From assembly GCA_012032775.1 (NCBI GenBank), contig JAAUQO010000005.1, forward strand, positions 1 through 64,000: DNA of 64,000 nt. Reading direction: 5' to 3'. The DNA comes from Oscillochloris sp. (GTDB lineage: Bacteria; Chloroflexota; Chloroflexia; Chloroflexales; Chloroflexaceae). Within the stretch, counting starts at the first letter, position 1, and the number at the start of each line of letters is the position of its first letter. Of the stretch, positions 1-64,000 are shown piece by piece. Under the pieces are notes generated by a model. That model was not told where the DNA came from, ran no database searches, and saw only the letters and a list, made by a program, of their open reading frames with translations. Made by a program: the position numbers and the translations under genes.

Positions 1-27
1 CTAGCTGTGTAAAAGCCTTGATCGAAC

Positions 28-520
28 TGAGTCGGCGGCGCGTGACGATACCCCCGATTCTGTTCTTTGCCGCCATCTCTCTCTCCGCACATGGCGGAGG
101 CCCTTTGTGGCGCGCCGGGTATTACCCGGTCTACCCGCAGGGCTGCGATGCGAGCAAGCGGGGTGGTACGAGCGCCTGAGCCGTAGCCCATGCTCCCACC
201 GATGAGCCTGCCCCACGCACCTTGCTCCCCATCAGCCGGCGCAGTCGCCTGGCCGCCGACATTGCTGCCGGCGCCGGTGCGCTCTCACCGCACCCTTTCA
301 CCCCTTACCGGGTCGCCCCGGCGGGTCTGCTCTCTGTTGCCGTCTTGCGTCACGGCGGGATTACTACCGCCGTGCCCTCGCTTACTGTTTCGCGAGGCGG
401 CTTTCTGAGTCAATGCAAGCTGCAAAACCCGTTGGGCAAAGCCATGTCGCATTTTGCACGTTGCATTGACTCAGGCGAGGAGTCGGGAAGTTCCTCTAGA
501 TCACTCCAGCGGCGACTCAC
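28..520 (-). ncRNA. rnpB: RNase P RNA (bacterial, type A-like)
   Basis: Reverse complement carries GAGGAACTTCCCGACTCC (P4 5' side), GGTAAGGGGTGAAAGGGTGCGGTGAGAGCGCACC (CR-II/CR-III region), AGACCGGGTAATACCCGG, and ACAGAATCGGGGGTATCG (P4 3' side). Ends pair as P1 (TGAGTCG/CGACTCA). Confidence 0.9.
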
Positions 521-582
521 CACATATGCTTCGCGGTCATTATAGCACGTTCGCCCAACGATTCAAGGACGCCGTTAATGGT

Positions 583-1740
583 TCAGGAGTATTCCCGACG
601 GACCAGATCGCCCAGCCGGCGGGCGCCGAGTTCGAGTTCGTCGGGCGGCAGCAGGCTAAACGAAAGGCGCAGGTAATTGTGTCCGCCGCCGGCGGGAAAG
701 AATCGCGCGCCGGGTAAATAGGCAACACCTGCTGCTTCGGCGGCAGGCAGGAGTTTCGCCGTATCGAGTTGTTCGGGCAAACGGATCCAGATGAAGAATC
801 CGCCCAGCGCCGGCTGCCACTGACAAGTCGGCGGCAGATAGCGGGCCAGCGCCGCCAGCAAGACGTTGCGGCGCTCGCCGTAGGCGGCCCGCAGGCGTTG
901 CACATGTGCTGCGTACAGATCCAATTCAAAAAAGGCCGCCGCCACATGGGCCGTAAAGTGATTGACCCCGCCGCCGCTATCGAGCAAACCGCCGGCCACA
1001 CAGCGTTGTACGATCTGCGGATCGGCCTGTACCCAGCCCAGCCGTAACCCCGGCGCCAACGATTTGGCGAACGAGCCGAGCCTGATGATCGGCCCGCCGG
1101 GCGCAAAATTATAGACCGGCGGCGGCGGCGGCGCATCATACCAGAGCTCGGCATAGGCGTCATCTTCGATCATCAGCAAGCCCTCGCGGCGGGCCAATGC
1201 TGCCAGGGCGTAGCGCCGATCCGGGGTGAGCGTGGCGCCACTGGGATTGTTGAAGGTTGGAACATGGTATACCAGCGCCACACGTTCGCCGCGCCGCCGC
1301 AGCATTGTCAACAGGGCGTCGATGGCCTCCACATGCAATCCCTGCGCATCACTCGGCACGCCGACCAACTGCAAGCCATGGTCGCGAAAGATCTTCTGCG
1401 CCAGGTGGTAACTCGGCTCGCCAACCAGTACCACGTCGCCGGGGCGGGTAAGTTGCACGCAAAGCATCTCCAGGGCTTGTGAGATTCCGCCGCTGATCAA
1501 AAAGTGATCCTCCGGCGGCACATCACCCTCGGTTTGCGCCAACCGCTGACGGATGGCCTCGATCAAGCGGCCCGGCCCTTGTTCGGCGCCATAGGCCAGT
1601 GCCTCGGCGCCCGCCGTTTCTAAAGCGTAGGTTGCGGCGCGCGCCAGATCGGCCGTTGGTAAGAGGGCGGCATCGGGATGTCCCCAGCCGAATTCGACAA
1701 TACCCGGCCGCAAGCTGAGCTGAATATCGGGAAGTGCCAT
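583..1740 (-). CDS. PLP-dependent aminotransferase (class I/II, MocR/2-aminoadipate-like)
   Basis: ORF with ISGGISQALEMLC, YHVPTFNNPSGATL, and RLGSFAKSLAPGLRLGW (PLP-lysine motif). Confidence 0.9.
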   Translation of the reverse strand: MALPDIQLSLRPGIVEFGWGHPDAALLPTADLARAATYALETAGAEALAYGAEQGPGRLIEAIRQRLAQTEGDVPPEDHFLISGGISQALEMLCVQLTRPGDVVLVGEPSYHLAQKIFRDHGLQLVGVPSDAQGLHVEAIDALLTMLRRRGERVALVYHVPTFNNPSGATLTPDRRYALAALARREGLLMIEDDAYAELWYDAPPPPPVYNFAPGGPIIRLGSFAKSLAPGLRLGWVQADPQIVQRCVAGGLLDSGGGVNHFTAHVAAAFFELDLYAAHVQRLRAAYGERRNVLLAALARYLPPTCQWQPALGGFFIWIRLPEQLDTAKLLPAAEAAGVAYLPGARFFPAGGGHNYLRLSFSLLPPDELELGARRLGDLVRREYS

Positions 1741-1861
1741 CGATCGATCCTTGCTCTTAGCGAGTTCTTAGCCAGTTGTTCGGTCGTGATGGTATCATAA
1801 CAGGGAACGGTACAAGCCCTCATGGTAGCGGCGGCGCTTTGCTCCCGCCTCCCCAATTCTT

Positions 1862-3313
1862 ATGCATAACTATCGCCGGCCGGTTTACGTAACGCTTCTC
1901 CTGCTTTTGATCAGCGGATGCACAATTGCGCCGCAACTTGGTTTTGCGCCGACACCTACTGTCCCGCCTTTACCAACGGCTTTGCCGACGGCGGAGATCG
2001 CGCTCAGCCCCACTGCAACGGCGGCTCCCAGCGAAACAGCCAGCCCAACGCCGCTGCCGAGTGCGACGCCGACTCCCAGTATCACACCCGAGCCAAGCCC
2101 AACCTTCGCGCCCTTGCCGCCCACGCCGACGTTGCCGGCTTTGAGTGCCGATGAGCGCAGCCGGATTTTCGAAGAGGTCTGGACATTGGTGCGCGACCGC
2201 TATCTGTATGAGGATTACGGTGGCAATGATTGGGATGCGGTGCGGGCCGATTTGGCACCCCAAGTTGCAGCGGTGGTTTCGGCCGACGAGTTTTATGCGC
2301 TGATGCGCGGGATGATCGAGCGATTGAACGACGAGCATTCGCGCTTCGAGACGCCCCAGGATGTTGCGGCGCAGCAAGCTGAGTTCCGGGGTGAATTGAA
2401 GTATGGCGGAATCGGTGCGATCATTCGCACGACTGAAGAGGGCGGCCTTGTGATCAATGTCGCGCCCGGTAGCCCGGCCGAGCAGTCCGGTATTCAGCCG
2501 CGCGAGTTGATTGTGGCCATAAACGGCATCTCCTTTGTCGATAGCGAAGCATTCGGGTCTGAGGGGCCAATCGGCATGGTGCGCGGTGAGCCGGGAACGG
2601 CGGTGCGTTTGACGGTGCGCAGTTCCAACGGAAACGAGCGCGAACTTGATGTGATTCGGGCGCCGATCGATCAGGATGTCTTTAATCAGGTTGTTGGGCG
2701 GCGACTCGCCGGCACCAATGTAGGATACGTCGAGATCCCGAGTTTCTATGTCGATGCGATCGATACCAAAGTCCGCGCGGCGGTCGAAGCGCTGCTGGAC
2801 AGCGGTGATCTCGATGGCTTAATCCTCGATGTGCGCGCTAATTCGGGCGGTTACGTGCATCTGATGCGCAATTCGATCGGGTTGTTTGTGGATGGCGGTG
2901 TGATTGGGACAACCAGCGGCCGTTCCGACAGCGAGTCGCAGATCATCCCAAACGGTCAGGTGATTACGGGAACCGGGGATCTGCCGATCGCCGTACTGAT
3001 CAGCGAAGAGACGGCCAGCGCCGCTGAGATGTTCGCCGCCGGGATGCAAGTGCTTGGCCGGGCCCAGGTGATTGGCACGGCGAGCGCCGGCAATACCGAG
3101 AATCTCTACAGCTATACATTCGACGACGGCTCGCGCCTGTTGCTGGCCGAAGTTGCCTACCGTCTGCCTGATGGTTCGTTGATCGAAGGAACCGGCGTCT
3201 TGCCGGATCGCGAGGTTGCGGCCGAGTGGTGGCGCTATGATCCGGAACTCGATCCACAGGTGCTTGCGGCGATCGAACAGTTCGGCTTTGCACCGATTGT
3301 TCAGCGGCCGTAA
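1862..3313 (+). CDS. S41 family C-terminal processing peptidase with lipoprotein-like signal, Pro/Thr-rich linker and PDZ domain
   Basis: LLISGC lipobox-like start, P/T-rich linker, PDZ region (YGGIGAIIRTTEEGGLVINVAPGSPAEQSGIQ), LILDVRANSGGYVHL, and ETASAAEMFAAGMQ catalytic region. Confidence 0.9.
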   Translation: MHNYRRPVYVTLLLLLISGCTIAPQLGFAPTPTVPPLPTALPTAEIALSPTATAAPSETASPTPLPSATPTPSITPEPSPTFAPLPPTPTLPALSADERSRIFEEVWTLVRDRYLYEDYGGNDWDAVRADLAPQVAAVVSADEFYALMRGMIERLNDEHSRFETPQDVAAQQAEFRGELKYGGIGAIIRTTEEGGLVINVAPGSPAEQSGIQPRELIVAINGISFVDSEAFGSEGPIGMVRGEPGTAVRLTVRSSNGNERELDVIRAPIDQDVFNQVVGRRLAGTNVGYVEIPSFYVDAIDTKVRAAVEALLDSGDLDGLILDVRANSGGYVHLMRNSIGLFVDGGVIGTTSGRSDSESQIIPNGQVITGTGDLPIAVLISEETASAAEMFAAGMQVLGRAQVIGTASAGNTENLYSYTFDDGSRLLLAEVAYRLPDGSLIEGTGVLPDREVAAEWWRYDPELDPQVLAAIEQFGFAPIVQRP

Positions 3314-3343
3314 ATACCGCGCGTGGCGAGATCAACCCTAAAC

Positions 3344-4147
3344 CTAGACATCGGATTTCATCAGTAGTACCGGGATCGGGCTTAAATCAAGCAGATCCCC
3401 GGCGATGTCTTCGAGAAGCAACTGATCGAGCGGCGTTTCGGCGCGATGAGCGCCGATCACCAGCAGATCGTAGCCGTGGGCTGTGTCGGCGATCTCATCC
3501 AGCACCAGGCCAACCCGAATGTCGATCTGCGTCTTCAGGCCCGCCGTTGTCAGCACATGCGCCACCTGACTCAGCACCAGCGCCTCGGCTGAATGGCCGG
3601 CCAGAAATGCTTCGCTTGAGGGCGGTTGGCGTTGGAATCCTTCAAACAGCAGCGACTGTTGCGAGATAACATGCAGAATCGTGACTTCCGCTTCAAGCGG
3701 CGCCAGGAGGCGCGCGATCATCCAGGCGTTTGCGCGCGTGGCCGGATCGCCGCCGCTTGCCAGAAGAACCCGGCGGATCGGCCCGGTGCGGCCCTGGATT
3801 CGCAGCGCTGCCGGATGTAGTTTCTGGGCCAGCCACTTGCTGCGCTGTCCGCGAATGAGCCGTTGAAGTGCCGGTTGGAGCCGGCCGAAGATCACCAGAT
3901 CATACTCATGCTGGTCGGTAGCGCGTTGAAGCGCCTCGACGGCGTTTCCGTCGTAGGTAAGCAGGAGCCGTGGCTGGTCGTCCGGCAACTCCAGCCGTTG
4001 CACCGCATCGTGCAACAGTTCTACATGTTGGGCGCCGCCACCGCTCACCAGGGTTACCGATTGAGCGGCAGTGCGAAACAATGGTGCGGCGTAGGCGAGC
4101 ACCTGTTCGCGGCTGGGTGCAGGGCCGGCGTAGAGCAGAATGCGCAT
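3344..4147 (-). CDS. Universal stress protein family (tandem Usp-like)
   Basis: MRILLYAGPAPS..., VLLASGGDPATRANAWMIARLLAPLEAEVTILHV, and DLLVIGAHRAETPLDQLLLEDIAGDLL. Confidence 0.75.
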   Translation of the reverse strand: MRILLYAGPAPSREQVLAYAAPLFRTAAQSVTLVSGGGAQHVELLHDAVQRLELPDDQPRLLLTYDGNAVEALQRATDQHEYDLVIFGRLQPALQRLIRGQRSKWLAQKLHPAALRIQGRTGPIRRVLLASGGDPATRANAWMIARLLAPLEAEVTILHVISQQSLLFEGFQRQPPSSEAFLAGHSAEALVLSQVAHVLTTAGLKTQIDIRVGLVLDEIADTAHGYDLLVIGAHRAETPLDQLLLEDIAGDLLDLSPIPVLLMKSDV

Positions 4148-4154
4148 GCCGAAA

Positions 4155-5306
4155 TTATATCCTAACAAACAAAAGCAGGAGTGGTATCAACAGCATCACG
4201 CCGAGAAATAGCGCCAGCGTGCGATTATTGCGCACAATCAGTTCTTGTACGTGCAGTAAACTGCGGGAAAACGGCCGGTATGCCAGCAGCAGAACCCCGA
4301 GCGAGATCAGAGTAACGCTGAACACCTCGATAAAGACAATCGTGAATGCCGCCGGTCCGCCGACAATTAATGCCGCTATCAGGGTATCGATAAAGGTCGT
4401 GATATTGGCGCCCATAATGTAGGGCAAGGTATTTTCGCGCCGGATCATCCCCTTCGCCGAGAGCGGCACCAGAATCGCGAGCGACACCGAAACAGACAGT
4501 GTCACCGAGGTGACGACGGCGCCGAGCAAGAACATGGCCATCGGTTTATAAACCAGGCGCCCAATCCGGCGAAACGCACTCCGCTCCGGGTCCATCTCCG
4601 GCAAGGCCCGATCGAGCAGTGCGAAAGCCGCCAACAACACGCCTGCGCCAATCGGGAGCAGGCTCCATTCGGGGAGATATTGCTGCGCCAGTAGTACTGC
4701 CGGCGCGATGATGACATCGATAAAGGAAGCGAGCGGGCTATCGGCGTTGACGTGCATGGTGCCGATCAGATTGCTGCTCAGCAACCAGTATCCAAGCACC
4801 AGTGCCGGCAGGTAGATCGCCGCTGTAACAAGCAGTGCCAGCACCCCGATCGAGATACTGGCGGCACGCCGATGGCCGCGTAGGTAGTACAAAAACCCGA
4901 CGAACAACACAATAAACGATGCCCCAAGCCGTGAGCCGGTGATCATGGTAAAGGTTTGTAGGCTGTCAATCGCTCCTGAGGCGAAAAACGAGACCCCCAC
5001 CGCAGCTACCGGTGAGCCACTCAGAAAGAGGTATGCCAGCAACCAGCCGAAACCGAGTGCGCTCGCCGGGGTAGTCACGTCGAGCAAGGCGATCAACTGC
5101 CGGCCATAGCCGGCTGCACCGGTTTTCAGTAACTCCAACGCCAGCACAAACAGAAACAGCCCACCTGCGGCGAAGATAAGCCGCCTGGCTGTAGCAAATG
5201 AGAAAAGTTGTGCCGAGAGAGGTGGTCCGACTTCGTTCGGCAAGGGCACCGCAAGCGTAGCCTCGGCGCCGGCCTCGTTGCCGGTCGATCGTTCACGCTC
5301 GTACAT
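4155..5306 (-). CDS. Na+/Pi-cotransporter family-like membrane protein
   Basis: Many TM segments; IMGANITTFIDTLIAALIVGGPAAFTIV and LGASFIVLFVGFLYYLRG resemble NptA/PNaS repeats. Confidence 0.65.
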   Translation of the reverse strand: MYERERSTGNEAGAEATLAVPLPNEVGPPLSAQLFSFATARRLIFAAGGLFLFVLALELLKTGAAGYGRQLIALLDVTTPASALGFGWLLAYLFLSGSPVAAVGVSFFASGAIDSLQTFTMITGSRLGASFIVLFVGFLYYLRGHRRAASISIGVLALLVTAAIYLPALVLGYWLLSSNLIGTMHVNADSPLASFIDVIIAPAVLLAQQYLPEWSLLPIGAGVLLAAFALLDRALPEMDPERSAFRRIGRLVYKPMAMFLLGAVVTSVTLSVSVSLAILVPLSAKGMIRRENTLPYIMGANITTFIDTLIAALIVGGPAAFTIVFIEVFSVTLISLGVLLLAYRPFSRSLLHVQELIVRNNRTLALFLGVMLLIPLLLLFVRI

Positions 5307-5473
5307 GCCGTTCTCCTAGCTGATAACGTACGCCGCTCGACGGATTACCGGATTGTATCTGGTTAGTATACTGAACAGAATCTTCCGTGGCTAGTAGGCA
5401 AGGTGTGTGTTTGTTCATATTTGCCGGTATGAGCCGGGATTTTGTTGTTGCGCACCATCTTGGGAGGAATAGC

Positions 5474-5961
5474 ATGAGTGCTCAGAAAAGCACGATTGGA
5501 CGACTGGTACAGGTGAATGTCAACCCGCAAGGCGGTGTGCCGAAATATGCCGTGCCGTCCGCCGAGATCACCACCGAGGGTGTGATTGGCGACAAGCAGC
5601 GTGATCGGCGCTTCCATGGCGGGCCGACACGGGCGGTTTCGTTGTATGGGCAGGAGTTGATCGATGCTTTGCGGGCCGAAGGACATCCGATCGCCGCCGG
5701 CAGTACCGGCGAGAATCTCACGGTCTCGGGGCTCGATTGGTCAGTGATTGCGGTTGGTGATCACTTGCGGGTCGGTGATTGGGTGGAACTGGAGATCATG
5801 GCCTATGCTGCGCCATGTAGCAATATCAGCGCATCATCGCCGAGGGCGAGTTTACGCGGATGAGCCAGAAGCTGCATCCCGGCTGGAGCCGGCTCTACGC
5901 CCGTGTACTTTCGGAGGGCGAGGTACATCCCGGCGATATGGTGATATGGGAGCGGGCATGA
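5474..5961 (+). CDS. MOSC domain protein, apparent frameshift near 5831
   Basis: MSAQKSTIGRLVQVNVNPQGGVPK...GDKQRDRRFHGGPTRAVSLYG...GSTGENLTV...APCSNI, then continued in another frame RIIAEGEFTRMSQKLHPGWSRLYARVLSEGEVHPGDMV. Restoring one C re-joins the frames. Confidence 0.8.
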
Positions 5962-6002
5962 TCTGGAGCGGGGAGCCGCTAAAGACGCAAGATCTTGTGT
6001 TT

Positions 6003-7823
6003 CTAGCGGCGCGCCCACTCGCTCACATTCCAGGTGATCGGAGCGGTTGGGTCGGATTCAACGCCGGCCAGCGTCGGATTCACGATCGTCACATCGACGC
6101 GCTGGAAAAGGGGTAGCACCGGCAATTCCTGGGTAAAGAGCCGCTGTTGCAGCACATAGGCCTGCTCGCGTTCGGCCCGTTCAAGTGCGGTGGTAGCGGT
6201 ACGAATCGCTTTGTCGGCCTCGAAGAAACACCACCCTGGGAAGTTATTCCCGGTCCAGCCATTCGATTCGCTGGGCACACCGGTGCAACTCCAGCGTTCC
6301 CATCCGCGTGGATCGGTCTCGGCGATCCAGGCGAACAGCGCCAACTGGAAACTCCGCCGGAAGAGTGGACCATTCAGGCTATACAACTCTTCGGTTGGAA
6401 GTTCTTCGATATTGAGCGCGATCCCTACTTCGGCCAGATTAGCCTGAATCTGTGCAGCGGCGCTCTGTCGCAGCGGCGAGCCGGCAGTTGTGGTCAACGT
6501 CAGAGTGATCGGCTGGCCGGCGGCTTCACGAATGCCATCACCGTCGCTGTCGAGTAGCCCGGCTTCATCAAGCAGCCGGCGCGACTCGGCGGGGTTGTAG
6601 GGGTAGATCGTGAGTTGTTCGATCGGCGCTGCGGCCCACTGGTCGGGCACAATCCAGCTATTCAGCACCGACGAAAGTCCGCCTTGTAGTTGATCGACCA
6701 TTGCCTGGCGATCGATGGCGTGGGCGATCGCCCGGCGCACACGAATATCCTGAAAAAGCGGCACATCCAGGTTAAAATCGAGATGCTCCCAGATCGGCCC
6801 CGGCACCGCTTTCAGATCATACGCGCCCGTTTCGGCTTCCTGTTGCAGCACCGCCAGATCCTCCGGCAGCAATGCATCGGTGACTGCGAGATCCAGACTT
6901 CCTCCGCTGACGGAGCTGCGCAATAACTCAAGATCGTCGCGGAACAGGAATATAATTGCATCAGGCCCACCGGAATTGGGATAGTGCGGATTGCGGATGA
7001 GTCGCAAACTGCCCTGATCGCGGCGCTCGATCATATACGGGCCATAGCCGATCGGCAAGAGCGCAAATTCGGTTGTGCGCAGCGTTTCCAGGTCGAGATC
7101 GGCCATCAGATGGCGCGGCAACGGCGTCCAGTAGGTTGTCAGATACGCCGGATCGGTGTAATCCGGCCTGAGTATGGCGCGCGTCGTATAGTCGTCGATC
7201 TGTTCGTACGATTCGATCAGCGCCAGGCGCGTGTCGGCTTCCTGGCCAAGACTGATCTGTTGGGCGATTTCGTAGGCAAAGATCGAATCTGCCGCAGTGA
7301 CGGGTGTGCCGTCGGCCCAGCGCAACTCCGGATTCCAGCGATAGGTGACACTCAGTTGCTGAACCTGGGTGATTGTCTCGGTCGGCTCGGCGCTAATCTG
7401 GCCGGTCTGATCGAGAAAGACATCGACCATGTCGATCGTCACATCGCCGTTTTCCAGCGATGGAACGCGCTGGAGCACGCCGGTGGTGGTATAACGATAA
7501 CTGTGGGCCAGCAGCGGCGCCGGGAAGATCAACTGGCTCATCGGCGCCGTCGCGCGCTCATCGGCGCTATCGCTGAAATACGGCAACAGATCGCCTGGTG
7601 CGTTCAGCAAACCGATCCGCACCAACGAATCCGCGATCGGCGAACTGGTTGGCTCCGCAACAACTGTCGGATCGGGCGTCATCGTTGCCGGCGGCATTGT
7701 CGGCGACGAGGACAGGCCGGTTGGGGGAACAGTCGGTGGTGTACGTGCAACACCGCCCTCGATCTGACATGCGGCCAGGCTCAGGGCGATGACGATGAAC
7801 AATGCAAGACGTAGGACAGTCAT
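6003..7823 (-). CDS. ABC transporter substrate-binding protein, family 5 (peptide/nickel type), lipoprotein
   Basis: IALSLAACQ lipobox; WNPELRWADGTPVTAADSIFAYE; DIRVRRAIAHAIDRQAMVDQL; YNPAESRRLLDEAGL. Confidence 0.9.
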   Translation of the reverse strand: MTVLRLALFIVIALSLAACQIEGGVARTPPTVPPTGLSSSPTMPPATMTPDPTVVAEPTSSPIADSLVRIGLLNAPGDLLPYFSDSADERATAPMSQLIFPAPLLAHSYRYTTTGVLQRVPSLENGDVTIDMVDVFLDQTGQISAEPTETITQVQQLSVTYRWNPELRWADGTPVTAADSIFAYEIAQQISLGQEADTRLALIESYEQIDDYTTRAILRPDYTDPAYLTTYWTPLPRHLMADLDLETLRTTEFALLPIGYGPYMIERRDQGSLRLIRNPHYPNSGGPDAIIFLFRDDLELLRSSVSGGSLDLAVTDALLPEDLAVLQQEAETGAYDLKAVPGPIWEHLDFNLDVPLFQDIRVRRAIAHAIDRQAMVDQLQGGLSSVLNSWIVPDQWAAAPIEQLTIYPYNPAESRRLLDEAGLLDSDGDGIREAAGQPITLTLTTTAGSPLRQSAAAQIQANLAEVGIALNIEELPTEELYSLNGPLFRRSFQLALFAWIAETDPRGWERWSCTGVPSESNGWTGNNFPGWCFFEADKAIRTATTALERAEREQAYVLQQRLFTQELPVLPLFQRVDVTIVNPTLAGVESDPTAPITWNVSEWARR

Positions 7824-7873
7824 AGGATGGCCGATTGTAGGCGATCAGGGTGAATTTGTCGAATAAGCCGCTA

Positions 7874-8443
7874 TTAGGGCAGAGGATCGTCCCGGCGGTT
7901 TATGCCTTGTACCCACTCGATCGCCTGCGTTTCAATCGTGTCTCGGGCCTGGGTACTATCGATTATCAGGTGCGGAACATCGATCGGGTAGTTATACGAG
8001 GCGCTGCGGCGGTGCATATGTTGTTGCAGATCGCTCCAACTGGCGATCTCGTGGGTCGGTTCGCCGAGTGCGGCGCGTTGTTCGATCCGTTGCCGCCACA
8101 GGATTGGATCGGAGCAGATACACTCGATCACCACGAGTTGTGCGCCCACTTCACTTGCCACCCGCCGGGCGGCGGCGTAACCCTGGGCTTCGGAGAGCGG
8201 GCTATCGCAGACGACACTGACGCCATGGAGTAGTTGGCGCCGCGCGATACGAAACATGGCCACATAGGCTAATCCGCCCGGATCGGGATAGCCGACCAGC
8301 AGATCTTTGATGTCGTCCTTGTCAACGACGGCGATCTTCAGCCGTATGCCCAGCGCACGCGAAACCGCGCTTTTGCCACAACCAGGGTGACCTTTTAATG
8401 CGATCAACAGTGGCGCAGAATGTTTCGCAGGCGCTAGGGCCAT
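7874..8443 (-). CDS. AAA/zeta-like P-loop kinase (ATP-binding protein)
   Basis: ALKGHPGCGKSAVSRALG Walker A, VVDKDDIKDLL, and VVCDSPLSEAQGY. Confidence 0.75.
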   Translation of the reverse strand: MALAPAKHSAPLLIALKGHPGCGKSAVSRALGIRLKIAVVDKDDIKDLLVGYPDPGGLAYVAMFRIARRQLLHGVSVVCDSPLSEAQGYAAARRVASEVGAQLVVIECICSDPILWRQRIEQRAALGEPTHEIASWSDLQQHMHRRSASYNYPIDVPHLIIDSTQARDTIETQAIEWVQGINRRDDPLP

Positions 8444-8450
8444 AACGACA

Positions 8451-9431
8451 TTACTCTCTTGGTGGAAGATCGCGCGCTGCCGGCAATCCACCAAGGCCCA
8501 CGGCGGATTGTACGGCTCGTTCGACGGCGCGGGCGAGCACGTCGGCGGCAAGTGCGCCGATAATCAACGGATGTTGCGCCGGTCGTTTGCCGGTGGCCAG
8601 TGCAAAAACGGTATCACCGTCGAAGGGTGTGTGGACGGGCCGGATGGTTCGCGCCAGGCCATCTTGCGCCATCTGCGCGATCTTGCTTGCCTCGGCCTTG
8701 GTTAAGGTTGCGTCGGTGGCGATAACCGCAAGGGTTGTATTCTGACCGACCCCTTTGGCTGAAACCGATCCCCTAAATGCGGCTTGAAGAGCCGGCTGCC
8801 GCAGCAACTGCATGGTATCGACGAGTTGATTTTCGTCGCGTGCGCCGGCGAGTATCGGGCCATGTTCGGCCCACACATCGCCATACGCATTCACGACCAC
8901 CAGCGCTCCAACCGTAGTTCCATCGGGCAGTCGTTCGCTCCAACTCCCGACACCGCCCTTCATCGCGCCGCCGATACCAAGCACCTTGCCCACGGTCGCG
9001 CCGATTCCGACGCCGACGCAGCCTTCGGCAACGCTATTTCCGGCGGCCTCGCAGGCGGCCCGGCCCATGGTGGCATCAGGAAAACCGGCCTGGCCAATAC
9101 CAAGATCGAAGATCACGGCGCCGGGCACAATCGGGATGCGCGCAAACGGCGTATCGAAGCCATGGCCGTGTTCGCGGAGCCAATCGACCACACCGCCGGC
9201 AGCGGCCAGGCCAACAGCGCTACCGCCACAGAGTGCCACGGCGTGAACCTGCTGCACCATTGCGGTCGGATCGAGCAAGTCGGTCTCGCGGGTGCCGGGG
9301 GCGCCGCCGCGCACATCAACCCCGCCGACGGCGCCCTCAGGCGTCAGCACCACCGTCACACCGGTAAGAAGTTCGTCGTTCTGGGCGTGGCCGACCAGCA
9401 GGCCGGCGACATCGGTGATGGCTGGGGGCAT
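8451..9431 (-). CDS. P1 family peptidase (DmpA/aminopeptidase-like Ntn hydrolase)
   Basis: VRGGAPGTRETDLLDP, ALCGGSAVGLAAAGGVVDWL, MKGGVGSWSERLPDGTTVGALVVVNAYGD, and NTTLAVIATDATLTKAEASKIAQMA. Confidence 0.92.
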   Translation of the reverse strand: MPPAITDVAGLLVGHAQNDELLTGVTVVLTPEGAVGGVDVRGGAPGTRETDLLDPTAMVQQVHAVALCGGSAVGLAAAGGVVDWLREHGHGFDTPFARIPIVPGAVIFDLGIGQAGFPDATMGRAACEAAGNSVAEGCVGVGIGATVGKVLGIGGAMKGGVGSWSERLPDGTTVGALVVVNAYGDVWAEHGPILAGARDENQLVDTMQLLRQPALQAAFRGSVSAKGVGQNTTLAVIATDATLTKAEASKIAQMAQDGLARTIRPVHTPFDGDTVFALATGKRPAQHPLIIGALAADVLARAVERAVQSAVGLGGLPAARDLPPRE

Positions 9432-9451
9432 CGGGAACTCCGGGGGGTGGC

Positions 9452-9494
9452 GTAAGGCCGAAGTATTTCGCTACGCAAAATGCTTCGGCCTTAC
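9452..9494. terminator. Strong intergenic hairpin downstream of the zinc-ribbon gene
   Basis: GTAAGGCCGAAGTATTTCGCTACGCAAAATGCTTCGGCCTTAC, near-perfect inverted repeat. Confidence 0.65.
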
Positions 9495-9495
9495 A

Positions 9496-10020
9496 TTATC
9501 TTGTCACTTCTTCGGGTTGCATCGCCGGATAGGTAGATCCGATCAACGTCGGCGCATGGGCGGAACCCCCCTGGTGTGAAGAGTCATCGCCGCAGTAAGG
9601 GCAAACGCTCCAGGTCAGATCGACCACGCGCGTACAATTGTTGCAGCGGCGGCGCAATGTTGTCACACAGTGGGGACAGATCACAAAATCGGGTTCAATT
9701 GGGCGCTGGCATTCGGGGCAAACATATTTCTCTTCAATATCGCGGCGCAAATACTCTTCTTCGAGCGAGCGCTCATATTTTTCGGCGAGTGTTTGCGGCG
9801 GGCGCAGAATCAGGTGCAGCAGAATACCGGCGAACGGCAGCAACAGCACCAACCCAACGGCGAGCACCTGCACCGAGATCTCTTCGCTACGCCGGCGAAT
9901 ATCGCGATAGGCCCACAACACCGAGGCGGCCCAGAGGAGGATCAGGTATGCTCCGAGCAGCACGCCGAACACCTGGAGTAACGGAATAATATTCGCCAGT
10001 AGATCTTGTATTGCTTCCAT
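9496..10020 (-). CDS. Membrane-anchored zinc-ribbon protein
   Basis: TM segment at the N-terminus; CPECQRPIEPDFVICPHC and CNNCTRVVDLTWSVCPYCG. Confidence 0.75.
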   Translation of the reverse strand: MEAIQDLLANIIPLLQVFGVLLGAYLILLWAASVLWAYRDIRRRSEEISVQVLAVGLVLLLPFAGILLHLILRPPQTLAEKYERSLEEEYLRRDIEEKYVCPECQRPIEPDFVICPHCVTTLRRRCNNCTRVVDLTWSVCPYCGDDSSHQGGSAHAPTLIGSTYPAMQPEEVTR

Positions 10021-10027
10021 CGAACTC

Positions 10028-10354
10028 CTACAGTTTTGCTGTTTCAGCGCGCAGCACAAACACCGTCGCGCCGCCGACCTGCACCTCAAGTGGGGCGGGC
10101 GGATAAAACTCACCAGACTCCGCGATCGGCGGCATTGGTGATACAAAGCGTGTTCGCGTCGAGCAATGTTCGCGAACAGTGGCGATCACCACATTAACCT
10201 GCGGATCTTCCACGCTCAGCATCAATGTTACATTGCCTTCCCGCAGGAAGCCGCCCTGACTACTGAGCCGGGTGACGCGAAAGCCTTTTTCCGTCAGGGC
10301 CGCAACAAGATTGCTCGCGTCCTGATGTTGGACAACAGCGAGGATGAACTTCAT
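10028..10354 (-). CDS. Cyclic-di-AMP receptor-like protein (DarA/PstA/YaaQ family)
   Basis: MKFILAVVQHQDASNLVAALTEKGFRVTRLSSQGGFLREGNVTLMLSVEDPQV; adjacent to tmk, as in Firmicutes. Confidence 0.8.
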   Translation of the reverse strand: MKFILAVVQHQDASNLVAALTEKGFRVTRLSSQGGFLREGNVTLMLSVEDPQVNVVIATVREHCSTRTRFVSPMPPIAESGEFYPPAPLEVQVGGATVFVLRAETAKL

Positions 10355-11025
10355 GGCATTGGCTCCATGCCTTGCAGTAACGGCTCGACGGCATGAAAAA
10401 TCTGATCGGCCAGTGCTTCAACGTGTTGATTGGCATCAAAGCGCCGCCAGCGTTTCGGCTCACGGTTCATCAACTCGGCAAACCCATTTGCGACGCGCTG
10501 ATGATATGCCAGATCGCGGGCATCAAGACGATTCCATTCAGCGGGGGTATTATAGCCGCCGCCGCTCTGCTCACGGGCGGCGCGACGACGCTGGAGTCCG
10601 TCTTCCACCGGCAGATCGAGGAAGATCGTCATGTTCGGCATCAGCCCACCGGTTGCCACGGCGGTAATTGCCTGCAACTCTTCGAGATCGCGGCCCAGGC
10701 CATACCCCTGATACGCAAATGTCGAATCGGCGTAACGGTCGCACAGAACAATGCCGCCGGTGGCAAGATACGGGCGCACCAGTTCATTGACCAACTGCGC
10801 GCGTGCGGCCGAGAAGAGCAAAATCTCGGTTGTCGGCGCCATCTCGGTATTACGAAGATCGACCAGAATGCGCCGAATCATCTCGCCGATCCGGGTGCCG
10901 CCCGGCTCGCGTGTCACGATAACAGGGAATCCCAGGCTTTGCAGTCGCTCATAGAGCAACCGCGCCTGGGTACTTTTACCGCTGCCTTCCGGCCCTTCGA
11001 ACGTAATAAACAGACCCATAGCCAT
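10351..11025 (-). CDS. tmk: Thymidylate kinase
   Basis: GLFITFEGPEGSGKSTQARLLYERL...TREPGGTRIGEMIR...LCDRYADSTFAYQGYGRG-type DRY motif. Confidence 0.95.
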   Translation of the reverse strand: MAMGLFITFEGPEGSGKSTQARLLYERLQSLGFPVIVTREPGGTRIGEMIRRILVDLRNTEMAPTTEILLFSAARAQLVNELVRPYLATGGIVLCDRYADSTFAYQGYGLGRDLEELQAITAVATGGLMPNMTIFLDLPVEDGLQRRRAAREQSGGGYNTPAEWNRLDARDLAYHQRVANGFAELMNREPKRWRRFDANQHVEALADQIFHAVEPLLQGMEPMP

Positions 11026-11051
11026 CTCTCTAGGCGAACACCTGCCGTATT

Positions 11052-12725
11052 CTACCTGAAGATCTTCACATGGCGATTCGGATCCTCGCCACGGCTCTCC
11101 GATCGCAAATTATAGCGGTCGGCCATCTGATGTTGCAGCCGCCTGATGTAACTGGAACGCGGCGCTAATTCTACCGCACTGCGCTCGCCGGTCATAACCT
11201 GGCCGATCGCCGTTTCGGCTTCCATCATCGCGTCTTCAACCGATTGTTCGCCGTTGCGCCGCTGCGGATACGGCTCGTCTTCGATCGGTTCGTTCAGGTT
11301 GAAGACATGGGCCAGTTGGCGCTCCATCTGCGTGATGGTGTTGTTGCGCAGCACATAGACCGGCACGCCGTGTTCCTCGGCCTGACGCAGCCGCTGAGCG
11401 CTCTGGCGATAGTAATTCTTCAACGTCATCACCAGTGTCGCGTCTTTCATATCGCGCACGATTACCGCCGGGACGCGCAGGCGCTCAATGGCGCTCTCCA
11501 GCCGGTTGCGGCTGACGCCGAACGGAAAGATGCGCTGCGTCGGCCCTCCTGTCGAAGGCGCGGTTGTGCCGACCGTGGTTGTGCTGGAGTTACCACTACG
11601 TTCGCGCAGCCGCGGTCCGCTGCCGCCCATCATCATGGTTCGCTCGTCGCGAAAGCCGCCGTTACGCGACCCCTGGCTGCGCCGGCCGAGCGCCGGGGCA
11701 TCGATCACCTCGCGTCGTACCGATGTACTGCTCACATTGCCGTCTTCGTCGCGGCTGCGATGTTCGGCGGGCGGATCTTCGCCGCGCAAGATCGCATCGA
11801 CGGCGGCGGCCACGTCATCATAAACCGTTACACTATCCCAACTCTCGATCTCAACCAGCACATCGAAGGTAGGTGGCGCTTTGCGCTCCAGTACCGTCTT
11901 CTGTGTACCGCGGCGACGGGCCTCGTCATCGCCGAGTGTGACGGCCTGAATTCCGCCGACCAGATCCGAGAGGGTCGGATTGACCATCAGATTATCGAGC
12001 GTATTACCGTGGGCGGTGCCGACAAGTTGCACGCCGCGCTCAGCAATGGTGCGGGCGGCCATCGCCTCAAGCTCGGTGCCGATCTCATCGATCACAATCA
12101 CCTCGGGCATATGGTTCTCGACCGCCTCGATCATGACGGCGTGCTGTTCGGCCGGGCGCGGCACCTGCATACGGCGGGCGCGGCCGATCCCGGGATGCGG
12201 AATATCGCCGTCGCCGGCGATCTCATTCGAGGTATCGACAATCACCACGCGCTTGCGCATCTCATCGGCCAACACCCGGGCCGTTTCGCGCAGCAAGGTT
12301 GTCTTACCGGTGCCGGGCTTGCCGAGCAACAGAATACTCTTGCCGGTTTCAACCAGATCTTGAATAATCGTGACCGTGCCGAAGACCGCGCGGCCGACAC
12401 GACAGGTCAGGCCGATCACGGTTCCCCGGCGATTGCGAATACCCGAAATTCGATGCAACGTCCGGGGAATCCCGGCGCGATTATCTTCGCCGAACTGACC
12501 GATTCGACTAATCACGAAATCGATCTCTTCCTGGCTAACTTCGCGCTCACTGAGCAAGCGCTCCTCGGTGCGGTAGCGCACTTCGGGGCGACGCCCAAGA
12601 TCCATAACGATCTCCAACATATCATCGGGATCGCCTTCACCATGACGGATCGCTTCAGTAATATGGAGTGGCAGGGTATCGAGCAAGAGATCGATATCGC
12701 CTGTAAGTTCAACTCGATCGGACAT
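11052..12725 (-). CDS. SpoIIIAA/Ycf45-like AAA ATPase with C-terminal R3H domain
   Basis: [25 protein letters not shown] Walker [39 protein letters not shown]-terminal [31 protein letters not shown]3H motif. Confidence 0.85.
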
Positions 12726-13722
12726 ACGGATATAAGTCCTCCCTCGGCGTTGAGATACGCGGAGCTGCAACTTGCGGTTCCAGGCCGGGATCAAACGACG
12801 GTGCGAGTAACGAACGGCGTAGCGGTACCACCGTACTTTTCACCAGCAGTGCCTGCTCGCCGATCGGCTGGAAGCCAAGATCGTGGGCGGGAGCGAGCAG
12901 ATCGCCCTGATATTCGCGCAAAATCAGATAGACCGGGCGTGAGTCGCTGAGTTGGGCGAGCCCAAAGCGCAGCACATCGACCAGATACTCCCGCGCATCC
13001 GGGTGGATCAGCACACTGAAGACATGGCCGGCGACCCCACTAACGAGCCGCAGATACGCGTGCAGATCGTCATCGGGGCCAAGCACCCAGGCGACGCGGC
13101 GCTGACCGGCGTAGGTCTGGGTTAGGGGCAGGGCCCAATGGCGGGCATTCCGCACCTCGGCGTGTTGCACCAGATGCGGGGTGGTTGCACCATAAAGCTT
13201 ATGGATCGCCCAATGGTCGCGGCGAGCCTGTGAGCGCATCTGCGCAAGCGTCGTGCGCTGATCCCAATCGGGGCCGGAAAGGTGCAGAATAGTATTATTG
13301 GCGAAGGCCTGAAAGCCGAGCTGGCGAAAAATCTCGCGCAGTTCACGTTGCTGGCTGGGGATTGCGGTATACAGGCGTTGAATGTGGTTATGGCCGGCGT
13401 TGATACACAGCCGCTCCAGAAGGCGGAACCAGCGATCATAGTCACTTGGTGCATGCACACCCCGCGTACCGCCGACTGCAAGGTAGACGATATCTTGCTC
13501 GGGGCGACCGCTGCGGCCCTGAGCTTGCACCACGGCATTCCCGCCGCGGTCGCGATAGATCATCGTAGCCCACTCACGGCTGTTACCGGCCAGGAGTGAA
13601 CGCAACGCAAACCAGACCGGCCTGTGCGCCTGGGCAAGCAACCCTTCGGTGTACAGTACCAGTTGGTTACGTGGTTTCCGTCGCAGCGACCACAGGTCGC
13701 CGGGCGCGACACTTCGGATCAT
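12709..13722 (-). CDS. GNAT-like / conserved hypothetical protein
   Basis: Long ORF directly upstream of the R3H ATPase (17-nt overlap); GYVVxxG-type acetyltransferase features are weak. Confidence 0.55.
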
Positions 13723-13775
13723 CCGTTTGCTGCCGGAAACGCCGCCCCAAATTGCTTCGGCACGGCGTTCCTGGT

Positions 13776-14348
13776 CTACAATTCCATAAACAGTCGATGC
13801 ACTCGATCATCACCGGTCAACTCAGGATGGAACGTTGTCGCCAGCAGGCGTCCCTGCTGGGCGGCCACAATCCCACCATTGGGCAGACGTGACAACGCGG
13901 TTGCTCCGCTGCCGAGTGCAACGATCTGCGGCGCGCGAATAAACACTCCGGGGAGCGGCGTCTCGCCGACGATCGACATTGCCAACTCCGTCTCGAAACT
14001 GTCGAGCTGGCTACCGAAGGCGTTCCGCCGCACCTGCATATCCATCACTCCGATCAGCGGTTGCCCACCGACCTTCTGGTCGAGCACTTCGCGGGCGATC
14101 AAGATCGCACCGGCACATGTGCCCCACACTGCAAGATCCTTACCGGCGCGAGTGCGAATCGGGTCAAGCAGATGATAGCGAACCAACAACCGCCCGATCG
14201 TCGTACTCTCGCCGCCCGGAATAATCAGACGTTCAACCTGTGCCAGATGTTGCGGCAGGCGCACCTCGATCGGGGATACGCCCATGTGCCGCAAGACCGC
14301 GACATGTTCACGAAAATCGCCCTGCAGGGCGAGCACTCCAACTGTCAT
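13776..14348 (-). CDS. pdxT: Pyridoxal 5'-phosphate synthase glutaminase subunit
   Basis: [43 protein letters not shown], and [14 protein letters not shown]. Confidence 0.95.
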
Positions 14349-14432
14349 GTTTCGTTGCATCCAGGGCGAAGCTTTCGGATATGCCGGCTTGCAGTGCATT
14401 ACCGGCGCGGCCGAATGCCTCACCCCTACAGC

Positions 14433-15314
14433 TTACCACCCGCGCTTGGCCATCAACTGCTCGGCGGGGATCTGATCGATGTTGATGCCGACCATCGCCT
14501 CGCCCAGGCCCTTGCTGACCTCGGCGATCACCTGCGGATCGTTGTAATGAGTCGTCGCCTCGACGATCGCCCGGGCGCGCTTCATCGGATCGCCGCTCTT
14601 GAAGATGCCGGAGCCGACAAAAACGCCATCGACGCCGAGTTGCATCATCAGGGCGGCATCGGCGGGCGTGGCGATCCCACCGGCGGCGAAGTTCACCACC
14701 GGGAGCCGGCCAAGCTCGGCGACCTGCTTGACCAGTTCGTAAGGCGCCTGAATGGTTTTGGCATAAGTGAAAAGCTCGTCCTCGTCCATGCCCTTGAGGC
14801 GGCGAATTTCGCTCTGGACGGTACGGGCGTGGCGCACAGCTTCAACCACATTCCCGGTGCCGGCCTCGCCCTTGGTGCGTAGCATCGCCGCACCTTCGGC
14901 CATGCGGCGAAGCGCCTCGCCGAGATTGCGGCAGCCGCAGACGAATGGGATCTTGAATTTGTGCTTGTTGATATGGTGTTCTTCGTCGGCGGGCGTCAGC
15001 ACTTCGCTCTCGTCAATATAATCAATGCCGAGCGCTTCAATCACCTGCGCCTCGACGAAATGCCCGATGCGAGCTTTTGCCATCACCGGAATAGTGACCG
15101 TTTCTTTGATTGCGACAATCAGTTCCGGGTCGCTCATACGAGCGACGCCGCCCTGAGCGCGAATATCGGCCGGAACCCGCTCCAAGGCCATCACAGCCAC
15201 GGCGCCGGCTTCTTCGGCGATGCGCGCCTGCTCCGGTGTCACTACATCCATAATGACGCCGCCCTTGAGCATCTGGGCCAGGCCTACCTTGGTAGTAAAG
15301 GTAGAAGTCTCCAC
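14433..15314 (-). CDS. pdxS: Pyridoxal 5'-phosphate synthase lyase subunit (GTG start likely)
   Basis: [53 protein letters not shown]...[22 protein letters not shown]; upstream of pdxT. Confidence 0.97.
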
Positions 15315-15451
15315 GCGGTTACCTCTGCTTTTGAACGTGTGCAATGCACTTACAGGTATCGTACACGTTATTGTACCACGGTGGTTCAGGTGGGGCAATC
15401 GGGCCAATAACCGGGGATTGCAGAGGGTCAATAGATGGTTGTGGGTTGGTG

Positions 15452-15484
15452 TTGACGATTTTGTCGCCAACACCAACCCGGGTT
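15452..15484 (-). terminator. Hairpin downstream of the surface-protein gene
   Basis: GTTGGTGTTGACGATTTTGTCGCCAACACCAAC: 10-bp outer stem plus 3-bp inner stem, 32 nt past the stop codon at 15516. Confidence 0.55.
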
Positions 15485-15515
15485 TCTGGCTGTAGCGTAG
15501 CACCCGTTGCTGCGA

Positions 15516-17207
15516 TTAGAGCTTTTCGATGCTCTCGATGCGATGGCCCTTGTTCTTGTTGAACTGCTCACCCGGCCAGTCCACGTCGAGAACCTCGATC
15601 GTGTAGGTGCCGGCCGGCGGGTTGTTCAGGCGGAAAGTGGCCATGCCCTTGCTGTTGGTCTGTGTCCGCACGTACTTCTTGCTGCCGTCGGGCAATGTCC
15701 AGACGGCCTCCACATCGGTGATGAAGGCGTTGTAGCCGTCGGTGAACTCGATGTAGACTTTGGCAATCACGTGGCCGCGATTGTTGACGCTCATCTCGAT
15801 CTTGTTGCTGATCAGCGAGCAGAACTTGTTGCTGATCGTCGCGTTCGTGGTGCGGTTGCCCTCGACTGTCACCTGCTGGTTGTTGCCGGTGACGATCCAG
15901 CTGATGCCGGGATCTGTCTCGCTTATGCTGTACTCGCCGGGGATCAGGTTCGTCCAGGTGAGGTCGAAGTTCACGGCGTAGTTGTCGAGTGCCTCATCGC
16001 CGGTTACCGCGACGGTCTTGCAATCGCCGTTCGGGTAGCTCGGGCCGCTGATGCAGATCTCGAAGTCGGCGGCCTTCGGCTCAAAGCCATCCCAATCCAC
16101 CGTCTTGGTGACGACAAGTGTGCCGACGGGCGGGGCGCAGGTCTGGCCGCCGCTGGCCTTGGTGGACTGCAATACACCATTGACGAAGATGCGGGTGGTG
16201 TTCGGCCCACCGACGGCGGTCGTTTCGAAGAAGAAGGGGTTGGCGCCGTTGCTGTTGGCCGGAACCACGAGCGTGCCGGTCTGGTTGGTGCCGACGACAT
16301 CGTAGCTGAAGGTAACGTCGTAGGGGTTGGCGTTATCGACACGCCAGCGGCGGGTCTCGGCCGGATTGTCGGAGCAGATGCTCACGAGGTTGATCCGGTT
16401 GTAGGCCGCATGGGTGTTGGTGACGGCAACGTCGGTGGTCTCACGCAGCACAACTGTGGCCGGCGAGTCGGAGATAGCCACCGTCCACTGGCTGCCGGGA
16501 TCGGTCTCAGTTATGGTGTACTCGCCGGGCAGCAAGTTGCCGAAGTTGAGCGTGCCGCCACTGGTGGTCTGGCAGATCGGATCGCTCAGGTTCGCGCCGC
16601 TGACGCAGAGCTCAAACTGCGCATTCGAATCGGCTGGGAAGCCGTTCCAATCGACGGTCTTCGTGACTTCGATCGATCCGGTGCAAAGGGCCGGGTTGGT
16701 GGCCTTTGTCTGGTTATTCAGGCCAGGGCTCTTCACAATCATCGTGCCGACCGGTGCCTGGAAGATGTCGTCGCTGTTGGCGGGGACAGTGCGCTCGCTG
16801 GGTGTGCCGCCGCTGCCGATCTGCCAGGTATAGGTCACCGACACATCATTGGTGTTGCGTACTCGCCAGAGTGCTTGCCCATCGCTGGCCGGGGCGATCG
16901 TGCAGAGCGAGGTAAGGATCAGATTGCGCAGTTGGACCGTCTCAAAATTCCACTGATAGTCGGCTTTTCCGATTCCGTTGGGGCTGAAGAACTCCAGTGA
17001 GCCGTTACCACTGCGAGGTTGGGTTGTTGTGATTGCGACGGTTGCGGTGTCACGGATGTTCGCGGGCGCCCAACCATCAAGGTTGCTGGGTGTAACCGTG
17101 GTTGGCGCAGCCAGCGCCGCAGTTGGTGTAAAGACAAACGAACTCAGGGTCATCGCGACCAATGCGATGAGCGCGAGCAGCCGTTGCATCGACTTGAACA
17201 GTTCCAT
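15516..17207 (-). CDS. Secreted surface/adhesin-like protein with repeated DUF5979/SpaA-like (prealbumin-like) domains
   Basis: N-terminal signal peptide; two diverged copies of [V]TKTVDW(N/D)GF...C(V/I)SG...LIPGEY(T/S)I(T/S)ETDPG(S/I)xW; C-terminal Ig-like PAGTYTIEVLDVDWPG. Confidence 0.75.
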   Translation of the reverse strand: MELFKSMQRLLALIALVAMTLSSFVFTPTAALAAPTTVTPSNLDGWAPANIRDTATVAITTTQPRSGNGSLEFFSPNGIGKADYQWNFETVQLRNLILTSLCTIAPASDGQALWRVRNTNDVSVTYTWQIGSGGTPSERTVPANSDDIFQAPVGTMIVKSPGLNNQTKATNPALCTGSIEVTKTVDWNGFPADSNAQFELCVSGANLSDPICQTTSGGTLNFGNLLPGEYTITETDPGSQWTVAISDSPATVVLRETTDVAVTNTHAAYNRINLVSICSDNPAETRRWRVDNANPYDVTFSYDVVGTNQTGTLVVPANSNGANPFFFETTAVGGPNTTRIFVNGVLQSTKASGGQTCAPPVGTLVVTKTVDWDGFEPKAADFEICISGPSYPNGDCKTVAVTGDEALDNYAVNFDLTWTNLIPGEYSISETDPGISWIVTGNNQQVTVEGNRTTNATISNKFCSLISNKIEMSVNNRGHVIAKVYIEFTDGYNAFITDVEAVWTLPDGSKKYVRTQTNSKGMATFRLNNPPAGTYTIEVLDVDWPGEQFNKNKGHRIESIEKL

Positions 17208-17480
17208 TGATACTCTCCCCCATTGTGAAGACTAAGACAAGGTCACAGCATACGGTGGGCTAGAGGCGGATTGGGTTGAAGGCAAACAAATTGCCGGGCT
17301 GCGATGAACCTTTCCACCTTGTCTTGTGCGGGCATGCATGGATTGTGTGCTCCGACCCGCGTTTCTCCCTTGCGCCGGTCGGATCTGCTTCCATCAGGCT
17401 GGTCTCCTCCTTTCAGTTGTGATAAGCGCGTAGAATACCTCGCACGACTCATACTGTATTCGATGTGAAACTGATATACG
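17208..17480 (-). promoter_or_regulatory. Putative structured 5' leader of the surface-protein gene
   Basis: Long non-coding gap. Minus strand carries a TCCGACC...GGGTCGGA stem-loop and an AAAGGAGGAGACC Shine-Dalgarno-like element ahead of a possible ~40-codon uORF. Confidence 0.35.
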
Positions 17481-17580
17481 TGACAATGTGTTCAACACTT
17501 CGGGGGAATGCCGAAAGAAGGAATGAAAATTTCATCATTATAGATTTGGTTATTACTTTATAGTGATATTTCGTAAAAAA

Positions 17581-17610
17581 ATGCATGGACGATAGTACTC
17601 GTCCATGCAT
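17581..17610. terminator. Perfect 12-bp stem hairpin between the surface-protein gene and aceF
   Basis: ATGCATGGACGA-TAGTAC-TCGTCCATGCAT. Confidence 0.6.
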
Positions 17611-17663
17611 CACATAATGGTTTAGGTTGTAGAGATGGCGTCGCCGCCAACGGGATGCAGCGG

Positions 17664-18994
17664 TTACACCAGGATGTTCATCGGCGCTTCCATCAACTGC
17701 TTGAACACCTTGAGATACTCGGCGGCCACGGCGCCATCGACAATACGATGGTCGGCGCTGATCGTGACATTCATCACCTGGCCGATCACGATCTCGTCGT
17801 TGCGCACCACCGGCACCTTGCGGATCGCGCCGATCGCCAGGGATGCGGCCTGCGGCACGGTGATGATCGACCCGAACTCGACCACGCCGTACATACCCAG
17901 GTTCGTCACCTGGAAAGTGGCGCCCTCAAGCTCGTTCTGCTTGATTTTGCCTTCGCGGGCTCGGCCGGCCATATCGCGGATCTCGGCACTGATCGCGCCG
18001 ACGCTCTTCGTGTCGGCGTCCTTCACCACCGGCGCGATCAAGCCGTCGGTGAGTGCCACGGCAACACTGACATTGATCGACGGATGGCTGGCGACGGCGG
18101 GCTGGCCGTCCTGGCCGCTCACAAAGCTGGCATTCACGGCGGGTATCTTTTGCAGCGCCTTTGCCGCAGCCTTCACGACAATATCGTTCATAGAGATTTT
18201 GGTACCGCTGGCGAGGATCTGCTCGCGCAGGGCCATGGCGGCGTCCATGTCGATCTCCATCGTGATATAGATGTGCGGCACACCGGGCTTTGAATCGTTC
18301 ATCGCGCGGCGATCGCCTTGCGCATGCGCGACATCGATGTCACCTCGGCGGTAGCCGGGGCAGCCGGGGCCGGGCTGGGGGCCGGTGTCGGCGCGGGCTT
18401 TGCCGCCGGAGCGGGGGTAGACGGAGTTGCCGGGGCCGGTGTCGGTGCGACATCGGGGGCCACTGCGCCGCCGCCGGCTGCAGCAGCTTCGACATCTTCT
18501 TTAATAATCCGTCCGCCGGGGCCGCTGCCCTGGATCTGGCGCAGATCGACGCCAAGCTCCTCGGCGATTCGTTTGGCGAGCGGCGACGCCTTCATCCGAC
18601 CATCACCGCTATTTACTGCGGGCGTTGTTGCAACGGCAGCCGGAGCGCCGGCCGGTTCGGGCGCGCCGGCCGGTGTAGGATCAACCGACGCTGCAGGCGC
18701 TTGCGCCGACTCCTTGGGCGCAGCCTCGGTCGGTACGGGAGCGGAAGGCGCATCGGCCGGCGCATCGCCGATATACGCGATCACCTCGCCGATCGGCACC
18801 GTCTGGCCCTCGCCGATCACGATCTTGCTCAGCTTCCCGGCCTCAAACGACTCCAACTCCATCGTCGCCTTATCGGTTTCGATCTCGGCGATGATATCAC
18901 CGACCGCAACCTCATCGCCGGGCTGCTTGAGCCAGCGGCCCACGGTTCCTTCCGACATCGTGTCGGAGAGCCGGGGCATGGTTACTTCACCCAT
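17664..18994 (-). CDS. Pyruvate dehydrogenase E2 (dihydrolipoamide acetyltransferase), apparent frameshift near 18302
   Basis: Lipoyl domain EIETDKATMELESFEAG, P/A linker, E3-binding SPLAKRIAEELGVDLRQIQGSGPGGRIIKEDVE, then ...RMRKAIAAR | MNDSKPGVPHIYITMEIDMDAAM continuing in another frame to catalytic ISADHRIVDGAVAAEYL. Confidence 0.9.
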
Positions 18995-19010
18995 AAACCA
19001 CTCCTACAAT

Positions 19011-19041
19011 TGCAGAATGCAGAATGCTGCATTCTGCATTC
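19011..19041. repeat. Heptanucleotide repeat hairpin (GCAGAAT)2 / (ATTCTGC)2
   Basis: TGCAGAATGCAGAATGCTGCATTCTGCATTC: 7-bp tandem units arranged as an inverted repeat. Confidence 0.7.
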
Positions 19042-19054
19042 CCAATTCTAAATC

Positions 19055-20041
19055 TTACTTCTTCCCTTGCAGCACTTTTCGAATGGCATGGATCAGGCTA
19101 TTGGCGCTCGGCTTCGAGGCTGCCGACAGATCCTTGGCGTAGGGCAGCGGCACTTCGATGCCGGCCACCCGCTGCACCGGCGCATCAAGGTAATCGAACG
19201 CCTCTTCCTGGATCGTCGCGGCAATCTCGGCGGTTACCCCATACGACAGCCAATCCTCGGCGATCACAATCGCCCGGTTCGTCTTCTTAACTGAGTCGAT
19301 GATCGTCGGCCGGTCGAGCGGGCGCAACGAACGCAGATCGACCACCTCAACCGAGATGCCCTCCTGCTCCATACGTTGGGCAACCTGCATGGCCACGGCG
19401 GTCATACGCGAGTACGAGATCACGCTGACATCGGTTCCCTGGCGTTTCACCTCGGCGAGGCCGATCGGCACCACATAATCATCGTCCTCAGGCACTTCGC
19501 CCTTGGTATCGTAGAGTGCGAGGCTCTCGATAAAGATCACCGGATCGTCATCGCGCACGGCGGCGCGCATCAAACCCTTGGCATCGTAGGGGGTAGAGGG
19601 CGCCACAACCTTGAGGCCGGGGCAGTAGGCGAACCAATTCTCAAAGCTCTGCGAGTGGGTGGCGGCAAGCTGGCCGGTGCCGCCCGAGGGCGTGCGGATC
19701 ACCATCGGCACCTTCACCTGGCCGCCGAACATATAGTGGATCTTGGAGGCGTGGTTGACAACCTGATCCATCGCCACCAGGATGAAGTTGATCGTCATAA
19801 TCTCGACGACCGGGCGCAAGCCGAGCATCGAAGCGCCGATCGCGACGCCGACGAAACCTTCTTCGGCGATCGGCGTATCGACCACGCGCTTGGGGCCGAA
19901 CTCTTGCAGCAACCCTTCGGTAATCCGGTACGAACCCTGGAACAACCCGATCTCTTCGCCCATCAGCAGGACATTCGGATCGCGGGCCAACTCCTCGCCA
20001 AGCGTATCGTTCAAAGCCTGACGGTAGGTCATCACTGGCAT
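19055..20041 (-). CDS. Pyruvate dehydrogenase E1 component, beta subunit
   Basis: MTYRQALNDTLGEELARDPNVLLMGEEIGLFQGSYRITEGLLQEFGPKRVVDTPIAEEGFVGVAIGASMLGLRPVVEIMT... Confidence 0.95.
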   Translation of the reverse strand: MPVMTYRQALNDTLGEELARDPNVLLMGEEIGLFQGSYRITEGLLQEFGPKRVVDTPIAEEGFVGVAIGASMLGLRPVVEIMTINFILVAMDQVVNHASKIHYMFGGQVKVPMVIRTPSGGTGQLAATHSQSFENWFAYCPGLKVVAPSTPYDAKGLMRAAVRDDDPVIFIESLALYDTKGEVPEDDDYVVPIGLAEVKRQGTDVSVISYSRMTAVAMQVAQRMEQEGISVEVVDLRSLRPLDRPTIIDSVKKTNRAIVIAEDWLSYGVTAEIAATIQEEAFDYLDAPVQRVAGIEVPLPYAKDLSAASKPSANSLIHAIRKVLQGKK

Positions 20042-20077
20042 AAATTTCGTTCCTTCACACACATTGGTGGCGGCGCG

Positions 20078-21144
20078 TTACGCCTCGCCCCGATTGATCT
20101 TTACTTCGCGCAGCGCATCTTCGGGGCCGGGCGTATTCGGCACCGGTGTGGCGTACATGTTGTCGTACATCGCCTCGAAGCGGGGATCGGGGCTGCTGTT
20201 GGCGAAATCGATCGCCTCCTGCACCTCGCGATCGACCCGTTCGGTCGTCGCCTTGAGCCAATCGTCGTCCACGATCCCGCTATCGTGCAACAGGGTGGCG
20301 AAATTGCGCACCGGGTCGAAGCTTTCGCGGCCTTTGCGCACCTCATCCTGATCGCGGTAGCGGTCGGCGTCGATCACTGAATGGCCGCGGAAGCGGAAAC
20401 TGATCACATCCAGGATCGCCGCTCGCCGTCTTTCTCGGCCTTCTCACGCAGCCGGCGCACGGTATCGCGAACTTCCAGCACATTGGTGCCGTCCACGCGC
20501 TCGCCGTGGATGCGGAACGAGGCTCCCTTCTTGTACAGATCCGGCTCGGATGAACCGGCCGCCACCGAGGTGCCCATGCCGTAGCCGTTATTGACGACGA
20601 AGAAGAGCACCGGGCAATTCCAAAGCTTGGCCAGGTTCAGCGACTCGTAGAATGCGCCGATATTGGTAGTTGCGTCGCCCATTTGCGCAACCACAACGCC
20701 GGGCTTGCTTTGATACTTCAGGGCGTAGGCTGCGCCCACCGCCAACGGCACCTGGCCGCCGACAATCGCGTAGCCGCCCATAAAATGGGCCTTCTCATCG
20801 AACAGGTGCATCGAACCGCCGCGCCCGCCGGAAACGCCGGTCTCTTTACCGAACAATTCGGCCATCACCGGGCCGGGCGGCACGCCGCGAGCCAGAATAT
20901 AGCCGTGCTCACGATAGTTGGTGAAAATATAATCGTCGGGGGTGAGTGCGGCCATCAAGCCGACAATGGTCGCCTCTTCGCCCAGATTCAGGTGGCAGTA
21001 GCCGCCGATCTTGGCCTTGACGTACATCTCGCTGGTACGTTCTTCGAAACGGCGCAGCAACAACATCTGGTAATAGTAGTGCTGCAATACCTCGGCATCC
21101 TCGCGCTCCAATGCGGCGCGGGTTGCGTCTTCTACCTTCGCCAT
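20078..21144 (-). CDS. Pyruvate dehydrogenase E1 component, alpha subunit, apparent frameshift near 20421
   Basis: HLNLGEEATIVGLMAAL, GDATTNIGAFYESLNLAKLWNCPVLFFVVNNGYGMGTS (TPP motif); then ISFRFRGHSVIDADRYRD in another frame. One C restores GEPAILDVISFRFRGHS. Confidence 0.92.
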
Positions 21145-21251
21145 CAGGTTCTCCTTATCGCAAGATTCTTGCTGCTTGTTGAGCCAGACCGCCCATCCAA
21201 GCAGCAAGAAACAGCCATCGCGGGGAAGTGCGGTACGTTGCCGGCCGAGGC

Positions 21252-21719
21252 TTACATGCCGGGCGGCACGACATCCTGGTTGAATGCGCTCTCGCTGGCG
21301 CCGCAGCGCGGACATGTGTGCGGTGGCTCCATACCCCGCACGATCTCGCCGCAAACGCCGCAGACCCAACGCATCGCAATCTGACGCACCAGATCGGAAC
21401 GACTGACAATTCCGACCACCTGGCCGTTCTCGACCACCGGCACGCGCCGGATGCGCTGGTTGGTCAGCAGATGCTGTACTTGCTCAACATCGGTGTCGGG
21501 GGTGACGCTGATCACGCCACGGGTCATAATATCGACGACCACGCGACCGCTTTTCGCGATCAGGTCGTGCTCCGTTACCAGTCCGACCAGCAAACCCGAC
21601 TCATCGACCACCGGCAGTCCGCTGATCCGATTACGCGCCAGCATCCGCGCCACCTCTTCGACGGCGCTGTTGTCGCGAACCACCAGCACGTTTTCGGTCA
21701 TGATCTCGCGGGCTTTCAT
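21252..21719 (-). CDS. Tandem-CBS protein with C-terminal rubredoxin-like zinc/iron ribbon
   Basis: MKAREIMTENVLVVRDNSAVEEVARMLARNRISGLPVVDESG...IMTRGVISVTPDTDVEQV...WVCGVCGEIVRGMEPPHTCPRCGA. Confidence 0.88.
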   Translation of the reverse strand: MKAREIMTENVLVVRDNSAVEEVARMLARNRISGLPVVDESGLLVGLVTEHDLIAKSGRVVVDIMTRGVISVTPDTDVEQVQHLLTNQRIRRVPVVENGQVVGIVSRSDLVRQIAMRWVCGVCGEIVRGMEPPHTCPRCGASESAFNQDVVPPGM

Positions 21720-22000
21720 AAACTGCACTTTCCTGCTAGTACGGTTCAATTGCCGTATCTTGTGAATATCGTCACAAATTTCCCGCGCCGTATTATCCGG
21801 CAGGGTGGAAAGGTGATATGTAAAAGGCACCGAAGCAATCACAGTATAACAGACCTTCCCGGCTGTGCGCTCAGTGTGCAGTAGCGGTGCAAAAACTGTG
21901 CTCGATGCCATATAATTCCGGGCCGGACGGCAGGATCGTTGAGATGCTGCTTGAGCCGTGCGACAACACAATCCGCTGCCGAGCATCACGATCCGGGCTG

Positions 22001-22483
22001 TTAAACGCCTTTGGTTTCACGAATCTCACGCAACAGATTGCGGCTGGCGCTGGTGATCAACCGGTAAACCTGCTCAAAGCCGCCGTCGTAGTACGGATCG
22101 GGAACTTCGCGCACGGGTTGTTCCGGGGCGTAATCAAGCAACAAGCGTACCCGCTGGGCCACATCGGGATGGCGGATCGCGATATCGCGCATGTTCTCGT
22201 GATCCATCGCCAGAATGTAGTCGAACTGATCAAAATCGGCTGCGCGCAACTGTCGGGCACGCTGGTCGCCGGGGTCGATGCGGTATTTGCGCAAGATGTC
22301 CAGAGTGCCGCCGTGGGGCGGTTCGCCGGCGTGCCAGCCGCCGGTGCCGGCCGAGTCGATCAGAAAACGATCAGCTAGCCCGGCCTCGTTGACCAGATGC
22401 CGAAAAACGGCCTCGGCCATCGGCGAGCGGCAGATATTGCCCATGCAGACGAACAGAACCTGAACTGGTTGGAGGGTGTTCAT
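22001..22483 (-). CDS. Low-molecular-weight protein-tyrosine phosphatase
   Basis: VLFVCMGNICRSPMAEAVF (CX5R P-loop) and VPDPYYDGGFEQVYRLI. Confidence 0.93.
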   Translation of the reverse strand: MNTLQPVQVLFVCMGNICRSPMAEAVFRHLVNEAGLADRFLIDSAGTGGWHAGEPPHGGTLDILRKYRIDPGDQRARQLRAADFDQFDYILAMDHENMRDIAIRHPDVAQRVRLLLDYAPEQPVREVPDPYYDGGFEQVYRLITSASRNLLREIRETKGV

Positions 22484-22519
22484 ATTTTCCATTACATAGT
22501 AGGGGCGCATGCTTCGCCC

Positions 22520-23416
22520 TTAGCCAAGTACCGCCAAAATCGCCTCCGCCACCTGGTCGATCCGGCGTACCGCAGCGAAGTGCGCGGCGGCCGGGCCAAC
22601 CGCCAGCAGCGGAACTGCGGCTTCGGTATGCCCTTTGATGCTCGTATCTTCCAGATTTCCATGGTCGCTGGTGATCAGCAACGTGTCGGTTGAGCGCAGC
22701 GTGTCGAGTACTCCGCCGATCATGCCATCGACGCGCAGAAGTGTTTCGCCGATGCCTGCGACGCCAAGCCGCCCGTGGCCGGCCAGGTCGGTCATGAAAC
22801 TTTCGAAAAAGACCAGTTCGTGCTCGTGGGCAAAGGCGGCAAGCCATGCACCGGCTTCTTCGGGTGCGACAGGCGCAAGATCCGGGCCTTCGCCGCGGAG
22901 TTGCAGCATGGCGCCGGTGATGTCCCAGCTGAGCGCCCGGCCCGCAGCGAAATCATCCAGGGTGCGTAAACGGACGCCGGCGCCTTCAGCCGCGATCACA
23001 CTCGCCGAGCGCCGCACACGTCGGCTCGCGATTGCTTGCCAGTAGCCGGGAGTGAACACATTCGCGAAAGCGACCGCATGTCCGGCCGCACGGGCGCGGC
23101 GCAACACCGAGCGTTCGGCCAGCAACGGGCGCAGGGCCGTAGGCGGGAAATTCGGCTGGTGCCGGCCGTGCATCGCCGGCGCATTGACGCCGGCCAAAAG
23201 TGCGACATGGCCGGTGCCGCTTTGTGGTGCGCCGGCCACGCCAAGGGCTGCGTCGATCGGTTGGAGCAGAAGACCGGCTCGCTGCTGCACATGCTCCAGG
23301 CTGAGCGGCCCGCCGAGGAGTTGCTGTAGCCGGAGCATCGGGACGGTGGTGAATGGATTGTTGGGGCCGGCGGGTGCCAATCCCACACCATCGAGAAAGA
23401 CAAAGATAATCGCCAT
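22520..23416 (-). CDS. Metalloenzyme-superfamily (phosphopentomutase/PGM-like) protein
   Basis: IIFVFLDGVGLAPAGPNNPF, GTGHVALLAGVNAP, and LLITSDHGNLEDTSIKGHTEAAVPLL. Confidence 0.85.
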   Translation of the reverse strand: MAIIFVFLDGVGLAPAGPNNPFTTVPMLRLQQLLGGPLSLEHVQQRAGLLLQPIDAALGVAGAPQSGTGHVALLAGVNAPAMHGRHQPNFPPTALRPLLAERSVLRRARAAGHAVAFANVFTPGYWQAIASRRVRRSASVIAAEGAGVRLRTLDDFAAGRALSWDITGAMLQLRGEGPDLAPVAPEEAGAWLAAFAHEHELVFFESFMTDLAGHGRLGVAGIGETLLRVDGMIGGVLDTLRSTDTLLITSDHGNLEDTSIKGHTEAAVPLLAVGPAAAHFAAVRRIDQVAEAILAVLG

Positions 23417-23422
23417 GCATGC

Positions 23423-23986
23423 TTACTTCAAAAAATTCGCCAGCAGTTGTTTGCCGTGGTCGGTCAGGATCGACTCGGGGTGAAATTGCACGCCCTGAAT
23501 CGGGTGTTCGCGATGGCGCAAGCCCATAATCACGCCGTCGTCCGTCCAGGCGGTGATCGCCAACTCGGCGGGCAGATCGTCGCGGCGCACGATCAGCGAG
23601 TGATAGCGCGTGGCGGTGAACGGATCTTCCAGCCCGGCGAAGACCCCCTGGCCGTTGTGGCGAATCGCCGAGAGCTTGCCGTGCATCACCTGTGGCGCCC
23701 GTACCACTGCCCCGCCGTAGGCTGCGCCGAGGGCCTGGTGGCCCAAACACACGCCGAGGGTGGGAACATGTGGGCCGAGCTCCTGAATGAGTGCGATGCT
23801 GATGCCGGCCTCATGGGGTGTACACGGGCCGGGGCTGATCACGATCCGATCCGGCTTCAGGGCTGCGACATCGGCCACGCTCAGCGCATCGTTGCGGCGC
23901 ACATCAACTGCGGCGCCCAACTCGCTCAGATATTGAAACAGATTATAGGTAAACGAATCGTAGTTATCGAGCAACAGTACCCGCAT
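23423..23986 (-). CDS. Anthranilate/aminodeoxychorismate synthase component II (glutamine amidotransferase)
   Basis: [44 protein letters not shown], and [14 protein letters not shown]. Confidence 0.93.
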
Positions 23987-24246
23987 CGTAGCCTCCTGGC
24001 ATTTCATTGTTGCGCGCAGTATAGCGGTCGATGCACTGCGGCGCAACCGGCGCGACGCAAACTGCTGTGTTCCATCCGGGCCTGATACCTGCCTGAAAAT
24101 CGTGCCCCGGTCATCCAATTGTCATCGTACGCAGTGTTGTAGTGGTTATGGTGTCGTTAAGATAAGCGCGAGTTCAATCCGAAGCGATTTCGATGACATG
24201 ATCTTCGCCGGTAGTCAGCGATCATCGCAAAGGAACCCGTGCAGAA

Positions 24247-24274
24247 ATTCTGCATTCTGCATTCTGAATTTCCC
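24247..24274 (+). repeat. Heptanucleotide tandem repeat ATTCTGC/ATTCTGC/ATTCTGA/ATTTCCC
   Basis: Direct 7-bp periodicity immediately before the PGRP start codon. Confidence 0.65.
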
Positions 24275-24275
24275 C

Positions 24276-27187
24276 ATGGAGGCTGCGATGCTGTTGCGTC
24301 TGCGTATTCTTTTTATACCACTTTTTATTGCAGCGCTTCTAGTACTCGTGTCGATCGCCGGACGTAGCGACGCCGGGCCGACCGTCGATACAGCTACCGG
24401 TCGTCCTGAACAGGTGGCGCTGACAACAATCCCTACGGAAGGCGCATCACTTTTGGCGTCCCTCGGCGCAAGCTACCTTTCGCCGGTGCAGGCGACGGCT
24501 ACCCCGTTCACTCATATACTCCTACGTTGGGAGGCACTGGTTCCCGCCGGCGCCCATGTCCACATCGAAGTTCGCGCCAGCTTCGACGGCATGGATTGGA
24601 CTCCCTGGGGCGAGGTGTTGGAAAACCCCGACCTATGGGTGCCGGCCGATGGTGATTATGTCTTCTGGAGCCAGGAGATCTACGCCGGCGAGGGAGTGCA
24701 ATTCTGGCAGGTGCGCGCCCAGACGAGCCGGCTCCTGATGGAATGCTGCCGCGCCTCGATTCGATCGAAGTCAATACTGTCGATGCCCGCTTCGGCTCGT
24801 CCGACCCCTTGTCGGCCGCCAATTTGCAACATTCCCTTGCCGGCTTCGACAAGCCGCCGGTAGTGAGCCGGAGCGCCTGGGGCAGCCCCGACGGCCAGGG
24901 CAGTCGGGTGAATCCGGCCCACTACCCGGTTACGCATATGGTTATTCACCATACCGCCGACTCGAACAGCCTGAGTGGCAGCCAGCAGAGTTGGGCCGAC
25001 CGGGTGCGCGCGATCTGGTCGTTTCATACCTACACCCGCGGCTGGGGCGACATCGGCTACAACTACCTGATCGACCCGAACGGCGTGATCTACGAGGGCC
25101 GCGCCGGTGGTGATGATGCGGTCGCCTTTCACGATACCGCCAACTACGGCTCGATGGGGATCGTGCTGATCGGCACGTATTCCAATGTCGATCCGCAGGC
25201 TGCCGCGCTCAACAGCGCCGTGGATCTGCTGACCTGGAAAAGCGCCCAGAAGCGGATCGATCCCCTTGGCCGGGCCTTCTACTATGGTTGCTCGATCTCG
25301 AAGTACTGCAAGCCCTTCACCCCCGGCTCGATCGCCGAGACGATCTCCGGCCACCGCGATGCCACACCCGGCCGTACGTCTTGTCCCGGCGATCGGCTGC
25401 ACAGTCGCATTCCGGAGTTACGCCAGCGTGTCGCCAACCGCCTCGCCGGCCTGCCGGAAGCCGCTGCCCCCGACAACGGCGATCTCATTATCGACGATCT
25501 GGAGGGTCGGTTTACGCGCAACAGTGCCAACTGGTATGGTGCCTGCGGTTACGGCGGCAGCAGCGTCTATACTTATTCCACCGACAACCCGGCTGAGAGT
25601 AGCAATAACGCCGTCTGGACGCCGAACATCCCGGCCGATGGCCAGTACCGAGTGCTGGTGCATATTCCCGAGGGCTGTGATCAGGCCACGCCGACAAGTC
25701 AGGCCCGTTACCGGATCAACAGCGCCGACGGCGAACGCGAGGTGCTGATCGACCAGAATGCGCGCCGCGGCTGGATTGAGTTGGGCAGTTTCCGCTTTAC
25801 GACCGGCACCAATGGTTCGGTGCAACTGAGCGATCTTACCGGCGAACCGCTGAGCGCCGGGCGGGTGGTCTATTTCGATGCCGTGCAGTTCGTGAAGGAA
25901 GACGGCGCGCGGATCGAGTTGCTGGCGGTGCAGGCCGAGCAGACCAGTGTCGCCGCCGGCGAGTTGCTGAAAGTAACTTTTACGGTGCGCAACAGCGGCA
26001 ATGGCCCTGCCGAGACCCAGGATCCGCAGGCCGGCACCAACTCCGATGCGCAAGGCAGCTACGACAGCGCCAACGGCTATGTCTACGACGAGGGCGAATG
26101 TTTCCTCGGCGCGCCCGAGCAGGATTATCCGATCTATCCGAAGCAAGGCGGCAGTTTCCGGCTCACCCTCGGCCCGATCAATCGTGGCGTCGCCTGCGCC
26201 GGTGAGAGCGGCGGTTATCCCTGGCGTTGGGGTTTGAATGGTTCGCTGGCGCCGGGTGAGACCCGCGACGTGATCGGCTACGTACGGTTCCGTGAGCCGG
26301 GACAGGTGCAGTTGCAGGCCGGCGTGATCCGCGAATATGTCGCATATCTGGCGCAAAATGTTGTTCTGCCGACGATCACCGTTACTCCGGAGCGTCAGTC
26401 CCCGGCGCCGGCTGCATTCAACGAAAACCTGCAACCACTGGCCCATGTCTATCGCTTAGGGCAAATGCCCGACAACTTGCTGGCCCGGACGCACAATCCG
26501 CTCTCGATTGTGAAAGGCGAGTTGCTGGGCAGTTTCGTCTGGAGCGGCGAATTACGCGAGTGGGGCGACGGTGGACCGTTGCCGGGCGTGAGCGACGGCT
26601 TTGTGATCGAGCAGACGCGGGTTTTTGTGGCGCCGTTGGATGGCGAATATACCTTCAGTGTCACCAGCGACGACGGCGCATGGTTGTGGGTGAACGGCAG
26701 ACCGCTGGTGGTCAATGCCGGCTTGCACAATGCCGAAAGCGCTACCGGAACCATCTATTTGCCGGCAGGGCGCCATGTGCTGGGCTTCAAATACTTCGAG
26801 CGCGGTGGAACGGCGGTGGCCGGCTACGCCGTACAGCATCCCGGCGAAAGCAGCTTCCGCACGCCGGTCGATGGCCTGGCCGGTGTGGGTGGCGGCATCG
26901 ATTTGCGCATTGGAACCGGCTTTCGGCGCCTGCAAGGGCTGACTCTTGCCGCCGACGATCTGGGCGGCAGCGGCGCGGCTTTGTTGCGAGCCTCATTCGA
27001 TGGGATCAGTTGGTACGACTTGCCGGGCGGAATGATAAATATGGGCGAGTTAAGCGCGGGCGAATACCATCTGCGCTATCGAGCCGTAGACGCGGCGGGC
27101 AACGAATCGCCGATTACGGAACTGCATTTCCGCGTCGATCCGGCGCTCCGCGAAGAACAGATCTTCCTGCCGTTACTGGCAAAATGA
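24276..27187 (+). CDS. Secreted PGRP/N-acetylmuramoyl-L-alanine amidase with golvesin-like and PA14-like domains, apparent frameshift near 24734
   Basis: Signal peptide; SRSAWGSPDGQGS...VTHMVIHHTADSN...GYNYLIDPNGVIYEGRAGG...SGHRDATPGRTSCPGD; golvesin-like VYTYSTDNPAESSNNAVWTPNIPADGQYRVLVHIP; PA14-like YTFSVTSDDGAWLWVNGRPLVVN. Confidence 0.85.
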
Positions 27188-27192
27188 GTGCA

Positions 27193-27222
27193 GTATGGGG
27201 TCGAGCTTACTCGACCCCATAC
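27193..27222 (+). terminator. Hairpin between the PGRP gene and the convergent radical SAM gene
   Basis: GTATGGGGTCGAG-CTTA-CTCGACCCCATAC, 6 nt past the PGRP stop. Confidence 0.7.
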
Positions 27223-27226
27223 CCAT

Positions 27227-28227
27227 TCAACCCCGTTGTTTAAAGATCGACAGGTGCATTTTGGGATCGTGGTCGCAATTGCTGCACACACCATTACTCA
27301 TCCCGACGGTGCGTGCGACGCCGTTCGTCCGTGTGATCAAAGTCGCCTGGCAATTTGGGCAACGGGTGGCCTGATTGGTTTCGGCGCCTAGATAAATTGC
27401 AGGCCGTTCTCGTGGCCGAGCCGGCGGGCGCGCATCACCGCCGCAGCCGTCTCGCTGCCGGCATCGCCGGGCAAAACATGCCATGGCGTATGGGCGCCGA
27501 GCGAATCGCGAATCCACTCAATCAAGGCCCGTAATTCATCGCTGTCGTCGTTCACGCCGTGATGAATCCGCGTCGTCACCTCCACATGGCAACGCCAATG
27601 AGCGCGGGCATGGACAGTTGTTTCCAAGATTCCACGCCAGTCAGGGATCCCGCCGAGCCGATTGTACGCTGAGTCGGAGAAGCCGCGTAAGTCAAGGCTC
27701 ACGCCGTCGAGATAGGCCCCGAGGGTATCAAGTGCTTCAAGCGTAAGATAGCCGCTGGTGGCGAGGGCGGTATAACGGCTTGAGGCCCGCGAGAGTTGCA
27801 GCAGCGCCAGTACATACTCGAAATTCACCGCTGGCTCGCCGTAGGCCCAGATCACCCCACGACAAAGCCGTTCCAGGGCGAAATTCGCCGCCCGATCCGG
27901 ATCGAGCCGGCGTTGGAGCGTCGGATCTTCCGGGACGAAGGCATACTGTCCGCGCTGCTGATCCACAGGCAGCGCGTAGCCCCAGCCGCCGATCGATAAT
28001 GCCAATGAGTCGGGAAAAAAATGCCAGAGCCGGTGATCTTCGATCGGACCGATCGCAGCTCCACTGATAAGCCCATGATTGAGAAGCTCAATTCCTTCAG
28101 GATGGCCCCTCCGCACCTTGCATTGGCCGGCTTCACCCACGGCTGGAGTGCAGCCCCAACGGCAGGCAAGACAGGTCGGGGGATTGTCGGCGTTGGGCGA
28201 GATGAGATCGGCGAACGAGACACTCAT
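27227..28227 (-). CDS. Radical SAM protein (PFL-activating/AmmeMemoRadiSam-like) with C-terminal zinc ribbon, apparent frameshift near 27394
   Basis: CLACRWGCTPAVGEAGQCKVR, WAYGEPAVNFEYVL, and YLDGVSLDLRGFSDSAYNRLGG. Other frame continues YLGAETNQATRCPNCQATLI...CSNCDHDPKMHL. Note the cluster I expected (CX3CX2C) is not clear. Confidence 0.7.
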
Positions 28228-28395
28228 AACGACTCCTGATCTGATCGACCGGGCGGGACATGTCTGGCGCTTTGCTGCCCCATCAGGTATAATGCACGCG
28301 GCCCCGAGGGGGTTTCCTCATGTACACATGTTTGCGTTGTATCGCAGTATACGACGAGTGTAGCACAGAATAGCGAACTCTGTGCCGGAATTGTT

Positions 28396-29148
28396 ATGGA
28401 ACAACCACCACGCCGGATTGATGGCGATCCTCGCAGCGACCTGATCGCCGATAACGGCCGCTGGGAACCGGTTTCCGCCGACGAACAGACAACATCCATC
28501 GCCCAACGCACGCGGGTGCGTAGTGTCGTCCGCGAGTTACTCGAGACGGCGATCTTTATTCTGCTGGTATTTTTTATTGTGCGCGGCATTGTGCAGAATT
28601 TTAAGATCGAAGGTTCCAGTATGGAACCGACATTACACACCGGCCAATATATCCTTGTCAATAAGCTGGTCTACTTTCACTTTGATTTGAATGCGCCCTT
28701 GCGCTTGCTGCCGGGCCAGGAAGATTTGCCGCAGCGCATTATTTACCCCTTTCATCAGCCGCAGCGCGGCGATATCGTCGTTTTCGAGTATCCCCGTGAT
28801 GTGAGTAAAGACTATATCAAGCGGGTGATCGGCTTGCCCGGCGACCGTTTGCGCGTGAACGATGGGAAGGTCTTTGTGAACGGCGAGCCGCTGGATGAAG
28901 TGTATTTGCAGGGCGCCTCGACCTATTGTGTGTCCGGTTATCAGTGTCACGACGAAGAGTTGATTGTTCCCGAAGGGACGATTTTCGTCATGGGCGATAA
29001 TCGGGCCAATTCCAGCGATTCACGTGAGTGGAATGCGCTGCCGCTGGATCGGGTCGTTGGTCAGGCCTGGGTGATTTATTACCCGATCGCGGATTGGGGG
29101 CTTGTTCCGCACTACGAGTATTCGGCTGAACGAGTGGCTATTCCGTGA
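28396..29148 (+). CDS. lepB: Signal peptidase I
   Basis: IEGSSMEPTLHTGQYILVNKL, GDIVVFEYPRDVSKDYIKRVIGLPGD, and VMGDNRANSSDSREWNALPLDRVVGQAWVIYYP. Confidence 0.95.
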   Translation: MEQPPRRIDGDPRSDLIADNGRWEPVSADEQTTSIAQRTRVRSVVRELLETAIFILLVFFIVRGIVQNFKIEGSSMEPTLHTGQYILVNKLVYFHFDLNAPLRLLPGQEDLPQRIIYPFHQPQRGDIVVFEYPRDVSKDYIKRVIGLPGDRLRVNDGKVFVNGEPLDEVYLQGASTYCVSGYQCHDEELIVPEGTIFVMGDNRANSSDSREWNALPLDRVVGQAWVIYYPIADWGLVPHYEYSAERVAIP

Positions 29149-29162
29149 TCGGCAGCACTGTA

Positions 29163-29199
29163 GGTGGTGATTTGCTTGCGTAGCGGGCAAATCACCACC
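29163..29199. terminator. 13-bp stem hairpin between lepB and the glycosyltransferase gene
   Basis: GGTGGTGATTTGC-TTGCGTAGCGG-GCAAATCACCACC. Confidence 0.6.
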
Positions 29200-29212
29200 C
29201 ACAAACTTATGT

Positions 29213-30360
29213 ATGCACGTCGCGATCAACGCTCATCTGCTGGCCCATACACGCTCGTTTCGCCGCGCCGGGGTTTCGCACTATATCGAACAGGTTCTGC
29301 ATCAGCTCGGGCAGATCGATCGGCGGAATCGCTACACGATCTATACCACCCGTGGCCTCGACCAACATGCGCTCGGCCTGCCGGCCAACTTTCAGGTGCG
29401 GCCGAGTAGCTTGCCAACGATCAATCCCCGCGTCCGCATCCCCTGGGAACAGTTGCTTGCGCCGCTTTTGCTCAGGCGCAATCAGGCCGATCTGTTTCAC
29501 GGAGTGTTGAATGTGGTGCCGCTGGCCTGTCCGGTGCCGAGTGTGGTGACGATCCACGATCTGGCCTTTATTCGCTTCCCACAGACGTTTCGCGCCTATA
29601 ATCGCACCTATCTCGATTTCGCCACGCGCCTGACGGCCCGCCGCGCGGCCCGGATTCTGGTTGTTTCCGAGCATACCAGGCGCGAGGTTGTCGGGTTGTT
29701 GGGGGTGCCTGCGGAGCGTGTGATCGTGACGCCGAATGCTGCGCGCGCCCATTTCCAGCCGCCGGCCCCCGGCGCTGTCGATCGTCTGCGGCGCGCCACG
29801 GGTTGCCGGATCGCTTCGTGCTCTATGTCGGCACGCTCGAGCCGCGCAAAAATTTGCCCACGCTGCTGGCCGCATATGCCGATGTCGCCCGCCAACACCC
29901 CGATGTGCCGCTCCTGGTTGGCGGCGGCAAGGGCTGGCTCTACGATTCGATCTTCGCCCAGCTTGAAGCATTGGGATTGCGCGATCAGGTGCGCTTCGTC
30001 GGCTATATCGATGAGGAGGAGTTGCCGCTCTGGTATGCCGCCGCGACCGTCTTCGCATTTCCCTCGACCTACGAAGGTTTCGGCATGCCGCCGCTTGAGG
30101 CAATGGCCTGCGGCACCGCCGTGGTGACATCCAATAGCTCCAGTTTGCCCGAAGTGGTTGCTGAGGCCGGGTTGATGGTGCCGCCGACCGACGCCTCCGC
30201 TCTGGCCGATGCGCTGAATCAGGTGTTGCGTGATGCCGATCTGCGCACGGAACTTGTGGCCCGTGGGCTTAAACGAGCCACGCAGTTTAGTTGGCGCGCG
30301 ACCGCCGAAAAGACGCTTGCCGCGTATCATGATGTTGCCGTGGAGCATGGTCGCTTGTAG
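29213..30360 (+). CDS. Glycosyltransferase family 4 (GT1-type), apparent frameshift near 29797
   Basis: MHVAINAHLLAHTRSFRRAGVSHYIEQVLHQL...VVTIHDLAFIRFPQTFR...VVSEHTRREVV; other frame RFVLYVGTLEPRKNLPTLLAAYADV...FAFPSTYEGFGMPPLEAMACGTAVVTSNSSSLPEVV. Confidence 0.93.
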
Positions 30361-30451
30361 CGCTCAAGCTCGCTGATTGGGGGCGACGAAGCTGTCGATA
30401 ACCGCCGAAACACGCGTCGGGCCGGCTATGCCGACCTAACTCGGAACGCGG

Positions 30452-30479
30452 TTGACACACCTGTCGGCTACGGTATAAT
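30452..30479 (+). promoter_or_regulatory. Consensus sigma70-like promoter upstream of tatA
   Basis: TTGACA (30452-30457), 16-bp spacer, TATAAT (30474-30479). Confidence 0.7.
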
Positions 30480-30601
30480 GATCGTAGGTATCGGAACGAC
30501 AAGTGATTGCAGCGCATACAGAAGCAATCCAGCGCCGGTACACAATCCGGCGCCAAGCCCGGGCGTACGCCTACGGCGCCGGCCCGTTAAGGAGAAAATC
30601 A

Positions 30602-30793
30602 ATGCCTATGCCAGGTCCGTGGGAATTGCTGATCATTCTGGTTATTGTCATCGCTATTTTCGGTGCCAGCCGTCTGGCCGGTATCGGCGGTGCACTCGGT
30701 GGCAGTATTCGCGAGTTTCGGAAGTCAATGAAGGACGACAACGAAGAGAAGCCGAAGGCTGAAACCAAAGCTGAAGGCGAGAGCAACGCGTAG
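30602..30793 (+). CDS. tatA: Sec-independent protein translocase TatA/E
   Basis: MPMPGPWELLIILVIVIAIFGASRLAGIGGALGGSIREFRKSM, then a charged tail. Confidence 0.9.
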   Translation: MPMPGPWELLIILVIVIAIFGASRLAGIGGALGGSIREFRKSMKDDNEEKPKAETKAEGESNA

Positions 30794-30822
30794 GTTCGTC
30801 CGGCCACTTAATAGATGCGAGG

Positions 30823-30852
30823 TGTAGGGGCGCGGTTGGCCGCGCCCCTACA
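30823..30852. repeat. Perfect intergenic hairpin
   Basis: TGTAGGGGCGCGG-TTGG-CCGCGCCCCTACA. Confidence 0.7.
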
Positions 30853-30862
30853 GGTGTTTAGT

Positions 30863-32173
30863 ATGGCAGATTATTTCGATCAGGCGACAATTGAAGTGCG
30901 TTCGGGTCGCGGCGGTAATGGCGCGGCAACATTTCGGCGTGAGAAGTTCGTGCCGCGCGGCGGACCCAACGGCGGCGACGGTGGGCGTGGCGGTGATGTG
31001 TATCTGTATGCCGACGATAGCCTGAATACGTTGCTCCACTTTCGCTACGAGCGCGAGTTCAACGCTGAAGACGGCGGCCACGGCATGAAGAACAAGATGT
31101 ATGGCCGCCATGGTCAAGACCAGACGATCAACGTGCCGGTCGGCACGCTCGTACGTGCCGTGATCGACGGCACAACCTATGAGATCGATCTCGATCGGCC
31201 CGGCCAGCGTCTGCTGGTTGCCCGCGGCGGCAAGGGCGGCCTTGGGAATGTTCACTTCACGAGTTCAACCCGCCAGGTGCCGCGGATCGCCGAGTTGGGT
31301 GAACCCGGTGAGACTCTGGAACTGGAACTGGAACTGAAGTTGATCGCTGATGTGGGCCTGGTGGGGTTTCCGAACGCCGGCAAGTCTACGCTGCTCTCGG
31401 TAATCAGCGCCGCGAAGCCGAAGATCGCGAATTATCCATTCACGACTCTGCAACCAAATCTTGGCATTGTCGAAGTGGGTGATTACGACCGGCTGATTGT
31501 GGCTGATATTCCCGGCCTGATCGAGGGTGCACATAGCGGGATCGGCCTGGGCCACGATTTCTTGCGTCATATTGAGCGGACGCGAGTGCTGATCCATATT
31601 GTCGATGCGGCCGGTGTCGATGGGCGTGACCCGCTGGACGATTTTCATCAGATCAACGCGGAATTACGGCTCTACCGCCCCGAATTGGCCGATCGCCCGC
31701 AGGTGGTGGCCCTGAACAAGATCGATCTGCCGGAGGCGCAAGCCGATCTCGACCGGTTACGGCGTGAATTGCCGGTTGCCGCAACCGATATCTTCACTAT
31801 CTCCGCTGCCACCCATTCCGGTCTTGAGCCGATGTTGCGCCGGGTTGCCGAGTTGGTGCGTGCGCAACCCACCCCGGTTCGTGAGGCGGTCGAAGCCGAC
31901 GAGCCGCCACTAACCTGGCCCTTGCCGATTGTCGATGAGAATGTTTTCCAGATCGTGCAGGAAGCAGGTGTCTGGCGGGTACGCGGCGTGAAGATCGAGC
32001 GCCTGGTGGCGATGACGAATTTCGCTCAGGCCGAGGCGGTTGATCGTGTGCAGCGCGTGCTTGAAGCGAGCGGTATCAGTGCTGCATTGGTAAAAGCCGG
32101 CGTTCAGGACGGCGATATGGTGCGGATCGGCAAAGCTGATTTGGAGTGGAATAGCGCGGGCGTGATCGGGTAG
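30863..32173 (+). CDS. obgE: Obg family GTPase
   Basis: [44 protein letters not shown] and [31 protein letters not shown]-terminal OCT domain. Confidence 0.98.
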
Positions 32174-32223
32174 AGGCGAAGCATTCAGGTATCTCGCCTT
32201 TGCCGGCGCGGAAAATCAACCAT

Positions 32224-32263
32224 TTCGGTTCGTTTCGGCAATTCCGCCGCCGAAAGAACCGAA
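32224..32263. terminator. Bidirectional hairpin between convergent obgE and PHP-AlbA_2 gene
   Basis: TTCGGTTC-G-TTTCGGC ... GCCGAAA-GAACCGAA. Confidence 0.65.
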
Positions 32264-32331
32264 AGAATCATCGCATCACTACCACCCTGCCCGAGGCGAA
32301 TAGCCTGCCGCAGGCGCGCCGACTGCGTACG

Positions 32332-34710
32332 TCACAAATCCCCGTACAACTCAAGTAACTCGCGCCATTCGCCGGTGAGTTCTTCGCGGCGGGCCGCATA
32401 GTAAAAATGCGGTTCGCCCATCTCATCAAGATAGACCAGATCGACCTGGCTGCGCATTGGGCGCGTATAGCCCAGGTTGCCCCACCAGCGAATCTTCTCC
32501 GGGTCGAGCGGGATATCCTGCTGGTACATACGGGCGGCGTACTCACGAACCGTGCCAAGCTCAATGTCTTGCAAGCGCCACGGCACGCCGCTTACATCGC
32601 CGGTGCGCAGGTTGCGGAAGATGTATTGCCACTCGCCGTTCTCATCACAGTCGGCACTCACAACCTCGATGCCGGTACGCGGGCGAGCCACCCGAATCAG
32701 ATTGAGCCAGGCTTCGGTGAGTTTTTCAAAGGGAACGCCGTTGTACTCCTGCTGGCCCTCGCCGTCCTTCTCCTTCATGATCAGATCGAAGCGCACCCGG
32801 CTTGTCGAGTCGCGGTAAACCGCCGCCAATCCACCCCGCCCGCGCCAGCGCACCTTGCGCGTGCCCCAGACATCGGGATCGAGCGTTTCAACCGGCTCAA
32901 TCGGCGCTTCTGGCTCATTTATCGATAGTGGCGGCGCCTCTTCCTCACGTTCGAACGCGCCGTTTTCGGTCTCGATCGCCTGCGCCGCATTGGGATCGCC
33001 GAGCAGATTCGACCACGCTTCGCTCAGCCCCCAATCACTGACGCCGAAGAAGACATGATCGATCACGCCGTTCACATCACGATGCACCAGATCGTATTTA
33101 ACGCGGCTCCCCTGGCGATAGGCGCGCCAGAGGCCAAGCCGGCCCTGCCAGCGTACCTGACTTTGCAGATCAACCCGTCCTTCGCGCAAGTCTTCGTGGC
33201 GACTGATCGCATAGGCCCACAAACCCTGGGCGCGGTCGCGGGTAACGCCGGCGGTAGTACGTAAGTCGCGCACCTCATACAGCCAGACACCGCCACGCTT
33301 CTGACTGCTGACGATCTGCACGCCCGAGCGGGGCAGATCGATATCTTCGCCGTTGTCGAGTGGTGACGAGGCACCCTCGGCGATCGCCCGCCGGCACAGT
33401 TGAATAATCTCGCTGCGGTCGGCGGCGCTGGTTTCGCCATCGCGGCGCACATAGATCACGCCGTCGGATCCAACATAGGGCGGCGGCTCCGAGGCCTTCA
33501 CCTCGACGCGCATGACATCGCGGCCTTCGTAGCTCATCAACTCAAATGAAAGGTACGGCTCAGGGCTGATCTGCTCATTCACCCCGCGCCGCAACGCTTC
33601 GCTGACATGATCGGGGCGCTGGACACCGACGACTTTGCCGTCGGGCATGATCCCGATCACCAGGACACCGCCGCCGGTATTGGCCAGCGCCGCTACATCG
33701 CTCCAGAGTTGCGTTGCACCCTGAGGATCACTGTCGAGCGCACGGAGGATCTGGCGCTCGCTGGAGCCGTTGAAGCGGGCGGCATCAACCTGCCACTGCT
33801 TCTGATCGCGCTTCGGTACCCGCACCCGGTCGAAATCCCGGCTCGCCAGAAGGTCGCGCAAAGCATCGAAACTGTTATCAGGTAGTAGTAACTCGACATA
33901 ACGATCGCCAATACCATGGCGATGCATCGTCTGCATCTCGCCGTTCCCAGCCCGGCGCAGGCGGTGCGCATCGCTACCCTGGAGGCAGAACATCCGCCGC
34001 TCATAGTGTTCGGTTTTGCCGTTGTAAAAACCGGGTGAGGTAAACTTCTCGTGGTCGGTGTAGAAATTCACGAACTCCAGTGCATGCAGATGCGAACTCT
34101 GCGTCACGGCGATGCGGGCCTGGCCGCTGGTGCCAAGCCGGAGCGTTTCGGTGATCACGCCATTCGGGCCATTGGCGTGGGGTGCGATCACCAGGCCGCC
34201 CGAGCGCGCGATAATGTCATAGGCTTCCGTAACGTGGCGCGTGTTGGAAACCCCACATAGGCCGGCTTTCAATTGGGTCGGTGGTACGCCGAGTTGTAGT
34301 AATGTCGCTTCAATCAAACTAATCGGATGATTTGGTGGGAAGATACCGAGAATATGGGCGCCGAAGTGGGATGTAAACTCGAAACCCGGCAGCACCGTAA
34401 CCTTCGCCAGTAATCGCCGATATTCGGTCAGTCGCTCTTGCTCTTCCGTTGTCAGGCGGCCGGCCGCCTCAAATGTGGTCAGAAAATCGATATCACGCTG
34501 AAATTGTTCGTAGCCGTGAACCGTATTATGATCGGTAAAGGCGATGATTTCCAACTCACGCCGTTCGGCCTCTTGTAGTATCTCCAGATAGGTTGCCTGA
34601 GGTTCGGCATAATCCTCAGAGGCGGGCGTGTGTAGATGCAGGTCGGCGCGCATCCAGCGCATACTGTTGCGCGTTTCGGCCGAAGTGCTCATATTCTTTT
34701 TGCTCCACAA
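32332..34710 (-). CDS. PHP-family phosphoesterase fused to AlbA_2 (Schlafen/AAA_4-like) domain with C-terminal repeats of unknown function
   Basis: MRADLHLHTPASEDY, IIAFTDHNTVHGYEQF and FCLQGSDAHRLRR (PHP motifs); ALANTGGGVLVIGIMPDGKVVGVQRPDH, VKASEPPPYVGSDGVIYVRRDGETSAADRSEI (AlbA_2 core); then repeated (K/Q)VRWxGxxGLxxxYRxxSRVxxDL blocks. Confidence 0.85.
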   Translation of the reverse strand: MWSKKNMSTSAETRNSMRWMRADLHLHTPASEDYAEPQATYLEILQEAERRELEIIAFTDHNTVHGYEQFQRDIDFLTTFEAAGRLTTEEQERLTEYRRLLAKVTVLPGFEFTSHFGAHILGIFPPNHPISLIEATLLQLGVPPTQLKAGLCGVSNTRHVTEAYDIIARSGGLVIAPHANGPNGVITETLRLGTSGQARIAVTQSSHLHALEFVNFYTDHEKFTSPGFYNGKTEHYERRMFCLQGSDAHRLRRAGNGEMQTMHRHGIGDRYVELLLPDNSFDALRDLLASRDFDRVRVPKRDQKQWQVDAARFNGSSERQILRALDSDPQGATQLWSDVAALANTGGGVLVIGIMPDGKVVGVQRPDHVSEALRRGVNEQISPEPYLSFELMSYEGRDVMRVEVKASEPPPYVGSDGVIYVRRDGETSAADRSEIIQLCRRAIAEGASSPLDNGEDIDLPRSGVQIVSSQKRGGVWLYEVRDLRTTAGVTRDRAQGLWAYAISRHEDLREGRVDLQSQVRWQGRLGLWRAYRQGSRVKYDLVHRDVNGVIDHVFFGVSDWGLSEAWSNLLGDPNAAQAIETENGAFEREEEAPPLSINEPEAPIEPVETLDPDVWGTRKVRWRGRGGLAAVYRDSTSRVRFDLIMKEKDGEGQQEYNGVPFEKLTEAWLNLIRVARPRTGIEVVSADCDENGEWQYIFRNLRTGDVSGVPWRLQDIELGTVREYAARMYQQDIPLDPEKIRWWGNLGYTRPMRSQVDLVYLDEMGEPHFYYAARREELTGEWRELLELYGDL

Positions 34711-34929
34711 TCAAGATAGTTTGCTCTCTGAAAGATCTCTCCAGGGTTTTTTCTTTTACGGCAGGCGCAATAACAGTGGGTCGCCTATTGCCGCAGGGCC
34801 TCCTTTCCAGGTAAAGTGCCATTCTTACTCTCATCTCTGCTGCGCTGTAACTGTCTTGCCGCGCAGACCTAATGTTTTACCACACCATCTTACCCGAAAC
34901 CGCGCAAAACGACAATAAGGAAGGAATGT

Positions 34930-35590
34930 ATGGATAGCGAGCGCTAGCGAACAGACGGCATTTCAGCGGCTGCGCTCGGGTATTCCGGCGCCTGAGAGCG
35001 GTTCGATCGCCCTGAATGGGCCGATTGTGGCCGAGCAGATCGGGGCGCAGATCTTTAGCGACGGCTGGGCGATGGTCTGTCCACATGATCCTGACGGCGC
35101 CGTTGTGCTTGCCCGTGCCGCCGCACAGGTGAGTCACGATGGGGTTGCGGTTGATGCCGCCTGTTTGCTGGCGGCCATGGCGGCGGCGGCGTTCGGCGGC
35201 CACGATATTCCGACGCTGTTACAGATTGGATTAGAGCGGGTTTCTCCTGACTCAGCGATTGCCCGCCTGGCCACGGAATTGCTACACATCGTAGGTGTGA
35301 ATCGGATTGGCGGGCGGCGCGGGTATGGCTGGCAACCCACTACGGCTACGACCGCTATCCAGGCAATTGTCATGTGATGCCCAACCACGGAGTGCTACTG
35401 CTGGTGTTGCTGTGAGGTGATGGGGATTTGAGTCGTTCACCCTGGTTGCATCGGTGGGTGGGCATCGGTTGTCGGCCCAGGTAGGTGATCTCGATCCGGC
35501 GGGCGCGGCAGCCATTGTGGTAGAAGCCGGCATGCTCACGGCACGGTGCGTGCGGATCTATCGGGCTGAAAAATCCGATATTTCAAATAT
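34930..35590 (+). pseudogene. Decayed ADP-ribosylglycohydrolase (DraG/ARH-like) remnant
   Basis: In one frame RLRSGIPAPESGSIALNGPIVAEQIGAQIFSDGWAMVCPHDPDGAVVLARAAAQVSHDGVAV...LLQIGLERVSPDSAIARL. Another frame: WLATHYGYDRYPGNCHVMPNHGVLLLVLL. Further frame: GDGDLSRS..TLVASVGG. N-terminus and the metal-binding DTD-containing C-terminal core are absent. Confidence 0.65.
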
Positions 35591-35616
35591 TCCGAGATAA
35601 GAACTAGAATTATTGC

Positions 35617-35643
35617 GTACTTTTTGCTATAATGCAAAAGTAC
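35617..35643 (+). promoter_or_regulatory. Palindromic operator/promoter upstream of the tyrosine recombinase
   Basis: GTACTTTTTGC-TATAAT-GCAAAAGTAC: inverted repeat with the -10-like TATAAT at its centre. Confidence 0.5.
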
Positions 35644-35758
35644 CGACGTTTTAGTCAAAATCGACTCAGTATGAAGCCGATACTGTGTCTTCAGGCATCC
35701 GGCTAAGCGCCCGGCGCGAACCTGGCATAGTTGGAGATGCCTCAAAGGAGGCTTGCGT

Positions 35759-36738
35759 ATGTCCACAAATGGCGCTTATTTACCGCAGCGCGTACGCACC
35801 ATGACAGCGAGATGGATGGCTTCCTTGAGGACATCCAGCGTATCCAGGGTTTGAGCAACAACACAATCACCTCATACCGTTGCGATCTGCGCACAGCGGC
35901 CGGAATGCTGGAGATGTCGTTGAGCGAAGTTTCATCCGACGACATCCAGCAGTTTCTGGCCTCGCGCAATGAGCAACCGGGAACCACCAATCGACGGATC
36001 GCCAGTCTGGGGCGGTTCTTCCGCTGGGCGCTCGATCAGGGATACGTGGACGAGAACCCGGTTGAGCAGATTAGCGCCCGCCAGCACGCCGAGCATCGAC
36101 CTCAGCCAATCGTGAGTGAGACGGAGCGGCGGGCGTTGGATGCGGCGATCGCCGCCGCCGGCCAACCCTACCGACTGATTTTTACCCTGTTGCGTGAGAT
36201 CGGCGTACGCACCGACGAAGTCCTGAATCTGAATATGGGCGATGTGATTTTGGAGCCGGGCCGCGAGTTGTTGCTCGTGAACGACAGCAAGAGCGGCAGC
36301 AAACGGATGGTGGTGCTGACACCCGATGCGATGCCGCGTTCACTCCGCGGGCTGCGCAGTTGGATGCGTGAAATGGAAGAAGATCTCCCGCCCGCCACGC
36401 CGCTTTTCCGCTCATCGCGCGGGAACCGTGCTTCGTATGACACGTTGCATCGGCGTTGGGTGCAGGTATGTAAGGCGGCGCGCCTGGTTGACATCATTGA
36501 CGGGCGCGAGGTGCCGCGCTATACCTTGCATCACCTGCGCCACACAGCCGCAGCGGAGTTGATCGCATTTTACCCCGAGCAGGTCGTACGGCGTATTCTC
36601 GGCCATCGCGATCCGCGCAGTACGCGGCGCTACGCTGAGATTGTGCGCACGAATGCGGCCTTTAGCAATGGGCATAGTGCGAACGGCCACAACGGGAACG
36701 GGTTACGGGCGAATCACCGCGAACAACAGGCATCGTAG
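35759..36738 (+). CDS. Tyrosine recombinase (XerC/D-like phage integrase family), apparent frameshift near 35800
   Basis: AAAGGAGG SD before ATG 35759. Catalytic set: R (IGVRTDEVL), K (SKSGSKRMV), HxxR (LHHLRHTAA), H (LGHRDP), Y (RRYAEIV). SAM-like N-domain LEDIQRIQGLSNNTITSYRCDLRTAAGML. Confidence 0.88.
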
Positions 36739-36758
36739 CGTAGCGCTACAAAAGGAAC

Positions 36759-36798
36759 GGGCGGGTAGCGACGCACAATCGTGCATTGCTACCCGCCC
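36759..36798. terminator. Hairpin between convergent recombinase and dctM genes
   Basis: GGGCGGGTAGC-GACGCACAATCGTGCATT-GCTACCCGCCC. Confidence 0.65.
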
Positions 36799-36866
36799 TT
36801 CGCGATCCAACCAAGTGCCGAGACGAAAGCGCGTTACTTTGCAACGCGCTTTCGCATCTCAAACCC

Positions 36867-38204
36867 TTACGTACCGTAGCTGATCGAGGGCAGGTACGTT
36901 ACCAGAGCCGGGAAGACAATCACCAGGATCACGACCGCCATCTGTACTGCGATAAACGGGATCACGCCGCGATAGATATGGCCGGTAGTGATACCGGGCG
37001 GCGAGACACCGCGCAGATAGAAGAGCGCGAAACCGAAGGGCGGCGTAAGGAACGAAGTTTGCAGGTTCGCGCCGAGGATAACGGCGAACCAGAGCAGATC
37101 GACGTCGAGGGCCAGGGCAACCGGCACGAACAGCGGGATCACGATAAAGCAGATCTCGAAGAAGTCGATAAAAAAGCCGAGCACAAACACGACAAGCATA
37201 CTAACCAGCATAAAGCCCCAGTAACCGCCGGGCAGATTGCTCATAATATCGAAGACGAAGGCATCGCCTTCAAGCGCCCGAAAGACCAGCGCGAACGCGG
37301 TCGAGCCGATCAGAATAAACAGCACCATGGTGGTAACGCGCATGGTCGCGTCGGAGACTTCCTTGAATGTCTTAAAACTCAGGCGACGATTGGCGAGTGC
37401 GAGCAGGGTTGCGCCGAGTGCGCCGACGGCCCCGGCCTCGGTAGCGGTGGCGAGGCCGAAGAAGATCGAGCCGAGCACGGCCAGGATCAAGAAGAGCGGC
37501 GGGATCATCACCTTGACGACCTTCAACGCCAACTTGCTACCGCGCAACGTCCGTTCCGAGAGCGGCAGAGCCGGCGCGGTGTCGGGCTTGATCTGGGCAA
37601 TGATCCAGCAATAGAAGGCCAATGCACTGGCGAGCATCAGGCCCGGGATAAGCGATCCGATAAATAAGCGGCCCACCGACAGACCGATCTGATCGCCCAG
37701 CACCACCAGCACAATCGATGGTGGAATAATCTGTCCCAGCGTACCGGAGGCGCAGATCACACCGCAGGCCAGTTCTTTGTTGTAGTTATAGCGCATCATA
37801 ATCGGCAGCGAGATCAGGCCCATCGCCACCACCGTTGCCGCCACCACACCGGTTGTTGCGGCGAGCAGTGCGCCTACCACCACCACGGCGATCGCCAGAC
37901 CGCCGCGAATTGGTCCGAAAAGAACACCCATGGTTTCGAGCAAATCTTCGGCCAGGCCCGACTTCTCCAGCATCGACCCCAGAAACACAAAATAGGGGAT
38001 CGCCAGCAATGTGAAGTTGGACATAATGTTGAAGATGCGCGAAGGCATGGCCCGAATCAGGATCGGGTCGAAGACATCGAGCGAGGCGCCGATAATCCCA
38101 AAGATAATCGCAACCGCGCCGAGTGAGAAGGTGACCGGATAGCCGATCGCCAGAATCACCAGCGCCCCCAGAAACATCGTCGGTCCGAGCCACTCGTACT
38201 CCAT
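36867..38204 (-). CDS. TRAP transporter large permease (DctM-like)
   Basis: Multi-TM; GVLFGPIRGGLAIAVVVVGALLAATTGVVAATVVAMGLISLPIMMRYNYNKELACGVICASGTLGQIIPPSIVLVVLG. Confidence 0.95.
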   Translation of the reverse strand: MEYEWLGPTMFLGALVILAIGYPVTFSLGAVAIIFGIIGASLDVFDPILIRAMPSRIFNIMSNFTLLAIPYFVFLGSMLEKSGLAEDLLETMGVLFGPIRGGLAIAVVVVGALLAATTGVVAATVVAMGLISLPIMMRYNYNKELACGVICASGTLGQIIPPSIVLVVLGDQIGLSVGRLFIGSLIPGLMLASALAFYCWIIAQIKPDTAPALPLSERTLRGSKLALKVVKVMIPPLFLILAVLGSIFFGLATATEAGAVGALGATLLALANRRLSFKTFKEVSDATMRVTTMVLFILIGSTAFALVFRALEGDAFVFDIMSNLPGGYWGFMLVSMLVVFVLGFFIDFFEICFIVIPLFVPVALALDVDLLWFAVILGANLQTSFLTPPFGFALFYLRGVSPPGITTGHIYRGVIPFIAVQMAVVILVIVFPALVTYLPSISYGT

Positions 38205-38219
38205 CGTTGCGAGCCTCCG

Positions 38220-38777
38220 TTACAGGGCGGTGTCGAGTTTTTCTTCAGCGTCTGGCTCACGATGACCAGTGAGCACGGCGAGGTTCTTGATTGCTTCGGA
38301 GATTCCCTGAATGATCAGCAAGGCGGGGCTAACCATAATGAAGGTTTTGAGCGGATAACGCAGCAAGCCGCTCGGATCGGGCGAGTTCTCCTGGATACGC
38401 CACGACCCTTCGACATACGGCCAGGAGAAGTAGATCAGCAGGCCACAAAAAGGAAACAAGAACAACAACGATCCGAGGAAGTCAACCAGGGCTTTGCGCT
38501 TCGGCGACCAGTTGCCGTAGAACACATCAACCCGCACATGCTCGCCGTGCTTCAGCGCGTAGGCTGAGCCCAGCAAAAAGATCAGCGAGAAGATATACCA
38601 CTGCATCTCGATGAACACATTCGAGCCGAGCGAACGACCGATGGCGCGACCGATATAACGGTTGAACACATTCCAGACGCCGACACTCAGTACCAGCGGC
38701 ACCATCCAGATCACAATCTGGCCGATGAACTCGGTGAAGGCATCGATGCCTTGTGAGACTCGCAGCAATGCGCGCAC
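38220..38777 (-). CDS. TRAP transporter small permease (DctQ-like)
   Basis: Four TM segments; EMQWYIFSLIFLLGSAYALKHGEHVRVDVFYGNWSPKRKALVD. Confidence 0.9.
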   Translation of the reverse strand: MRALLRVSQGIDAFTEFIGQIVIWMVPLVLSVGVWNVFNRYIGRAIGRSLGSNVFIEMQWYIFSLIFLLGSAYALKHGEHVRVDVFYGNWSPKRKALVDFLGSLLFLFPFCGLLIYFSWPYVEGSWRIQENSPDPSGLLRYPLKTFIMVSPALLIIQGISEAIKNLAVLTGHREPDAEEKLDTAL

Positions 38778-39030
38778 GCGCGTACTTCCTTTCCTTTTCT
38801 GCGATGCGTGAACAGTACGGACAAGCGAACTATGCCACACCGAGGGCCTGAAAACGGCCGCACCATGGCAGCGATTATTTGTAGGAAAGGGGAAAAATTA
38901 AAACCCTAGTCGATAGTATCTATGGTACTTGCTAACAAGAGTTCTGTCAAAAATTTGCGAGGTAAAACATTCCGCCGCTTGCTCATGTTTGTGCAAGCGG
39001 CGGAACAGGTACTATGTCGTCGTGCGACGA

Positions 39031-40886
39031 TTACTCGTGGGTTGCGCCCCAATTCTCAGGCGTGCGCCAGAGACTGGAGAGGATCAAATCGCGGACGTTG
39101 AGCATCTCCTTGGGCAAGCGATCATAGAGCTTAATGAACAGTTCTTCGTGGAGCAAAATCTCTTGCTGCCACTCGCCGGTGTTCAAGCTCATCACATTAT
39201 CGAACTGAGCGCGCGAGAAGTTCATCCCGCGCCAGTCGATATCTTCGTAGCGCGGCAGCCAGCCGATCGGGCTTTCGACGCTGACTGCACGGCCGTGCGA
39301 GCGCTCGACGATCCACTTGAGGATGCGCATGTTCTCGCCGAAGCCGGGCCAGGCGAACTTGCCGTTCTCGTCCTTGCGGAACCAGTTAACGCTGAAGATG
39401 CGCGGCGGATTGTAGATCTCGCGCCCAAACTGGAGCCAGTGGTTGAAATAGTCGGCCATATGATAGCCGGCGAAGGGCAGCATCGCGAATGGATCGCGGC
39501 GCACCACACCCTGCTGCCCGAAGGCGGCGGCGGTGGTTTCCGAACCCATTGTAGCGGCCAGGTAGACGCCATAATTCCAGTTAAAGGCCTGATAAACCAG
39601 CGGCACCGTACCACTGCGCGGCCGCCGAAGATAAAGGCATTGATCGGCACGCCCTTCGGATCGTCCCAGGCCGGGTCGAGCACCGGGTTATTGGTGGCCG
39701 GCGCCGTAAAGCGCGCATTGGGATGGGCCGCTTTGCGCCCGCTCTCCTTGGCGATCTCCGGCGACCACTCTTTGCCGGTCCAGTCGATCGCATGTGCCGG
39801 CGGTTCCTTGGTCATGCCTTCCCACCAGACATCACCGTCGTCGGTTAGTGCGACGTTGGTGAAGATCGTATCCTTGGCGCAACTCTCCATTGCGCTATGG
39901 TTCGTCTCTTCCGAGGTGCCCGGCGCCACGCCGAAGTAGCCGGATTCGGGATTGATCGCATAGAGCTTGCCGTCTTCGGCGGGTTTGATCCAGGCAATAT
40001 CATCGCCGACGGTAGTGACTTCCCAGCCGTCATTCTGGAAATCTTTCGGCGGCACAAGCATTGCGAAGTTCGTCTTACCGCAGGCCGACGGAAATGCCGC
40101 AGCGACATACGTCTTCTCGCCCGAGGGCGCCTTGACGCCGAGGATCAGCATATGCTCGGCCAGCCAACCCTCCTGACGGGCCATCACCGAGGCGATGCGC
40201 AGGGCCAGGCACTTCTTACCCAGCAAGGCATTGCCGCCATAGCCGGAGCCGTAACTCCAGATCGATCGCTCTTCGGGGAAGTGGACAATGTACTTGGTTT
40301 CGGGGTTGCAGGGCCAGGGAACATCGGCCTGTCCCGGCTCAAGTGGCGCACCGACCGAGTGCAGACAGGGGACGAAATCGCCGTCTTCACCGAGGACATC
40401 GTACACCGCCTTGCCCATGCGGGTCATGATCTGCATATTGGTGACGACATAGGGCGAGTCGGTAATCTCGATGCCAATCTGGGCGATCGGCGAGCCGAGT
40501 GGGCCCATGCTGAACGGGATGACGTACATTGTGCGCCCGCGCATCGAGCCGGTGAAGAGCGGGAGGAGGGTGTCCTTCATCTCCTTCGGCGCCATCCAGT
40601 TGTTGGTTGGTCCGGCATCGCTCTTACTTACTGAGCAGATATAGGTGCGATCTTCGACCCGCGCAACATCGCTGGGATCGGAGCGCGCCAGGAAGCTGTT
40701 TGGTCGCTTTTCAGGATTGAGGCGGATAAATGTACCAGACTCGACCATCTGGTTGCAGAGTGTGTCGTACTCCTCTTGCGACCCGTCACAGAAGTGGATA
40801 GCCTCAGGCTGACACATCTCGACCATGTCGCTAACCCACTGGCGCAGGCGGTTGTGCTTGAGATACTCCGGGAACTGCAACAACAT
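39031..40886 (-). CDS. pckG: Phosphoenolpyruvate carboxykinase (GTP), apparent frameshift near 39617
   Basis: [16 protein letters not shown] (P-loop), [22 protein letters not shown], and NAFIFGGR; then [30 protein letters not shown] in another frame. Confidence 0.95.
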
Positions 40887-41046
40887 GAACTCCTCCCGTT
40901 CTCGCATAATTCCATACCACAATGTATGCTTGCTGGTATGTCGGACGGGTTTAATATACCATATACGATTTCAAGATCGGGTTTTTGAGGCGTAACCAAA
41001 CTTGTGATTTACGCAACAAATGGTTCTTTGCGCAACGATATCTGTC

Positions 41047-41095
41047 AGAACCGAGAACCCAGAACCAGGAACCGCTGCACCAGGACGCAGAACCG
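41047..41095 (+). repeat. Heptanucleotide tandem repeat (AGAACCN)n, degenerate
   Basis: AGAACCG/AGAACCC/AGAACCA/GGAACCG/CTGCACC/AGGACGC/AGAACCG. Confidence 0.65.
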
Positions 41096-41256
41096 ACTTC
41101 ACAACCCGGCTAGGATCGCTCTATGTCGGAACAAGGCAAGCAATCTGGGTCGAACGTGGTATACTGGCGGCGTTGCGTGTACCGGGTATGTAGTCGCGGT
41201 ATTGCGGGTTTGGATGCCGGGTATGCTTGCAGGAAGAATGGCGTATTTGTAAGGAG

Positions 41257-41496
41257 ATGTGTGTGGAGCTGGCGCTCTTTGTTGCGATCATTGTGATCAG
41301 TGTGGTGTTGTCGGTGCTGGTGGTGGTGCAGTCGCGAACGGCCGGCATGGCCAATCGCGATTCGAGTTCGATCTATCGCACTCGGCGTGGCCTTGAGAAG
41401 ACGATGTATCAGGCGACGATTGTGCTGGCGGCGGCTTTCTTGTTGCTCGCGCTGATCACCAGTTTGCCGATCTTCGGTAGTGCGACGGGCGCGTAG
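41257..41496 (+). CDS. secG: Preprotein translocase subunit SecG
   Basis: Two TM segments; VLSVLVVVQSRTAGMANRDSSSIYRTRRGLEKTMYQATIVLAAAFLLLAL. Confidence 0.85.
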   Translation: MCVELALFVAIIVISVVLSVLVVVQSRTAGMANRDSSSIYRTRRGLEKTMYQATIVLAAAFLLLALITSLPIFGSATGA

Positions 41497-41660
41497 TTCA
41501 GCGCGTCCACGCGGCCCTCTTGGATGATTCCCGATGCCCGAGCCAAACCGACCGGTGGCTTCTGTGTCGGGAATCAGGCTCATCACCACTGATGCGCTAG
41601 CCTGCACCTTCCCTTTGTTCATCGGCCTGTAGCACAGGCGCTAGTTACAGTATTCCCATT

Positions 41661-43325
41661 ATGGCTCGACGTATTCGCTGGCAAATTGTGATTGCCGCTT
41701 TGAGTGCGTTGCTGGTTGCCGGCTTACTCGGTCGCCTTGCGTTGCTCTCGACATCGGTGGCAAGCCCCTTGCAGGGCGGTTCGTATATTGAAGCATTGGT
41801 CGGCGCGCCGCAGCAGCCGGTGCCGCTGCTGAACGATCCACTGACCGATCCATCCGGCGCGGCGTTGATTACGTTGCTGTTCGACGGCCTTTTACGCATC
41901 GGCGCCGACGGTTTGATCGAGCCGGCCCTGGCCGCCGATTATCAACTTGATGCGACCGGCGAGGTTTACACGTTTCAGTTGCGCCGCGATGTGCGCTGGC
42001 ACGACGGTACGCCGTTCACCGCCGATGATGTGGTGTTTACGTTGCGTACGTTGCAGTCGCTCGATCAAATCGGTGATCCGCTGGCGGCGCAGATCTGGCA
42101 AGATGTGCTGGTCGATCGGATCGATGATTATACGGTTCGCGCAACCCTGAGTGCGCCCCTGGCTTCGTTCCCTAGTCTGGCGCGGGTGCCCATGTTGCCG
42201 GCTCATCTGCTGGCCGATGTGCCGGCGCAGAATTGGCCGCAGACCGATTTCGCCCGCACGCTGATCGGCACTGGGCCGTACCAGTTGGCCGAACTCGGCC
42301 CTGAAGCCGCCCGCCTTACGGCGAACCCCGCGTATTTTGATGGCCGGCCCTATATCGATACGCTGGAATTGCGCTTCTTTACCGCTGCGCAAGCCGCCGC
42401 CGCCGCGCTTGGGCGCGGTGAGTTGAGCGCCTATGGTGAGCGGGCGGGCGCGACGTTGGCGGCGCAGGATCTGCCGGCCGACCTACAGTTGCGGAGTGCG
42501 CCGCTCGATGAGTATGCGACCCTGACGATGAATATGCGAACTGCGCCGCTGGATCAGTTGCCGCTTCGGCGGGCGTTGGCCTACGCTACCAGCCGCGATG
42601 CCTTGATCGAGCGGGTGCTTAATGGTCTGGCCACACCGCTCGATCGGCCGATTCTGGTTGGTTCATGGGCCTATGATCCGCTGCTTGAGGGCTATCCTTA
42701 CGATCCGGCCCGTGCAGTGCAGTTGTTGGGCGAAATCGGCTATGAGCCGTCGGTTGGTGGAACACGCGCCCGTGATGGTCGTCCGTTGCGCCTGGAGTTG
42801 ATCGTCGATCGCGAGCCGCGCCGCCTTGCCGCCGCCGAGGAGATCGCACGTCAGTGGGCCGAAATTGGGGTTGCGGTCGATGTCGTGCCGCTTGAGCCGC
42901 TCGAATTGCTTGCCCGGCTCCAACAGCGCGATTTTACCCTGGCACTGCATAGTTGGGCGCGTATCGGCCCCGACCCCGATGCCTTCGCGCTCTGGCATTC
43001 GTCGCAGGCAGACACTGGCCTGAATTATGCCGGCCTCGCGGATCCGCAGATCGACACATTGCTTGAGGATGCCCGCCGGGAAAGCGAGCTTGCGCAGCGG
43101 AGCGTGTTGTACGCCGATTTTCAGGATCGCTGGATGGAGCTTGCGCCGTCGCTGACACTCTTCCAGTCCCGCTACTATATCGCGCTTGATGCGCGGGTCG
43201 GCGGAATTACCTTTGACGATCCGCAACTCGGCCAGCAGATGCTTTATGGGGTTGAAGATCGCTATCGCACGGTGCGCCGCTGGTTCACCGACAGCTATCG
43301 TGAAATCGAGGGCGATCTTGAATAA
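41661..43325 (+). CDS. ABC transporter substrate-binding protein, family 5
   Basis: DGLLRIGADGLIEPALAADYQLDATGEVYTFQLRRDVRWHDGTPFTADDVVFTLRTL; LPLRRALAYATSRDALIERVL. Confidence 0.92.
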   Translation: MARRIRWQIVIAALSALLVAGLLGRLALLSTSVASPLQGGSYIEALVGAPQQPVPLLNDPLTDPSGAALITLLFDGLLRIGADGLIEPALAADYQLDATGEVYTFQLRRDVRWHDGTPFTADDVVFTLRTLQSLDQIGDPLAAQIWQDVLVDRIDDYTVRATLSAPLASFPSLARVPMLPAHLLADVPAQNWPQTDFARTLIGTGPYQLAELGPEAARLTANPAYFDGRPYIDTLELRFFTAAQAAAAALGRGELSAYGERAGATLAAQDLPADLQLRSAPLDEYATLTMNMRTAPLDQLPLRRALAYATSRDALIERVLNGLATPLDRPILVGSWAYDPLLEGYPYDPARAVQLLGEIGYEPSVGGTRARDGRPLRLELIVDREPRRLAAAEEIARQWAEIGVAVDVVPLEPLELLARLQQRDFTLALHSWARIGPDPDAFALWHSSQADTGLNYAGLADPQIDTLLEDARRESELAQRSVLYADFQDRWMELAPSLTLFQSRYYIALDARVGGITFDDPQLGQQMLYGVEDRYRTVRRWFTDSYREIEGDLE

Positions 43326-43414
43326 CCGCAGTATTATTGCCTTTGCCTGCTACACGGGCAATCGCAACAACGAATGTTATTCGCATCAGGCATCAAAGCA
43401 TAAGGAGGACCGGC

Positions 43415-44203
43415 ATGGCGCTCGACCAGGCGACGGTTGCTGAACTCGCGCAGTTGTATTTTCAGGCCGAACATAATGCGACGCCGCTTGAGCCGGTAAG
43501 TAGGCGCTATCCTGATGCCGATGAGGAAGATGCGTACCGGGTTCAAGCAGCCCTGATCGAACTCAAGATCGCCCTGGGCCGAGGCATAGTTGGACGTAAG
43601 GGCGGCGCCACCAATCCCGGTGCTCAGGCTGCCTTCGGTTTGAGCCAGGCCGTGTATGCGACACTCTTCGACCATGGTGCTGTGGTGAATGGCGGCGTGA
43701 TCGAGTTGAGCGAACTGATCCACCCGCGCCTGGAGTGCGAAGTGGCATTTCGTCTCGGCGCCGATCTGCGCGGCCCCGGCCAGACGCCCGAGTCGGCGGC
43801 GGCGGCGGTGGCTGAACTGCTGGCGGCCTTTGAAGTTGTCGATGCACGGACGGTCGGCTGGCAGGCGAAAATGCTCGACATGATCGCCGACAATGTGTTT
43901 CAGGCGCGCTATGTACTCGGCGATCAGGGTGTTTCACTCGCCGGGATCGATCCGGCGACAATTACGGTTACGCTGTTACATAATGGCGAGTCGGCGGCCC
44001 AGGCAAGCGGCGCCAATGTGCTTGGCAGCCCGCTGAACGCATTGGCCTGGCTGGCCAATCGCATGGCCGATCACGGCGCATACCTCAGGGCCGGCGATCT
44101 GGTGCTGGCCGGCTCGCTCACACCGCTCACGCCGATTGCACCCGGCGATCGCTTCGAGGCAGTTTTCGATCACCTCGGTAGCGTGCGGGTCTCGTTTGTC
44201 TAG
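43415..44203 (+). CDS. 2-keto-4-pentenoate hydratase / fumarylacetoacetate hydrolase family
   Basis: GRGIVGRKGGATNPGAQAAFGLSQAVYATLF, HPRLECEVAFRLGADL, and LGSPLNALAWLANRMADHGAYLRAGDLVLAGSLTPLTP. Confidence 0.92.
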   Translation: MALDQATVAELAQLYFQAEHNATPLEPVSRRYPDADEEDAYRVQAALIELKIALGRGIVGRKGGATNPGAQAAFGLSQAVYATLFDHGAVVNGGVIELSELIHPRLECEVAFRLGADLRGPGQTPESAAAAVAELLAAFEVVDARTVGWQAKMLDMIADNVFQARYVLGDQGVSLAGIDPATITVTLLHNGESAAQASGANVLGSPLNALAWLANRMADHGAYLRAGDLVLAGSLTPLTPIAPGDRFEAVFDHLGSVRVSFV

Positions 44204-44237
44204 TTGCGGCGTGGCTTTGTTCGTTCAGTTGACGATT

Positions 44238-44285
44238 GAGGTGCGTGTTTGTCAGTTCAATTGACAAACATTCGCCTCTCTTTTT
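44238..44285 (+). terminator. Rho-independent terminator
   Basis: GAGGTGCG-TGTTTGTCA-GTTCAAT-TGACAAACA-TTCGCCTC followed by TCTTTTT. Confidence 0.8.
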
Positions 44286-44414
44286 ATCTGGGTAAGAATG
44301 TGATTTATACTGTAGTTTGTAGAAGGCGATGACGCCGCACGCGTAATCGTTGTTGTGGTTTGGCGGCATAGATGCTGCAACACAGCATGCAGTTATAACC
44401 AAGGATGACAGCTT

Positions 44415-45269
44415 ATGCGAATCGCGGTGCTTGCCGATATTCATTCCAATCTTATTGCCCTGGAGGCGGTGGTCGCCGATATTGAAGCCTGGTCGCCGGA
44501 TATAGTTATTGTCGCCGGTGACGTGGTGAATCGTGGGCCGGATGCGCGGGATTGCCTGCTGCGGATCCTCCAGTTGCGTGCTGAACGTGGCTGGCGTGTG
44601 ATTCGCGGCAACCACGAGGGCTATGTCCTGCGTTACGACCGCGATCATCGCCTGCCGGAGTTCGCCACCGCCGGGCCGCGGCGTGATATGGCCAATATGA
44701 CCGTCTGGACCCACGGGCAGCTTATCGATCTGATCGCTGAAATCGCGGCCCTGCCCGAGGAGTTGCGGCTTGATCTGCCGCAGGGCCCGCTGGTTATCTA
44801 TCATGCGTCGATCCGCCACAATCGCGACGGGATCAACCGCAACACCGCGCCCGATCTCCTGCGCGCGCAGATCGACCCGGCTGCGGCGGTGTTTTGTGTT
44901 GGGCATACCCATGTGCCGCTGATAACTCAGATCGACCGAACGCTGGTGGTGAATTGCGGCTCGGTCGGCCTGTCGTTCGACGGTGATACCCGGCCGGCCT
45001 ATGCTCGATTGCGCCTGATGGATGGTCGCTGGCAGGCGCAGATCCGCCGCGTGAACTACAATCTAGCCGCCGCCCAAGAGCGCTATCGCGCCAGCGGTAT
45101 GCTTGAGATGGTCGGGCCGATCGGATCGCTGATGCTGCGCGAACTACAGACCGCCCATTCCTACATCTTCGACTTTGTCCCGGCCTACCGCGACAAAGTG
45201 CTTTCCGGGGTGATCAGCCTTTCTGAAGCAGTCGAGGACTTCTTGCACAGCTATCATCGTGCGGCCTAA
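44415..45269 (+). CDS. Metallophosphoesterase (calcineurin-like, YfcE/MJ0936 type)
   Basis: MRIAVLADIHSNLIALEAVV, VAGDVVNRGPDARDCL, VIRGNHEGYV, and FCVGHTHVPL. Confidence 0.93.
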   Translation: MRIAVLADIHSNLIALEAVVADIEAWSPDIVIVAGDVVNRGPDARDCLLRILQLRAERGWRVIRGNHEGYVLRYDRDHRLPEFATAGPRRDMANMTVWTHGQLIDLIAEIAALPEELRLDLPQGPLVIYHASIRHNRDGINRNTAPDLLRAQIDPAAAVFCVGHTHVPLITQIDRTLVVNCGSVGLSFDGDTRPAYARLRLMDGRWQAQIRRVNYNLAAAQERYRASGMLEMVGPIGSLMLRELQTAHSYIFDFVPAYRDKVLSGVISLSEAVEDFLHSYHRAA

Positions 45270-45282
45270 GCCGGTTTATGTG

Positions 45283-45322
45283 ATGGCCTGATCGGCACCG
45301 TATTGCGGTACGATCAGGCCAT
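45283..45322. terminator. Hairpin downstream of the metallophosphoesterase
   Basis: ATGGCCTGATCG...CGATCAGGCCAT, 12-bp stem with inner ACCG/CGGT. Confidence 0.65.
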
Positions 45323-45334
45323 TGTTTGTGATCG

Positions 45335-45601
45335 GCAGCCTGGCTATGGGGTGACCGGTGTGCGCTCGAAGGGCAGCGCTATTTCCATACGAATGGTGAT
45401 GCGCTGCAAATTGATGTTTATCGGCGCAGCAATGGTGACGATCCGTATATTCTGGTGCATCCCGCGTTTCCGCCGGGCGGTTTGTGCGCGACGCTTTATA
45501 TCTTGCCCCACGAACACGCCATGGATTCGTTGCTGCAACGAGCCCAACAAATGATTGCCGTACTGCTTACGGCTGAGGCCCGGCGGCATGGGCGGGCCTG
45601 A
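45335..45601 (+). CDS. Small hypothetical protein, no clear start codon (possible frameshift or truncation)
   Basis: Open frame reads WGDRCALEGQRYFHTNGDALQIDVYRRSNGDDPYILVHPAFPPGGLCATLYILPHEHAMDSLLQRAQQMIAVLLTAEARRHGRA*, a protein-like composition not in the ORF track. Confidence 0.4.
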   Translation, partial: AAWLWGDRCALEGQRYFHTNGDALQIDVYRRSNGDDPYILVHPAFPPGGLCATLYILPHEHAMDSLLQRAQQMIAVLLTAEARRHGRA

Positions 45602-45603
45602 TC

Positions 45604-46050
45604 TTAGGCCTCGGTTGCTTCGTCGTCGTCATCGGGCCATGTTGATACCACCAGCCGGAAAATATCCGATTCGGTGATGATCCCGACCAGGCGATCATTT
45701 GCGACCACCGGCAGCCCGCTGACCTTCGCCCGCATGATCGTTGCGGCAGCGTTGCGAATACTGCTCTCAGGCGTCACCGTCAGCGGATTCTGGGTCATTA
45801 AGTCGGAAACTACGGTGCCGGCCAATTCAAACAAGCCATGGCGGCGGTCTTCTTCGCCGCGTGATTGCGGCATGGCCTGTTCAATATCACTGCGCGTGAC
45901 GATCCCAAGTAATCGTCCATCGAGATCGACCACCGGCAGGCGGCGGATATTGTGGCGGCGCATGCTGTCGTAGGCCTCGAACGCCGACGTGTCCGGCCGT
46001 ACCACATGTACGTCGCGACTCATCCAGTCACGGACTCGTTGTTGCTGCAT
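45604..46050 (-). CDS. Tandem CBS domain protein
   Basis: VRDWMSRDVHVVRPDTSAFEAYDSMRRHNIRRLPVVDLDGRLLGIVTRSDIE...LMTQNPLTVTPESSIRNAAATIMRAKVSGLPVVANDRLVGIITESDIF. Confidence 0.95.
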   Translation of the reverse strand: MQQQRVRDWMSRDVHVVRPDTSAFEAYDSMRRHNIRRLPVVDLDGRLLGIVTRSDIEQAMPQSRGEEDRRHGLFELAGTVVSDLMTQNPLTVTPESSIRNAAATIMRAKVSGLPVVANDRLVGIITESDIFRLVVSTWPDDDDEATEA

Positions 46051-46237
46051 TCTTACTCTCCACTATCTATTGTCGGGCAAGGGTCGCTAACCGAAGTTGA
46101 CCCTTCGTGCAGGCACCTCGATCTGATCGGGTCGGATCATTTCGAGTATAGCGCCGTCGATGTCGGTTCGGCAAGCGCAGCTACACTACCGGGGGCGAAG
46201 ATCTCGCGACTAAGTGGAGGATACGCGAGATTCGGGC

Positions 46238-46258
46238 TGTATTCTGTATTTTGTATTC
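46238..46258. repeat. Heptanucleotide tandem repeat (TGTATTC)3
   Basis: TGTATTC/TGTATTT/TGTATTC, intergenic. Confidence 0.6.
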
Positions 46259-46269
46259 GCAAAAGGCGC

Positions 46270-47310
46270 TCATCCGCCGCGCATATCGATCAGCAACGCC
46301 GCTCCGGCAAGCATGGCGAGTGCGCCGCCGATGACCAGTATTCCGGCCAGCACCCAGGTGGCTGCGGCGCGTACAAATCCAAAGCGGTGGGCTTCTGCTA
46401 CGCCGATCACACTTAACATCCCCGACCAGGCGGCGAGCGCAAGATGGATCGTAGCGCAGATCCAGGCCAGCACAATGCTGAAAGCGGTTGCCTGCGAACC
46501 ACCGAAACTTGCATCGGTCAGGAAAATCAGTTGCCCGATCCAGAGCGCTAGCCCGGCGATCAACGGCAGCCCGGCCCATGCCAGCGCCGCACGAACCGTA
46601 CCGCTGCTCCCGCGCCCGCCGAGTCTGTGCCCCGCGCCGGCCAGTAGTAGTCCCCCGCTAAATAGGATGAGCGCCCCCAGCGGCCCGCCCAACGCAAGCG
46701 CCAACATGCCGATCTCGATCGGCTGGATCTCGGCGCCAATCCGGCGCACGGCGGCCCAGACAAAGATCAAGTAGGCTCCGGCCAGTCCGCCCAGAAAGAT
46801 CGTTTCGAGCAGGTTGCGGGTGAAGATCGCCGAGCGCAACGCCGCTGCCGGTCGGCTCCAGATCCAGCGCCAGGGGTTGAGATAATCAGGCCTGATGTTT
46901 GATGCCTGAGGCCTGATGCCTGATGTCTGAGGCCCAATCTCTGATGCCTGAGGCGTGATGTTTGCCAGGGGCGGGGCGTTGGTTGCGGGGCGGGGGCTAT
47001 CTGCGGCGGGCTGTGGGTTAGGGGCTTCGGTATGTGCGGACTCGCCATGCTGCGCTTCTGCATTCCGCACCTCAGCCAGTGCCCGTCTGGCCGCATCAAG
47101 GCCTGGATCGAGCTGTAATGCCCGTTCCAGGCACTCACGGCGTTGCATCCGCTCATCGACGGCAGCCGCAAGCCAGAGCCAGGCCCGCGCATTTGATGGA
47201 TCGGCGCGTACGGCACGGCCCAGCAATTCGCGGGCATGTGTCCGATCGCCGGCCCGCAGGGCGGCCGCGCCGGTTGTAAAGAGTTGTGCCGCTGTATCCG
47301 ATGCAGTCAT
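46270..47310 (-). CDS. TPR-like membrane protein (Yip1-like membrane domain possible)
   Basis: AAALRAGDRTHARELLGRAVRADPSNARAWLWLAAAVDERMQRRECLERALQLDPG TPR-like; C-terminal TM helices; internal PQASxIx heptapeptide repeat. Confidence 0.7.
   Translation of the reverse strand: MTASDTAAQLFTTGAAALRAGDRTHARELLGRAVRADPSNARAWLWLAAAVDERMQRRECLERALQLDPGLDAARRALAEVRNAEAQHGESAHTEAPNPQPAADSPRPATNAPPLANITPQASEIGPQTSGIRPQASNIRPDYLNPWRWIWSRPAAALRSAIFTRNLLETIFLGGLAGAYLIFVWAAVRRIGAEIQPIEIGMLALALGGPLGALILFSGGLLLAGAGHRLGGRGSSGTVRAALAWAGLPLIAGLALWIGQLIFLTDASFGGSQATAFSIVLAWICATIHLALAAWSGMLSVIGVAEAHRFGFVRAAATWVLAGILVIGGALAMLAGAALLIDMRGG
46891..46967. repeat. Eleven-unit heptanucleotide tandem repeat (CCTGATG family) within a CDS
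   Basis: CCTGATG/TTTGATG/CCTGAGG/CCTGATG/CCTGATG/TCTGAGG/CCCAATC/TCTGATG/CCTGAGG/CGTGATG/TTTGCCA. Confidence 0.75.
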
Positions 47311-47333
47311 GCGTGTTCCGGAGAAGCTGCCAA

Positions 47334-49286
47334 TCACACCTTACGGCTTCGCACGCTTTCCGCCGTCCGCCAGGCGTAGATCAGCAGGCCGATCAAGATT
47401 GCGAGGGCCAGCCAGGCCACTATAACCGGGAGCGGTGAGGCGCGGATGGCGGCGCTGCTTTCTGAACCGAAGCCGCGAATCGCCCCGAACAGGTTGATCG
47501 TCGCGGCAAATGTAAGCAAGCCGAAGGGCCAGAACGCGCGCCGGTCGATTGCGGCGGCCAACAGCAGAAACGGCAGCGCGAAGAAACTGTAGCGTTCGTG
47601 AATCTGGGTCGGGAGTGCGAAAAAAGCCAGCGCCAGTGCGGCGGCGGCGAGCGCGCGCGTCAATCCGCCGGGGTTGCGCAACAGCGCCAGCATGCTGATC
47701 AACGCAGCGACGCCAACCAACAAAAACCCGATCGTGCGATAACTGAACGGGCCGAAGGTGCTCAGATCGGAGACAATATCATCGTCCACCACCAGCCACC
47801 ACAAATTATAGGCCCGGTTCGTTACCTGCGGGAAGCGCCCGACCGAACCGATCGCAGCCTGGGCCAATCCCCGGCCCTGCCCGGCAAGTACGATCGGCGC
47901 GCAGAGCAACACAATCACGCCGATCGCCACACTGCCGCCGATCAACAGCCCGCGTGGGCCATGCCGGCGTAATGTGCCGGCGTAGATCAGCGGCGCCAGA
48001 ATGATCGCCTGCGGCTTGATCATCAACGCGGCGGCCCAACTGAGCCATGCCGCCCGCCCATCGCCGCGATCGATCAGGGTCAGCGCCGCCACCATCGGCA
48101 TCGCCAACAAAACATCAACCTGGCCCCACCAGGCCACATTCATCCAAACCGGCGGCACCACGGCGTACAATCCGGCGATCATGGCGGCATAACCGGTGCC
48201 GCCATAACATCGTGCCCAACGGAAGAGCAGGCCAATCGTGATCAGCAGGGCGAACAGGCTGGGGAGTTTGATGATCGCGCGGGTAACCGGCGGCAGCGGC
48301 TCGAAGAATGCGCCGTTCAGCAGCGGCACCAGTTCGGCCAGGCCGCGCAGCAAGTACAGGCGCAGCGGCATATAATCGCCGCCGAAGGTGAACATGCCGG
48401 CGAAGCCTTCGGCCACCATAAAGCCCATTCGGCGGGCCGACAACTCCAGATCGCCGACCGGATCGGGCGCGCCGAGCCAGGGCAGACATAGGGCCAGCGC
48501 CAGCAACAACAAGCCGCCGAGGGCCAGCCGATCGCGGCGTGCGAGCGGTGTGTGCGGCGGATCGCGGGCTATGTCGGTGGGCGGCCAGATCCGCTCGATC
48601 ACCAATCCGCCGATCGCCCCGGCCGATGCGAGCAACAGCAACTGGCCGATGAAGCCGTATTGCCAGGCGCCGGCGTGCAACCAGAAGGCAACCAGCACTT
48701 GCAGCGTCAGGACAATGCCAGCGGCGATGAGTAACGGTACATGGCTGCGGCGTAAGAGCGGGTAGGCCGCCGCTGTGGCCAGAAGTAACAGCCCGATCAG
48801 GGAGAGCGGCGCAGCCCGGCCGCCACTAAGGCCCAGGGCGTGCCACATCACCCCCAGGTCGCGCCCGTCGATATTTGTTGGCGGCGCACTGATCGTCAGT
48901 TCCACCCGTTCGCCGGGCTGTGGCGGCAAAACCAGGTGGTAGGCGCGCAAACCGGGGCCGACTTCGAAGCGAGCCAGATAATCGGCGGCGCGCAGTTCAA
49001 TCTCGGTGGAGGTCGGAAATCCGCTGGCGAGGGTAAGATCGACCAGGAGCGGGCCGCCGGGGTTGGGCGGTTGCAGCGTTGATTCGGCGGTGGTCCAGCG
49101 GAAACTGCCGGCGCGATCGACCAGCGGTTCAAGCTCGTGGAAATTGGAGGCCGGCAGCAGCACCGACAGACTCGTGCTGGTGAGCGAAATGGCGCGCTCG
49201 CCGGCAAAGGCGAGCGCAAGCCAGATCGGCGCAACCAACAACAGGGCGATCAGGGCGGCGGTGTCGGAAAATGGAAATCGTCGCAT
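47334..49286 (-). CDS. GT-C type membrane glycosyltransferase (mannosyltransferase-like)
   Basis: Many TM helices; KLPSLFALLITIGLLFRWARCYGG, PPVWMNVAWWGQVDVLLAMPMVAALTLIDRGDGRAAWLSWAAALMIKPQAIILAPL. Confidence 0.8.
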   Translation of the reverse strand: MRRFPFSDTAALIALLLVAPIWLALAFAGERAISLTSTSLSVLLPASNFHELEPLVDRAGSFRWTTAESTLQPPNPGGPLLVDLTLASGFPTSTEIELRAADYLARFEVGPGLRAYHLVLPPQPGERVELTISAPPTNIDGRDLGVMWHALGLSGGRAAPLSLIGLLLLATAAAYPLLRRSHVPLLIAAGIVLTLQVLVAFWLHAGAWQYGFIGQLLLLASAGAIGGLVIERIWPPTDIARDPPHTPLARRDRLALGGLLLLALALCLPWLGAPDPVGDLELSARRMGFMVAEGFAGMFTFGGDYMPLRLYLLRGLAELVPLLNGAFFEPLPPVTRAIIKLPSLFALLITIGLLFRWARCYGGTGYAAMIAGLYAVVPPVWMNVAWWGQVDVLLAMPMVAALTLIDRGDGRAAWLSWAAALMIKPQAIILAPLIYAGTLRRHGPRGLLIGGSVAIGVIVLLCAPIVLAGQGRGLAQAAIGSVGRFPQVTNRAYNLWWLVVDDDIVSDLSTFGPFSYRTIGFLLVGVAALISMLALLRNPGGLTRALAAAALALAFFALPTQIHERYSFFALPFLLLAAAIDRRAFWPFGLLTFAATINLFGAIRGFGSESSAAIRASPLPVIVAWLALAILIGLLIYAWRTAESVRSRKV

Positions 49287-49318
49287 AGCGGCGCGATTAT
49301 AGCACGGCCGCGACGAAC

Positions 49319-49897
49319 TTACCCTTGAACAACAACCGATGTTTCCGACGGCGGCGGTTCAGGGCTGCGGCTCAGATCGCGCAGGGTGCTGAGATCGCGG
49401 ATGCGTTCGGTGAAGAGCACGCCGTTCAGGTGATCAACTTCGTGCTGAATCGCCCAGCCCAGCAAGCCATCGGCCTTACGCAGGCGGCGTTGCTTGCCGT
49501 TCGCCTCCTGATATTCGACCGTCACCCATGTCTGGCGCGGCACTTCGCCGTACCAACCCGGCAGGCTCAGACAGCCCTCGTCGCGCATGACTTCTTCGCC
49601 GCTGGTCTTCACAATCCGCGGATTGATAAAGACATACTGTTCGGGCGGCGTCACCTCAACTTCCGTGCCGTCGGGTTGTTCTTCGATCTCGCCCGGAATC
49701 TCGATCACACACAGCCGGATCGGCAACCCAACCTGCGGCGCCGCCAGACCAACGCCGTTTGCCACTTGCATCGTTTCGAACATATCCGTGATCAGTTGCT
49801 TAAGATTGCGATCGGGCAACTTGATCGACCGGCAGTTCGCCTTTAAGATTTTTTTGTCCTCTTCGTCGTCAATACGTAGAATGCGTCGAACAGCCAT
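49319..49897 (-). CDS. def: Peptide deformylase
   Basis: GVGLAAPQVGLPIRLCVI, EGCLSLPG, and GWAIQHEVDHLNGVLFTERI (HEVDH). Confidence 0.96.
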   Translation of the reverse strand: MAVRRILRIDDEEDKKILKANCRSIKLPDRNLKQLITDMFETMQVANGVGLAAPQVGLPIRLCVIEIPGEIEEQPDGTEVEVTPPEQYVFINPRIVKTSGEEVMRDEGCLSLPGWYGEVPRQTWVTVEYQEANGKQRRLRKADGLLGWAIQHEVDHLNGVLFTERIRDLSTLRDLSRSPEPPPSETSVVVQG

Positions 49898-49991
49898 TTT
49901 TGCGATCCCTTAAGTTTACAAAATACCTGATGCTGCTTGATTATAGCATGGCAGCCCCCTAGCGCCACAAAATGTTGCGCCCTACCGAGCA

Positions 49992-52595
49992 TCACAACAC
50001 ATGAACCGGATCGACATCAATCGACCAGTTCGGGATCGGGCCGAGCGCGTCGAGCAGGCCATTGAGGGCCGGCACCGGCGCAGCAATCGGCAACCGCAAA
50101 ATCAGGTGCCAACGCCAGCGCCCGCGCGTTCGTTGCAGAAATGCCGGCGCCGGGCCGATGATGCTCCAGCCCTCAAGCCGGCGGCGTTCCAACAGTTCCG
50201 CCAGCCGGGCGTGCAGCCGGTCGGATTCGCGCTTGCCGGCAGCTTCGGTGCCGGTCGCACATACGAACCGCACCAACCGGCCGAAAGGCGGGTAGCCGGT
50301 GGACTTGCGATAGGCGATCTCCTGGGCATAAAACCCGACGTAATCGTGTTCCTGCGCCGCCCGCAACGCATAATGCTCCGGGTCGTAGGTCTGGATAATG
50401 ACTTTTGCCCCGGCGGTACGGCGCCCGGCCCGACCCGCGACCTGGGTCAGCAGTTGAAAGGCCCGCTCGCCGCTGCGAAAATCGGGCAGATGCAGCCCGG
50501 TATCGGCGGCTACGACACCAACCAGCGCCACCATCGGCAGGTCGAGTCCTTTGGCGATCATCTGGGTGCCCACCAGCACATCGGCCTCGTAACGCAGAAA
50601 GGTATCGAGCATGCGGGTGTGGGCGCCCTTGCCGCGTACACTGTCGCGATCCCAACGCAGCACCCGCGCCTGTGGGAAGAGTACCGTCACCTCTTCCGCC
50701 ACCCGCTGTGTGCCGATTCCAAAGCGTTTAATGCGCGGACTCAGGCAACTCGGACAGACCGGCGGAACCAGGGCGGTGAAGCCGCACGAATGGCAGATCA
50801 GCAACTCCGACTGTCCATCATCGCCCACTTCATCGTAATGCAATGTAAGCGGACTGGAGCAAGCCGGACAACCAACGACATTTCCGCAGTCGCGGCACAT
50901 CACAAATGCGGCCGCGCCGCGCCGGTTCAGAAACAGGATCACCTGTTCACGCCGGCTCAGGCACTCGTCGATCGCAAGTTGCAACGAGCGCGAGAAGATC
51001 GAGCGGTTGCCGCTTTGCAGTTCGCGCCGCATATCGATCAGTTGAACCGGCGGCAGCGGCAGTTGTTCACTCCGTGGCAAGCCATCGACACCGATGCCGC
51101 CGCCGACCCGCTCCGGCAATTCAAGCATGCGCAAACGGCCCTGCCCGGCGGCGTAAAAACTCTCGACGCTGGGCGTTGCACTGCCGAGAATCAACACACT
51201 CCCGCTGATCTCGGCCAGTTTTATGGCGGCGTCGCGAGCATGATAGCGCGGCCCGGCATCGTGTTTGTAGGTCAGTTCGTGTTCTTCATCGACGATGATC
51301 AGCCCCAACTCGGGCAGCGGCGCAAATACCACCGAGCGTGAGCCAATCGCGAGCCGGGCCTCGCCACTGCGCAGCCGCCGCCACTCGTCGTAGCGTTCGC
51401 CCATGCTCAGCCCGCTATGCAGCACCGCCAGTTTGCCGGGGAAGCGTGCGGCGAAGCGGCGCACCAGTTGGGCGGTGAGCGCGATCTCGGGCACTAACAC
51501 CAGCGCCTGCCGGCCCAATCGCATAACCCGCGCGATCGCCCGCAGATAGATCTCGGTTTTGCCGCTGCCGGTGATCCCGAACAGCAGAAACATGGTTGCC
51601 TTCTGCTCCGGCGGATGCGCGCCATTGGCCGGATCGCGGTCTTTGCCGGCAGTCTGTTCGAGTGCGCCTGCAACTTGTTCAAAGGCAGCGCGTTGCGATG
51701 CTGTCAGTAGCGGCGGCTGATCGGGCGGTACGCCGTCGCCGGCCAATGGGTCGCGGCGGATCTCGCGTTCACCGAAGCGAACCAGCCCGCGCTGCTCAAG
51801 TTGTTTCAGCAGTGTTGCGTTTGCGCCGGTGGCGGCGTACACTTCACGGGCGATCAGTTCAGGGGTTGGCGGCGCTTCGTCGTCGTCCTCGCCCTGCGCG
51901 ATACGATGTTCGGCCAGCCAGCGCAGCACCGCCGCCTGTTTCGGGGCGCGGCTCAGTTCGTGGAGGGCGGCGTCGATCGCGTCGCCGTCAATATCCAGCC
52001 GTACCGTGCGCTCGCGCCGTGGACGAGCACGCGGCGCAGTGATCGTCGCTCCGCGCTCGATCAATCCGCGCTCGGCCAGTGCCTGGTAGGCGGCGCGCAG
52101 ATCGCCGTCGGCGCCACGTAACACCGCCCGCAACTCGCGCTCCGACTGCTCGCCGTGCTGGCGCAGATAATACAAAATCGCCCGCTCGCGCTCGGGCAAC
52201 GCGCCGAGATCGGCCCGCAACCCGGCCTGATTGATCCGCCAGGTTGTCACCGCTTCCTGACTCACACCCGGCGGCAGCAGCAGCGCCAGCGCTTCATAGA
52301 GCGGCGCACGATATGTTGTCGCCACCCATTCGGCCAACTCCAGGCCTGCGGGCGTCACACTTGCGGCCGGATCGCCGATATCCTCAAGCTCGCGCAGCAC
52401 GCGGTCGCTAAACTCGGCCTGCCCAACCGACAGCACCACGCCTTGTACCCGGCGGCGGCGCAGTGGCGCCCAGACCAACTGGCCGGGGTGGATGCGCCCA
52501 CGTAGGCGCGGCGGCACCCGGTACGAGTAGGTCGGACTCATCCCACCCGCAACCGTCGCACGCAAGGCGACTTCAGCTATCAACTCGATCGGCAT
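49992..52595 (-). CDS. priA: Primosomal protein N' (replication restart helicase PriA)
   Basis: LLFGITGSGKTEIYLRAI, IIVDEEHELTYKHDAGPRYHARDAA, CRDCGNVVGCPACSSPLTLHY...CHSCGFTALVPPVCPSCLS, and LVGTQMIAKGLDLPMVALVGVVAADTGLHLPDFRSGERAFQLLTQVAGRAGR. Confidence 0.97.
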   Translation of the reverse strand: MPIELIAEVALRATVAGGMSPTYSYRVPPRLRGRIHPGQLVWAPLRRRRVQGVVLSVGQAEFSDRVLRELEDIGDPAASVTPAGLELAEWVATTYRAPLYEALALLLPPGVSQEAVTTWRINQAGLRADLGALPERERAILYYLRQHGEQSERELRAVLRGADGDLRAAYQALAERGLIERGATITAPRARPRRERTVRLDIDGDAIDAALHELSRAPKQAAVLRWLAEHRIAQGEDDDEAPPTPELIAREVYAATGANATLLKQLEQRGLVRFGEREIRRDPLAGDGVPPDQPPLLTASQRAAFEQVAGALEQTAGKDRDPANGAHPPEQKATMFLLFGITGSGKTEIYLRAIARVMRLGRQALVLVPEIALTAQLVRRFAARFPGKLAVLHSGLSMGERYDEWRRLRSGEARLAIGSRSVVFAPLPELGLIIVDEEHELTYKHDAGPRYHARDAAIKLAEISGSVLILGSATPSVESFYAAGQGRLRMLELPERVGGGIGVDGLPRSEQLPLPPVQLIDMRRELQSGNRSIFSRSLQLAIDECLSRREQVILFLNRRGAAAFVMCRDCGNVVGCPACSSPLTLHYDEVGDDGQSELLICHSCGFTALVPPVCPSCLSPRIKRFGIGTQRVAEEVTVLFPQARVLRWDRDSVRGKGAHTRMLDTFLRYEADVLVGTQMIAKGLDLPMVALVGVVAADTGLHLPDFRSGERAFQLLTQVAGRAGRRTAGAKVIIQTYDPEHYALRAAQEHDYVGFYAQEIAYRKSTGYPPFGRLVRFVCATGTEAAGKRESDRLHARLAELLERRRLEGWSIIGPAPAFLQRTRGRWRWHLILRLPIAAPVPALNGLLDALGPIPNWSIDVDPVHVL

Positions 52596-52622
52596 AGCGG
52601 ATAGTGTAGCACAACGGTGCGT

Positions 52623-54587
52623 TTACCGCAGCAGACACAAGTGCAGCGCCGCCAGTAACTCGGCCACGCTCCAGGCCTGCGCGACACAACCACGGGGTGT
52701 ATGGGGTGGTTCGGCATCGAAGATCTCGCTCACCGTTCCAAGCCCGGCATCGCTCAGATGATCGAGCAGCGGCGTCAGGAAACTGCGTGCTGTTGCAGGA
52801 TCGTGGTAAACCCGCAGATGAGCGCGCACAAACGGCCCGATCAACCAACCCCAGACCGTTCCCTGGTGATAAGCGCCGTCGCGCCTGATGATCGGCCCGC
52901 TGTAGCGCGGCTGATAGTCGGGATGCTCGGGGTCGAGGCTGCGTAGGCCGTAGCCGGTGAGTAAGCGCTGCATGCAGATATCGACCACCGCTTTTTGGCG
53001 AATCGGGTCAAGTGGGCTGTGATGCAGAGCGACGGCGAAGATCTGGTTTGGGCGCAGGGTCGCATCTGCGCCGATCGGGCTGTCGATCACATCGTAGCAA
53101 TAGCCGCGTTCGGGATTCCAGAACCGCGCGAATCCGGCCAGCACGCGATCCGCCGCATTGCTGTAATCCTGGCCGGATTGGCCCAGACGCGCCGCAAACT
53201 CGGCCATTGTGCGCAGTGCGTTGTACCAGAGTGCGTTCAACTCTACGGCCTTGCCATGGCGCGGCGTCACCACCCAACCCTGCACGCGCACATCCATCCA
53301 GGTGAGTTGGCTGTCGGCCTCGCCGGCCCGCAGCAGGCCATCGGCCGGATCGACGGCGATGCCGTAGCGCGTGCCGCGTTCGTGCCAGGCGACGATCTCG
53401 CGCAGCACCGGAAACAGGTCGCGCAGCAAGTGCTCATCGTCGCTGTGCGCCAGGTAGGCCCGAATCGCCTCGAAAAACCAGAGCGTCGCATCGGCGGTGT
53501 TATACTCCGGCTCCTCGCCGGCATCGGGGAAACGGTTCGGCAACATGCCCTGGCTGACGAAATGCGCGAAGGTGCGCAACACCATGGCGGCCAGTTCCGG
53601 CCTGCCGGTCGGCAAGGTTAGCCCCGGCAAGGCGATCATCGTGTCGCGGCCCCAATCCGAGAACCAATGGTAGCCGGCAAGCACGGTTTTGCCCGATTCG
53701 CGCACGCCGGGCGCCTGGCGATCGACAATGAACTGATCGGCGGCGAGGGCCAGCCGGTGTACCGCCGGATCGGTGCTCCAATCGATCCGGGCCTGCAACT
53801 CAGCCTCACGCTTGGCGTGTGTGGCCCAGGCTGCCTCGGCATCGAGTTCGCTTGCGGCGTCGGTGGTAACGGCGAGCAGCAGTGATTCGCCGGGGGCCAG
53901 GTTGGCCTGAAGCCGGCCGACGCGCAGGAAATCCTCCGTATCCAAAAGGCCGCGTTCGTGTTCGATCGCCAGGAAATAGTCGCAATCCCAGGCCATGCCC
54001 GGCGTCACCTGCAAGTCTGCGCCAAGGATGTAGAACGGCGTTGCCGCCGAATCGGCCGGTTGCACCATCAAGCCGTTCGGCAGCGCCCGTGAGTGCAGCA
54101 CCAGATCGCCGGCGCGCACATTATTGTGATGATCGCGGTAGGTGGCCCGCGCCGCGAAGCGCAGATCAAGTGGAGCCGAAGCGCGCACCAAACGGTAGCG
54201 CAGGTATGTCGTATTGGCGCCCGGCTGCATCCAGAGCCGAATTTCCAGCAACGCATCGCTGAGTGCGTACGTCCAGATCGGCGTTGTTCCCGCAAGCTGA
54301 AATGACTCCAGGTAACGAAATCCGGCGGCATGTTCGCCGTTGGTGCGAGCATCGGCGGCGAGTGAGAAGGATCGCCCGGCGTAAGTAACGCTGAGATCCA
54401 GACCGGCCAGCAACAGCGTGCGACCGAGCGGCGGATCGAGGGCGGCGATCAACAGGCCGTGATAACAGCGGGTTGGCACACTGCCGACCGTACCGGCGGC
54501 ATAACCACCGATTCCATTCGTCACCAGCCACTCGCGCCGGCTCGCCGCAACCCGATCGGCACAAAGGGCCTGTCCAAACCGGATCAT
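52623..54587 (-). CDS. Amylo-alpha-1,6-glucosidase (glycogen debranching enzyme family)
   Basis: [69 protein letters not shown], and [31 protein letters not shown]. Confidence 0.95.
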
Positions 54588-54606
54588 AGATTCTTTCACC
54601 GAGATA

Positions 54607-55389
54607 CTATTTTCTTCCCACCACAAGCAACATCGAGCGCGTCGCCGGCAGGGCGGTGGTAAGGGTGAAGAATCCGGCTTTCGCGGCAACGCGCAAAGGA
54701 TGGCGCAGCACCCGTTTAGCCTCGATCCCAACTTGCTCCCAGGGCGCCTGATAGCTGCGGCGCTCCAGCGTAAAGCCGGCCTGCTCCACCAACCATGCAA
54801 GTTCGCCCATGGTGAAGGTGCGGCTATGGGTTGTATAGCGTTTCTCACCCTCCAGAAGCATCTGGTGGCGGAATTCTTCGTTCGTGTTTGCACTCTGCCA
54901 GAGCAACATCCGCATAATGGTGCGCAACCGGCTCTTCAGATACAACTCATTCGGTGTGGTGATCAGCACCCGCCCGCCCGGCCGCAGCACCCGCTGAAAC
55001 TCGCGCAGCACCGGCAGCGGCGAGTAAACCAGATGCTCGATCACCTCCGAGAAGACCACCCAATCGAACGTATTATCGGCGAAAGGCAGCGGTTCGCGTT
55101 CCAGATTCGCCCGCCGCACCGTCACCCCAAGATCGCGCCAGAGTGCGCTGCGGGTGTCGGGATCGAGATCGACGCCGCTCACCCGGTAGCCGGCCTGCAC
55201 CATCAACTCGGTGAACTGGCCGGGCGTCACGCCCACTTCCAGCACGTTGGTGCCTGGTGCGGCGCGCATCGTACGCAACATTGCCGCGAAGCGCCGGCGG
55301 TGCAGCCGAAAGTACTCTGATTTGCCGTCGGCGGCGGCGCGCCGTTCAACCTGAGCGAAAATTGTGGTCGGCGAGGAATGATTTGGCAT
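54607..55389 (-). CDS. Class I SAM-dependent methyltransferase
   Basis: GTNVLEVGVTPGQFTELMVQAGYRVSGVDLDP, FADNTFDWVVFSEVIEHL, and VLRPGGRVLITTPN. Confidence 0.92.
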   Translation of the reverse strand: MPNHSSPTTIFAQVERRAAADGKSEYFRLHRRRFAAMLRTMRAAPGTNVLEVGVTPGQFTELMVQAGYRVSGVDLDPDTRSALWRDLGVTVRRANLEREPLPFADNTFDWVVFSEVIEHLVYSPLPVLREFQRVLRPGGRVLITTPNELYLKSRLRTIMRMLLWQSANTNEEFRHQMLLEGEKRYTTHSRTFTMGELAWLVEQAGFTLERRSYQAPWEQVGIEAKRVLRHPLRVAAKAGFFTLTTALPATRSMLLVVGRK

Positions 55390-55544
55390 AAAGATTCAAG
55401 CAGCATCAATCGCTGTAGTTTGTTGGAGCGGCATAGCCGTCAGAACGAACCAGATCTGGAAACAATCGTGCATAACGGCGCGTATAGTATCATAAGAGCA
55501 AGGGCAGGGCGAGTCTGGGTTACATCTCAGCTTTGGGGGGAAGA

Positions 55545-55973
55545 ATGGAACCGAACGTATCGCCGCCGACAATTCGGCCGGAATGGCAGCGCCTGTTGTT
55601 GCGCTGGCTGATCAGTTCGTTGGCGATTTTCGCAGCAGTAGCGGTTGTGCCGGGGATAACTTTCGCCGGGCCGGGATGGCAGATCGGGATTGTGGCGCTG
55701 GTATTCGGGTTACTGAACGCCTTATTGCGCCCACTGATCTACTTGCTTACCTGCCCGCTGGTGATTCTCACATTGGGGTTATTCGGCCTGGTGATCAATG
55801 CCGTATTGCTCGGCCTGACATCGGCATTTGCCAACCAACTCAACATTGCGTTTACGGTTGACGGGTTCTGGCCGGCATTCCTGGGTGGCCTCGTGATCTC
55901 GATCGTCACCACCCTGCTCAGCGTAATCGCCGGCGACACCCAGGTTCAAGTGGTACGAGTACGACAAGAATAG
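55545..55973 (+). CDS. Phage-holin-family-named membrane protein (PF04020-like)
   Basis: LLLRWLISSLAIFAAVAVVPGITFAGPGWQIGIVALVFGLLNALLRPLIYLLTCPLVILTLGLFGLVINAVLL. Confidence 0.88.
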   Translation: MEPNVSPPTIRPEWQRLLLRWLISSLAIFAAVAVVPGITFAGPGWQIGIVALVFGLLNALLRPLIYLLTCPLVILTLGLFGLVINAVLLGLTSAFANQLNIAFTVDGFWPAFLGGLVISIVTTLLSVIAGDTQVQVVRVRQE

Positions 55974-56010
55974 GGGCGAAGCATCTCGCTGTGCGAAACG
56001 GTTCGCCCCT
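55972..56010. terminator. REP-like hairpin between convergent genes
   Basis: AGGGGCGAA-GCATCTCGCTGTGCGAAACGG-TTCGCCCCT. Confidence 0.6.
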
Positions 56011-56017
56011 CCAGCGG

Positions 56018-57758
56018 TTACGCGGTTGCCGGCGCGGGTTTGGCACCCTTTTGCTTGGCCTTTTCTTCCTCGAGCAACACCCGCCGTAGGATCTTGCCGA
56101 TCATGGTCTTCGGCAGTTCGCTGCGGAACTCAACCTCGCGCGGCACCTTGTAGGGCGCAAGGTGCAGTTTGCAGAACTCCTTGATCTCCTCCGGCGTCGG
56201 GTTTTCGCCTTCCTTCGCCACAATAAACGCCTTGACGGTATCGTCGCCGCGCTGCGGGTTGGGAATACCAACCACCACCGCTTCCATCACTTTGGGGTGC
56301 AGGTACAGCACCTCCTCGACATCGCGCGGCAGCACTTTGAAGCCCGAGGCGATGATCATATCCTTTTGCGATCGACAATGAAGAAGTAGCCTTCCTCATC
56401 CACCTTGCAAATATCGCCGGTATGCAACCAGCCTTCGGCGTCGATCGTGCCGGCGGTCTCCTCGGGCTTATTCCAGTAGCCCTTCATCACCTGCGGGCCG
56501 CGTACGCACAACTCACCCTGCGACTCATTATTGAACGGCAGATCGGCGCCCGTCTCCAGGTCGATGATCTTCACATCGGTATTCGGGAACGGCACACCAA
56601 TGCTGCCGGCCTTACGCTGGCCATACACCGGATTACAGTGCGTTACCGGGCTGGACTCCGTCATCCCAAAGCCCTCAACCAGGCGTCCGCCGGTCAGTTG
56701 GCCGAAGCGCTCCTGAACCTCCATCGGCAGCGGCGCCGAGCCGGAGATACAGGCTTTGATGCTTCGGAGATCGTACTCATTGACCTTGGGATGGTTGATA
56801 ATACCGATATACATCGCCGGCACGCCCGGAAACAGCGTCGCCCGCTCCTTTTGCATAATGTTCATCACATTTTCAATCGGTCGCGGGTTCGGCACAATAA
56901 TGATCTCGGCGCCCATATACAGCGAGTAGATCATCGCCACCGTCATACCATAAACGTGGAAGAACGGCACAGCGGCCATCATCTTCTCGCCGCCCTTCTT
57001 TCCGTCCACCAACCAGGCCGCGATCTGCACGGCGTTCGCCACCAGATTGCGGTGGCTCAGCATTGCCGCCTTGGGCAAGCCGGTGGTGCCGCCGGTATAC
57101 TGGAAGAGCGCCACTTCGTCGGGGGTTGTCTGCACCCGCGGCGGCGTGGGGCCGTATTTTTCAAGCAGATGTTGGAAGAAGAACGTATCCTGCTCGGCGC
57201 GCACATCCACCCATTCGGCCGTCTTCTTCTGCGCGCTCTTAACCAGGAAATTCGATGGGAAACTCAGAGTATCGAAAACATGCGCCACAATCACGCGCTT
57301 GACATTCGTTTCGCTGCGGATCTCACGTAGTCGCGGCCAGAAAATATTCAGCAGAATAATGGTTTCCGCGCCCGAATCGTGGAGTTGGTGCTGGAGTTCG
57401 CGGCTGGTATAGGTGGGGTTGGTGTTGACCACAATCGCGCCGAGGCGCATTGCCGCGAAGAAGCTGATCACATAATGCGGCGAATTCGGCAGCATCAGTG
57501 CGATCCGATCCCCTTTGCGCACGCCAAGTTGATACAGTGCTGTCGCCAGGCGGTCGATCTGCTCGCCCAATTGGCGATACGTCATCTTGCCGCCAACCGT
57601 ATACCGCCCGCCGAGCAGGTACTTCAGCACGAAATTCGTGGCCGTCTTGTCGCCGTAGTTGCGGGCCGCTTCGGCAAACAAGTCACTGAGCGTGAGATCG
57701 GGGATACTGATCGACTCCGGCACACCCTTCTCGTAAAACTGTAACCAGGTTTTTCCAC
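56018..57758 (-). CDS. Long-chain acyl-CoA synthetase (AMP-binding), apparent frameshifts near 56365 and 57747
   Basis: FQYTGGTTGLPKAAMLSHRNLVANA, GFGMTESSPVTHCNP, and GWLHTGDICKVDEEGYFFIVDRK; C-terminal MIIASGFKVLPRDVEEVLYLHPKV...GKILRR in another frame. Confidence 0.93.
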
Positions 57759-57845
57759 TGATGCACCTCCTCGTGCAATAGCAATACGCTCGCGGATATA
57801 GATGTGGTTGCTTCGGTGCTCCCGAAACAACCACATCCTCAGATC

Positions 57846-58016
57846 TTAGACGTCATCGCGGAGCCATCCCCGTTCACGGGCAATAAACTTGATCGTTGCA
57901 TCGTCGGGCGGGTACAGCCCGGCGGCCTGGTAGGCGTAGGCGAGAAGCGCCGCCCCGCCGATCGCGCCAAGCGCCAGGCCGAGCGTGAAGGCGAGCAAGC
58001 CGACAACCTGCTTCAT
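57846..58016 (-). CDS. 56-aa small single-TM protein (below the ORF-track cutoff)
   Basis: GGAGG SD then MKQVVGLLAFTLGLALGAIGGAALLAYAYQAAGLYPPDDATIKFIARERGWLRDDV*. Confidence 0.7.
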   Translation of the reverse strand: MKQVVGLLAFTLGLALGAIGGAALLAYAYQAAGLYPPDDATIKFIARERGWLRDDV

Positions 58017-58263
58017 AACATGTCCTCCAAGGACTGGCAGATAATGAACCGAGAGCCGCGGTTCAGCGGGGCCGCATGCGGCGTACTACCGAAGTGTCGC
58101 CCACAGCGAACCGACCCTGCAAAGTACGGGATTATGGCTCATATTGTACCATACTTCACCACCAAACCGAGGCTGAACATGAATCAGGTATAATGGCTGC
58201 GAAGCACAGCGCCGACATTTGAAAAGGGTTCCGCACACTAAGCCAGATAAAGGAGTGTAGACC

Positions 58264-59289
58264 ATGGCACGTGTGACGATGACCAGAGGCAAGTTCGATG
58301 GTATTCAGGCTTGCGCCGACGACAACGGGGTGATTGCCGCCGCAGCGATGGATCAGCGCGGTTCACTCAAGAAGGCGATCGCAAAGGCCCACGGCAGCGA
58401 TGTAGACGATTCTGCGCTTGTCGAATTCAAGACGGCGGTTACCCGCATCCTCACCAAGCACGCATCCGCGATCTTGATGGATCCCGAGTATGGCCTGCCG
58501 GCGATCGCCCAGCGCGCCCCCGGCACCGGTGTGTTGCTTGCCTATGAGAAGACCGGCTACGATGCGACGGTGAAGGGCCGCTTGCCCGATCTGCTCGGTG
58601 AGTGGAGTGTCCGCCGCCTGGTTGCCGCCGACGCCGACGCAATCAAGATTCTGCTCTACTACAACCCCTTCGACGATGGCGCGATCAACGAGATCAAGCA
58701 CGCCTTTATCGAGCGGATCGGGTCTGAGTGCGCCGCCAACGATGTGCCCTTCTTCCTGGAGCCGATCTGCTACGACGATAATATCGGCGACGAGAAGTCT
58801 TTCGAGTTCGCACAGGTGAAGCCGAAGTATGTCACCGCCTACATGGAGGAGTTTTCCAAGCCCCAGTATGGCGTCGATATTCTCAAGGTCGAGGTGCCGG
58901 TGAACGTGAAGTTCGTCGAGGGGATGCAGGTTTTCAGCGGCCAGAAGGCTCAGAGCCGCGCGGAAGCCAAGGAGTTGTTCCAGCAGGCCGCCGCAGTCTC
59001 GAAGAAGCCGTTTATCTACCTTAGCGCCGGCGTTACCGACGAAGTTTTCCGCGAGACACTTGAACTTGCCGCTGAGGCCGGGACGCCGTTCTCGGGCGTG
59101 CTTTGCGGCCGGGCAACCTGGCAAGACGGTGTTTCGATCTATGGCCAGAAGGGCCTGGCGGCCCTTGAGGAGTGGCTGGAAGATCGCGGCGTGATCAATA
59201 TCGAGGCTTTGAACACAACCCTCGCCCAGGGCGCTAAGCCCTGGTGGGATTTCTACGGCGGCAAGGACAATATCGAGATTGTTGGCTAG
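58264..59289 (+). CDS. Tagatose 1,6-bisphosphate aldolase (LacD-like)
   Basis: AAAMDQRGSLKKAIAKAHG, ILMDPEYGLPAI, LLYYNPFD, VPFFLEPICYDD, and DILKVEVPVN. Confidence 0.93.
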   Translation: MARVTMTRGKFDGIQACADDNGVIAAAAMDQRGSLKKAIAKAHGSDVDDSALVEFKTAVTRILTKHASAILMDPEYGLPAIAQRAPGTGVLLAYEKTGYDATVKGRLPDLLGEWSVRRLVAADADAIKILLYYNPFDDGAINEIKHAFIERIGSECAANDVPFFLEPICYDDNIGDEKSFEFAQVKPKYVTAYMEEFSKPQYGVDILKVEVPVNVKFVEGMQVFSGQKAQSRAEAKELFQQAAAVSKKPFIYLSAGVTDEVFRETLELAAEAGTPFSGVLCGRATWQDGVSIYGQKGLAALEEWLEDRGVINIEALNTTLAQGAKPWWDFYGGKDNIEIVG

Positions 59290-59312
59290 TGCCAGCCTCA
59301 TCACCGCTGGAA

Positions 59313-59332
59313 GGGCGGAGCATGCTCCGCCC
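59313..59332. repeat. Perfect 20-bp palindrome (REP-like)
   Basis: GGGCGGAGCATGCTCCGCCC. Confidence 0.65.
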
Positions 59333-59362
59333 CACGCCTAACGCCATTGGATCCATACGCAT

Positions 59363-59390
59363 AGAAGGGCGCAGCATGTGGCGCCCTTCT
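59363..59390. terminator. Hairpin between convergent aldolase and cysS
   Basis: AGAAGGGCGC-AGCATGTG-GCGCCCTTCT. Confidence 0.7.
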
Positions 59391-59406
59391 GTGGCACAAA
59401 TCGATT

Positions 59407-60603
59407 TTATCGCAAGGTAAACCCCAGCATCAGCGCCAGTTCACGCAGGGTGGTGGTGGCCGCCGACACATCGCGGCCCTCGCTCGCCGCCGCGATTGTC
59501 TCCAGGCTCATAATGTGCAGAACGGCCAGTGCTGCGGGTGTGTTCAAATCATCGTCCATCGCCGCCAGCACCTCTTCGCGGCCCCGGCTCAGATCGAGCG
59601 GGCTGCCCGCTCCGCCGCTTGTGGTCGTCGCCTCGCGTAACTGTTGCGTGATCGCCACATGGCGCGCCGCAGCCACACGGTTGTAATCGAACTCCTCGCG
59701 GTAGTGTTCGCACAACAAATACCAGCGGATCGCGTCGGCCCCCAGCTCGCGTAGTGCCTCGCGGGCGAAGATCAAATTCCCCAGCGACTTGCTCATCTTC
59801 TCGCCGTCCAACCAGACCAACCCGGCATGCATCCAGAAATGCACAAAGGGTTTCTTGCCGGTTACCGGCTCGGTCTGCGCGATCTCGCAGGGGTGATGCG
59901 GGAAGATCAAATCCGCCCCGCCGCCGTGGATATCGATCTGATCGCCGAGATACTTCGTCGCCATCGCGCTGCACTCAATATGCCAACCCGGTCGGCCCAG
60001 GCCCCAGGGGCTTTCCCAGGTTGGATCGCCGGGATTGCCGGTTTGCCAGAGCACAAAATCCAGCGGATCGCGCTTGTTGGGATCGTGCGGATTATTACCG
60101 CGCTGGTTGGCAACCGCCAGCAATTCATCGTAGCCCATGCGTGCCATGCGGCCGAAATCCGGGTCGCTGCGCACACTGAAATACACATTTCCCGCCACCA
60201 CATAGGCATGATCGAGTTGCAGCAGCCGATCGATAATCGGCAGCATGGCGTCGATCTCGGCGCTCGCCCGCGGAAAGAAGTCGGGCGCTTCGATATTCAG
60301 ATCGGCATAATCTTGTACCAGTTGGCGTACCTGCTGCTCCGTCAGATCGCGCCAATCCATGCCGTCACGTCTGGCTCGCTCGAACAATGGATCATCGACA
60401 TCGGTGACATTTTGACAGTAGCGGATTGTGGCGCCCTTAAAGCGCACGTAGCGCCGCAGCACATCAAAAGTCAGGAATGTGCGAGCATGGCCAATATGCG
60501 TCGTATCATACGGTGTCACACCGCACACATACATAGTCACCGGGCGATTAAGGGGGATAACGAACGGCTCCCGCTCACGCGAGAGCGAGTTAAAGAGCTG
60601 CAT
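59407..60603 (-). CDS. cysS: Cysteinyl-tRNA synthetase (short form, 398 aa)
   Basis: MYVCGVTPYDTTHIGHARTFLTFDVLRRYVRF, WHIECSAMATKYLG, IHGGGADLIFPHHPCEIAQTE, and KMSKSLGN. Confidence 0.93.
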   Translation of the reverse strand: MQLFNSLSREREPFVIPLNRPVTMYVCGVTPYDTTHIGHARTFLTFDVLRRYVRFKGATIRYCQNVTDVDDPLFERARRDGMDWRDLTEQQVRQLVQDYADLNIEAPDFFPRASAEIDAMLPIIDRLLQLDHAYVVAGNVYFSVRSDPDFGRMARMGYDELLAVANQRGNNPHDPNKRDPLDFVLWQTGNPGDPTWESPWGLGRPGWHIECSAMATKYLGDQIDIHGGGADLIFPHHPCEIAQTEPVTGKKPFVHFWMHAGLVWLDGEKMSKSLGNLIFAREALRELGADAIRWYLLCEHYREEFDYNRVAAARHVAITQQLREATTTSGGAGSPLDLSRGREEVLAAMDDDLNTPAALAVLHIMSLETIAAASEGRDVSAATTTLRELALMLGFTLR

Positions 60604-60658
60604 ATGGGCTCCTGGTAGCGGCGTATCACGACGCCGCAGGTACGATCACATACAGCTA

Positions 60659-62491
60659 TTATAAAGAGTTTCCGTGTGCCGTTGGGGAAGGGTTGCCGGC
60701 AGGCGCGGTTGCCGGCGCATTGAGCACAACTTCGCTGTCTGCCACGGTTGTCGCGGTGCGTAGCGCAATCAACGTCATATCGTCGTGGGGGTCGTTGCTG
60801 CCGGCAAAACTCAACACGGCATCGATAATCTTCGCAACCATTGTGGCGGCGTCGTAGTGTTCGGCCAGCGTTGCCACCAGCGCCTCCAGTCGTTCAAATC
60901 CGAACATCTCGTTGCTCGGGCTGTGGGCCTCGACGATCCCGTCGCTCATAAAAAGCACCGTGTCGCCGGGGGCAAGTTGCAACTCTTCATCAAAGTAATG
61001 CCCGCGCAGACCAACGCCGATCGGCAGGCCGTAGGCTTCAATGAAACGACAACTCACGCCGCCCTCCGGTCGAGGCCGGGCCAGCATCGGCGTGATCATG
61101 CCTGCGTTTGCCACCGTCAGGGTGTTGCGCTCCGAATCGTAAATCGCGATCTGCAAGGCCGCATTCATCTGGTTGGCCTGGAAACGCACATGCAATTCTT
61201 CATCGAGCGCTTCCAACAGGGTTACCGGGTGCTCGATCGTGCGTGCCTGGGCCTCAAGCGATGAACTGGTCAGCGCCATCAGCAAGGCCGCGCCAACGCC
61301 CTTTCCTGAGATATCGCCGATCGCAAGTGCGGCCCGGCCACTTGGTAATGCCAGGTAATTGTAGAAATCACCACCGACTTCACTGGCCGGGATCGAGCGC
61401 GCCGCCACGTCGATCTGCGACGAGCGCCAGGGCGGCTCATCAGGCAGCAGACCCATCTGAATATCGCGCGCCAACTCCAGCCCGTGCCGCAACCGTTCGT
61501 TCTGGTCGGCGATCTCGTGAACGCTCGCCTCTAGCCGGGTCGCCATGTCGTTGAAGGCGCGCGCCAACTCGCCAAGTTCGTCTTTACCGATCACCCCGAT
61601 CCGGGCATCAAGTTGACCGCCGGCAATCGAGCGTGCGCCGGCGGTGAGCGCCCGTACCGGCACCACAATCTGCTTGGCCTGGGTCAAGGCCCAGATCAAG
61701 GTCGAGGCGATCACCAGCGCCACAATTGCCGTGAGCAAAAACAGGCTGCGATAAACCTCGACGAAGAAATCCATCGCCGGCTGTTCAACTACCACCGACC
61801 AGCTATTTGCCGCAGTCGGCTCGACTGGTGCGTGTGCGCCAAGCAGTTCCTCGGCGCTGCTGTTGGCGTACTGTGCGGCCTGCGTCTCACTGCTGAACAG
61901 CCGCTCCAGATTCTGCGGCGGCGCCCAATTCGTGCCGCCGGTACTCAACATAAGTCCTTGATCGGCATTCACCAGATAAACGACTTGGGAGCTATTTTCA
62001 CTTTCGCGGCGCAAAATCTGCAACAGCCGGGCGGCGCTAATCTCGCCGTTCAACGCGCCGATAATCGCGCCGGTTTGCGTATCGCGAATCGGCACCACAA
62101 CCTGAAAAATCGCCTGCTCGCCCGGCGACTGGAAGAGATCGGTACGCCCGCCGCGGCCGACATTGATCGCCTGAGTCACCAGATCGGCATTGGCCGCTGC
62201 CAGCAGTGTATCGTTGCGCTGCAGCAAACTACTTGTCGCCTCGGCGACGACGGTTCCACTCCGATCGAAGATCTGCACGCCGCGTAGATCCGGCAAATTG
62301 TCCACAATCTGGTCGGCCGTTGCATTCAGCAGCGCCCCTGGTTGATCCGGTTGCAACCCCCGCGAGGCCCGGAGCAATTGTTGTTCGAGATCGAACAAAT
62401 AGGTTGCCACCGAACTCGCCACATGATCGGCTGCCGTGCGTTGACTCGTATACGCATTCCGCTGCTGAACCTGAAACAGCACACCGATCAA
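60659..62491 (-). CDS. Sensor-type PP2C/SpoIIE serine phosphatase with dCache-like sensor and HAMP
   Basis: N-terminal TM and extracellular region; HAMP KQIVVPVRALTAGARSIAGGQLDARIGVIGKDELGELARAFNDMATRLE; SpoIIE PASEVGGDFYNYLALPSGRAALAIGDISGKGVGAALLMA...LFMSDGIVEAHSP. Confidence 0.92.
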   Translation of the reverse strand: MIGVLFQVQQRNAYTSQRTAADHVASSVATYLFDLEQQLLRASRGLQPDQPGALLNATADQIVDNLPDLRGVQIFDRSGTVVAEATSSLLQRNDTLLAAANADLVTQAINVGRGGRTDLFQSPGEQAIFQVVVPIRDTQTGAIIGALNGEISAARLLQILRRESENSSQVVYLVNADQGLMLSTGGTNWAPPQNLERLFSSETQAAQYANSSAEELLGAHAPVEPTAANSWSVVVEQPAMDFFVEVYRSLFLLTAIVALVIASTLIWALTQAKQIVVPVRALTAGARSIAGGQLDARIGVIGKDELGELARAFNDMATRLEASVHEIADQNERLRHGLELARDIQMGLLPDEPPWRSSQIDVAARSIPASEVGGDFYNYLALPSGRAALAIGDISGKGVGAALLMALTSSSLEAQARTIEHPVTLLEALDEELHVRFQANQMNAALQIAIYDSERNTLTVANAGMITPMLARPRPEGGVSCRFIEAYGLPIGVGLRGHYFDEELQLAPGDTVLFMSDGIVEAHSPSNEMFGFERLEALVATLAEHYDAATMVAKIIDAVLSFAGSNDPHDDMTLIALRTATTVADSEVVLNAPATAPAGNPSPTAHGNSL

Positions 62492-62611
62492 CAGCCCGCC
62501 GACCAGGATCAGCGGGACAGTTGAACTCAGCAGATACGACCAACGTAAGCGTTGGGCGATCCCTGATGCCGGCGCGGCGCCGGGTCGGATGGAGCAAAAT
62601 CAGTGCTCATA

Positions 62612-63049
62612 CTACGGTACAACTGTTGGAATGTTGGAAGCTACATCGGTTGGGATGTCCAACAACTGCGCGAAGAGCCAACCGGAAAAGCCGTCAGGCG
62701 TCCTGATCTGATACCAATCACCGGAGCGCCCCAGTATCTCAACCGATGCACCGCCTTCGATAATCGTCAGGATATCGAAGGTGGTGGACGGCCCGCTGCG
62801 CACATTTGCGGTGATCGTCACAGTTCCAAGAATCGGCACGCTGGTTGGCGTCGGCGGAATCGTCGGTACAGGCAGGGTCGCCGTCGGTAACGGACTGGGA
62901 GTAACCGGTGTCACACTGGGTAATCGTGCCAGGGTTGGGAATGGTGTGGGGCGCGGCGGTAAGGCAGCAGCCAGATCGGCGCATCCCGCCAGCACTAGCA
63001 CCAGCCCTACGACGCCCAGACGCATGAGCGTAACGAACAGGTTCGGCAT
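62612..63049 (-). CDS. SH3-like domain lipoprotein
   Basis: LVLAGCAD lipobox, P/T-rich linker, and TITANVRSGPSTTFDILTIIEGGASVEILGRSGDWYQIRTPDGFSGWLF. Confidence 0.88.
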   Translation of the reverse strand: MPNLFVTLMRLGVVGLVLVLAGCADLAAALPPRPTPFPTLARLPSVTPVTPSPLPTATLPVPTIPPTPTSVPILGTVTITANVRSGPSTTFDILTIIEGGASVEILGRSGDWYQIRTPDGFSGWLFAQLLDIPTDVASNIPTVVP

Positions 63050-63124
63050 AGAGCTGCGAAAACCTTTAGTACAGGTGATAAAAAACTCGGCGCCTGCGCC
63101 AGAAACGCAGACGCCGAGTTTGCC

Positions 63125-63201
<77 letters not shown>

Positions 63202-63241
63202 ACGATAATGGAATTGTTGGAACCAATTGCATGGCGGCAAT

Positions 63242-63327
63242 TGGTGCCGAAGGTGGGGGTCGAACCCACATGAGGTTGCCCTCAACGGTTTTTGAGACCG
63301 CCGCGTCTGCCATTCCGCCACTTCGGC
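63242..63327 (-). tRNA. tRNA-Leu(CAA)
   Basis: GCCGAAG acceptor, CGGT-CTCAAAA-ACCG anticodon arm, long variable arm TTGAGGGCAACCTCA, T-arm GTGGGTTCGACCCCCAC, encoded CCA. Confidence 0.92.
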
Positions 63328-63456
63328 GCAACGGCGGAAGTATAGCACGCTCACTCTATACCGTCAAATACACGCAGCGCAACTTTTCGGCGGCCACCGT
63401 GGTATAATCCAGAGGCGCCTGTGTCTGGTTGAGGCGCGCAACAATGGGCAATATCG

Positions 63457-64000
63457 ATGATCGCACATTCTTCCGATCTTCTTGCGCCGAACAGCGTGGT
63501 TCAGGGCGCCGCCGATCGCTATACCATCCTTGGTCTGATTGGGCGCGGCGGCATGGGCGCCGTTTATCGTGTGCGTCGCGCCGCCGACGGAACCGTTTGG
63601 GCGCTCAAAGAGATGCGCCCGCAGGGCGAGCTGAATCCTGAAGATCTCGTTGAGAACCGGCGCCTCTTTTTGCAAGAGGCGGCGCTTTTGCGCTCGCTCT
63701 CATTCGCGAATCTGCCGGTGGTTGCCGATCTGTTTGAAAACGAGAATCGGCCGACTCTGGTGATGGAGTTTGTCCCCGGACAAACGCTGGAACAACGTGT
63801 CCAGGAGACGAATTCGCCCCTGCTTGAACAGCAGGTGCTTGGGTATGGCATTCAACTCTGTCGCGTCTTGCACTATCTCCATAGCTGTGATCCGCCGATC
63901 ATCTACCGCGACTTGAAGCCGTCGAATATTATGCTCACGCCCGACGGCGTGCTTAAGTTGATCGACTTCGGTGTGGCACGCACGCATAAGCGCGGGAAGG
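63457..64000 (+). CDS. Serine/threonine protein kinase (partial, runs off the window edge)
   Basis: GLIGRGGMGAVYRVRRAADGTVWALKEM, IIYRDLKPSNIMLTPDGVLKLIDFGVAR. Confidence 0.93.
   Translation, partial: MIAHSSDLLAPNSVVQGAADRYTILGLIGRGGMGAVYRVRRAADGTVWALKEMRPQGELNPEDLVENRRLFLQEAALLRSLSFANLPVVADLFENENRPTLVMEFVPGQTLEQRVQETNSPLLEQQVLGYGIQLCRVLHYLHSCDPPIIYRDLKPSNIMLTPDGVLKLIDFGVARTHKRGK

Follow-up and report, generated by a model that had tools for sequence, protein, structure and literature searches.

The minus strand of the window (the whole 64,000-nucleotide stretch of Oscillochloris DNA that was analysed) encodes a protein in which a PHP phosphoesterase domain, an AlbA_2 (Schlafen-core-like) domain and a repeated C-terminal module are joined in one open reading frame. 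The gene was present in all 45 near-complete genomes of the order Chloroflexales. It was initially proposed, on the sequence alone, to belong to an undescribed defence or effector system. Since the gene shows the pattern of a housekeeping gene, that proposal is unsupported. We tentatively suggest instead that the protein is a housekeeping phosphoesterase specific to this lineage, with nucleic-acid ends as its substrate, probably the 5' ends of RNA as in RNase AM/Rnm. A search of the available literature found no paper on the combination of PHP and AlbA_2 domains.

Gene and domain architecture

The open reading frame (32332-34710, minus strand) is intact and encodes 792 residues when counted from TTG at 34710. 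This start is probably wrong. In 30 of 40 close relatives an in-frame stop lies immediately 5' of the matching methionine, and inspection of the sequence showed GGAG, a probable ribosome-binding site (34703..34706, minus strand), 10 nt before ATG 34692. We therefore favour a coding sequence of 32332..34692 (minus strand, 786 residues); the residue numbers of the domains below are counted from TTG 34710. The motifs quoted in the sequence-only reading (DLHLHTPASEDY, FTDHNTVHGY, GSDAHR and ANTGGGVLVIGI) were all found in the frame, and its assignment of PHP, AlbA_2 and repeated C-terminal blocks to one protein was confirmed by Pfam, NCBIfam and profile comparison. The profile of the family matched both PHP phosphoesterases and Schlafen cores among solved structures.

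The PHP domain (residues 17-295; 33826..34662, minus strand) is of the TrlF/Ppl type, as judged from Pfam, NCBIfam and ligand conservation. The Pfam PHP match (residues 23-74, E 8e-5) was slightly below the curated cut-off. The NCBIfam TrlF profile covered the whole PHP region (residues 17-272, E 5e-26; 91.6 bits against a family cut-off of 350), and the Ppl profile matched about the same residues (17-272, E 1e-15; 56.8 of 1000 bits). Weak NCBIfam matches of the region included the PHP domains of RNase RNM, DnaE and PolC. The metal-ligand motifs of the PHP superfamily (HxH, D, H, E, H, DxH) are present, and the presumed ligands are H25, H27, D33, D60, H61, E111, H119, H178, D247 and H249. Of 51 representatives, about 47-51 keep these residues. 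Genus g21 (family f4; L052, L053) departs from this pattern: there the ligands are erased while the AlbA_2 domain and the modules are retained. The PHP catalytic domain is therefore not always needed; since essentially all other lineages keep the ligands, catalysis would normally be under selection. The loci of genus g21 (L052, L053, L125-L129) come from genomes of ~3 Mb. In another locus, L054, asparagine replaces D247, and a stand-alone PHP protein of the nucleoside-bisphosphatase/RNase Rnm type (E 3e-57 and 6e-54) is encoded directly upstream of the fusion gene (L054:6099-7100, plus strand). The idea that this neighbour replaces a dead PHP domain was dropped, because most of the L054 ligands are intact.

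The AlbA_2 domain (residues 334-430; 33421..33711, minus strand) was clearly recognised by Pfam (PF04326, SLFN_AlbA_2; E 4e-17, 63.1 bits, cut-off 25.3). Its conserved residues are N344, G347, G348, P411 and R422, and the core motifs N-x-GGG, P-Y and V-R-R are shared with SLFN5, SLFN11, SLFN13 and bacterial AlbA_2 proteins. Unlike the Schlafen proteins, however, the protein has a single AlbA_2 domain fused to PHP, and the glutamates of the E-x4-E(FK) motif are missing. The E-x4-EFK motif of the reference L103 has no retained counterpart in the family, so that the Glu, Glu, Asp triad of Schlafen-type nucleases lacks both glutamates. Both glutamates of ExxxxEFK are essential for cleavage by SLFN13 (PMC5862951). 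It is therefore unlikely, as far as can be judged from the two glutamates, that the domain has a Schlafen-type nuclease activity. That it binds nucleic acid may fairly be supposed.

The remainder of the protein consists of related blocks of different size. The first copy of the module, with halves A and B (residues 458-575; 32986..33339, minus strand), occurs in nearly all members examined. It is followed by a half-module of B only (residues 616-675; 32686..32865, minus strand) and a diverged second copy (residues 676-790; 32341..32685, minus strand). Self-comparison with hhalign aligned the first copy with the second (P 97, E 2e-11) and with the half-module (P 97, E 7e-11). The two to three diverged blocks described earlier are thus real repeats but not equal copies. 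The second full module was found in members of the Chloroflexales type. No family in Pfam or NCBIfam matched the first copy. The AlphaFold model of the module (AF2, 48 aligned segments) reached a pLDDT of 86 and predicted the order strand-strand-helix, strand-strand-strand-helix; a Foldseek search of this model against the PDB and viral models gave no match at E below 0.08. The full-length model (13 sequences) had a pLDDT of 46 and was set aside. The composition of the module gives no obvious sign of RNA binding, its net charge being close to zero (median +1). Of the "novel repeated sensing domain" claimed earlier, the uncharacterised repeats are confirmed; the module is at present a domain of unknown function. 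Some members (L064, L069, L077 and L080) continue beyond the module in a long tail that is rich in Pro/Ala and has RRR(R) patches.

Outside the PHP-AlbA_2 family, the module occurred once among 400 genomes of the phylum. This occurrence is a NYN-domain protein, P0002, of genome G472 (L120:6786-8315; module score 102 bits). It carries the same C-terminal module, but NYN and an OST-HTH-like sequence take the place of PHP-AlbA_2; the OST-HTH-like part is our own reading of the residues, with no profile match. An alignment search of the 400 genomes found no PHP-AlbA_2 match in G472. NYN relatives in other genomes, including chromosomes of 5.26 Mb and 5.80 Mb, are without the module. The gene after P0002, on the opposite strand, encodes enolase. 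A protein of another lineage of the phylum (L121:4346-6508; G478, a 1.4 Mb genome) has PHP and AlbA_2 in the same order as the protein in the window, but shows only about 26% identity and is without the C-terminal module.

Distribution, inheritance and neighbourhood

The order was surveyed in 61 genomes, of which those with a completeness of 90% or more and a contamination of 5% or less were taken as near-complete (the 45 genomes above). Within the order, most orthologues align over nearly their whole length at about 58-80% identity, and the gene is single-copy. Close relatives found by contig scan belong to Chloroflexales such as Candidatus Chloroploca and Viridilinea. Obg, an essential GTPase whose gene lies beside the PHP-AlbA_2 gene, was likewise found in 45/45 of the same genomes, with similar identities.

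At the level of the class, the protein was present in 74 of 93 high-quality genomes. In the phylum, the alignment search of the 400 genomes revealed full-length relatives in further families; many others came from a search around G472. The members outside the order, which mostly have one module, extend through the class and into other classes of the phylum. Both a form with one module and a form with three blocks occur in family f110. Paralogues of these two forms were also seen within the same genomes outside the order (L170 and L172; G522 and G550), and may have arisen by duplication or transfer. Neither whole genera of family f13 nor family f5 gave any match in the class and phylum searches; the gene is therefore dispensable there.

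In a tree of 88 members, the 23 family labels required 22 changes, which is the minimum, against a mean of 64 for shuffled labels. The tree matches the taxonomy and the gene is vertically inherited. The median dN/dS was 0.032 in g9, 0.050 in g5 and 0.063 in g4, three genera of Chloroflexales; these values are rough, some synonymous distances being saturated. The gene is under strong purifying selection. Among the parts of the protein, constraint was strongest on module 1 in g5, g4 and g21; in g9 the PHP domain ranked first and module 1 next. AlbA_2 was under the least constraint. Near-universal presence, a single copy and a vertical tree thus characterise the gene in the order as a core gene.

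Conserved synteny was not found within the Chloroflexales, where the flanks vary. Outside this order, 20 loci from 14 families carry lon upstream of the gene and in the same orientation, mostly within a few hundred bases. The lon-linked members present in the tree sit in one branch (23 rows, support 92). A gene for a lone receiver domain lies between lon and the PHP-AlbA_2 gene in L106, L108 and L109 according to Pfam, and in L110 and L112 by sequence inspection. The link to lon is missing in Chloroflexales, including the window. In the window, the neighbours named by the sequence-only reading were both borne out by profile matches. One is a truncated ADP-ribosylglycohydrolase (34919-35374, plus strand; positions 95-208 of 287 of PF03747), probably a remnant, and the other a XerC/XerD-like tyrosine recombinase (35731-36738, plus strand) whose scores fall well short of the XerC and XerD equivalog cut-offs. 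This neighbourhood is local to the genome, and the flanks of the relatives differ.

The flanks were also searched for defence genes with PADLOC, which was applied to 99 flanking proteins. The result rests on the matches listed, 25 of 44 matched families. Among them, BrxL was assigned to 6 proteins, which equals the number of Lon proteins (6, Pfam), and PD-T4-6, mad6 and PglW were assigned to 3, which equals the number of protein kinases. We read these matches as cross-hits of Lon and ordinary protein kinases and rejected a defence island; the neighbourhood check proposed earlier thus yielded no defence-specific gene among the matches listed. The whole protein was not found in the phage collection. 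In the plasmid collection nothing matched but the PHP part of Ppl (about 25% identity), and the viral contigs contained only PHP-SMC and other AlbA_2 proteins.

A patchy or mobile distribution in a defence-island context, as expected of an anti-phage system, was therefore not seen; the gene is near-universal and vertical. Given the presence in 45/45 genomes of the order and 74/93 of the class, the vertical tree and a conservation about like that of Obg, the claim of an undescribed defence or effector system is not supported. The sequence-only reading had itself named core genes across Chloroflexota as the pattern that would speak against it. This pattern was largely found, and the defence reading is therefore unsupported.

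Proposed function and alternatives

The PHP domain would be a metal-dependent catalyst that hydrolyses phosphoesters at nucleic-acid ends. The substrate would probably be RNA 5' ends, as with RNase AM/Rnm, and the AlbA_2-like domain, having lost the Schlafen glutamates, might hold the nucleic acid together with the C-terminal module. The role would then lie in the processing or decay of RNA, as a housekeeping or stress-linked function, and not in defence. We infer the phosphoesterase activity, the RNA substrate and the role in RNA processing or decay. Of the nucleic-acid-processing effector proposed earlier, the nucleic-acid processing is thus supported and the effector role is not.

RNA is favoured as the substrate because of the NYN-module fusion, seen in one genome, and the precedent of RNase AM. 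In E. coli RNase AM the PHP domain acts as a 5'-3' exoribonuclease and has a site for three metals (PMC9410882). RNase AM/Rnm (YciV) and the protein in the window have the metal-dependent phosphoesterase fold of PHP in common, but the RNase AM/Rnm profile, which contains neither an AlbA_2 domain nor the module, matched only weakly (E 2e-4, 20.7 bits) and below its equivalog cut-off of 375. Several observations speak against the proposed function. The NYN link comes from a single genome, and the lon link is missing in Chloroflexales. Genus g21 is without the PHP ligands, and the gene was not detected in the f13 genera or f5. In addition, the closest PHP relatives by score, TrlF and Ppl, have SMC-like ATPases and could themselves have DNA as substrate.

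An alternative that we consider rather improbable is that the protein is a housekeeping enzyme of DNA-end processing or repair, with PHP as a DNA nuclease or phosphatase and AlbA_2 and the modules as DNA-binding parts. DnaE and PolC, the weak matches mentioned above, contain PHP domains, and the TrlF/Ppl relatives L122 and L101 carry ATPases of the SMC/RecF type. TrlF and Ppl share the N-terminal PHP domain with the protein in the window, which, however, has no ATPase and carries AlbA_2 and the new module instead. No recurrent DNA-repair neighbour was seen in the flanks examined, and the sole other carrier of the module that was found has a ribonuclease-type domain, NYN.

Genus g21 lost all PHP ligands while module 1 is still its most conserved part. 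This fact, and the lone receiver gene between lon and the PHP-AlbA_2 gene in some families, would agree with a regulator in which AlbA_2 and the module form the sensing or binding part, for a ligand or for nucleic acid, and PHP is mainly a scaffold or acts on a small phosphorylated signal. Such a regulator seems unlikely to us: outside g21, essentially every lineage has retained the PHP ligands, a sign that catalysis is normally under selection. An anti-phage effector, a PHP nuclease triggered via AlbA_2 and the repeats, is highly improbable: AlbA_2 and Schlafen domains do occur in defence proteins and the PHP part resembles the PADLOC defence family Ppl (E 1e-9), but the Ppl score is just 34.9 bits, the SMC ATPase part of this anti-phage protein is missing, neither phage or plasmid carriage nor a defence-specific neighbour among the PADLOC matches listed was found, and, unlike Ppl/TrlF, the protein is core, near-universal in single copy and vertically inherited, with a dN/dS of about 0.03-0.06. 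PHP and AlbA_2 beside a recombinase, therefore, need not mean defence.

Returning to the RNA-end phosphoesterase, we may extend it by a speculation that we hold to be doubtful. The module could be a new RNA-binding fold, the protein a Chloroflexota-specific 5'-end RNA-processing enzyme with lon-linked stress control, and the module could once have been transferred onto a NYN RNase that replaced the PHP protein in the G472 lineage.

The family offers a testable active site and a newly delimited domain, whose confidently predicted fold matches no solved structure. The loss of the PHP ligands in g21 is a natural experiment, and lon is an operon-like partner outside the Chloroflexales. A gene as conserved as an essential GTPase across a large lineage, and belonging to no named family, marks a gap in basic cell biology.
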